Of a stretch of 31,077 bases of DNA, positions 1 to 31,077 are shown piece after piece. A model generated the notes under the pieces. The model made no database searches and had not been told where the DNA came from. It worked only from the letters and a program-made list of their open reading frames with translations. Source of the stretch: a virus; the IMG/VR virus record IMGVR_UViG_3300006754_000078, positions 1-31,077 of that record. One strand, given 5' to 3'. The stretch's first letter is position 1; the number at the start of each line of letters is the position of its first letter. A program made the translations under genes and the position numbers.

Positions 1-1
1 C

Positions 2-250
2 GACTTGATATTTACTATATCGAGGACAATTGACGATAGGCAAAATGGAACAGGACGTTTCTTCATTGCCAAGAACAGATTCGGAGAGGACGGAGTTATT
101 TTGCCAGCAAAGATTGACTTGGCGAGAGCGAAAATGGAAGTATTTCCTCCGAATGGAGAAACAATTGGGGAAGTCCAGGCTTTAACCGCCAAAAAACAAG
201 CTGAGAATCTAAGAGACAAATATAAAGCATACAAGGAGGGTAATAAATGA
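2..250 (+). CDS. Probable replicative DNA helicase (DnaB/gp41-like), C-terminal fragment
   Basis: The reading frame is open from the left edge, so this is the tail of a larger gene; the TTG at position 5 is an internal Leu codon, not a start. The visible part begins with a strand ending in ISRTIDD, then GRFFIAKNRFGEDG. The order 'hydrophobic strand, Arg/Asp-rich turn, KNRFG, Gly' matches the end of the RecA-fold domain in DnaB/gp4/gp41 hexameric helicases, where it follows the last core strand. A charged helical tail (about residues 60-82) follows. The stop overlaps the next start (ATGA, 247-250), and a strong Shine-Dalgarno sequence for the next gene lies in the last codons. A helicase fits the replication genes downstream. 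The ATPase motifs are outside the window, so another RecA-fold ATPase is possible. Confidence 0.5.
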   Translation, partial: DLIFTISRTIDDRQNGTGRFFIAKNRFGEDGVILPAKIDLARAKMEVFPPNGETIGEVQALTAKKQAENLRDKYKAYKEGNK

Positions 251-2655
251 GTTACGAGCCGCAAGAACAAACGATATCATATTTTGAAGGCGATGAACTG
301 GCGACAAATGTCTGGTTAACGAAGTATGCTCTAAAGGACACTGCAGGGAACATTTTAGAGCATACTCCCGACGACATGCACCGTCGTCTCGCTTCTGAAT
401 TTGCCAGAATTGAGTCGCAATTCGGAGGAACTGATGCTCTTTCTGAGAGCGATATCTATGAACTCCTAAGAGATTTCAAATTCATTGTTCCGCAAGGTTC
501 ACCCATGATGGGAATCGGCAACAATTACGTCAAGATTTCTCTATCAAATTGCGTCGTAGTGGACTCCCCAGCAGACAACGTATCTTCCATTATTGACTCT
601 GGAAAGTGTTTGGCAAATCTATTTAAGAGGAGATGTGGAGTTGGCATAGATATCAGCAATCTCCGCCCCGAAGGTGCTCTCGTTAACAACTCGGCAGGAA
701 CAACAACAGGTGCTTGGAGTTTTGCAGATTTCTATTCATATGTCTGTCGGATGATTGGGCAAAATGGTCGCAGAGGAGCTTTAATGATTTCGATGGATGT
801 GCGACATCCTGACATTGAGAAGTTCGTCACAATGAAGCATGATATGTCCAAAGTCACAGGGGCAAATGTTTCCGTTAAGATTTCAGATGACTTCATGGAG
901 GCTGTCGAATCTGGCGATGACTTCACTCTTCAGTTTCCTGTCGATTCCGACTCTCCCGTCTTTAGCAAGACGATTCGCGCTAAGGAGTTGTGGGACAATA
1001 TCGTTGACTCCGCTACAAAGACAGCAGAGCCTGGTATTTTGATGTGGGACAATATTACAAACAACCTTCCAGCAGAATCCTATAAAAATCAAGGATTTCA
1101 AACACTTACGACAAATCCTTGCGGAGAAATACCCTTATCTGCCTATGATAGTTGTCGTCTAATTTCTATCAATCTTAAGAACTTCGTAAAGGATTCTTTT
1201 GGGCAAAATCCTCACTTCGATTTTAAACATTTTAGCGAAGTTGCAGCAGCCGCCATGCGCTTATCGGACGATCTCGTTGAGCTTGAGATTGAAAAACTTG
1301 CTAACATCTTGAGCGCCTGCGATACTGATGATGAGCGGGAACTGTGGAACAAATTGAAAGATGCATGTGTCAATGGTCGCCGAACCGGACTCGGCACCCA
1401 CGGCTTGGCAGATGTAATTGCTTGTTTGAATCTCGCCTACGATTCTGAAGAAGCCATATCGATAATCGATAAGATATACGAAACACTTAAGATTTCAGCA
1501 TATACTGAAAGCGTTCATTTATCTGAGCAACGCGGAGCTTTCCCTGTCTTTGATTGGGAGACTGAGAGGGAGAACGGCTACATTCAGTCTCTCCCGAGAG
1601 AGCTTCAGCTTCTTATTTCAAAGCACGGACGGCGAAACATTTCGATTCTCACGAATGCTCCAACTGGATCAGTTTCTATTTTGTCTCAAACCAGTTCTGG
1701 CATCGAACCTGTTTTTCGAAATTCATATATCCGCCGTCGAAAATTGTCTCATAATGAAAATCACATCAACCCTGACTTTACTGATGACCTTGGAGACAGG
1801 TGGGTCGAATATGAAGTGTTTCATCACAATTTGAAACAATATCTCGAACTGATGCAAACCGATGAAATTCCTGACTTTTTTGTCGAATCTGATAGTATCG
1901 ATTGGAAGAATCGAGTTCGCATCCAGTCAGCAATTCAAAAGCATATTGATCATTCAATCTCAAGCACGATTAATCTTCCGAAGGGAACTTCATCTGATGT
2001 TGTGAGTGAGATTTATGTCTCTGGCTGGAAAATGGGACTAAAAGGAATTACGGTTTATGTAGATGGATCGAGAACAGGTGTCTTAGTCACGGATAGGCAG
2101 GAGGGCTCTTTTCCGCAGCATACAGCAGCGAAACGTCCAGAAGAGCTTCCTTGCAACATTCATCATACGACAATTCAGGGTGAAAAATGGATAATCTTAG
2201 TGGGATTGTTAAATGGCAAGCCATACGAAGTAATGGGCGGATTATCAAATCTTATTGAGATCCCCTCAACACATACCAAGGGTATCTTAATCAAGCATCC
2301 TCGAAAGACAATGAATTCAGTCTATGATTTCAAAGTCGGAACAAGCGGAAATTCAATGCGCGTTAAGGATATCGTCAAAGTGTTCGATAATCCGAACAAT
2401 TCAGCATTCACTCGACTTATTTCTCTTTCGCTCCGGCACGGTGCTGATATCCAATATGTTGTTGAGCAGATGCAAAAGGACAGAGATAGTGATATGTTCA
2501 CTTTCGCTAAATGTGTTGCGCGAGTTTTAAAGGGATACATCAAGGATGGAACAAAAACGGGCGGAGCCAAATGTCCCTCTTGTGGGCAAACAAGCGGTTT
2601 CGTCTACATCGAAGGTTGCAGAACGTGCTCTTGCGGATTTGCAGCTTGCGGATAG
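247..2655 (+). CDS. nrdJ: Adenosylcobalamin-dependent (class II) ribonucleotide reductase
   Basis: Reduces ribonucleotides to deoxyribonucleotides for phage DNA synthesis. Class II enzymes use coenzyme B12 instead of a separate radical subunit, and no nrdB-like gene lies nearby. Visible residues: first redox Cys102 in SNCVVV, the active-site NPCGE at 290-294 (Cys292 thiyl radical, Glu294), and second redox Cys303. Also present are NGRRTGLGTHGLAD (376-389) and NAPTGSVS. The C-terminus has the class II zinc-ribbon-like tail CPSCG...GCRTCSCGF with several Cys that shuttle electrons to the active site. At 802 residues it is slightly short: no N-terminal ATP-cone is seen, so overall activity may lack dATP shut-off (inference). 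The start has a near-perfect Shine-Dalgarno sequence (AAGGAGGG) and overlaps the previous stop. Confidence 0.93.
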   Translation: MSYEPQEQTISYFEGDELATNVWLTKYALKDTAGNILEHTPDDMHRRLASEFARIESQFGGTDALSESDIYELLRDFKFIVPQGSPMMGIGNNYVKISLSNCVVVDSPADNVSSIIDSGKCLANLFKRRCGVGIDISNLRPEGALVNNSAGTTTGAWSFADFYSYVCRMIGQNGRRGALMISMDVRHPDIEKFVTMKHDMSKVTGANVSVKISDDFMEAVESGDDFTLQFPVDSDSPVFSKTIRAKELWDNIVDSATKTAEPGILMWDNITNNLPAESYKNQGFQTLTTNPCGEIPLSAYDSCRLISINLKNFVKDSFGQNPHFDFKHFSEVAAAAMRLSDDLVELEIEKLANILSACDTDDERELWNKLKDACVNGRRTGLGTHGLADVIACLNLAYDSEEAISIIDKIYETLKISAYTESVHLSEQRGAFPVFDWETERENGYIQSLPRELQLLISKHGRRNISILTNAPTGSVSILSQTSSGIEPVFRNSYIRRRKLSHNENHINPDFTDDLGDRWVEYEVFHHNLKQYLELMQTDEIPDFFVESDSIDWKNRVRIQSAIQKHIDHSISSTINLPKGTSSDVVSEIYVSGWKMGLKGITVYVDGSRTGVLVTDRQEGSFPQHTAAKRPEELPCNIHHTTIQGEKWIILVGLLNGKPYEVMGGLSNLIEIPSTHTKGILIKHPRKTMNSVYDFKVGTSGNSMRVKDIVKVFDNPNNSAFTRLISLSLRHGADIQYVVEQMQKDRDSDMFTFAKCVARVLKGYIKDGTKTGGAKCPSCGQTSGFVYIEGCRTCSCGFAACG

Positions 2656-2670
2656 TTGTGGAGAATTATG

Positions 2671-2895
2671 ATGAACTTTAATCACCTTGTATCTCGAATC
2701 AATGCCAAGTCGCGCTGCTCTGGAGAAGGGCACTATTGGCTACCAACGGGAACAATGGAAGCGACGCCTTCTGGGGATTTTCGTGTTGATTTTTACTGCA
2801 AACACTGCTATAATAGGGCTACCGAGTTTTTGAACAAGAAATCATACGGTATGCACAAGAACACCCTAACCAAATATTCAAACACAGGAGAATAA
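2671..2895 (+). CDS. Small putative zinc-binding protein, unknown function
   Basis: A 74-residue protein that I do not recognise. Cys16 and His21, then a Cys-x2-Cys pair (43 and 46) in an aromatic strand (FYCKHCY), could make one zinc site of the knuckle or treble-clef kind. The rest is polar with a basic C-terminus. The start at 2671 is chosen because GGAG lies seven bases upstream; ATG 2668 is also possible, and a TTG at 2656 lacks a site. It follows the reductase by 15 bases. Its coding sequence contains a near-consensus promoter (2786-2814) aimed at the next gene. The role is unknown; nucleic-acid or protein binding is the usual guess for such miniproteins. Confidence 0.7.
   Translation: MNFNHLVSRINAKSRCSGEGHYWLPTGTMEATPSGDFRVDFYCKHCYNRATEFLNKKSYGMHKNTLTKYSNTGE
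2786..2814 (+). promoter_or_regulatory. Internal extended -10 sigma-70-type promoter upstream of GroES-like gene
   Basis: TTGATT at 2786-2791, a 17-base spacer, and TATAAT at 2809-2814 preceded by TGC (extended -10). It lies inside the upstream coding region, about 80 bases before the GroES-like start. The same architecture recurs at intergenic sites in this window, which supports a real promoter over chance. Confidence 0.5.
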
Positions 2896-3183
2896 ATGCT
2901 TTATCCCCGAAACCGACATTTGTCAATATTGCCAGAATATATTGAACGCCAAAACAAACAACGAGATTCGACAATCCTATTGCCAGAAGACTATTCCAAG
3001 GTAGAGAGTCGCTACTGCGCGGCATCTGTCGTAAATGTATCTTCAGACTGTAATCTTGATGTCCTTGCGGGAGATCGCATTTTAGTTGATCGCAGCATGA
3101 TTGAAGAAGTCGAATATGATGGAGAGACAAATTATCTGATTTTAGCAAACTATGTTATCGCAGAAATTGGAGATAATACTTGA
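2896..3183 (+). CDS. GroES-like co-chaperonin (Cpn10 fold)
   Basis: Likely the lid partner of the phage GroEL encoded at 17915. At 95 residues it has the usual Cpn10 length (GroES 97). The C-terminal half follows the Cpn10 pattern: AGDRILVD (58-65), the turn EVEYDGE (71-77), then LILANYVIAEI (81-91), which matches the family's 'GDkVlf...y...ev..dgeeylil.e.dilavi' order. The segment 18-33 looks like the mobile loop, with a hydrophobic ILL triplet (27-29) where GroES has IVL, the part that docks on GroEL. Phage co-chaperonins such as T4 gp31 are similarly diverged. It starts right after the upstream stop with GGAG in place. Identification rests on pattern, so confidence is moderate. Confidence 0.68.
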   Translation: MLYPRNRHLSILPEYIERQNKQRDSTILLPEDYSKVESRYCAASVVNVSSDCNLDVLAGDRILVDRSMIEEVEYDGETNYLILANYVIAEIGDNT

Positions 3184-3635
3184 TGGCACATCATTATAAC
3201 TTGTTTGATGCAAAATCAAAAACAGTATTAGTCTCCGGAGGAATGGATCCTATCCATGTCGGACACTGCAGGCTGCTACAGGAAGCGGCAAAATATGGTA
3301 ATCTAGTTGTCGTTCTAAATTCAGATGAATGGCTCAAACGCAAAAAGGGTTTCGCATTTATGCCATTCGAGGAACGCCGGGAGATTGTCTCCTATATCAA
3401 GGGTGTCCATATCGTAGTTAAGGCAGACGATTCAGATGGGACTGTATGCGATAGTCTCCGAAAATATAAGCCAGACTTTTTCGCCAATGGTGGCGATAGA
3501 ACGACAGACAACACTCCGGAAATGAAGATATGTGAAGAATTGGGAATTAAGATGCTGTGGGGAGTTGGAGGAGGAAAGATTCAGTCCAGCAGTGAGTTAA
3601 CAGCCGCAGTACCAAAAGAAGATGAAGAGTTATGA
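3183..3635 (+). CDS. Cytidylyltransferase-like nucleotidyltransferase (HxGH family)
   Basis: Resembles the adenylyl/cytidylyltransferases that activate glycerol-3-phosphate, heptose-1-phosphate or similar phosphosugars (TagD or RfaE C-terminal type). VLVSGGMDPIHVGH (15-28) gives the nucleotide-binding strand and the HxGH signature (HVGH, 25-28). Later elements are NSDEW (46-50), NGGDR (102-106) and SSSEL (135-139), the place of the ISSTxI-like motif. At 150 residues it is a single-domain enzyme. The ATG at 3183 overlaps the previous TGA (TGATG) and has GGAG upstream, and is preferred over the TTG at 3180. It overlaps the next gene, and two genes on sits another nucleotidyltransferase-like protein, so a joint role in making an activated sugar or headgroup is likely. 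The substrate cannot be told from sequence. Confidence 0.82.
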   Translation: MAHHYNLFDAKSKTVLVSGGMDPIHVGHCRLLQEAAKYGNLVVVLNSDEWLKRKKGFAFMPFEERREIVSYIKGVHIVVKADDSDGTVCDSLRKYKPDFFANGGDRTTDNTPEMKICEELGIKMLWGVGGGKIQSSSELTAAVPKEDEEL

Positions 3636-4539
3636 AAAAATAGTAATAGGAGGAACGTTCAGTTCTGTCTTATATTCGTTTTTAACAGGCACTCCCATCA
3701 TATTCGCTGAGAGTGTTCAGACTCATCCGTTTGACTTTTACGATATCGATGTTGATTTGAGCCTTGTGGACGAGAATCCTCTACGATATGCTTTGAAGAA
3801 GGTGGACGGAGGAAATGTAATGTTCGGAACGTCAAAGCAAGAAGTAAATGACAAACTGTTAGCATTTCTTTCTCTTTCGGGACTTGTTCCTTTCTCTCAT
3901 TTAGCCAAATCTATTCGCATTGAGGATGATGAATTGCGCATTTCCACCGGAACTGGGACATTTCGAGTCAAATATGAAGAATTGATAGTATTTGATGATA
4001 AAGATGTCTATGGACTCCCGTCGGTAACCGAAAATGATGAAAATAGGATAACCACAGTTTTAGATTGGTTTGATGTTAAGTTCTGCGTTGGGTTGAGAGA
4101 GTATGACTATATTGAAACAGGGGACAATTTCGTTAATCGTATATTTGTATATTCATCCGTCCGCCCGGATGTTGTTGCCGCCTCAAAAGACTTGGCAGTA
4201 ATTTCATATCTTCCAGCACAAGATGCAGTTCAGGAATATCACTATTCAGATACATATGCGAGATTTAAGATTCTTAAGTTGCTGAAATCCTTCGGAATCC
4301 GAGGAATGAAAAATGGTAAAAATCCCAATTATCCTGAAAAGTCCGCAGAGCCGTTTAAGTGGCTTTCTCCAAGAATTGAATTCTCCGAACGAGAAATAAT
4401 GCCCCTCCCTATGGGAAGATATACAGATACCGAGAAAATTAAGTTTTCATATGAATCTCCAGAAGAGATAATTTTGAATCATCAATTGAATACGAATTCT
4501 TATAATTCTAAGCTGATGAGCATGATGAGGATAAAGTAG
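3622..4539 (+). CDS. Conserved phage-type protein of unknown function, possible dinucleotide-binding N-terminus
   Basis: 305 residues, not recognised with certainty. The N-terminus (KIVIGGTFSSVLYSFL, residues 6-21) begins with a strand, a Gly-rich turn and a helix, then a second strand ending in an acidic residue (PIIFAE, 25-30). That is the order of a Rossmann FAD/NAD site, though GxGxxG is not complete. The C-terminal third has REIMPLPMGRYTDTEK (about 264-279), reminiscent of flavoproteins such as UDP-galactopyranose mutase, but I cannot confirm that. It overlaps the genes on both sides, between the cytidylyltransferase-like and the nucleotidyltransferase-like proteins, so a shared sugar-nucleotide pathway is plausible (inference). 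Confidence 0.6.
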   Translation: MKSYEKIVIGGTFSSVLYSFLTGTPIIFAESVQTHPFDFYDIDVDLSLVDENPLRYALKKVDGGNVMFGTSKQEVNDKLLAFLSLSGLVPFSHLAKSIRIEDDELRISTGTGTFRVKYEELIVFDDKDVYGLPSVTENDENRITTVLDWFDVKFCVGLREYDYIETGDNFVNRIFVYSSVRPDVVAASKDLAVISYLPAQDAVQEYHYSDTYARFKILKLLKSFGIRGMKNGKNPNYPEKSAEPFKWLSPRIEFSEREIMPLPMGRYTDTEKIKFSYESPEEIILNHQLNTNSYNSKLMSMMRIK

Positions 4540-5483
4540 TGGAAGGAAAACCAACACCGCTAAGAGGGCAGCAATGGGGAAGATTCCATCTCGCAGGAAT
4601 AATTCCTGTAGCAGGACACAAGCATGATTTCGGATTCCAATGGGATAATGTCCTTATGCCCATCGCAGAGGGATACACCGCCATCGAACATTCGATAATG
4701 GAGTGTGCTTATGCTGGATGCGATACCATTTGGATAGTGTGTAATACCGACATTCAGCCCCTCATTCGCCACAGAGTGGGATCATATGTTCAAGATCCCA
4801 TTTGGCACGGTAGGGTTCTCTCACCATATCCAGCAGAAGAGCGTAAGCCAATTCCAATACATTATGTGCCGATTCATCCGAAAGATAGGGAAAAGGTTGA
4901 CTGCTATGCTTGGAGCGTGTTGCATGGAGCGAACACTGCTTATTGGATAAATCTCCAAATGAGTAGATGGGTGACTCCAGATAAGTATTTTGTCTCTTTC
5001 CCTCTTTCTGTGTCTCCGGAGAATGTTTTCCGCCCCCATCGACAGCTAATCTCAAGTTCCGATAATTTCTTTCTGAGCTATGATGGAAAGACGGTGAAAG
5101 ACGGCGAGTATTTGAGTTTTACTTTTGGACCGTCCGATTTTGTCAAATGCCGCCGCATAATAAGGACAGGAACAGGCACAACCGTCCCTGGTATGGATTA
5201 CACTTCGGAAGATATACTTTCTGGCAATTTTGATATACTTCCATTTGAAGAAAGATGGTCAGCAAAGCATTTTTCCCTTGACAAAGTGTTTGAACCTGTT
5301 ATAATAGAGGGAGAGAATGTGAAAGAAGTAGAGTGGTTTCATAATATTTCCACTTGGGAAGGATATTCTGACTATTTTGCATCCGAAGAGTCAAAGACAG
5401 TAACCCGCCCATATAAGGGCATAATGAACTACCGTGAATGGAACGGTGTAGGAGTTGAGTATGGTGAGGAAGAAGACGAGTAG
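4539..5483 (+). CDS. Putative sugar-phosphate nucleotidyltransferase-like protein (GT-A fold)
   Basis: 314 residues. The N-terminal region has LAGIIPVAG (18-26), LMPIAEGYTAIEHSI (39-53) and GCDTIWIVCNTD (60-71). This order (GIIPAAG, a Leu-Met-Pro loop, a helix naming the target, then a strand ending in C-x-D) is that of sugar-1-phosphate nucleotidyltransferases. The classic GxGTRxxPxTxxxPK loop is altered: GHKHDFGFQWDN stands in its place, so catalysis is not assured. The start GTG overlaps the previous TAG (TAGTG, 4537-4541). It belongs with the two upstream genes as a co-translated block. The C-terminal half is not recognised; it contains an internal promoter-like sequence at 5278-5305. Confidence 0.55.
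   Translation: MEGKPTPLRGQQWGRFHLAGIIPVAGHKHDFGFQWDNVLMPIAEGYTAIEHSIMECAYAGCDTIWIVCNTDIQPLIRHRVGSYVQDPIWHGRVLSPYPAEERKPIPIHYVPIHPKDREKVDCYAWSVLHGANTAYWINLQMSRWVTPDKYFVSFPLSVSPENVFRPHRQLISSSDNFFLSYDGKTVKDGEYLSFTFGPSDFVKCRRIIRTGTGTTVPGMDYTSEDILSGNFDILPFEERWSAKHFSLDKVFEPVIIEGENVKEVEWFHNISTWEGYSDYFASEESKTVTRPYKGIMNYREWNGVGVEYGEEEDE
5278..5305 (+). promoter_or_regulatory. Internal consensus promoter candidate
   Basis: A perfect TTGACA (5278-5283), a 16-base spacer, and a perfect TATAAT (5300-5305) with TGT just before it. It lies within the 3' part of the nucleotidyltransferase-like gene and would transcribe the coiled-coil gene at 5461. Both hexamers are perfect, and the spacer is within the accepted range. 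Its location in a coding region is the only reason for doubt. Confidence 0.5.
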
Positions 5484-5682
5484 CACTGGTGATGTAAATA
5501 ACTTACAAGAGCAGGTGGATACTTTGACGAAACAATTAAACACAGAACGTCAGAAGACGACGAACTTTGCGCAGAACTTGGGCAAAATGCGCATGCGCGT
5601 CATTGAAGTCCTTGAACTTGAGAACAGTGTTCGCACCCAAGTCGTCCGAGAGATTGATTCTGTTTTTGATCGCTCTCTATAG
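5461..5682 (+). CDS. Small coiled-coil protein, unknown function
   Basis: 73 residues, basic at the N-terminus, then a long amphipathic heptad region (about residues 13-60: NLQEQVDTLTKQL...) predicted as a coiled coil. No family is recognised. The start at 5461 is chosen for AGGAG six bases upstream; a TTG at 5455 is in frame but has no spacing. It overlaps the end of the preceding gene by 23 bases and is followed within ten bases by a terminator hairpin, so it closes the first transcription block. A structural or adaptor role is likely. Confidence 0.65.
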   Translation: MVRKKTSSTGDVNNLQEQVDTLTKQLNTERQKTTNFAQNLGKMRMRVIEVLELENSVRTQVVREIDSVFDRSL

Positions 5683-5690
5683 AATAAGCT

Positions 5691-5719
5691 CCCCAGCCTC
5701 TTGACAGGGGCTGGGGTTT
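5691..5719 (+). terminator. Rho-independent terminator hairpin, overlapping the next promoter
   Basis: CCCCAGCC (5691-5698) pairs with GGCTGGGG (5709-5716) around a 10-base loop, followed by a short TTT. The stem is strong but the T-run is brief, so termination may be partial. The -35 box of the polymerase promoter starts in the loop at 5701. Confidence 0.65.
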
Positions 5720-5729
5720 GTGCTATATT
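5701..5729 (+). promoter_or_regulatory. Consensus extended -10 promoter for the DNA polymerase gene
   Basis: TTGACA (5701-5706), a 17-base spacer and TATATT (5724-5729) preceded by TGC. The -35 hexamer is in the loop of the terminator hairpin at 5691-5716 and the spacer contains its right arm, so terminator and promoter are nested. The leader to the GTG start at 5755 would be about 20 bases. Confidence 0.8.
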
Positions 5730-5754
5730 GTATGAATATTGAGAGAGGGAATAA

Positions 5755-8700
5755 GTGAACAAAGTAGATAAAATACCATTTGTGGGATTGCATGCCCACA
5801 GCACATTTTCAGCGCACGACGGCTTCGGCTACCCACAGGAACATCAAGAATACGCCTACGAAAATGGCATGGATGCCCTCGCGCTAACCGATCACGGCAC
5901 GATGAATGGAATCTCTTATGCGATTCTAAATGCGAAGAAAATGAACGCCGAGGGGAAGAAGTTTAAGTCGATTCTTGGAGTCGAAGCTTATTTCATTCCC
6001 GACGTTATTGACTGGCGAGAGAAATATGAGCAACTCAAGGAAGATAAGAAAGCCGCCAAACAATTAAGGACGAAAGAGTCAGGAACTGCTGTCGAAACAG
6101 ACGGTTCAGCAGGAGACTCTTCAGTCGGCGAGTTGCCACGCTATCGACATCTCATCCTCCTCGCCCAAAATCAAATAGGACTGAACAATCTCTATCGTAT
6201 TGTCTCGGAGTCTCACGATGAGAAGCACTTCTATCGCCGTCCTCGGGTTGACTTTGCCCTCCTCCGAAAATACAGCGAAGGAGTGATTTGCTCCACTGCT
6301 TGCATGTCTGGTCCTCTCGCAGGCTTATGGTGGCAGCACAAAGACGAGGGAGACGAAGCCGTCCAATTGGCAATGACGGAGTATATTCAAGAATTCGTCG
6401 GCATCTTCGGAGACAGATTTTACGGAGAACTTCAGTGGAACTCCATTCCCGAGCAACATGAGATTAACAAACATGTCATCCAAGCATGTCTTCGTCACAA
6501 TGTCCGAATCATCTCTACAGCAGATTCTCACTACCCCAGGCAAGACGCTTGGCGAGACAGGGAGATGTATAAACGCCTTGGCTGGCTTTCCAAGGGCACT
6601 CCCTCGTGGATTACAGAAGAGAAATTAAAGATGCCGGAATCTGTCGAAGAGATTGGATATGAACTGTATCCGAAAAATGGACAACAGATGTGGGACGCTT
6701 ACAAAAACTATTCTGCACAATGCGGCGTGGAATATGACGATGCCCTGGTGATGGAGTCGATAACGCTCACTCATCAAGTCGCCCATGAACAAATTGAAGA
6801 CTTCCAGCCAGACACTACCATCCAGCTTCCAGACTTTGTTGTTCCCGAAGGTGAGACGGCAGACGGCGCCCTTGCGAAAAATGCCGTCAAAGGCTTGAAA
6901 GCAAGGGGCTTGACTTCTGAGAAGTATGTTAATCGACTTAAATACGAACTTGATGTCATTAGCACTCAGGGCTTCTCGAAATACTTCCTGACAATGAAAG
7001 CCATTGCAGATAAGGCAAACGAGATGATGGCAACCGGTCCAGCCCGAGGCAGCGCAAGCGGAAGTCTCCTCGCCTATGTGCTTGGAATTACTCAAGTTGA
7101 TCCCGTTCGGTTCGATTTGCCATTCGAGCGCTTTATGACGAGAGATATGGACGGCATGCCGGATATCGATTTCGATGTAGCGGAACCCGCACTACTCAAA
7201 GAAAAGTTGGCAGAGGACTGGGGAGAATTTACTGTAATCCCTATTTCAAACTGGAATACCCTTCAGTTGAAGTCGCTCATTAAGGACATCGGGAAATTTT
7301 ATGAAATCCCCTGGACAGAGGTAAATGAAGTAACTGGCAAAATGATGATTGAGGCAACTCCTGCAGCCAAAAAGGCTCACGGAATCAAGGCTGGAGTATA
7401 TGTTCCAACTTTCGAAGAGGTAATGGAGTATTCTCCTACCCTCCGCTTGTTTTTGGACAAGCACTCTCACATCAAGACTCATGTTGAGGCAATCTATGGG
7501 AATATCCGAGCAAACAGCCGCCACGCCGGAGGCTGTCTGATCGCCGATAATCTAAATGAACATATGCCCTTAATTAGGATTCGCGGGACTTGGCAGACTC
7601 CTTGGGCAGAGGGACAACATGTTCGTCACCTGGAGCCACTTGGTTTTATCAAATTCGATATCCTTGGATTATCGACATTGACAATGATTCAGGTAGCGGT
7701 ATCCCATATTCTAAAGCGACATCATGGAGTCGAGAATCCGACAATTGAGGATATCAATGAATACTATGATGAAAACCTTCATCCAGACATTATTGATCTG
7801 AACGACAAGGAAGTTTGGAATAACGTATTTCACAAGATTGACAGCACACCGGGAGTATTCCAGTTCGCCGAATCTGGAATGAGGAATTTCTGCGAACAAG
7901 CAAAGCCCGATAATCTCACAGAGCTATCAGCAGTGACATCTCTCTTCCGCCCCGGACCATTGTCAATGGGAACGGACAAACAGTTTGTTGAGGCAAAGCG
8001 AGCCCCGCAGCTTGTTACTTACGAGCACCCGATTCTGAAAGAGGTTTTGGAGAAGACATACGGACTAATCATCTTTCAAGAGGACATCGCAAACATTGCC
8101 CACAAGATCGGCAAGGACATTTCTCTCACAGAGGGCAACAAGCTTCGAAAGCTCCTGACAAAGAAGGGAACAGGCTCAACTGTTGCGACAAAGAATGCAA
8201 TCCACGAGAAGTATATCGCCGGCGCAAAAGAGAAGGGCATTCCTGTCAACGTGGCAAATTCAATCTGGGACAAAATGGAGGCGTTCGCAGCATACGGCTT
8301 CTCGCTCAATCACGCAACCGCATATAGTCTCATCTCTTACCAGTGCGCTTGGTTGTTCAATTACTATCCCGTTGAGTGGATGGCAGCCTTTCTTCAGAAA
8401 GAGCCGGAGAAGCGAAAAGAGAAAGCAATCATGCTCGCCAAGAAAGCGGGCTTTGAAATTAGAAAACTCGATATCAACACTTCCGGACGAGTCTGGGAGA
8501 TTAGCGAGAACGGCAAAACCCTAATCCAGCCCCTAACTGCAATTAAGGGACTTGGGGACGCAGCAATTGATCAGATTCTTGCCAACCGTCCATTCGAGAA
8601 GGTTGAAGATTTCCTATTCAATGAAGGTATTACTTATTCAAAGCTCAACAAAAAGGCTCTCGATGTCCTGATCCGATCAGGGGCAATGAATACTCTCGTT

Positions 8701-9189
8701 GATGATCGCTTCACCGGATTGAAGCATTTCTGGAGTGCCGTTGCGGTGGATCGCCCCCGAAAAGAAAGGTTCCTTCAGGAGAATATAGAAGCATATCTCC
8801 CCGAGGGCGATTTCGATGACGAGCAGATGATTCAATACTCTGTTGATCTGACGGGTGTCTTTCCGATGAGCGATGTGATGAGTCAGGAGATCCGAGACAA
8901 ACTTGAATCTCGATTCGTCCCTCCACTTGGAGAGTATGACGAGGACTTGAAGGTTGCGTGGTTCATACCCCGAAAGATCATTTCGAGAAAGACGAAAAAC
9001 AATAAAGAATATTGGATTGTTGAAGCAATCGACGATACTGGAACTTTGACGAAAATCAAGTGCTGGGGAGTCAATTCAAGAACCGACATTCTCTATGTTA
9101 ACAAGGTATATATAGCAAAGCTTGATCATCACCCAACCTGGGGATTTTCATCGAGATCAATCCGACATAATTTCAGAAGAGTGGGATAA
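5755..9189 (+). CDS. dnaE: DNA polymerase III alpha subunit (DnaE-like, family C)
   Basis: Replicative polymerase of the bacterial family C type, 1144 residues (E. coli DnaE 1160). The N-terminal PHP domain keeps all nine metal ligands expected of an active PHP nuclease: His13, His15, Asp22, His47, Glu77, His132, Cys183, Asp257 and His259. The palm has ARGSASGS (about 428-435), PDIDFD with catalytic Asp470 and Asp472, and third Asp635 in KFDILG. Finger motifs include FRPGPLSMG and YGFSLNHATAYSLISYQ. A helix-hairpin-helix (GLGDAAIDQIL) and a C-terminal OB-fold (WFIPRKIISRKTKNNKEYW) follow. No clamp-binding peptide was recognised. It has its own consensus promoter, and GTG is the start because AGAGAGGG lies upstream. 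With the intact PHP domain it may proofread without a DnaQ subunit, as known for mycobacterial DnaE1. Confidence 0.95.
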   Translation: MNKVDKIPFVGLHAHSTFSAHDGFGYPQEHQEYAYENGMDALALTDHGTMNGISYAILNAKKMNAEGKKFKSILGVEAYFIPDVIDWREKYEQLKEDKKAAKQLRTKESGTAVETDGSAGDSSVGELPRYRHLILLAQNQIGLNNLYRIVSESHDEKHFYRRPRVDFALLRKYSEGVICSTACMSGPLAGLWWQHKDEGDEAVQLAMTEYIQEFVGIFGDRFYGELQWNSIPEQHEINKHVIQACLRHNVRIISTADSHYPRQDAWRDREMYKRLGWLSKGTPSWITEEKLKMPESVEEIGYELYPKNGQQMWDAYKNYSAQCGVEYDDALVMESITLTHQVAHEQIEDFQPDTTIQLPDFVVPEGETADGALAKNAVKGLKARGLTSEKYVNRLKYELDVISTQGFSKYFLTMKAIADKANEMMATGPARGSASGSLLAYVLGITQVDPVRFDLPFERFMTRDMDGMPDIDFDVAEPALLKEKLAEDWGEFTVIPISNWNTLQLKSLIKDIGKFYEIPWTEVNEVTGKMMIEATPAAKKAHGIKAGVYVPTFEEVMEYSPTLRLFLDKHSHIKTHVEAIYGNIRANSRHAGGCLIADNLNEHMPLIRIRGTWQTPWAEGQHVRHLEPLGFIKFDILGLSTLTMIQVAVSHILKRHHGVENPTIEDINEYYDENLHPDIIDLNDKEVWNNVFHKIDSTPGVFQFAESGMRNFCEQAKPDNLTELSAVTSLFRPGPLSMGTDKQFVEAKRAPQLVTYEHPILKEVLEKTYGLIIFQEDIANIAHKIGKDISLTEGNKLRKLLTKKGTGSTVATKNAIHEKYIAGAKEKGIPVNVANSIWDKMEAFAAYGFSLNHATAYSLISYQCAWLFNYYPVEWMAAFLQKEPEKRKEKAIMLAKKAGFEIRKLDINTSGRVWEISENGKTLIQPLTAIKGLGDAAIDQILANRPFEKVEDFLFNEGITYSKLNKKALDVLIRSGAMNTLVDDRFTGLKHFWSAVAVDRPRKERFLQENIEAYLPEGDFDDEQMIQYSVDLTGVFPMSDVMSQEIRDKLESRFVPPLGEYDEDLKVAWFIPRKIISRKTKNNKEYWIVEAIDDTGTLTKIKCWGVNSRTDILYVNKVYIAKLDHHPTWGFSSRSIRHNFRRVG

Positions 9190-9194
9190 AAGGC

Positions 9195-9223
9195 TTGACA
9201 CTCGAAACAAACTCTGTTATATT
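9195..9223 (+). promoter_or_regulatory. Consensus extended -10 promoter upstream of 9275
   Basis: TTGACA (9195-9200), a 17-base spacer, TATATT (9218-9223) preceded by TGT. GAGTAAT follows at 9228-9234, at exactly the same offset as in the promoter at 14744-14772. It lies in the 85-base gap after the polymerase gene. Confidence 0.8.
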
Positions 9224-9274
9224 ATAAGAGTAATTTGAGATTGAGAATACAAACAACATCAGGAGAGCAAATAC

Positions 9275-9562
9275 ATGTTTGATCATATTAACAACGCACC
9301 CGTCGCCGTGGAGGCACAAGTGAATACACAAGAAAGCGAAAAGCGTCAAAGGGTTTTGGAATACATCCGAAGCCTCAAGGCGTTAGAAGAAGCCATCGAG
9401 CCTTTTGCTGAACAAAAGCGTGAACTCAAGGCAGAGTTTAAAGAGCAGAACTGGCTCTCAGGAGACGAGATCTCTCTTGCAGTCAAAGCGTATCGCATGC
9501 TTAAGAAAGATCAGGACATCGATGAACTTGTCGAGATGTTCAACTTCCTCCAGGGGCAGTAA
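9275..9562 (+). CDS. Small helical phage protein, weakly GapR/DUF2312-like
   Basis: 95 residues. After a disordered N-terminus, residues 20-60 form a charged coiled-coil helix (RVLEYIRSLKALEEAI...KRELKAEF), then a short motif NWLSGDEISLAVKAYRMLK and a last helix. The order 'coiled coil, short loop, two short helices' resembles the nucleoid-associated GapR/DUF2312 family, which binds overtwisted DNA, but identity is too low to claim it. It sits between the replicative polymerase and dUTPase under its own consensus promoter, which fits a DNA-replication accessory role (inference). A good Shine-Dalgarno sequence (AGGAGAG) precedes the ATG. Confidence 0.6.
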   Translation: MFDHINNAPVAVEAQVNTQESEKRQRVLEYIRSLKALEEAIEPFAEQKRELKAEFKEQNWLSGDEISLAVKAYRMLKKDQDIDELVEMFNFLQGQ

Positions 9563-9564
9563 GA

Positions 9565-10023
9565 GTGATTGTCGAATACCACCGAACCCACTTAAATGCC
9601 CATCCACCGTCTCGTGGAAATCCATCCGACGCTGGGCTTGATGTTTATTTTAGCCCCAAGGAACACACCTCTGTGACGGTAAATCCGGGAGAAAGTGTAA
9701 TCCTTGGAACTGGGCTAAAGTTCGGAGTCCCGCACGGCTACATGCTTGAAGTGAAGAACCGTTCAAGCGTCGCCTCCAAGCGCTCGCTCCTCGTCGGAGC
9801 CTGCGTAGTAGACAGTGGATACGACGGAGAGGTATTCGTCAATCTTCACAATGTTGGCACCGTGGCGCAAGTCGTAGAGCCGCATAGCAAGATCGCTCAA
9901 GTTGTAATGACGCCAGTCGTATCATTCAGAGCATTGGAAACTTCAAATCCAGATCTCTATGGATGGTATCCAATCGCAATCAGCGAACGCGGCGACGGAG
10001 CCCTGGGCTCCACTGACGAGTAG
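9565..10023 (+). CDS. dut: dUTP diphosphatase (trimeric dUTPase)
   Basis: Hydrolyses dUTP to dUMP and pyrophosphate, keeping uracil out of phage DNA and feeding dTMP synthesis. All five family motifs are in order: SDAGLDVY (21-28), NRSSVASK (65-72), VDSGYDGEV (82-90, with catalytic Asp87), KIAQVV (109-114) and RGDGALGST (142-150), the last being the P-loop-like C-terminal arm. Motif II reads RSSVA where most enzymes have RSGLA. At 152 residues it is full length. It starts at a GTG two bases after the previous stop, so it is co-transcribed with the helical gene at 9275 and works alongside the ribonucleotide reductase. Confidence 0.93.
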   Translation: MIVEYHRTHLNAHPPSRGNPSDAGLDVYFSPKEHTSVTVNPGESVILGTGLKFGVPHGYMLEVKNRSSVASKRSLLVGACVVDSGYDGEVFVNLHNVGTVAQVVEPHSKIAQVVMTPVVSFRALETSNPDLYGWYPIAISERGDGALGSTDE

Positions 10024-10049
10024 GAAACTTGGAAAAGTGAATAACCTTG

Positions 10050-10078
10050 TTGACAAACTCGCCCACCTGGGCTATATT
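10050..10078 (+). promoter_or_regulatory. Consensus promoter upstream of the restriction-modification-like genes
   Basis: TTGACA (10050-10055), a 17-base spacer, and TATATT (10073-10078). Unlike most others here, it has GGC rather than TGn before the -10. It lies in the 96-base gap between dUTPase and the putative endonuclease, giving this gene pair its own transcription start. Confidence 0.75.
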
Positions 10079-10119
10079 ATAGATGTAAGAAAAACGGAAC
10101 CACAAGTTCGGAGAATTAG

Positions 10120-10830
10120 ATGAACAAACTGCATACACGAAATAAGACACTCCAGGCGTTAAGGAGCAAGGACTTTGCACTCCATGTCATTAGTCTCGTT
10201 GAGAGAACTGCTGCAGCGCATTTCGCATCAGCAGCCCTAATGGACGACAGCATTGTCACTATCCGAGACTGGGCAGAAGCCATCGAAGAGCAGAGGCGTC
10301 AGCAGACATCGGCAGTAAGTGTTCGTTTTGCCTATGACTTTGAGTTTGCACTCGTCAGAGCCTGTAAGGACTTCGGCATTGCCGTCCTCGGCAAAGAGGA
10401 AGGTGACGCACCAGGGCACGACTTCCGTGTAGTAACGTCAGACGCCGGTATTATCCCATTTGAGGTTAAAACCACTCAAAGCGCCAACGGCTGGACGGGA
10501 TCAACTCATTCCGAGGGTAAAGGAAAAGCAGAGAGTTATGTTTTAGTAAGCTATGAGCTTGACTACGATCTTCCAATCCCCAAGAACACCTTCTCTTTCG
10601 CCAATGTTATTAAGGCAGTTCATTTCTCAGTATTGGACGAATGTGCCGTCGCTTGGAACGGAGAGGCGACAGATAATAATAGCAGCACCACCGGCAAGAT
10701 ACATGTCAACTCTGTTGACGAATATCGCAAGTCCATCTCTCTTGGTTCCGTAGAACCAAAGATAAAATGGTGCAGATGCCTCAGAGAGAGCATGCTACAA
10801 TATCGAGGAAAAGAAATTGCAGCAGCTTAA
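10120..10830 (+). CDS. Putative type II restriction endonuclease (PD-(D/E)XK fold)
   Basis: 236 residues. A PD-(D/E)XK active site is visible: Asp101 in GHDFRV, then Glu115-x-Lys117 in PFEVKTTQ, with strand spacing of 13 residues typical of the fold. A helical Glu75 (FEFALVR) upstream could complete it. After the core come a Gly/Ser-rich segment and a YVLVSYELD strand, as in many type II enzymes that cut beside a cognate methylase. The DNA methyltransferase gene starts within its last codons (10817), the usual arrangement of restriction-modification pairs. CGGAG lies upstream of the ATG. Alternatives are a Vsr-like or other DNA-repair nuclease. The nuclease fold is fairly clear; the restriction role is inferred from the neighbour. 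Confidence 0.62.
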   Translation: MNKLHTRNKTLQALRSKDFALHVISLVERTAAAHFASAALMDDSIVTIRDWAEAIEEQRRQQTSAVSVRFAYDFEFALVRACKDFGIAVLGKEEGDAPGHDFRVVTSDAGIIPFEVKTTQSANGWTGSTHSEGKGKAESYVLVSYELDYDLPIPKNTFSFANVIKAVHFSVLDECAVAWNGEATDNNSSTTGKIHVNSVDEYRKSISLGSVEPKIKWCRCLRESMLQYRGKEIAAA

Positions 10831-11665
10831 TCAAGTCATCTGTGGAGACAGCGTCGAAGAGTTGAAGAAGTTGCCAGACAATTCAGTTGATCTGGTTGTG
10901 ACATCTCCTCCCTATGATACGCTTCGTTCATACAAGGATCTCGTCAAGGACATGGAGGAGAAGTTCAACGGCTACTCCTTCCCGTTTGAGCAAATCGCCA
11001 CAGAGCTTTCGCGAGTTGTCAAGAAAGGCGGAGTAGTCGTCTGGGTAGTCGGCGATGCCGTAATCAAGGGCAGTGAAACCGGCTCTTCTTTCCGACAAGC
11101 TCTCTACTTCATGCAGCAAGGCTTTAAGCTCCACGATACGATGATCTATGAAAAGAACGGAAGCAGCTTTCCTGCCCGCCGCGACGGAAATCGTTACTCT
11201 CAGCTTTTCGAATACATGTTCGTGTTCTCCAACGGTGCCAAGCCAAAGACGGCAAATCTGATTTGCGACAAGCCGAACCGTTGGGCAGGATACACTCATT
11301 TTGGAAAAGGGACAATTCGAAATAAAAAGGGAGAACTCATCGAGAGGAATATCAAACCCATTCCCGACTTCTCTCCGAGAAACAATATCTGGAAATACAA
11401 TACCGGAAAGAACTATTCCACAAAAGACAAAGTGGCATTCGAACACCCTGCGATCTTTCCAGAGGCTCTCGTTCAAGATCATATCTTGACTTGGACTACG
11501 CCCGGAGAAGTAGTTTTGGACCCCTTCAACGGCTCAGGAACTACGACAAAGCTCGCGTTGCTGAACGATAGGCAATATATTGGAATGGAGATTTCATCCG
11601 AATATTGTGACATTGCAGAAGAACGCTTGAATATCGCGAGAAAACAAAAGGAAACAAACAAATGA
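10817..11665 (+). CDS. DNA methyltransferase (N4-cytosine/N6-adenine, beta-type order)
   Basis: Transfers methyl from S-adenosylmethionine to an amino group in DNA. The catalytic motif IV TSPPY (29-33) comes before the SAM-binding motif I DPFNGSGTT (235-243), which is the order of the beta class. Motif X lies at the C-terminus (IGMEISSEYCDIAEERL). At 282 residues there is room for one small target-recognition region between them. It starts at a TTG with GAGG eight bases upstream and overlaps the endonuclease gene by 14 bases, so a type II modification partner is the best reading. The recognition sequence and the base methylated cannot be told from the sequence alone. Confidence 0.88.
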   Translation: MQQLNQVICGDSVEELKKLPDNSVDLVVTSPPYDTLRSYKDLVKDMEEKFNGYSFPFEQIATELSRVVKKGGVVVWVVGDAVIKGSETGSSFRQALYFMQQGFKLHDTMIYEKNGSSFPARRDGNRYSQLFEYMFVFSNGAKPKTANLICDKPNRWAGYTHFGKGTIRNKKGELIERNIKPIPDFSPRNNIWKYNTGKNYSTKDKVAFEHPAIFPEALVQDHILTWTTPGEVVLDPFNGSGTTTKLALLNDRQYIGMEISSEYCDIAEERLNIARKQKETNK

Positions 11666-12135
11666 ACGCAGCAACACAAAAAGTGATGTTCTCCAGCAAG
11701 AAGCAAGATTGGGCAACACCGCAGGGATTCTTTGACAAGTTGAACTGGCAGTTTGGACCATTTAACTTAGATCCTTGTGCTACTCCTGAGAGCGCCAAGT
11801 GTTCAAAATTCTTTACAGAGGATGACGATGGACTTACGATGGATTGGGGTGGACATACTGTGTTTGTCAATCCTCCCTATGGGCGCACCGTGGGCAACTG
11901 GGTGAAAAAGGCATTTGAGGAGTCCAAAAAGGATAACACGACAGTTGTGATGCTCATCGCCGCACGTCCAGACACTCAATACTGGCATAACTATGTGATG
12001 AATGCCGATGAGGTATACTTCATCAAAGGACGGCTTAAGTTTGGAGAGGCAAGCACCCCCGCACCATTCCCCTCTGCCGTCGTGGTATTTAAGAATGGAA
12101 ATCGACAACAAATCTTTGGAGCAATGAACCGATGA
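11662..12135 (+). CDS. Phage-type N6-adenine DNA methyltransferase (Dam-like)
   Basis: 157 residues, matching the short 'phage N-6-adenine-methyltransferase' family common in prophages and large phages. Signature parts: WATP (17-20) near the N-terminus, LDPCA (36-40) and catalytic NPPYGR (70-75), followed by a strand VVMLIAARPDT and a second FKN...GR strand. It probably methylates adenine in a short site, protecting phage DNA from host cutting or marking replication. It overlaps the previous methylase by ATGA (11662-11665) and the next gene likewise, so the three methylation/restriction genes form one unit. The specificity is not visible. Confidence 0.85.
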   Translation: MNAATQKVMFSSKKQDWATPQGFFDKLNWQFGPFNLDPCATPESAKCSKFFTEDDDGLTMDWGGHTVFVNPPYGRTVGNWVKKAFEESKKDNTTVVMLIAARPDTQYWHNYVMNADEVYFIKGRLKFGEASTPAPFPSAVVVFKNGNRQQIFGAMNR

Positions 12136-12425
12136 ATAGAAAACAACGAAGAGCCGCAGAAGCGCAGGCGAGAAAAGACGGAAACCCGGAGCAGGAACTG
12201 GCAGCACAGGCAGCGATGTTTGGCAAGATTCCAGATGAATGCACTGCTTGCGAGTCGGATTTCGACAAGACGGACAAAGAAATGGTTCAGTCTTGGCGAG
12301 TCGTCGTCCGAAAGGAGGACGAGGATAATCCCGTAAGGATCTATTGCCCTCCATGCTGGAACACTGCACAAGAAGTAATTACCAATTTTTTGAAAACTGT
12401 CGAGGATACCGAAGATGACTCTTGA
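12132..12425 (+). CDS. Small zinc-ribbon-like protein, unknown function
   Basis: 97 residues. It begins with a basic MNRKQRRAAEAQARK helix, a common start in phage proteins, and has two Cys pairs, C37-x2-C40 and C72-x2-C75 (YCPPCW), that would hold one zinc. The tail is acidic. No enzyme motif is seen. The start overlaps the Dam-like gene (ATGA) and the end overlaps the IMP dehydrogenase-like gene by 11 bases, so it is translated with both. A nucleic-acid or protein-binding adaptor is a reasonable but untested guess. Confidence 0.72.
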   Translation: MNRKQRRAAEAQARKDGNPEQELAAQAAMFGKIPDECTACESDFDKTDKEMVQSWRVVVRKEDEDNPVRIYCPPCWNTAQEVITNFLKTVEDTEDDS

Positions 12426-13449
12426 AACGTTATTGACATTTGATGATGTTCTGTTAAAACCGCAATTCAGCGATATTCGCTCCCGACGTGAAGTGGACTT
12501 GTCGTCTGAACTATCTGAAGGAGTTCGCCTCCGTGTTCCAATCTTTGCTGCTCCTATGGATACTGTATGTGGCTCAACAATGAGTCGTGTCCTCTCTGAG
12601 TTCGGAGCCTTGGGTATCATTCATCGCTATAGTACAATTGATGAACAGGCGACAATGGTTTCTGAAGCGTCGAGTAATGGAAACAACGCCGTCGGCGCAG
12701 CAATTGGAGCAACTGGGGACTATCTCGATAGAGCAAGGGCTTTGGTTGAGGCAGGTGCAAAGGTGCTCTGTGTTGATGTGGCTCATGGAGATCATGTCTT
12801 TGTGCATGTCGCTCTCCGAAACCTGCGAGACAGATATCCCAAGATTCACTTAGTTGCTGGCAATGTTGCAACTTATTCCGCAGCCCTCGCCTTGGCTGAA
12901 GCTGGAGCGCACACAGTCCGTGTGGGAATTGGAGGAGGTTCATGCTGTAGTACTCGAATCCAGACAGGATTTGGAATGCCCACTTTAGCATCCGTCACTG
13001 AATGTGTAAAGATTAAAGAGAAATTTCCAGGTGTCAAGATTCTTGCAGACGGAGGAATCCGAAATTCAGGAGATATGGTTAAGGCACTTGCCGCAGGGGC
13101 GGACTTTGTAATGATTGGCTCTCTCCTTGCGGGCACTGCAGAATCGCCTGGCGAGGTTATTCGTCGTGACGGGCAATGTCACAAGGTTTTCCGAGGAATG
13201 GCATCAAGAGACGCACAGGCAGACTGGCGCGGAACTGCTTCTTTTATTGAAGGTGTAGCAACAGTTGTTCCCTACAAAGGCAAAGTTATTCACGTGCTCG
13301 AAGGGCTTGAAAACGGAATCCGCAGCGGACTGTCTTACGCAGGTGCCCGAACATTGACTGAGTTGCAGACAAATGCTCAATTTGTTCGACAGACTTCTGC
13401 AGGCTTTGTAGAAAGCAATCCACATGTCTTGCGAGGCACCAATGCCTAA
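12415..13449 (+). CDS. IMP dehydrogenase / GMP reductase family enzyme (no CBS domains)
   Basis: A purine-nucleotide oxidoreductase with an (alpha/beta)8 barrel, 344 residues. Visible: LTFDDVLLKP (7-16), the nucleotide-phosphate loops ADGGIR (about 213-218) and IGSLLAGT, and the catalytic-Cys loop GIGGGSCCST (171-180) with Cys178 aligned to the active-site Cys. The length equals GMP reductase and lacks the two CBS domains of most IMP dehydrogenases, but the RGMAS and C-terminal ESNPHVL segments look more like IMP dehydrogenase. Its direction (IMP to XMP, or GMP to IMP) is therefore open. Either way it alters the guanine-nucleotide pool during infection, beside the reductase and dUTPase genes. 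GAGG lies nine bases before the ATG. Confidence 0.87.
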   Translation: MTLETLLTFDDVLLKPQFSDIRSRREVDLSSELSEGVRLRVPIFAAPMDTVCGSTMSRVLSEFGALGIIHRYSTIDEQATMVSEASSNGNNAVGAAIGATGDYLDRARALVEAGAKVLCVDVAHGDHVFVHVALRNLRDRYPKIHLVAGNVATYSAALALAEAGAHTVRVGIGGGSCCSTRIQTGFGMPTLASVTECVKIKEKFPGVKILADGGIRNSGDMVKALAAGADFVMIGSLLAGTAESPGEVIRRDGQCHKVFRGMASRDAQADWRGTASFIEGVATVVPYKGKVIHVLEGLENGIRSGLSYAGARTLTELQTNAQFVRQTSAGFVESNPHVLRGTNA

Positions 13450-13795
13450 AGGCACCGGGAAAAGAAAAAAGTGGGATGAGCCAACTGAAAGAATTCAGGC
13501 TTATCTCCCCCAGTCTCACAAAGCGGAGATGAAGATTAAACTCCATTATCACGGAGCATCAATGGCACCGTTCTTGCGAGCAATTGTCAAAGCATTCGTC
13601 CAAGAAGATGCTCTCTTTATGGCATGGTTCGACGAGTGGAAGCTCCGCAATAGCAAGATCAAAGGAAAAGGCAAGCATAGGAAATCTTCAAAACTCAAAG
13701 AGGCGGGCAAAGAACTTTCCTCTCAGTTCGGCATCAACGATGGCGACATTGAAGACATATTTGATGTGATTGCAAAGGAGCATCCTGAGTTATGA
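13442..13795 (+). CDS. Putative ribbon-helix-helix DNA-binding protein
   Basis: 117 residues. A basic N-terminus (KGTGKRKKW) is followed by the strand ERIQAYLP (16-23) and two helices (about 25-37 and 40-54) joined by GAS, the layout of MetJ/Arc-type ribbon-helix-helix dimers, where the strand enters the major groove. A Lys-rich segment (about 70-90) and a helical tail follow. The start at 13442 is chosen because GAGG is five bases upstream; an ATG at 13424 has no such site. It overlaps the upstream stop by eight bases. It could be a transcription regulator of the phage (inference). Confidence 0.6.
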   Translation: MPKGTGKRKKWDEPTERIQAYLPQSHKAEMKIKLHYHGASMAPFLRAIVKAFVQEDALFMAWFDEWKLRNSKIKGKGKHRKSSKLKEAGKELSSQFGINDGDIEDIFDVIAKEHPEL

Positions 13796-14016
13796 TAGAA
13801 TGTGCAAAGAAGTGTTGCGAATTAGAGGTGTCGTGTCCAGTTGGTGACTGTCGCAGTTGGATCGATTTTGAGGAAGATTTGAACTGTGTTGACATATCCG
13901 TTCACAAGAATGGCTCAATGAAGTTAAAACAAATCGCAGAAAGGATCGGGCTAACATCGGCAAGAGTTCAACAGCTTGAAAAGAAAGCTCTTGCTAAACT
14001 AAAGAAACTTGTGTGA
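13792..14016 (+). CDS. Small Cys-rich protein with sigma-region-4-like helix-turn-helix
   Basis: 74 residues. The C-terminal part, MKLKQIAERIGLTSARVQQLEKKAL in two pieces (44-56 and 57-67), matches the pattern of sigma factor region 4.2 ('t.eeia..lglt..rv.qie..al.kl'), which binds the -35 element. The N-terminal 35 residues carry six Cys (4, 8, 9, 15, 20, 32), in the style of a small zinc site, in place of the rest of a sigma factor. It is too short to be a full sigma factor. It may redirect host RNA polymerase, or bind DNA in another way. Its start overlaps the previous stop (TTATGA), linking it to the ribbon-helix-helix gene. Confidence 0.72.
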   Translation: MIECAKKCCELEVSCPVGDCRSWIDFEEDLNCVDISVHKNGSMKLKQIAERIGLTSARVQQLEKKALAKLKKLV

Positions 14017-14095
14017 TTTTCTTCTTTTCGGGTAGTAGCGTTCTAATTATAAGTGATTGTTTTGCACAAGAATAACACATTTAGGAGATAGTATT

Positions 14096-14665
14096 ATGAG
14101 CAAAAAGTTTTTAACAGAATCACAGGTACGCCGATTTCAAGCACTCGCCGCCGTCCCTGCTGTAAACGAATTGGGTGGAACACCCTATGGTGAAGTTCAC
14201 GAAGAAATGCCCGAGGAGGAATATTCCGAAGAAGGCGAATTAGAAATGGGCGATGAATTGCCCGGAGACGAAGGTCCGGAAGAAACCGGACTGGAAATGG
14301 ACATGGACATGGAAGCTTCCGATGAAGGGGGTGAATTAGATCTAAGTCCAGAGCAGAAGGAAACCCTTGCTGCTGATATCGTCCGTGCTGTTGCACAAGA
14401 GTTAGAAGGCGCACTTCAACTTGACGAGCCAATCGAAGTAGATGTTGAGGCAGAGCCTGCAATGGATATGGAGCCAGAAGGCGAAATGGATATGGGCATG
14501 GAAATGGATGCTGAACTACCTCCCGAGGGCGGCGAGGAATTAGCCATGGACGACGAAGAACCTCTCGCCGAAAATGACGAAGAAGAACTCGAAGAAGCTA
14601 CTGACGATGAAGCTATCGTTAACGAAGTTTTGAAACGAGTGATCGCACGACTTACTAACAAATAG
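14096..14665 (+). CDS. Very acidic Glu/Met-rich protein, possible prohead core or DNA-mimic-like protein
   Basis: 189 residues. After an N-terminal segment MSKKFLTESQVRRFQALAAV, almost everything is Glu, Asp, Met, Gly and Pro with repeats such as EMDMGMEMD and EEMPEEE. A helix (85-105) and a basic C-terminal helix (EVLKRVIARLTNK) end it. No enzyme is recognised. Acidic low-complexity proteins of this size occur as prohead scaffold or core components and as DNA mimics; the sequence does not decide. The start at 14096 is fixed by AGGAG eight bases upstream. It stands alone: a strong terminator follows at 14693, so it is its own transcription unit. The opposite-strand open frames here are shadows of the repeats. 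Confidence 0.72.
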   Translation: MSKKFLTESQVRRFQALAAVPAVNELGGTPYGEVHEEMPEEEYSEEGELEMGDELPGDEGPEETGLEMDMDMEASDEGGELDLSPEQKETLAADIVRAVAQELEGALQLDEPIEVDVEAEPAMDMEPEGEMDMGMEMDAELPPEGGEELAMDDEEPLAENDEEELEEATDDEAIVNEVLKRVIARLTNK

Positions 14666-14692
14666 AGTAAGCAACAGATCTCCTAAAAAACG

Positions 14693-14730
14693 AAAGCCGA
14701 GGGAATTCCACCCTCGGCTTTTGCATTTTT
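14693..14730 (+). terminator. Strong rho-independent terminator
   Basis: AAAGCCGAGGG (14693-14703) pairs perfectly with CCCTCGGCTTT (14711-14721) around a 7-base loop, followed by TTTTGCATTTTT. It ends the acidic-protein gene and isolates it from the promoter at 14744. Confidence 0.92.
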
Positions 14731-14743
14731 AATAGAATATGCT

Positions 14744-14772
14744 TTGACAATCGTTGAAATATGTGCTATATT
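14744..14772 (+). promoter_or_regulatory. Consensus extended -10 promoter upstream of 14797
   Basis: TTGACA (14744-14749), a 17-base spacer, TATATT (14767-14772) preceded by TGC. GAGTAAT at 14777-14783 repeats the element at the same offset in the 9195 promoter. Expected transcription starts near 14779, which excludes the in-frame ATG at 14761 as a start of the next gene. Confidence 0.82.
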
Positions 14773-14796
14773 GATAGAGTAATATGGGAGATAACT

Positions 14797-15105
14797 ATGA
14801 GAGCGTTTGCGTGGAGACGAGAAACAGATAACGATAGTGCGAACTATTGTGTCCAAGTCGAAAACATTAAGGGAAAGCAGAAGCTAAACAAAGTGCTAAA
14901 AACTCTGTCCGAATGGGAAGTCGTCGGAAAGGGATATAATGCCAATACGAGAGAATACACATTCATGTTCGCCAGAGATTTTGCCAGCCCCAGCCGATGG
15001 CTGATTTGTGCAAAGAAATTTCCAATTCACTTGACAGAAGTAACTTCTCATGGAAATGAATTGGTTCGAAATAAGAAACTAATCAAACAAGGAGATGTGC
15101 TGTGA
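14797..15105 (+). CDS. Small protein of unknown function, first gene of the ClpP-endolysin block
   Basis: 102 residues, basic, mixed alpha/beta, not recognised. It has an RRETDNDSANY start, a KGKQKLNKVLKTL helix and a strand segment EYTFMFARDF. The start at 14797 is set by GGGAG about six bases upstream and by the promoter, whose predicted transcript begins after 14772. Its stop overlaps the GTG of the ClpP-like gene (GTGA, 15102-15105), so the two are translated together and may act on the same step. Confidence 0.68.
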   Translation: MRAFAWRRETDNDSANYCVQVENIKGKQKLNKVLKTLSEWEVVGKGYNANTREYTFMFARDFASPSRWLICAKKFPIHLTEVTSHGNELVRNKKLIKQGDVL

Positions 15106-15749
15106 TTTTCACACCACGGATGTCAAAAAAAGAATTAGAAAAAGCCCTCGAACCTGCTCCAACGCATGTCGTTGAAAAGTTAGATGAGGCTCCTCGTCTT
15201 ATTGGAATTTGCGGAGAACTCGATGAGGAAAAAGCAGGGGAACTGATGTATGGCATGCTTTCCCTGTATGAGGACGGCGCAACATACTCCCTGAAGAATC
15301 CAGAAGACGAGAGTTCAGAGCTTATGGTAAACTATCGTCCATTTGAATTTATTGTCTCAACACTTGGAGGATCCGCACAGGAGATGTTTGGACTACACGA
15401 TCTGATGCGAGTCATTCGTGAAGATTGCGACATCTACACTGTTGGACTTGGAAAGGTGTTCTCTGCAGGAACTCTGCTGCTAGCATCTGGCACACAAGGA
15501 AAACGAAAGATCGGCAAGAACTGTCGAGTAATGATTCACAGTGTTCTTGGAGGAAATCACGGTCCACTTCACAGTCTCGAAAATGAAATGGACGAGATTC
15601 GATGGACTCAGGATCGTTATATTGAGGCAATGGTTCAAGAGACGAACATGACGAAAACTCATCTTAAGAAGATTCTGAATCGAAAAGTGAATGCCTACTT
15701 CACAGCAGAGCAGGCAGTTGAGTTGGGAATTGCTGATATCATCTTTTAA
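15102..15749 (+). CDS. ClpP-like serine protease, catalytic Asp position replaced by Asn
   Basis: 215 residues, the size of ClpP (207). The catalytic Ser121 is in GKVFSAGTLLLASG, and His146 in RVMIHSVLGG. The third residue, Asp in ClpP (ERDRFLSA), is Asn197 here (KVNAYFTAEQAVELGIAD), so the triad is Ser-His-Asn as I align it. Many phage ClpP-like proteins act as prohead maturation proteases or work with host ClpX/A; no Clp ATPase is seen in the window. The N-terminal 35 residues do not resemble the ClpP propeptide. It has AGGAG upstream, overlaps the previous gene, and is eight bases from the endolysin gene. Confidence 0.85.
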   Translation: MIFTPRMSKKELEKALEPAPTHVVEKLDEAPRLIGICGELDEEKAGELMYGMLSLYEDGATYSLKNPEDESSELMVNYRPFEFIVSTLGGSAQEMFGLHDLMRVIREDCDIYTVGLGKVFSAGTLLLASGTQGKRKIGKNCRVMIHSVLGGNHGPLHSLENEMDEIRWTQDRYIEAMVQETNMTKTHLKKILNRKVNAYFTAEQAVELGIADIIF

Positions 15750-15757
15750 GGAGACTT

Positions 15758-16690
15758 ATGGACAAAGTATTCTACAACAAATCTTCTCAGGACTCGCTTG
15801 GATGGAGCCCATCGTGGTTCGACTGTGAGTATAATGATGAAGAGTTAATTGCTGCTGTAAGAAAATGGCAGAAGAAAAATAATCTCACCGTAGATGGACT
15901 GATTGGTCCATCAACTTATCGTCGAATCTGGACGGAGCGAGAAGCTGAAATATCCAACTATGTTCCGTATTCTCCAGAAGAGTCGGAAGCTCAATGTCTG
16001 CAGAAAGATAAGTTCATCGTTCACAATGGGGAATTTATCAAGATAGACTGGAATAGAGTCATTCTCTGGGATGAGGAAGATGGATTAGAGGCAGCAGATA
16101 ATAGTTATTACAGCTATGCAGGAAAGCCAGACAGGAAGCCGACAATGTTTGTAAACCATTGGGATGTTTGTCTTTCTGCCGAATCGTGTGCTCAAGTGCT
16201 CGCCCAAAGAGGTATTTCTGTTCATTTTTGCATCGACAACGACGGAACCATCTATCAACTACTCGACACACAACACGGTGCCTGGCATGCTGGCAACGGC
16301 AGAGCTAATCACAAGTCAATAGGCGTCGAAATCAGCAACGCTTACTATCCCAAGTATCAAGACTGGTACGTTAAGAACGGATTCGGCGAACGCCCAATGC
16401 AAGACGGAGCATGGGTTCACGGTTGCAAGCTTGATCCATTTACCGATTTCTATCCGAGACAAAAACGAGCACTCAAAGCCCTTTGGGAAGCAATTCACCG
16501 TGGCGTTGGAATCCCTCTTGAAGTTCCGACAAAGGATGGAAAGCTGGTAACTGGCGTATGTTCAAAATCCGCTAAGGCAGAGTTCAAGGGGTTCGTTAAC
16601 CACTATAATCTGACAAAGAGGAAGATTGACTGCGCCGGATTGGATATTTTAGATATGATTAATGATGTCAAAGAGAAGACTGAAGACTAA
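15758..16690 (+). CDS. Endolysin: peptidoglycan-binding domain plus N-acetylmuramoyl-L-alanine amidase
   Basis: Degrades the cell wall at the end of infection by cutting between muramic acid and the stem peptide. Residues 26-57 form a PG_binding_1 domain (helices with FDCEYNDEELIAAVRKW and LTVDGLIGPSTYRRI). The amidase_2 core covers about 128-300: zinc ligands His134 (NHWD), His282 (VNHYN) and Cys292 (KIDCAG), with ISVHFCIDNDGTIYQL and GAWHAGNG between them, as in T7 lysozyme. At 310 residues there is no signal peptide, so a holin would be needed; one candidate is at 19510. AAGGAG precedes the ATG. N-terminal rather than C-terminal wall binding is common in phages of Gram-negative hosts. Confidence 0.92.
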   Translation: MDKVFYNKSSQDSLGWSPSWFDCEYNDEELIAAVRKWQKKNNLTVDGLIGPSTYRRIWTEREAEISNYVPYSPEESEAQCLQKDKFIVHNGEFIKIDWNRVILWDEEDGLEAADNSYYSYAGKPDRKPTMFVNHWDVCLSAESCAQVLAQRGISVHFCIDNDGTIYQLLDTQHGAWHAGNGRANHKSIGVEISNAYYPKYQDWYVKNGFGERPMQDGAWVHGCKLDPFTDFYPRQKRALKALWEAIHRGVGIPLEVPTKDGKLVTGVCSKSAKAEFKGFVNHYNLTKRKIDCAGLDILDMINDVKEKTED

Positions 16691-16699
16691 TTATATATT

Positions 16700-17851
16700 A
16701 TGAAAGAACTCGATACGTTAGTAGAGAACTACTTCACACCCGCACTTGACGCCACTGACATCCTTCAATTGGTTGAGCAGATAGCGTCCGAATATGATAG
16801 TGGTTTAGAAGCAGCGCCGGATAGAGGAGAGATGAGAAATATTGAACTCGCTACCAATGCTCTTGACGCTGAAGGATTGGACTACATCGTTGACGACAAC
16901 CGTCGCCGCATTGTAGTTAAAACGGACAATCGGCAAGAAGCGATAGAAGATGTCATTGGTTCCCTCGAACTTCATGGATTTAGATACAATGTGGACGCCC
17001 CCGGAAGCAGCTTAGGAAGAATTGAAATAATTGATAAAGACTTTGGCAATGTGTATATTTATTTTAAACCTATTTCTCGCAAAGCACCTGCCCTCGCCGG
17101 TGCAGACTATGAGCTTTCCCTGGCGGCAGAAATAAATCAAAGATATAGCGATATTGGCGTCACAGCAAGCTCGGCAGGATCCGGACACGGCTCTGATCTA
17201 ACGATTAAGGTAGAACATCCAATGGGTACGGTAACTATTGAAGCTAAGACTTCCCTGTCCGCCGATTTTGGACAATTCAGGCTACAGTATAATACTGATT
17301 TGGAAACCTGGGAACCAAGATTGACAAAAGGGTATGCAAAGAATAAAGAGATATTTGATGTTTTATTTTACGATCATCTACAGAAGCATATGAATAAGTT
17401 CTACAGATTTCCCGATGTCACTGATGGTAGATTGGCAACCCAAGTCTTGGACAAAGGCAATACGGTGTACGGGCTGAAAAGAACGCCAACAACTGGAGAT
17501 CTCAAAAGAGACTTGCAACTATCATGGTTTCAGAAAAATGATTATCATGTTAGCTTTCCCTTTGAGCAAATCGCCGATTACTACAGGAATAAAGGTGACG
17601 AGTATATCCAAATAAAAGGAAAGGGACTCTACGCTTTGGAAGCTGACGCGGCATCAAAGTTGAAAATTCCAGAATTTGATAATGTCGGACTGACTTCATA
17701 TCTTAGGTTTAGATTGAAGCCATCTTATGGAGAAAATAGCTCAACCGGATTTGTCGTAGCTGTCAAACTAAGCGGCAAAATGATCAAGTCCAGTGTTGAT
17801 TTGGATAAACCTGAGTCTCTTGATAAGTTCGTGGCAGAGATTTTGAAATAA
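16700..17851 (+). CDS. Putative PD-(D/E)XK-fold nuclease, unknown role
   Basis: 383 residues. The middle carries a PD-(D/E)XK-like site: SAGSGHGSD with Asp166, then Glu181-x-Lys183 in TIEAKTSLSADFGQF, with the Glu144 helix (LAAEINQRY) before it. This GSD...EAK...SADFGQ pattern is one I associate with large-phage proteins of uncertain function. The N-terminal 110 residues and the C-terminal half are not recognised. It starts at an ATG directly after TTATATATT without a clear Shine-Dalgarno sequence, unlike its neighbours. It may repair or cut branched DNA, or process phage DNA. The active-site reading is moderately sure, the role is not. Confidence 0.65.
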   Translation: MKELDTLVENYFTPALDATDILQLVEQIASEYDSGLEAAPDRGEMRNIELATNALDAEGLDYIVDDNRRRIVVKTDNRQEAIEDVIGSLELHGFRYNVDAPGSSLGRIEIIDKDFGNVYIYFKPISRKAPALAGADYELSLAAEINQRYSDIGVTASSAGSGHGSDLTIKVEHPMGTVTIEAKTSLSADFGQFRLQYNTDLETWEPRLTKGYAKNKEIFDVLFYDHLQKHMNKFYRFPDVTDGRLATQVLDKGNTVYGLKRTPTTGDLKRDLQLSWFQKNDYHVSFPFEQIADYYRNKGDEYIQIKGKGLYALEADAASKLKIPEFDNVGLTSYLRFRLKPSYGENSSTGFVVAVKLSGKMIKSSVDLDKPESLDKFVAEILK

Positions 17852-17855
17852 GTCC

Positions 17856-17884
17856 TTTATCGTTAGAGCCATTTGTGCTATAAT
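17856..17884 (+). promoter_or_regulatory. Extended -10 promoter upstream of GroEL
   Basis: TATAAT (17879-17884) preceded by TGC, with a weak -35 (TTTATC, 17856-17861) 17 bases upstream. A strong extended -10 can compensate for a poor -35. It gives GroEL a short leader of about 25 bases before the ATG at 17915. Confidence 0.6.
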
Positions 17885-17914
17885 AACAGAAATCACCAAC
17901 CCAAGGTATATCCA

Positions 17915-19483
17915 ATGACAAAGAAGTTTTGCTCCAATGAGCAACTACAGTCCAAGATCCTGCAAGGCGTCGAAACGCTTGCTGATAACGTAGCCACCAC
18001 ACTTGGTCCGAAGGGGCGAAATGTGATTCTACAGGAGAAGGGCAAGCGTCCCATCATCAGCAAGGATGGCGTCACTATCTCTCGCTTCATCGACTTCGAA
18101 GATGAGTTCATGAATGCAGGTGCCCAAGTCATTAAGCAGGCGGCAGAGCAAACAAACTCCGACGCCGGAGACGGAACCACGACTACGACGATATTGTGCC
18201 GCGCAATCCTCCAGCACGCCCAGCGATATATTACAGCAGGCGTGAGCCCCGTCGAATTAAAGCGAGGCATTGACAAGGCAGTCCAGGCGATTGTAGCCAA
18301 CATTGATGACATGTCCCGCCCTATTTCATCTCTTGATGATATCGAACGCATCGCCACAATTTCAGCCAACGGAGATACTTCTATTGGCAACTTGATTGCA
18401 ACGGCAGTAGATCAGGCAGGCAAGGACGGAGCCATTACAATCGAGGAAGCACGCTCAGTCGAAACCTCTCTTGATCTCGTCGAAGGATTCAGGTTCTCTT
18501 CCGGCTGGGCAGCGTCTGCATTCGTCACAGACGAGCGAGCAGCAGCAGTCCGATATAGCAACCCTCTCTTTCTCGTCACTGATGAGAAGATCGAAATGGT
18601 AGATCAGATTCTCCCTGTGCTGGAGGTTGTCGCCCGAGAGAGCCGTCCTCTCGTTATTATTGCGGAAGCGATTGAGGGGCAAGCCCTCGCCGCTCTCATC
18701 ATGAATACTGTCCGTGGGACAATGAAAGTCGCCGCAGTCAAAGCTCCCTTCTACGGAGAAGAACGCCGAGGCATTTTGGAAGACATCGCCGTGTCTACTG
18801 GAGCCAGATTCGTCTCCCGCCTTAGTGGACAAAAGACGAAAGATGTGAAGCTATCTGATCTCGGCTCCGCAACCAAAATTGAGATTGTGAAAGGTGCAAC
18901 AATGATTGTCGGAGGCAGAGGAGATTCGGACGAGATCGAAGAAAGAACAGAATTTCTCAAATCCCAATTGGCATCAACTGACAATCTTCACGAATGTGAG
19001 AGACTTCAAGATCGAATCACAAAGATGGCTTCTGGCGTTGCCATTATCCGAGTTGGCGGAGCAACAGAGGTGGAAGTGATCGAGAAGCGCCATCGCATTG
19101 AAGACGCCCTTGAGGCAGTTAAATCCGCTCAGCAAGAAGGCATTGTCCCAGGCGGCGGCACAGCTTTGATCCGAGCCGCCGCAGATGTCGATGTCCAAAC
19201 GGATAACGAAGAACAGTCACTCGGAGTCGATATTATCAGGGGAGCAGTTCAAGATCCGATTCGACAGATGGCAGAGAATGCAGGTTCATCTGCTGACTTA
19301 ACAGTTACTCAAGTTTTATCATCTGACGGCTCACAGGGATACAACTTTTCAACCGGAGAGTTTGTTGATTTAATCGATTCAGGAATCCTTGATCCAGCTA
19401 AAGTTGTCCGCTGCTCCTTACAAAACGCAGCTTCCGCAGCCGGAACGCTTATCACTGCAAATTACGCAATCATTCAGTCATAA
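17915..19483 (+). CDS. groEL: GroEL-type chaperonin
   Basis: Group I chaperonin, which folds phage or host proteins in a double-ring cavity. 522 residues (E. coli 548). The ATPase residues are intact: TLGPKGRNV (29-37), Asp51 in KDGVTIS, Asp86 in GDGTTT, and Asp397 in IEDALEAV, the place of the catalytic E. coli Asp398; EGIVPGGGTALI follows. The Gly-Gly-Met tail of bacterial GroEL is missing; the protein ends NYAIIQS. The start at 17915 (MTKKFCSN) has AAGGT seven bases upstream; the frame is open earlier to 17873 but that would precede the promoter's transcript start. Its probable GroES partner is 15 kb upstream at 2896, so the operon order of bacteria is broken. Confidence 0.96.
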   Translation: MTKKFCSNEQLQSKILQGVETLADNVATTLGPKGRNVILQEKGKRPIISKDGVTISRFIDFEDEFMNAGAQVIKQAAEQTNSDAGDGTTTTTILCRAILQHAQRYITAGVSPVELKRGIDKAVQAIVANIDDMSRPISSLDDIERIATISANGDTSIGNLIATAVDQAGKDGAITIEEARSVETSLDLVEGFRFSSGWAASAFVTDERAAAVRYSNPLFLVTDEKIEMVDQILPVLEVVARESRPLVIIAEAIEGQALAALIMNTVRGTMKVAAVKAPFYGEERRGILEDIAVSTGARFVSRLSGQKTKDVKLSDLGSATKIEIVKGATMIVGGRGDSDEIEERTEFLKSQLASTDNLHECERLQDRITKMASGVAIIRVGGATEVEVIEKRHRIEDALEAVKSAQQEGIVPGGGTALIRAAADVDVQTDNEEQSLGVDIIRGAVQDPIRQMAENAGSSADLTVTQVLSSDGSQGYNFSTGEFVDLIDSGILDPAKVVRCSLQNAASAAGTLITANYAIIQS

Positions 19484-19509
19484 ATAGAATAAAGCAACTA
19501 TATATCAAC

Positions 19510-19788
19510 ATGGATGAACACACCGAGACATTAATTGAATTAAACTCAAAACTCGAACGACTTCTGAACGGAATTGATACCCTCGGTGCCAATCAGGAGC
19601 GAATGAGCGATGACATTTCCAAGATAAAAGAGGCAGTATACAACCCAGACTCTGGACTATACGCAAGGTTACGCTCACTTGAGCAATGGAAAGAGAGCAC
19701 TTCGAAGGTTCAGTGGATGATGTTTTCCAGTGTTGCGATGTTGATGATTAAGATGTTTTGGGATGTCATCCTGTCGGGGGGTAATTAA
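19510..19788 (+). CDS. XhlA-like small membrane protein, holin candidate
   Basis: 92 residues. The first 65 are charged helix with heptads (LNSKLERLLNGIDTL), then LYARLRSLEQWKES, and a single hydrophobic segment of about 20 residues (WMMFSSVAMLMIKMFWDVIL) near the C-terminus. This layout (coiled coil, LEQWK-like linker, one membrane helix) is that of XhlA-type holins/hemolysins, which help endolysin reach the wall, though a tail-anchored structural protein would look similar. The endolysin is 2.8 kb upstream. It starts 26 bases after GroEL with no clear Shine-Dalgarno sequence. Confidence 0.6.
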   Translation: MDEHTETLIELNSKLERLLNGIDTLGANQERMSDDISKIKEAVYNPDSGLYARLRSLEQWKESTSKVQWMMFSSVAMLMIKMFWDVILSGGN

Positions 19789-19799
19789 GGGGAGAAGGA

Positions 19800-20477
19800 A
19801 TGGACTACGATTATTATTCATCATATGCTAAAATAAGACAGCCCCGTCGCATATATCCTGAGATAATTATCCGTATTAAGAGTTTGAAATGGAAATGCGA
19901 CGTTAGTCCGAATGTGTCTTCCTTTCTCTCCTCCATCGCAGCTTCTCATGAGAAGTATGGCGGCATCACAGAGAAGCAGTACAAGGCATTCTGCGATATC
20001 GAGAAGGATTATCTCGATGCTTTGCCACCGGGTGATGAAAACTGGAATGAAAATTATGATGCAGACAAAAGAGAGACAGCAGAGATTTGTGCAAAATACT
20101 ACAAAGAAATTCCTCCATATTTCGGAGACTTGTCATATAAGGTGCTCAATTCAGAAGACTTTATCCCGACAGAAAGGCAATTCAAATCTTTGACTCAGAA
20201 TAAATACTCTATGAAGGTTCTCCAATCACATTTTGCGCCACCAAGATTTAAAGTCAATGACTATGTTTCACTAAGGAAGAAAAATCCTTATGATATTTCA
20301 AGTAATAGTAATATTTTCATTATACTGCAAGTCGCCCCAGAGCCTGTCACTTCGGCAGCAAAGGCTTCAAAGAAATATAAGATACTCACAATCGACGATA
20401 CTGATACCCATATTGTGGAAGAACGCTTTCTTAAGTCCGCAATGAAACATATATTGAAATTAAACCGCTTAACATAA
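19800..20477 (+). CDS. Phage protein of unknown function with C-terminal barrel-like domain
   Basis: 225 residues. The N-terminal part has helical FLSSIAASHEKYG and ITEKQYKAFCDIE segments, seen in several phage proteins of unknown role. The C-terminal 80 residues start RFKVNDYVSLRKK, then a strand FIILQVAP and KYKILTID...EERFLK, a short beta-barrel pattern (SH3- or KOW-like) shared with the small proteins at 20808, 29855 and 30099. GGAGAAGGA precedes the ATG directly. No enzymatic residues are evident. It ends just before the promoter at 20469-20497. Confidence 0.62.
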   Translation: MDYDYYSSYAKIRQPRRIYPEIIIRIKSLKWKCDVSPNVSSFLSSIAASHEKYGGITEKQYKAFCDIEKDYLDALPPGDENWNENYDADKRETAEICAKYYKEIPPYFGDLSYKVLNSEDFIPTERQFKSLTQNKYSMKVLQSHFAPPRFKVNDYVSLRKKNPYDISSNSNIFIILQVAPEPVTSAAKASKKYKILTIDDTDTHIVEERFLKSAMKHILKLNRLT

Positions 20478-20497
20478 GTTACGACTTGTGTTATAAT
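20469..20497 (+). promoter_or_regulatory. Extended -10 promoter upstream of 20519
   Basis: TTAACA (20469-20474; one mismatch to TTGACA), a 17-base spacer, TATAAT (20492-20497) preceded by TGT. The -35 box overlaps the 3' end of the previous gene. The expected transcript would start near 20504, so it drives the gene starting at 20519. Confidence 0.72.
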
Positions 20498-20518
20498 AAT
20501 AAAAACGGAGGGAGAATT

Positions 20519-20821
20519 ATGAATGTAACTCTTAACTTGACAACTGAGTTTGAAGAAATTCCAAATGAACTTGCCCATATGCTTAAACTTGTTGAGAAGG
20601 AATTGTCGGAAACATCTGGAAAGACATATAATGTCTCAAACAGCTTGCGCATGGGGGACTTCGACGGAGAGGCGACAATGGAAAGTCTCCACAATGTCCG
20701 ACTGAAGATGGCAAGAGTTGACGCGAGAATGGAAGACTGTATGTCAATTCTCAGCGGATACTTGCACTATCTTGAAAACCCCCCAGACGAGCTACCGGAA
20801 GAAGAAGATGAAGAAGGGTGA
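20519..20821 (+). CDS. Small helical protein with acidic tail, unknown function
   Basis: 100 residues. It begins with a strand and long amphipathic helices (ELAHMLKLVEKEL; VRLKMARVDARMEDCMSILSGYL) and ends with an acidic PDELPEEEDEE stretch. No family is recognised. The start at 20519 is fixed by GGAGGGAG and by the promoter just upstream; a longer frame to 20486 would begin inside the promoter. It overlaps the next gene by 14 bases, so the two are translated together. Confidence 0.66.
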   Translation: MNVTLNLTTEFEEIPNELAHMLKLVEKELSETSGKTYNVSNSLRMGDFDGEATMESLHNVRLKMARVDARMEDCMSILSGYLHYLENPPDELPEEEDEEG

Positions 20822-21071
20822 TCTTGCCTATATTCCTTCGGAAGTCACTCTTAGACAATTTGATAGGGGAAAAAAGGAACAGACGCCATATCTTAAACGA
20901 TATTTCAAGACTGAAATCCCGGCATCAGTTGTGGTTCTTGGAGCCGGCGAATCGAGCGGAAATTACCAAGTCCTGTTTCGTGGAGAAACCTGGATGGTTG
21001 AGAAGAAGAATTTATATCCAATAACTAGGAGTAGTCAAAATGGCGACAGTGAAATTGACAGAAGTATTTAA
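20808..21071 (+). CDS. Small SH3/KOW-like barrel protein, unknown function
   Basis: 87 residues. KKGDLAYIPSEVTL (2-15) begins a 'GD-V' barrel start. The strands SVVVLGAG and YQVLFRGETWMVEKKNLYPI follow in the order of a small beta barrel. Related layouts recur at 28626, 29855 and 30099, suggesting a family within this phage. The start at 20808 lies in the overlap with the preceding gene; the frame is open back to 20718 but only 20808 has a purine-rich site (GGAAGAAG). No catalytic residues are seen. Confidence 0.63.
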   Translation: MKKGDLAYIPSEVTLRQFDRGKKEQTPYLKRYFKTEIPASVVVLGAGESSGNYQVLFRGETWMVEKKNLYPITRSSQNGDSEIDRSI

Positions 21072-21342
21072 GCAGAATCGATTTACATCTAATGAGAACG
21101 AATACAGTGTTCGTCAAGTATATGTGAATCCCGATTTCGTTGTATGTCTGCGAGAGGACAACCAAACAACAGGGCTTCTCCAAGAAGAGTCAGCATCTCT
21201 TCCTTCTGGACTAGATCCCAGGCATCAGTTTACAAAAGTGCGAATGAACAGTGGACAAGGCTCCTTTGAAATCACAGTTGTCGGAGATCCTGACACTATT
21301 GAAGGCAAACTGTCCAATTCATCATCTCTCCTGCGAGGTTAA
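21040..21342 (+). CDS. Conserved phage protein of unknown function
   Basis: 100 residues, mostly beta. Starts MATVKLTEVF, then YSVRQVYVNPDFVVCLRED, and near the end ITVVGDPDTIEGKL, a pattern I associate with short unknown proteins of marine T4-like phages. No catalytic or binding motif is obvious. AGGAG lies nine bases before the ATG, inside the overlap with the previous gene. It ends two bases before the next start. Confidence 0.62.
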   Translation: MATVKLTEVFKQNRFTSNENEYSVRQVYVNPDFVVCLREDNQTTGLLQEESASLPSGLDPRHQFTKVRMNSGQGSFEITVVGDPDTIEGKLSNSSSLLRG

Positions 21343-21343
21343 A

Positions 21344-21790
21344 ATGATTGAGTGCAGTCTTCGACAAATTGAGGAGTATGGAACCCAACTTCCTAACCGA
21401 GGAAAAGGAACGAAATCAGGACTATATCTTGGCTCAAATTACGCCTTCAAGGGCTTTGGAGTCAATCGTTGGGTAGTCGGGGTGTATATCGATATTGATT
21501 ATAAAGAATATCTTGAAGGCGGCACTTCAGAAGAAGATGTCGTAAGACAATGTATTGAGTTCTTAAACCAGCCCCCTCCTCGAAAGAAATATCAGAAGAA
21601 GAAACCCATTCCAGAATTCGGAACTCTTGGCGAAAAGCCTCTTCGATTCCGATTCCGAGAGGATGAGGGAGGTTCATTCATTGAAGCTACTCTCTCAACA
21701 GATCAGCGACGAAGTAAGAAGTTTTGGGGTTCTGGTGATCTCGGAAAAACATTGAGAAAACGAGGACGCCCTCGCAAGGAGAAGAAATGA
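21344..21790 (+). CDS. Phage protein with C-terminal AT-hook-like tail, unknown function
   Basis: 148 residues. The first 120 are mixed alpha/beta (SGLYLGSNYAFKGFG, WVVGVYIDIDY) and unrecognised. The last ten residues, RKRGRPRKEKK, contain the GRP core flanked by basic residues (about 139-145) that defines an AT-hook, which inserts into the minor groove of AT-rich DNA. Such hooks are frequent in chromatin proteins but less so in phages. Start at 21344 with GAGG upstream; it overlaps the next gene by ATGA (21787-21790). Confidence 0.58.
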   Translation: MIECSLRQIEEYGTQLPNRGKGTKSGLYLGSNYAFKGFGVNRWVVGVYIDIDYKEYLEGGTSEEDVVRQCIEFLNQPPPRKKYQKKKPIPEFGTLGEKPLRFRFREDEGGSFIEATLSTDQRRSKKFWGSGDLGKTLRKRGRPRKEKK

Positions 21791-22008
21791 TTTGGACAGC
21801 AGTGATGTTCGATCCCTCTACTGAGAAGATCGACTGCGACGTTTTTGAAGCAGCTATGGATGGAGAGAAAGCGTACATTGATATTAGTGGCGCCTCCCAT
21901 AAGATCGTTCTATCTATCGTGAAGGGGAATCACAAGGGAGGATGTTTCGTTCCAGATTTAAGCGTCTCAGTTACGAGAATTAAGAATGATAGCGATTTTA
22001 AGTTATAA
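21787..22008 (+). CDS. Small protein of unknown function
   Basis: 73 residues, no recognised motif. Hydrophobic strands alternate with short charged turns (MIWTAVMFDPSTEKID, AYIDISGASHKIVLSIVKG). It overlaps the preceding gene by ATGA and is followed by a terminator at 22028-22055, so it closes the transcription block that starts at the 20469 promoter. Confidence 0.58.
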   Translation: MIWTAVMFDPSTEKIDCDVFEAAMDGEKAYIDISGASHKIVLSIVKGNHKGGCFVPDLSVSVTRIKNDSDFKL

Positions 22009-22027
22009 CCGTAACTGTCATTATTTT

Positions 22028-22056
22028 AAGAGGCATCAATTTGGTGCCTCTTTTTG
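22028..22056 (+). terminator. Rho-independent terminator
   Basis: AAGAGGCA (22028-22035) pairs with TGCCTCTT (22045-22052) around a 9-base loop, followed by TTTTT. The upstream genes end here, and the 792-residue gene starts about 55 bases downstream. Confidence 0.85.
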
Positions 22057-22109
22057 TATCTTGAGTAACTATTTATAGAGAATCCCTACGAATATTCCGA
22101 GGTTAAAAT

Positions 22110-24488
22110 ATGAGCTACAACTTCATCGACGGCTGGCAACAGTTTGTTGGAGGACATCAAGAATCCAATCAGAGGAAGAGCATGAAAGATCTTCTCTGGG
22201 AACGTTCTGAAAATTGGAAAGTTGATCGCCTCATTTATGAACGCGCTTTACTTGAGGGCAGAAAAGAAGATGTCCTCAAAAAATACCCACAATATGCCAA
22301 CCAAATTGAGAACTATTTTACAGGAGAGAATGATCCGTCAGGAAATAATAAATATCTCTCCAAGATGGTGAAGCTGCTTCACACAGGACTTCAGAACTGG
22401 GAGAAGCGCATGGCAGTGGTAGACCAAGCGCCAGATGAAATTCAAAAAGGTGCGCAGGCGAACATCGAGGCAGAAAAAATAAAGATTGCCGTCCGCGACT
22501 TTCATAAACTAAACAAGTATATGCCCACCGCTCAAGGCGGAAGAGATCTTAACTCTTACAAATATCTTGGTGATATTAATCAAGCTCTCAACAACGCAGA
22601 AGCGGTTGCTAAAAGGAAAGAGTTGGAAAAAATTCACAAAGAAAAGGTCCGAGGAGACGCAGATAGAATTTATCAAGATAAGACAACTCTCGTCGTCCGC
22701 CCAAAATCAGAAGAAGCTTCCTGCTATTACGGACAAGGAACCCAGTGGTGCATCGCAGCAACAAACAGCCGCAACTATTGGGACGACTACGCAAACGATC
22801 AAGGCGCTGTATTCTTCTTCATCTTAGATAAAGACGCGCAACTAAGAGAAGCCGAAAGGGATAAAGTTGCTCTTGTATACGACACGAACCACGACGAATC
22901 CGAGTTCCCTATGGACGCCTACGACACGGTTGACGATCAACTTGATTCAGCCGATATTACTGGTTACTGGGACGATGCCTGGAGTGAGGAGAAGATTAGT
23001 GCTGTCTTCAACGCCATTCAGCAAAGTCTTAATGAAGATCCGCCCGAAGCAGGTGCTGACTTGTATGAGGCAGCAGAGGAGCTTCATGAATATGCCAATA
23101 GGGAGTTCGCGAATTCAGAGGCTGCTGGAAATATTGATGTTAGCATTGAAATAGATTATGAAGAAAATGGACTCCAAGCCCATGGAGTTATTTCTTATGT
23201 CTATGATCTTAACTATGATCGCCATTCTGAAGGTGCGATGGAAACTGCAATGGAAGGCTTCACTGATGACCCTGCAGAGGTGGAGGAAGCCATCGACGAA
23301 GTCTTATCCCAAGACTACAGTGAGGCTGAAGTAGATTTCGACGGCGAGAAGCTTTACATCGCTCTTAATATGGATTGTGAGGATTGCTACGGCGGACCCA
23401 CTCGCGAGGCAAGAGATAGAGCAGTGCAGGGTGCTCGCGATTTTATTGACGGATTGGTTTATAGCTACGCCGATAATTATGAAGCAGAGAAAGAAGAGCT
23501 TCGCAACACGCTCGTTAATCGAGAAGTCCTTGGACCCTCCGAGTGGGACATTAAGAAGAGAGATATAAAGGCTGAAGTAGAGGAACTACCACACTTTACA
23601 TCTCGCGACTTAGGCAACCTTATCCTGTTTGAGCTTGTTGAAGAAGGGACTTCAGCCCCTGTGATAGGAAAGCTTGATAACAAAAAAGAACAATTATATA
23701 CAATATTCGCGGCAAATTCTGTCACAGACAGGGGTTATAACTCTAAGAACTTTAACACCGCCCTCCGCACAAAATTAGACAAATACTTCAGCGAGGCAAA
23801 AGCCGCAGCCGCTCAACAAATGTCCCTTCCTCTTGGTGACAAGTATGAGAAACCAAAAGACGCTCCTTGGAATCCCTATTCCTTTGATATATACCTTGTT
23901 CCCGACATCAACGGAGAAACACGAATGAAACTACAATACCCTATCGGTGAGGGAAGAATGCCTTCTTATTATCTTGGGGCTTTGAAGTCTCTTAACGACA
24001 ACTACGATCAGATTGTTAAGTCAGCAAGGGAAATCTTTGAAGAGATGATGGGTAAACAAAAAGCCAAGGACGCGAAAAAGGACGAAGAGGTTTACAGCGG
24101 AAAAGAGGCAATGGAACTTATCAGATTAATTGATGGAGTCATCCTCGCTTCTGGAATGAACGACGAACGCCGAGAAGCAAACGTCGCGGTGCTTAAGTGG
24201 TTCCAAGAGAATTTTGAAAAGATGACACCAATCGAGCGAAAAGCTGCCACAACCTACTTGGTGAAAATGAGGCAACATATCACTAATGGAATTACTGGTC
24301 TTTATAAAATTGAGGACGACGCAGATGTTCCAATTAGGTTTGAATCTGAAGTAAAAAGTAAGATGGAAGACATTGGCGCAGCAATCAGGGCTCAGGGAAG
24401 ATACAAGTGGCTCGGCAAGCGAGACGACTTGGTTGAAAGCATTCGCAACAGAGTTCACCAAGTCATCGCCGAGCATCTAAAGAAGTGA
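22110..24488 (+). CDS. Large conserved phage protein, unknown function, with head-targeting-like N-terminus
   Basis: 792 residues. Its central region (about 203-250) has CYYGQGTQWCIAATNSRNY, then a strand FFFILDKDAQ and RDKVALVYD. I associate this combination with large-phage proteins of unknown function. Much of the protein is acidic alpha-helix with an Ala/Glu-rich middle (residues 310-420), then helical sections. The N-terminus YNFIDGWQQFVGG matches the next protein's LLLENWRKHINE in pattern (two hydrophobics, acid, Gly/Asn, Trp, two polar, x, Val/Ile, Gly/Asn), which resembles the removable head-targeting peptides of T4 internal proteins. GAGG lies upstream of the ATG. It may be a virion protein; no enzymatic motif is seen. 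Confidence 0.72.
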   Translation: MSYNFIDGWQQFVGGHQESNQRKSMKDLLWERSENWKVDRLIYERALLEGRKEDVLKKYPQYANQIENYFTGENDPSGNNKYLSKMVKLLHTGLQNWEKRMAVVDQAPDEIQKGAQANIEAEKIKIAVRDFHKLNKYMPTAQGGRDLNSYKYLGDINQALNNAEAVAKRKELEKIHKEKVRGDADRIYQDKTTLVVRPKSEEASCYYGQGTQWCIAATNSRNYWDDYANDQGAVFFFILDKDAQLREAERDKVALVYDTNHDESEFPMDAYDTVDDQLDSADITGYWDDAWSEEKISAVFNAIQQSLNEDPPEAGADLYEAAEELHEYANREFANSEAAGNIDVSIEIDYEENGLQAHGVISYVYDLNYDRHSEGAMETAMEGFTDDPAEVEEAIDEVLSQDYSEAEVDFDGEKLYIALNMDCEDCYGGPTREARDRAVQGARDFIDGLVYSYADNYEAEKEELRNTLVNREVLGPSEWDIKKRDIKAEVEELPHFTSRDLGNLILFELVEEGTSAPVIGKLDNKKEQLYTIFAANSVTDRGYNSKNFNTALRTKLDKYFSEAKAAAAQQMSLPLGDKYEKPKDAPWNPYSFDIYLVPDINGETRMKLQYPIGEGRMPSYYLGALKSLNDNYDQIVKSAREIFEEMMGKQKAKDAKKDEEVYSGKEAMELIRLIDGVILASGMNDERREANVAVLKWFQENFEKMTPIERKAATTYLVKMRQHITNGITGLYKIEDDADVPIRFESEVKSKMEDIGAAIRAQGRYKWLGKRDDLVESIRNRVHQVIAEHLKK

Positions 24489-25558
24489 AACTCCTACTTG
24501 AAAATTGGCGAAAGCACATAAACGAAGTAACCACTCTCGAACCAGAAGTGAAACAAGGATTCAGGAAAGCTATTGTAGACTCCAACTTCTGGAAACATCC
24601 ACACGAAGAGTATGATGTCGTTGACTCTACATCGATCAAGATGCCAGACGGATCTTACGCAGGAGAGACACCTGCTTCCGTAGCGCTCGCCGAATACCTG
24701 AACGCCACGGCACAGGAACTCGGAACAGACTTGTTCTTCGTCGTAACCGTCGAGAAGGGTGACGGATATGTTTTGAGAGACGGCGATGCGAACTATCCGA
24801 ACAACTGGCTTATGGGAGCAGAGTTCAATGGTCCAAACCCCAGCAACGGAAAGAACTTGATAATCATTGAACTCCGTCCGCTTGAAGAGGACTTCGAAAT
24901 ATCAGTTGTCGATCCAAAACAATTAGTAAACCTCATATCCCAAGTCGTAAATCACGAAATGGTTCACTACTGGCAGATGAAGAAGCAAGCAGAATCAAAA
25001 GGATTGAGCGACGAAGAGGCATGGGAAGAATTACTATGCGATCCAGAACAAGTTCCAGTCGGCGCATCACAAGAAGGTAGAGATGAGTGGGACCAACGCT
25101 GCGGCAGAGCACCACCAGAGGATCATCACGGAAAGGAAGTATATGTAACGAGACACGGAGAGATAGACGCCTACGCTCACGAGGCAGCAGAACAACTATT
25201 GACATACATGTCGCCAGAAGCAGTCATTCGCCACCTTAGAACAAGCAAAGGAATTCGCTGGGCAGCACAACAGAGTTCAGCAGTCCAACTATTTATGGAC
25301 ACTTTAGCCCGAGACTCAAAAGAGATAAGAAAGTTCTGGACAAAACTCTACACTCAGATACAACAGCAGAGTCAAGAGTTGTCCGAAGACTCAGACTTCC
25401 AAAAGAACATGAAGAAAAACCTCCCAAAAGAACTTGACTTCCTGCTGAACAAGGGAGCGAATAATAAGAAAGAGGGACCGGGAATAAAGAATCCAAAGAA
25501 ACCTAAATTTAAGAGTGCCCCACCGGGAGCACCTTTTGGAGAGGGAAAAGATGATTAG
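24485..25558 (+). CDS. Putative zinc metalloprotease (zincin, HExxH), head-targeting-like N-terminus
   Basis: 357 residues. HEMVH at 157-161 is the HExxH zinc motif (His157, Glu158, His161), with Glu226 or Glu233 in RHGEIDAYAHEAAEQLL as the likely third ligand. The zone just before, LVNLISQVVN, is the hydrophobic helix that usually precedes this site. The N-terminus MKLLLENWRKHINE ends in I-x-Glu, the cleavage style of T4 head-maturation targets, and matches the preceding protein, suggesting both are packaged in the head. The C-terminus is Lys/Gly/Pro-rich and disordered. It overlaps the previous gene as GTGA and the next by eight bases. It may be a virion protease acting in head maturation or delivered to the host (inference). 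Confidence 0.75.
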   Translation: MKLLLENWRKHINEVTTLEPEVKQGFRKAIVDSNFWKHPHEEYDVVDSTSIKMPDGSYAGETPASVALAEYLNATAQELGTDLFFVVTVEKGDGYVLRDGDANYPNNWLMGAEFNGPNPSNGKNLIIIELRPLEEDFEISVVDPKQLVNLISQVVNHEMVHYWQMKKQAESKGLSDEEAWEELLCDPEQVPVGASQEGRDEWDQRCGRAPPEDHHGKEVYVTRHGEIDAYAHEAAEQLLTYMSPEAVIRHLRTSKGIRWAAQQSSAVQLFMDTLARDSKEIRKFWTKLYTQIQQQSQELSEDSDFQKNMKKNLPKELDFLLNKGANNKKEGPGIKNPKKPKFKSAPPGAPFGEGKDD

Positions 25559-25760
25559 AAAGTATGGAATGGTAGCAGTGTATTTGCTGGCGATAATATT
25601 TATCCTCACATCGTGCCCCAAGAAAGAGGTTGCAAGAATCTCAGAAACAATAGCTCCCGAGCCTCTACCAGACATAGATGATGAAGGTATTTCAAGAAGC
25701 GATCTGAGCGACACAGCCCTTCCCTCTATTGATACAGGCGTGCAGGCGGAAAACCAATAA
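25551..25760 (+). CDS. Small lipoprotein
   Basis: 69 residues. The N-terminal segment MIRKYGMVAVYLLAIIFILTSC has a basic start, a hydrophobic core, and LTSC as lipobox with Cys22. The remaining 47 residues are Pro/acid-rich and probably extended. The ATG at 25551 is preceded by GGAGAGGG and overlaps the previous stop by eight bases. Size and composition fit an outer-membrane spanin of the Rz1 kind, but no partner inner spanin is clear. It opens the envelope cassette at 25551-28561. Confidence 0.75.
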   Translation: MIRKYGMVAVYLLAIIFILTSCPKKEVARISETIAPEPLPDIDDEGISRSDLSDTALPSIDTGVQAENQ

Positions 25761-25812
25761 AAAAGTGCTTTAGAACTTCCCCACCATATATACTTTAGGG
25801 AGGTGAGGTTCT

Positions 25813-26634
25813 ATGACTTATCGTTTAGTGGGAGTATTAGTATTATTATTTGGAGGTATTTTCGCTTGCGGAGACGCCCAAATTCTATCGGAACAGTGCT
25901 CACAGTCAGTTACCGCACCGACTGAGCAATCGACACCTGAAGTGTCTCAATTGATTGCTCCCACCGAAGTTTCAGCCGCTACTCGAAAGATGAAGAGAAC
26001 GGCAGCAAAGACTCGTCTTGCATCTGTGGAAGTCCACAATCTTGAGCGAGGCGTGAGAGGGACAGGAACTTACTATCTCCATGATGGTCATCACATTGTG
26101 ATAACTGCTGCACATGTTGTAGACGGCGGAGCAGAAGTAGTGATGGTATCAACCCCGAAAGGCGAGCCAATGCCAGCATTGATTCTTGCTTTTGATAACA
26201 GGGGTTCGCACGACTATTCTGTATTGCTCCTCCAAGAGCCTCTTCAGACAAGAACTCCAATGGATTTGAAAGTATACTCTGGAGACAGAGATTCTTTGAT
26301 TGGCGAAAATGTAGTCTATACTGGAAATCCAGGTCATCACAAGCAGCTTACAATTCAAGGGACAATCAGTGGATTCGCAAATGATGGAAGCATCGTGTTA
26401 CAGTCCTATGCGTGGGGCGGAGCCTCTGGCTCATCCGTATTCGACAGCCGAGGAAATTTGGTAGGAATTCTTAAGGCAATTGATGTTAATCGCAACAGCC
26501 TCTCTCCATACCCCCAGCTTAATGAAAATGTTGTTTGGTTGTCACCACCCAGCAGTGTAGATTTGGAAGGACTGACAAAGATGCTTGAGATATTTACTTT
26601 GATGCAAGAACTTCAAGGAGTCGAGGTGAGATAA
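25813..26634 (+). CDS. Secreted trypsin-like serine protease, predicted lipoprotein
   Basis: 273 residues. A hydrophobic N-terminus with possible lipobox IFAC (Cys19) suggests export and lipid attachment. The catalytic triad is visible: His101 in ITAAHVV, Asp134 in GSHDYSVLLL, Ser205 in GGASGSSVF (oxyanion loop GxSGS). Residues 20-65 are a Ser/Thr/Pro-rich linker. This is the layout of a chymotrypsin-fold (S1/DegP-like) protease, here without a PDZ domain. It is set between the small lipoprotein and the VWA lipoprotein, with a GGGAGGTGAGG ribosome site before its ATG. It probably acts in the periplasm or at the outer membrane, on a host or phage protein (inference). Confidence 0.85.
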   Translation: MTYRLVGVLVLLFGGIFACGDAQILSEQCSQSVTAPTEQSTPEVSQLIAPTEVSAATRKMKRTAAKTRLASVEVHNLERGVRGTGTYYLHDGHHIVITAAHVVDGGAEVVMVSTPKGEPMPALILAFDNRGSHDYSVLLLQEPLQTRTPMDLKVYSGDRDSLIGENVVYTGNPGHHKQLTIQGTISGFANDGSIVLQSYAWGGASGSSVFDSRGNLVGILKAIDVNRNSLSPYPQLNENVVWLSPPSSVDLEGLTKMLEIFTLMQELQGVEVR

Positions 26635-27612
26635 ATGTTCAAACATGTCTGTCAATTGTTGTTTCTCACGTTAATGGCGGTTTCTTGTGGACCGGACTAC
26701 GGAATCATTGGCGAACATGAGACGAAAATAATCGTTGTCGAAGTTCCCGGAGACGATGCTGACACTCTCAAGGGGAAGATATGGGTGGACTCCTTTGATC
26801 AACCTTCGTCTGTAAATGGCGTGGATATTCTCTGGGTTATTGATACTTCTTGTTCGATGGTAAACAACGAACCGGAGCTTCTACTTGGAATTGATACAAT
26901 GATGAATTCTCTTCCCCAAACCGGCTGGAGACTGAACATGATATCCAACGATCCGCTCAAGGTTATACAAGATCAGCAATTCCCGCTCGTCCCTGGTGAC
27001 TCCGCTCAAGATGCAAAAGACATGTATGACAATATAAATCGAGGACATTTAGAAGAAGGTTTCGATGCACTAAGGACGTACATGACAGGAAATACATACG
27101 CCCCAACTTGGATGAGGAACGACGCCGCACTCCTTGTTGTATTTGTGTCCGATGAAGAAGATCAAAGCAACCAGACTGTCGCAGAGTTTACCTCTTGGTA
27201 TTCCTCTATACGTCCCAGTGTCTTCCTTGCAAGTATAGTTCATTTGGATCCTGCAGACTCTCTATGTCATGTTAATCCATATTATGATACAGCATATAAT
27301 TCCATCGATGCGACAAATCACTTTGGAGGAATCATTGTTGATATCTGTTCTAAAGATTGGAGCGCAGGCGTTGCCGATGCGGCAGTCCAAATCAAGCCCT
27401 TTGAGTGGTATGAGTTAAGCTATGTTCCCTCCAACGCAGAATCAATACGAGTATTTCTTGATGGAGTTCCTAATAATGATTGGCACTATGAGTCGGCAGA
27501 TAATACTGTCTACTTTGATGTCGTCCCAGAGGCGACAGTGCATGTTGAAATAGCATATCTATATTTGCCGTGGGAACCGGAGCCTGTTGCAAGACCTAAT
27601 CCATTTAATTAG
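26635..27612 (+). CDS. Lipoprotein with von Willebrand factor A-like domain
   Basis: 325 residues. The signal ends in lipobox AVSC (Cys18). DILWVIDTSCSM (64-75) contains the MIDAS metal-site motif D-x-S-x-S (Asp70, Ser72, Ser74), and SDEED (172-176) follows a hydrophobic strand where VWA domains have a further MIDAS Asp. The C-terminal 80 residues (WYELSYVPSNAESIRVFLDG onward, in pieces) form a beta-sandwich-like end. VWA domains bind proteins in a metal-dependent way, so this may hold a partner at the cell envelope. It starts at the codon after the protease stop, so the two are co-translated and may be partners (inference). Confidence 0.78.
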   Translation: MFKHVCQLLFLTLMAVSCGPDYGIIGEHETKIIVVEVPGDDADTLKGKIWVDSFDQPSSVNGVDILWVIDTSCSMVNNEPELLLGIDTMMNSLPQTGWRLNMISNDPLKVIQDQQFPLVPGDSAQDAKDMYDNINRGHLEEGFDALRTYMTGNTYAPTWMRNDAALLVVFVSDEEDQSNQTVAEFTSWYSSIRPSVFLASIVHLDPADSLCHVNPYYDTAYNSIDATNHFGGIIVDICSKDWSAGVADAAVQIKPFEWYELSYVPSNAESIRVFLDGVPNNDWHYESADNTVYFDVVPEATVHVEIAYLYLPWEPEPVARPNPFN

Positions 27613-27627
27613 AAGAGGAGTCAGAAA

Positions 27628-27858
27628 ATGGATGAGGAAAGCCACCCACATTTAAGATTGATCGACAGCAATAAGCCACTCAATCAACTATCTGAATCTG
27701 ACTTACACCAATATAATCACGATGACGAAGAGTATAACTATGAACTTGGAATGAGCAAGAGAGACGTTAAATTGCTTGTCATTTCTGCTGCGCTCTTAGG
27801 CATCCTTGCCGGAGTCATCGCCGTGGGTGCATTTGGAGTAATAGCAGTGCTATGGTAG
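27628..27858 (+). CDS. Small tail-anchored membrane protein
   Basis: 76 residues: an acidic, polar N-terminal 45 residues (cytoplasmic or exposed) and one C-terminal membrane helix (VKLLVISAALLGILAGVIAV, about 47-66, then a few hydrophobic residues). GAGGAG lies eight bases before the ATG. There is no recognised family. It overlaps the next gene by seven bases and follows the VWA gene, so it belongs to the envelope cassette; a holin-like or anchoring function is possible but not shown. Confidence 0.68.
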   Translation: MDEESHPHLRLIDSNKPLNQLSESDLHQYNHDDEEYNYELGMSKRDVKLLVISAALLGILAGVIAVGAFGVIAVLW

Positions 27859-28121
27859 ATTTCGACGAGATGAGGAAGTGGAACAACAGGTGTCCGAAGT
27901 GCAGGGCTTCCATCCATTTTAGATTATACAGCGGCACCCTCGGGGCAACCGCCCCCGCCAAATGCGGAAGAAATGTTAGCTGTTCTCGCATTCTTTCAAG
28001 AGCAGAGGTGAGAGCAGGCACGGTGGAAGTTTGTGACTGGAGAGGGTACGCAGTTCGAATGTGGGATGGCAGTGTTCGATTTAAAAATGAAGATGGAAGG
28101 TTTTTGTTCGAATGGCGATAA
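27852..28121 (+). CDS. Small zinc-finger-like protein, unknown function
   Basis: 89 residues. RCPKCRA near the N-terminus gives C-x2-C, and a further Cys pair lies at KCGRNVSCSR, so four Cys could bind one zinc. The remaining chain is beta-rich (TVEVCDWRGYAVRMWDG). The start ATG overlaps the previous stop region (ATGGTAG). The end overlaps the lipoprotein gene by ten bases. It carries no signal peptide, so it is a cytoplasmic member of this operon. Confidence 0.62.
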   Translation: MVDFDEMRKWNNRCPKCRASIHFRLYSGTLGATAPAKCGRNVSCSRILSRAEVRAGTVEVCDWRGYAVRMWDGSVRFKNEDGRFLFEWR

Positions 28122-28561
28122 TATTAACATTGATCTCCTTGCTTGTGTCCTGTATTCCTGCCGACACCGCGCCCGCTGATGTTGCCAATGAAATTCATTC
28201 GAGCATTTTCACAAACAAATGGTGGGAAGTAGTCAGCGGTCCTCCTGTGGATGAAATCTATGATGCTTGTTTTATGCTTCATGAAGTTGATTACGATGGA
28301 GGAACTCTGATAAAGTTTGAAGAAGGCGAAGAGTGGCCCTATTTTTCATATCAATCCAAGTGGGAATATACAGAAGATGAAGATATTTACCTAATTGAAG
28401 GAGAATATGAGGTGGAAATAACGCAAAAAGGCAATAGATGCTGGAATATTGAATACAGCATCTATGATGCAGTCGCCTGCGCGTGCTCTCTTGATGCGAC
28501 GGCTGTGGCACCGTACCTGGAGTGGGCAGCCTCCACCTCTGAGTCGTCCGAAGAAACTTGA
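28112..28561 (+). CDS. Predicted lipoprotein, unknown function
   Basis: 149 residues. A very short hydrophobic N-terminus (MAIILTLISLLVSC) ends in LVSC with Cys14. It lacks the usual basic residues at the start, and the frame upstream has no other start codon, so this export signal is less sure than those at 25551 and 26635. The rest is acidic and soluble (WWEVV, FMLHEVDYDGG, several Cys near the end, CWNIEYSIYDAVACAC), suggesting a disulfide-bonded periplasmic domain. It overlaps the previous gene by ten bases and is the last member of the envelope cassette. Confidence 0.62.
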   Translation: MAIILTLISLLVSCIPADTAPADVANEIHSSIFTNKWWEVVSGPPVDEIYDACFMLHEVDYDGGTLIKFEEGEEWPYFSYQSKWEYTEDEDIYLIEGEYEVEITQKGNRCWNIEYSIYDAVACACSLDATAVAPYLEWAASTSESSEET

Positions 28562-28580
28562 AAATAAACATCACATAAGT

Positions 28581-28609
28581 TTAAAATATATGAGGCAATA
28601 GGGTATAAT
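28581..28609 (+). promoter_or_regulatory. Candidate promoter upstream of 28626
   Basis: TTAAAA (28581-28586), a 17-base spacer, and a perfect TATAAT (28604-28609). The preceding GGG is not the TGn of the others. The transcript would begin near 28616, only about ten bases before the GTG start at 28626, so it would be almost leaderless; weaker evidence than for the others. Confidence 0.5.
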
Positions 28610-28625
28610 AGTAGTAGTTATATGT

Positions 28626-28859
28626 GTGAAGAACGAGGTTTACCCAATAGGCACACTGCTACAGATTGTTGAGAAAAATCATACTTATCGTATTATAGTT
28701 CTCGATTATTTTCCTGTCTTTTTCGGCGAAGAGCAAGTGTGGCATTATACTTTAAACTTTTTCAGAGATGGGCACAACATGGGAACTCTCACATTTGACG
28801 AAAATGAAATGTGCAAACTAATTAGAGATGGCGAGATGGAAGTACTTTCAAGAGGTTGA
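28626..28859 (+). CDS. Small protein with barrel-like pattern, unknown function
   Basis: 77 residues. The N-terminal part YPIGTLLQIVEK then YRIIVLDYFPV and YTLNFFRDGHNMGTLTF give alternating strands in the style of an SH3/KOW-type barrel, and ELCKLI-like helical residues end it (NEMCKLI). The layout resembles the small proteins at 20808, 29855 and 30099. The start is uncertain: a GTG at 28626 follows the promoter almost directly, with only a weak ribosome site. Confidence 0.48.
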   Translation: MKNEVYPIGTLLQIVEKNHTYRIIVLDYFPVFFGEEQVWHYTLNFFRDGHNMGTLTFDENEMCKLIRDGEMEVLSRG

Positions 28860-28863
28860 TAAT

Positions 28864-29067
28864 ATGAAATTCATTGTAAATTTACTAAATCCCTATAATA
28901 GAATAAGAGAACTGCAAGAGGAGAACATTAGGATGAAAGAGGAATTGATATCCCTTCGGGACGAGAACGGGAGTCTTTGGGACATGCTGGAAGAGATAAA
29001 AGAAGCGGAGAACGATGCAATTGAGAGTCTTGCTGTATTCTCCTCCAAGCCCATCGGAGAGGCTTGA
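28864..29067 (+). CDS. Small coiled-coil protein, unknown function
   Basis: 67 residues, mostly one long amphipathic helix (RELQEENIRMKEELISLRDE) typical of a coiled coil, followed by an acidic segment. No family recognised. The start at 28864 is set by GAGG eight bases before; a longer frame to 28828 has no site and lies inside the previous gene. It overlaps the next start (TGATG, 29065-29069), so it is translated with the cupin gene. Confidence 0.58.
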   Translation: MKFIVNLLNPYNRIRELQEENIRMKEELISLRDENGSLWDMLEEIKEAENDAIESLAVFSSKPIGEA

Positions 29068-29489
29068 TGTCAACGATGAAAATAACTAAGCATGTTAAGA
29101 GTTCTTGGGTATCAAAGTCTAAAATAGATGAAATGCCGTGGGGACATGAGGTTATCTGGTCCGCACTCCCTTCCGTTCGTGGAAAAATACTCTATATGAA
29201 GGAGGGTTCCCGAAATAGCTTGAAGTTAAATGTGCTGAAGGATGAGTGTCTATTTGTTCTTGCCGGCACAGTCGAAGCGGAATATGGAACAGAGCTATCA
29301 TTAAAGGATCCAGTGCAATATCCATTTGAAAGTCGAGTACTCTCCACCGGAGATGCTTTGAATGTTCAGTCAGGATGCCCCTATCGCCTCACTGCGATTA
29401 CTGACGTAAAGATAGTCGAAATTGGAAATTCCTCCAATTCAGACAGACAAGAAATGGTTCGAATCGAGGATGATTATGGAAGAGAATAA
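29067..29489 (+). CDS. Cupin-fold protein
   Basis: 140 residues. PWGHEVIWSAL (about 24-34), then RGKILYMKEG and LKLNVLKDECLFVLAGTVEAEYG, with GDALNVQSGCPYRLTAITDVKIVEIG near the end in pieces. This is the conserved cupin beta-barrel order seen in mannose-6-phosphate isomerase and related sugar enzymes. The metal ligands of the classic motif 1 are not clearly conserved (no HxH), so the protein may bind rather than convert a ligand. Start at 29067 overlaps the previous stop; GGAG lies seven bases upstream. Confidence 0.72.
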   Translation: MSTMKITKHVKSSWVSKSKIDEMPWGHEVIWSALPSVRGKILYMKEGSRNSLKLNVLKDECLFVLAGTVEAEYGTELSLKDPVQYPFESRVLSTGDALNVQSGCPYRLTAITDVKIVEIGNSSNSDRQEMVRIEDDYGRE

Positions 29490-29850
29490 AAGACAAGAAG
29501 AGGAAGATTTGAAGCCCCGCCCGCCTGCAAAACTTGCACCAAGGGGAATCAGGACTTTTACAATGTGTCGTCAGTCCGACGAGACAGGAATCTCCGGAAC
29601 AGGAGTTGTCGTCGAGGGTGTTGTTTACGCCACCGGACAATGTGTTGCGCACTGGCTCTTGCCAGCGAAAAATGGCAGCATTGCTATTTTCGATTCTCTA
29701 CGAGATTTTTTGGAAATCCATGTCGAGAGCCATTTGGCGAACAAAACGATTATCACTTTCGAAGACGGCGAGCAACACACCTATCTTCCCAATGGGACAA
29801 AAGAAGTGACATTGCCGGAAGTGGAAACTGATTCTGACGGAACTGCTTAG
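29476..29850 (+). CDS. Phage protein of unknown function
   Basis: 124 residues. A charged N-terminus (MEENKRQEEEDLKPRPP) is followed by RTFTMCRQSDETGISGTGVVV (two pieces), then WLLPAKNGSIAIF and FLEIHVESHLANKTIITF. The block has the look of a compact beta domain common in phage genes of unknown role; I cannot name the family. Start at 29476 chosen for GAGG six bases upstream; the frame is open earlier to 29422 within the cupin gene. It overlaps the cupin gene by 14 bases. Confidence 0.55.
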   Translation: MEENKRQEEEDLKPRPPAKLAPRGIRTFTMCRQSDETGISGTGVVVEGVVYATGQCVAHWLLPAKNGSIAIFDSLRDFLEIHVESHLANKTIITFEDGEQHTYLPNGTKEVTLPEVETDSDGTA

Positions 29851-29854
29851 GTGC

Positions 29855-30112
29855 GTGGAAACAAGTCGAGATATTAGAGTAGGAGATTATGTAAGGTGGC
29901 TATATCCAATGGGATATATAGACATGCAAAAAAGGGAATATTCCTACGGACTGGTGATGGATGCGAGATTTGAAAAAGACATGGACGGGAGAATAATTCT
30001 TCTGCTTGACTCTGGATACAAGCAATCCTTTTGGCTTTCTTTGGATCTGTTGGTGGAATTGGGGGAACTGCAGGTATTGAGGGTTGGGCAGTGGCAAGAT
30101 GTCCGACAATAG
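29855..30112 (+). CDS. Small barrel-like protein, paralogue of the next gene
   Basis: 85 residues. DIRVGDYVRWLYPMG at the start, YSYGLVMDARFEKD, then IILLLDSGYKQSFWLSLDLL. This matches the next protein segment by segment (GDYIRW; WEYALVLEV; LRILKNGQSDWIFNFELF), so the two are tandem duplicates that have diverged. The pattern suggests an SH3/KOW-like small barrel. The GTG start has only a weak ribosome site (AGG). No catalytic residues are visible; a binding or scaffold role is likely. Confidence 0.6.
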   Translation: METSRDIRVGDYVRWLYPMGYIDMQKREYSYGLVMDARFEKDMDGRIILLLDSGYKQSFWLSLDLLVELGELQVLRVGQWQDVRQ

Positions 30113-30401
30113 GGCAACAATCGGCAAAATCAAGAGAGGTGATTATATTCGATGGAAGCCTCTTCCTCTGGAATTGATATATGGGCATGACTATCGCGGA
30201 CTTCCAGGTGATGAGAGTAAGTGGGAATACGCTCTCGTACTTGAAGTGCTGGAGAGTCCACGAAATGAAGCGATGCAGCCGGGACTGCACTTAAGAATAT
30301 TAAAGAATGGACAGTCTGACTGGATATTTAATTTTGAACTCTTTAGATATATTGAAATAATTGGCGAACATAAGAAAGGGCGACAAGATAGTCGAGACTG
30401 A
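30099..30401 (+). CDS. Small barrel-like protein, paralogue of the previous gene
   Basis: 100 residues (from ATG 30099; an in-frame TTG at 30084 has GAGG before it and is the alternative). IKRGDYIRWKPLPLELIYG begins the same barrel as the preceding protein, with a loop insertion (RGLPGDESK) before WEYALVLEV, then LRILKNGQSDWIFNFELFRYI. It overlaps the preceding gene by 14 bases and ends 37 bases before the aminotransferase. Loss of function is not indicated; both copies keep the core. Confidence 0.58.
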   Translation: MSDNRATIGKIKRGDYIRWKPLPLELIYGHDYRGLPGDESKWEYALVLEVLESPRNEAMQPGLHLRILKNGQSDWIFNFELFRYIEIIGEHKKGRQDSRD

Positions 30402-30438
30402 AACTAGTTATGGGAAACCAATAGAAAAGGAAGAGTAG

Positions 30439-31077
30439 ATGGGCAACGACGCATTCAAGAAAGTCCCGATGACGGGAGTTATTTACGCCAACGGCAAAGC
30501 AGCAAAGTTGGGTTTCTATCGTGGAAACAAAAATTGGGTAACGATGGCTCAGGGTCAAGCAGAAACAGGTATGTTAGAAGGTGGAGTCGAGAGAATAGGC
30601 AATATCCCAGTGTCTGAACTAGACCAGGAATACGCACCAGTCGGAGGGCTAAAAGAACTACGCCAAGCCATAGCAGAGATGTACAACGAACTCTATCGCC
30701 AAGACAAGGAACACAAGTTCACCTTTGAAAACATTTCCGTCGCAGCAGGAGGAAGGGCGGCACTAACTCGCCTCTTCGCCTCTATCGGACGATGCAACGT
30801 CGGACACTTCCTTCCAGACTACACAGCCTACGAAGAACTCCTAACAACATTCGCAGACTTCAATACAATTCCCATTATGCTCAAGCCAGAAACTGGCTAC
30901 TCGTTCACAGTTGATGAACTAAGAGAAGAAATACAGGGCAGAGGGCTATCTGCACTGCTTGTAAGCAACCCTTGCAACCCAACAGGTGCCGTCATTGCTG
31001 GCGAAGAACTGAAAGGTTGGGTAGATGCAGGGCGAGACTTAGACTGCTCTATTATCTTTGACGAGTTCTACTCTTCA
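30439..31077 (+). CDS. Fold-type-I PLP aminotransferase, N-terminal 213 residues (runs off right edge)
   Basis: Reads from ATG 30439 (GGAAGAG upstream) to the window end without a stop. Residues 80-105 have the strand SVAAGGRAAL of the aspartate-aminotransferase fold (substrate/cofactor loop GGRAAL). SNPCNPTGAVIAG (near 182-194) holds the NPTG signature, and IIFDEFYSS at the end carries the Asp that binds the PLP ring nitrogen. The catalytic Lys lies beyond the window. The family includes aspartate-, alanine- and aromatic-type transaminases and C-S lyases; which one this is cannot be told from half a protein. A PLP enzyme is unusual in a phage and could feed amino-acid or sugar metabolism. 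Confidence 0.86.
   Translation, partial: MGNDAFKKVPMTGVIYANGKAAKLGFYRGNKNWVTMAQGQAETGMLEGGVERIGNIPVSELDQEYAPVGGLKELRQAIAEMYNELYRQDKEHKFTFENISVAAGGRAALTRLFASIGRCNVGHFLPDYTAYEELLTTFADFNTIPIMLKPETGYSFTVDELREEIQGRGLSALLVSNPCNPTGAVIAGEELKGWVDAGRDLDCSIIFDEFYSS

Follow-up and report, generated by a model that had tools for sequence, protein, structure and literature searches.

A conserved gene pair for a predicted exported protease and a VWA/MIDAS lipoprotein in uncultured T4-like phages

Background

Why would a phage encode, side by side, a trypsin-like protease and a VWA protein with a metal-site motif, both apparently destined for the envelope of the infected cell? The question is raised by the 31-kb virus record IMGVR_UViG_3300006754_000078 (31,077 nucleotides, without end repeats), the whole of which we call the window. 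Its genes include those for a phage-type ribonucleotide reductase, a DnaE-type polymerase, GroEL and an endolysin. An initial annotation, made from the sequence alone, described a six-gene envelope cassette at positions 25551-28561 in which four genes carry export signals with a lipobox. We asked how much of this cassette is conserved, in which phages it occurs and what its products might do.

Results

Gene content and predicted export

The six ORFs are present, in the order and with the overlaps that had been claimed (Table 1). We scanned the 46 tiled ORFs of the window with a PROSITE-PS51257-like pattern, and what we call lipobox export signals are matches to this pattern. Four ORFs matched, all within the cassette stretch, and they are exactly the four that had been named. 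Across the fetched loci, 34 of 704 ORFs (4.8%) match, a background figure that includes the protease/VWA family itself. For the protease and the VWA protein, the prediction of export and lipidation is supported by these signals. The initial annotation had called the concentration of lipobox genes extraordinary for a phage, which is overstated within this phage group: relatives have further exported or lipobox genes. Nor are the six genes a conserved unit, as beyond close relatives only the protease and the VWA gene are kept.

Table 1. Positions of the features discussed, numbered along the window
Feature	Position	Strand	Remarks
Endolysin	15758-16690		Same window as the protease-VWA pair
HExxH protein with N-terminal tag MKLLLENWRKHINE	24485-25558	+	Upstream neighbour, outside the pair; overlaps the small lipoprotein gene
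Small lipoprotein, 69 aa; lipobox LTSC (Cys22 of the 69-aa form)	25551-25760	+	Lineage-specific; begins within the end of the upstream gene
Weak copy CATATATACTTTAGG of the relatives' element	25785-25799	+	Possible promoter; scores below the scan threshold
Predicted exported trypsin-like serine protease, 273 aa; lipobox IFAC, followed by G (Cys19)	25813-26634	+	Module core
Predicted lipid-anchored VWA/MIDAS protein, 325 aa; lipobox AVSC (Cys18)	26635-27612	+	Module core
76-aa protein with C-terminal hydrophobic segment (tail-anchored type)	27628-27858	+	Close relatives only
89-aa protein with CxxC pair, without export signal	27852-28121	+	Close relatives only
149-aa lipoprotein; lipobox LVSC (Cys14), short signal	28112-28561	+	n-region without the usual K/R

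The small genes around the pair have a narrow distribution. A profile search with the first lipoprotein gave no match outside near-identical contigs, and L004 and L009, two related loci, have a possible positional counterpart (L004:5454-5681). The tail-anchored protein, the CxxC protein and the last lipoprotein occur only in the window lineage and in its nearest relatives, L009 and L054. Profile scans with the CxxC protein reached, beyond the window lineage, L009 only, and its score against NCBIfam CxxC_VVA0879 is below the cut-off. The last lipoprotein is likewise found beyond the window lineage in L009 only, as a homologue that is 49% identical and has a normal signal (MESRR...AAAC).

The protease

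The protease belongs to the Trypsin_2 family (PF13365; E 4.8e-18, 66.7 bits against a curated cut-off of 27.6). Its catalytic triad had been described as intact, and H101, D134 and S205 are indeed invariant in 13 aligned sequences. The best matches among solved structures are of the DegP/HhoA type (E 1e-5 to 1e-3). The protein is a single protease domain, and no PDZ domain was found in it. We also considered membership in a defence system and rejected it, since the PADLOC matches (RT-Protease, LmuA) arise via the trypsin fold only.

Relatives of the protease fall into 66 clusters at 90% identity. An export signal, judged by eye and pattern, is present in 65 of these; 26 are lipobox-like and 39 of another kind, and the predicted routes across the family are a lipobox, an SPase I-type signal or a membrane anchor. 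A protease encoded before the VWA gene usually has a lipobox, and one encoded after it usually has a plain Sec signal. Predicted export of the protease is thus conserved, and its lipidation is not.

The VWA protein

By itself, the VWA protein of the window has no Pfam match, and 17 of 30 family members match Pfam VWA (best value 6.6e-5). A model built from two sequences gave a pLDDT of 35; we used a 30-sequence alignment instead, from which the AlphaFold model reaches 86.4. A Foldseek search with this model gave matches to I and beta-I domains of integrins (E 1e-7 to 5e-5), and its TM-score, normalized by target length, is about 0.6 against single I domains.

The initial annotation had reported a MIDAS motif. 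The VWA fold, the DxSxS sequence (D70/S72/S74) and D173 agree with this in part, Glu140 being the exception. All 65 phage VWA sequences compared have D70, S72, S74 and D173. The Glu is also invariant, lies at the spacing of the classical MIDAS Thr, as in integrin alpha-M, and is shared by cellular relatives. The predicted metal site is not quite a classical MIDAS. Two cysteines, Cys211 (61/65 phage sequences) and Cys238 (63/65), could form a disulfide. The lipobox Cys is invariant in 30 aligned members, and one subgroup has an unusually short signal, with 8-11 residues up to this Cys.

Conservation of the pair in phages

The protease gene directly precedes the VWA gene, as had been noted: stop and start abut, with a gap of 0. 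Relatives with this order have intergenic gaps of -8 to +25 nt. A VWA profile search of IMG/VR found 41 viral contigs of up to 205 kb, and the protease directly adjoins the VWA gene in 17 of 42 VWA loci. In the reverse search, 56 of 77 protease loci have a VWA relative within the fetched flank. If adjacency is defined as lying within 250 bp on the same strand, then 37 of the 66 protease clusters have an adjacent VWA gene (17 downstream, 20 upstream). A further seven have one farther off or on the opposite strand, and the remaining 22 have no VWA relative within the flank examined. All five genomes of at least 185 kb that were found through the VWA protein also encode the protease. Several large genomes in which the two genes are not adjacent encode the protease elsewhere, and a VWA relative, in some cases a distant one, is present on 25 of the 31 larger protease contigs. 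Since 22 clusters have no nearby VWA gene and the two genes are far apart in some genomes, a strict two-part enzyme is not required. The initial annotation had suggested searching phage and bacterial genomes for the neighbour pair. It is conserved in phages, and the protease is absent from the fetched flanks of all 53 cellular VWA loci. We consider it very probable that the pair is correctly described as a conserved protease-MIDAS module with predicted export.

The carriers of the pair are a large, widespread clade of uncultured T4-like phages with genomes of about 160-205 kb. One of them, the 205-kb record G008, has 24 of the 40 plus-strand ORFs of the window, mostly collinear. This genome and seven others of at least 160 kb encode a T4-type gp23 capsid protein, and six of the records tested, among them all five genomes of at least 185 kb found through the VWA protein, have the prohead protease gp21. 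The window is a fragment with neither gene. No INPHARED record was matched in tblastn searches with the protease and VWA proteins of the window and its relatives. Three matches (L054-L056) are in MAGs, namely WOR-3, Marinimicrobia and Pelagibacter bins. We regard these as phage contigs that were co-binned, since they have the same phage genes as neighbours; a search of these assemblies gave no gp23. The family members in the Marinimicrobia and Pelagibacter bins hint at the sea, although co-binning is no proof.

Selection and origin

VWA pairs have dN/dS ratios of 0.02-0.11, and the only protease pair with an estimable dS has a ratio of 0.05; dS is saturated in several pairs, and ratios are rough where it is above about 2. 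The cassette proteins diverge fast (50-62% identity) beside a neighbour that is 92% identical.

Of the 111 VWA sequences in a tree, 57 from phages group together in one supported set (100/99). Eight more phage sequences, most of them of a longer type, are placed among Myxococcota-like sequences, and long branches are flagged in this tree. The cellular relatives are mostly lipoproteins of Bacteriovoracia, Oligoflexia and Myxococcota, and are 21-30% identical. Given that the fetched flanks of the cellular VWA genes lack the protease, the pair is a phage combination or a very old acquisition, and not a recent remnant.

Upstream elements and possible timing

In many relatives, the first gene of the module has an element of about TAGTTACTAATAGG in front of it. 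In the genome G027, its TA[GT]TTACT core also precedes genes just after gp23 and a gene that, from its N-terminus, we take to be tail-sheath-like. The counts of the ATAGTTAC element, no higher than in shuffled controls, do not support it as a genome-wide promoter; its placement alone is suggestive. The T4 TATAAATA motif showed no enrichment. Late expression is only a hint, because the counts are small, genome-wide totals are not above shuffled ones and the copy in the window is weak.

The gene upstream of the cassette encodes an HExxH protein whose N-terminal tag, MKLLLENWRKHINE, is of a type common to dozens of different proteins; the motif is enriched 43-fold at N-termini. The tag resembles T4 capsid-targeting sequences with gp21-type cleavage sites. 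The concept of a capsid-targeting sequence (CTS) has been described (PMC3012670). The tag may direct the HExxH protein into the head. If it is a CTS, then the cassette shares an operon with a protein packaged into the head, and this would fit late expression. Taken together, the promoter and neighbourhood evidence leans weakly towards late, not early, expression.

Discussion

Possible functions

Sequence comparison supports the predicted export signals, the intact active and metal sites, the linkage of the genes, purifying selection and the phage context. As an overall explanation, we favour a two-gene envelope module in which the MIDAS protein docks and the protease trims, and we rate it a little short of an even chance. 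Both proteins would be made in the infected cell and exported through Sec, with lipidation where a lipobox is present. The VWA protein, in the outer membrane, would grip a target via its metal site. Probably at a late stage of infection, the protease would cut this target or its neighbours, either from a tether next to the VWA protein or as a free periplasmic protein. The phage would most likely benefit through the removal or shedding of surface proteins, its own receptor included. Progeny would then avoid being caught on the infected cell or on its debris, and rivals would be kept out. Weakening of the envelope at release would be a second possible use. Receptor removal seems the most economical purpose because of the analogy with T5 Llp, and we tentatively propose such trimming of receptors or the surface as a function. 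The physical partnership, the target, the late timing and the benefit are what we infer beyond the sequences. In a narrower form, which we think distinctly unlikely, the pair would be a split protease resembling factor B: the MIDAS lipoprotein would capture a specific surface protein and position or activate the protease, resulting in selective surface shaving by means of an adhesin fold that is related to the ones known from predatory bacteria.

The two proteins might also have separate roles, the VWA lipoprotein occluding a receptor in the manner of Llp and Cor and the protease acting, for example, in DegP-like quality control of exported phage proteins. Receptor inactivation by phage lipoproteins has precedents, and T5 Llp blocks its receptor rather than cutting it (PMC9586334). 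Moreover, the protease resembles DegP/HhoA-type domains, and in several genomes it is far from the VWA gene. However, the strong adjacency with tight gaps in either order, the late-leaning context and the lack of a PDZ domain make separate roles somewhat unlikely. A late-leaning context would also suit an aid to lysis or release, in which the VWA protein holds envelope-linking proteins, such as peptidoglycan-associated lipoproteins, and the exported protease degrades them alongside the endolysin of the same window. This endolysin gene is about 9 kb from the module, though, and no holin or spanin was identified adjoining the pair, so we view a lysis role as unlikely.

Kinship with MIDAS adhesins would allow a role in counter-defence or competition, with the pair removing a host envelope defence or making infected cells adhere to others. 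The fast divergence of the cassette beside its conserved neighbour would fit an arms race, but dN/dS is low, with no overall sign of diversifying selection, and the PADLOC matches reflect only a common fold; this use is very improbable. Lastly, given that Bacteriovoracia and Myxococcota commonly have VWA lipoproteins of this superfamily, the pair could be a bacterial remnant or a passive passenger without phage function. The single supported set of phage sequences, purifying selection and the many independent contigs in T4-like genomes argue that this is almost certainly wrong.

Comparison with known systems

Bdellovibrio has lipobox MIDAS proteins that serve as surface adhesins and whose VWA lies within a beta-rich domain; the function of one of them, Bd0875, needs the MIDAS residues (PMC11003981). 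The phage VWA proteins resemble Bd0875 and Bd1483 (NF052240) in having an N-terminal lipobox, a VWA/MIDAS part followed by a small beta-rich C-terminal part, and a similar length. The profile similarity to NF052240 is weak (E 5e-7 to 0.011), and the 14.9-29.1 bits of phage members are far below its cut-off of 700, under which cellular homologues likewise score. Unlike the Bdellovibrio proteins, the pair is phage-encoded, includes a companion protease and gives no sign of a role in predation.

T5 Llp and Cor share with the pair that they are phage-encoded lipoproteins sent to the envelope of the infected cell (PMC9586334). They are small and jam a TonB-dependent receptor, whereas the pair combines a VWA fold with a predicted metal site and a protease with an intact triad. 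The S1 proteases of the DegP/HhoA type are also exported proteases with a trypsin fold; by contrast, the protease described here represents a phage-specific family with one domain and no PDZ. In complement factor B, a VWA/MIDAS domain that depends on Mg acts together with a trypsin-like protease, and their target is bound to a surface. Factor B is one polypeptide and the phage pair is two genes, and the likeness is an analogy alone. The VWA-MoxR conflict systems have vWA and trypsin-like parts as neighbours (PMC7159879). However, these systems are built on MoxR and VMAP-type parts, none of which is apparent among the listed neighbours of the pair, and the proteins of the pair are predicted to be exported.

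The initial annotation knew of no described phage system with this make-up, and with no INPHARED match and no paper found in the open-access literature, we agree. Both domains are known; their pairing as a conserved phage envelope module is undescribed, as far as that literature shows. What is known of how phages control the surface of their hosts comes mostly from laboratory coliphages and their small lipoproteins that jam receptors. In the widespread uncultured T4-like phages described here, a predicted exported protease is kept together with a MIDAS lipoprotein, and purifying selection on them is strong. Should the pair trim receptors or the cell surface, these phages would have an enzymatic means of excluding superinfection or of leaving the cell cleanly.

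Phage VWA proteins and their signals

Besides the VWA lipoprotein type that is paired with the exported trypsin-like protease, these phages have a second, longer VWA type (about 530-610 aa), which clusters with Myxococcota-like proteins in the VWA tree. Both types are present together in several genomes. Some putative lipoprotein signals of VWA and protease genes (e.g., MLLFLISC and MWFLLLAC) reach the Cys after only 8-11 residues and lack a positive charge. One explanation is that non-standard upstream starts were overlooked in these genes; the other is that the host tolerates exceptionally short signals.

Neighboring genes and a candidate promoter

At four loci that lack the trypsin-like protease next to the VWA gene, the second gene upstream of the latter encodes a protein of 158-165 aa (MKISVAFYKGKGDWKNKIIRWWTKSPYSHAELVLP...) resembling a papain-like or NlpC/P60-type hydrolase. 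A small cupin gene lies shortly downstream of the cassette, and its relatives also sit near the protease-VWA module in other phages. The module's first gene is preceded by the sequence TA(G/T)TTACT(A/T), as are some structural genes. This element is possibly a late promoter of this T4-like phage clade; as an exact 9-mer it is rare, with 13 copies in 8 genomes.

Features in the window and in loci (L) of related contigs
Feature	Location	Basis or remark
Tagged genes	24485-25558 (+); L164:3766-7154; many further loci	N-terminal motif
Cupin gene	29064-29489	PHROG cysteine dioxygenase similarity, 1.3e-11
Longer VWA type	L218, L219, L222-L226	
Very short putative signals, VWA genes	L033, L034, L040, L042-L044	
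Very short putative signals, proteases	L117, L118	
Hydrolase-like gene	L012, L014, L029, L055	upstream of VWA gene
TA(G/T)TTACT(A/T)	L009:9156, L034:9977, L243:13754, L247:16126, L253:998 and others	

A common N-terminal tag

Dozens of otherwise unlike proteins of these phages begin with the tag MKLLLENWRK(F/Y)(I/L)xE, a motif that is 43-fold enriched at protein N-termini. At L164, six consecutive tagged genes directly follow the protease gene. In the window, the tagged protein encoded immediately upstream of the small lipoprotein gene contains HEMVH at residues 157-161, an HExxH motif of the type found in zinc metallopeptidases. Given these two motifs, it is possibly a head-packaged metalloprotease. 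More generally, the tagged proteins may be packaged in the head and injected, because the tag resembles a T4-type capsid-targeting sequence with a cleavage site for the prohead protease gp21.
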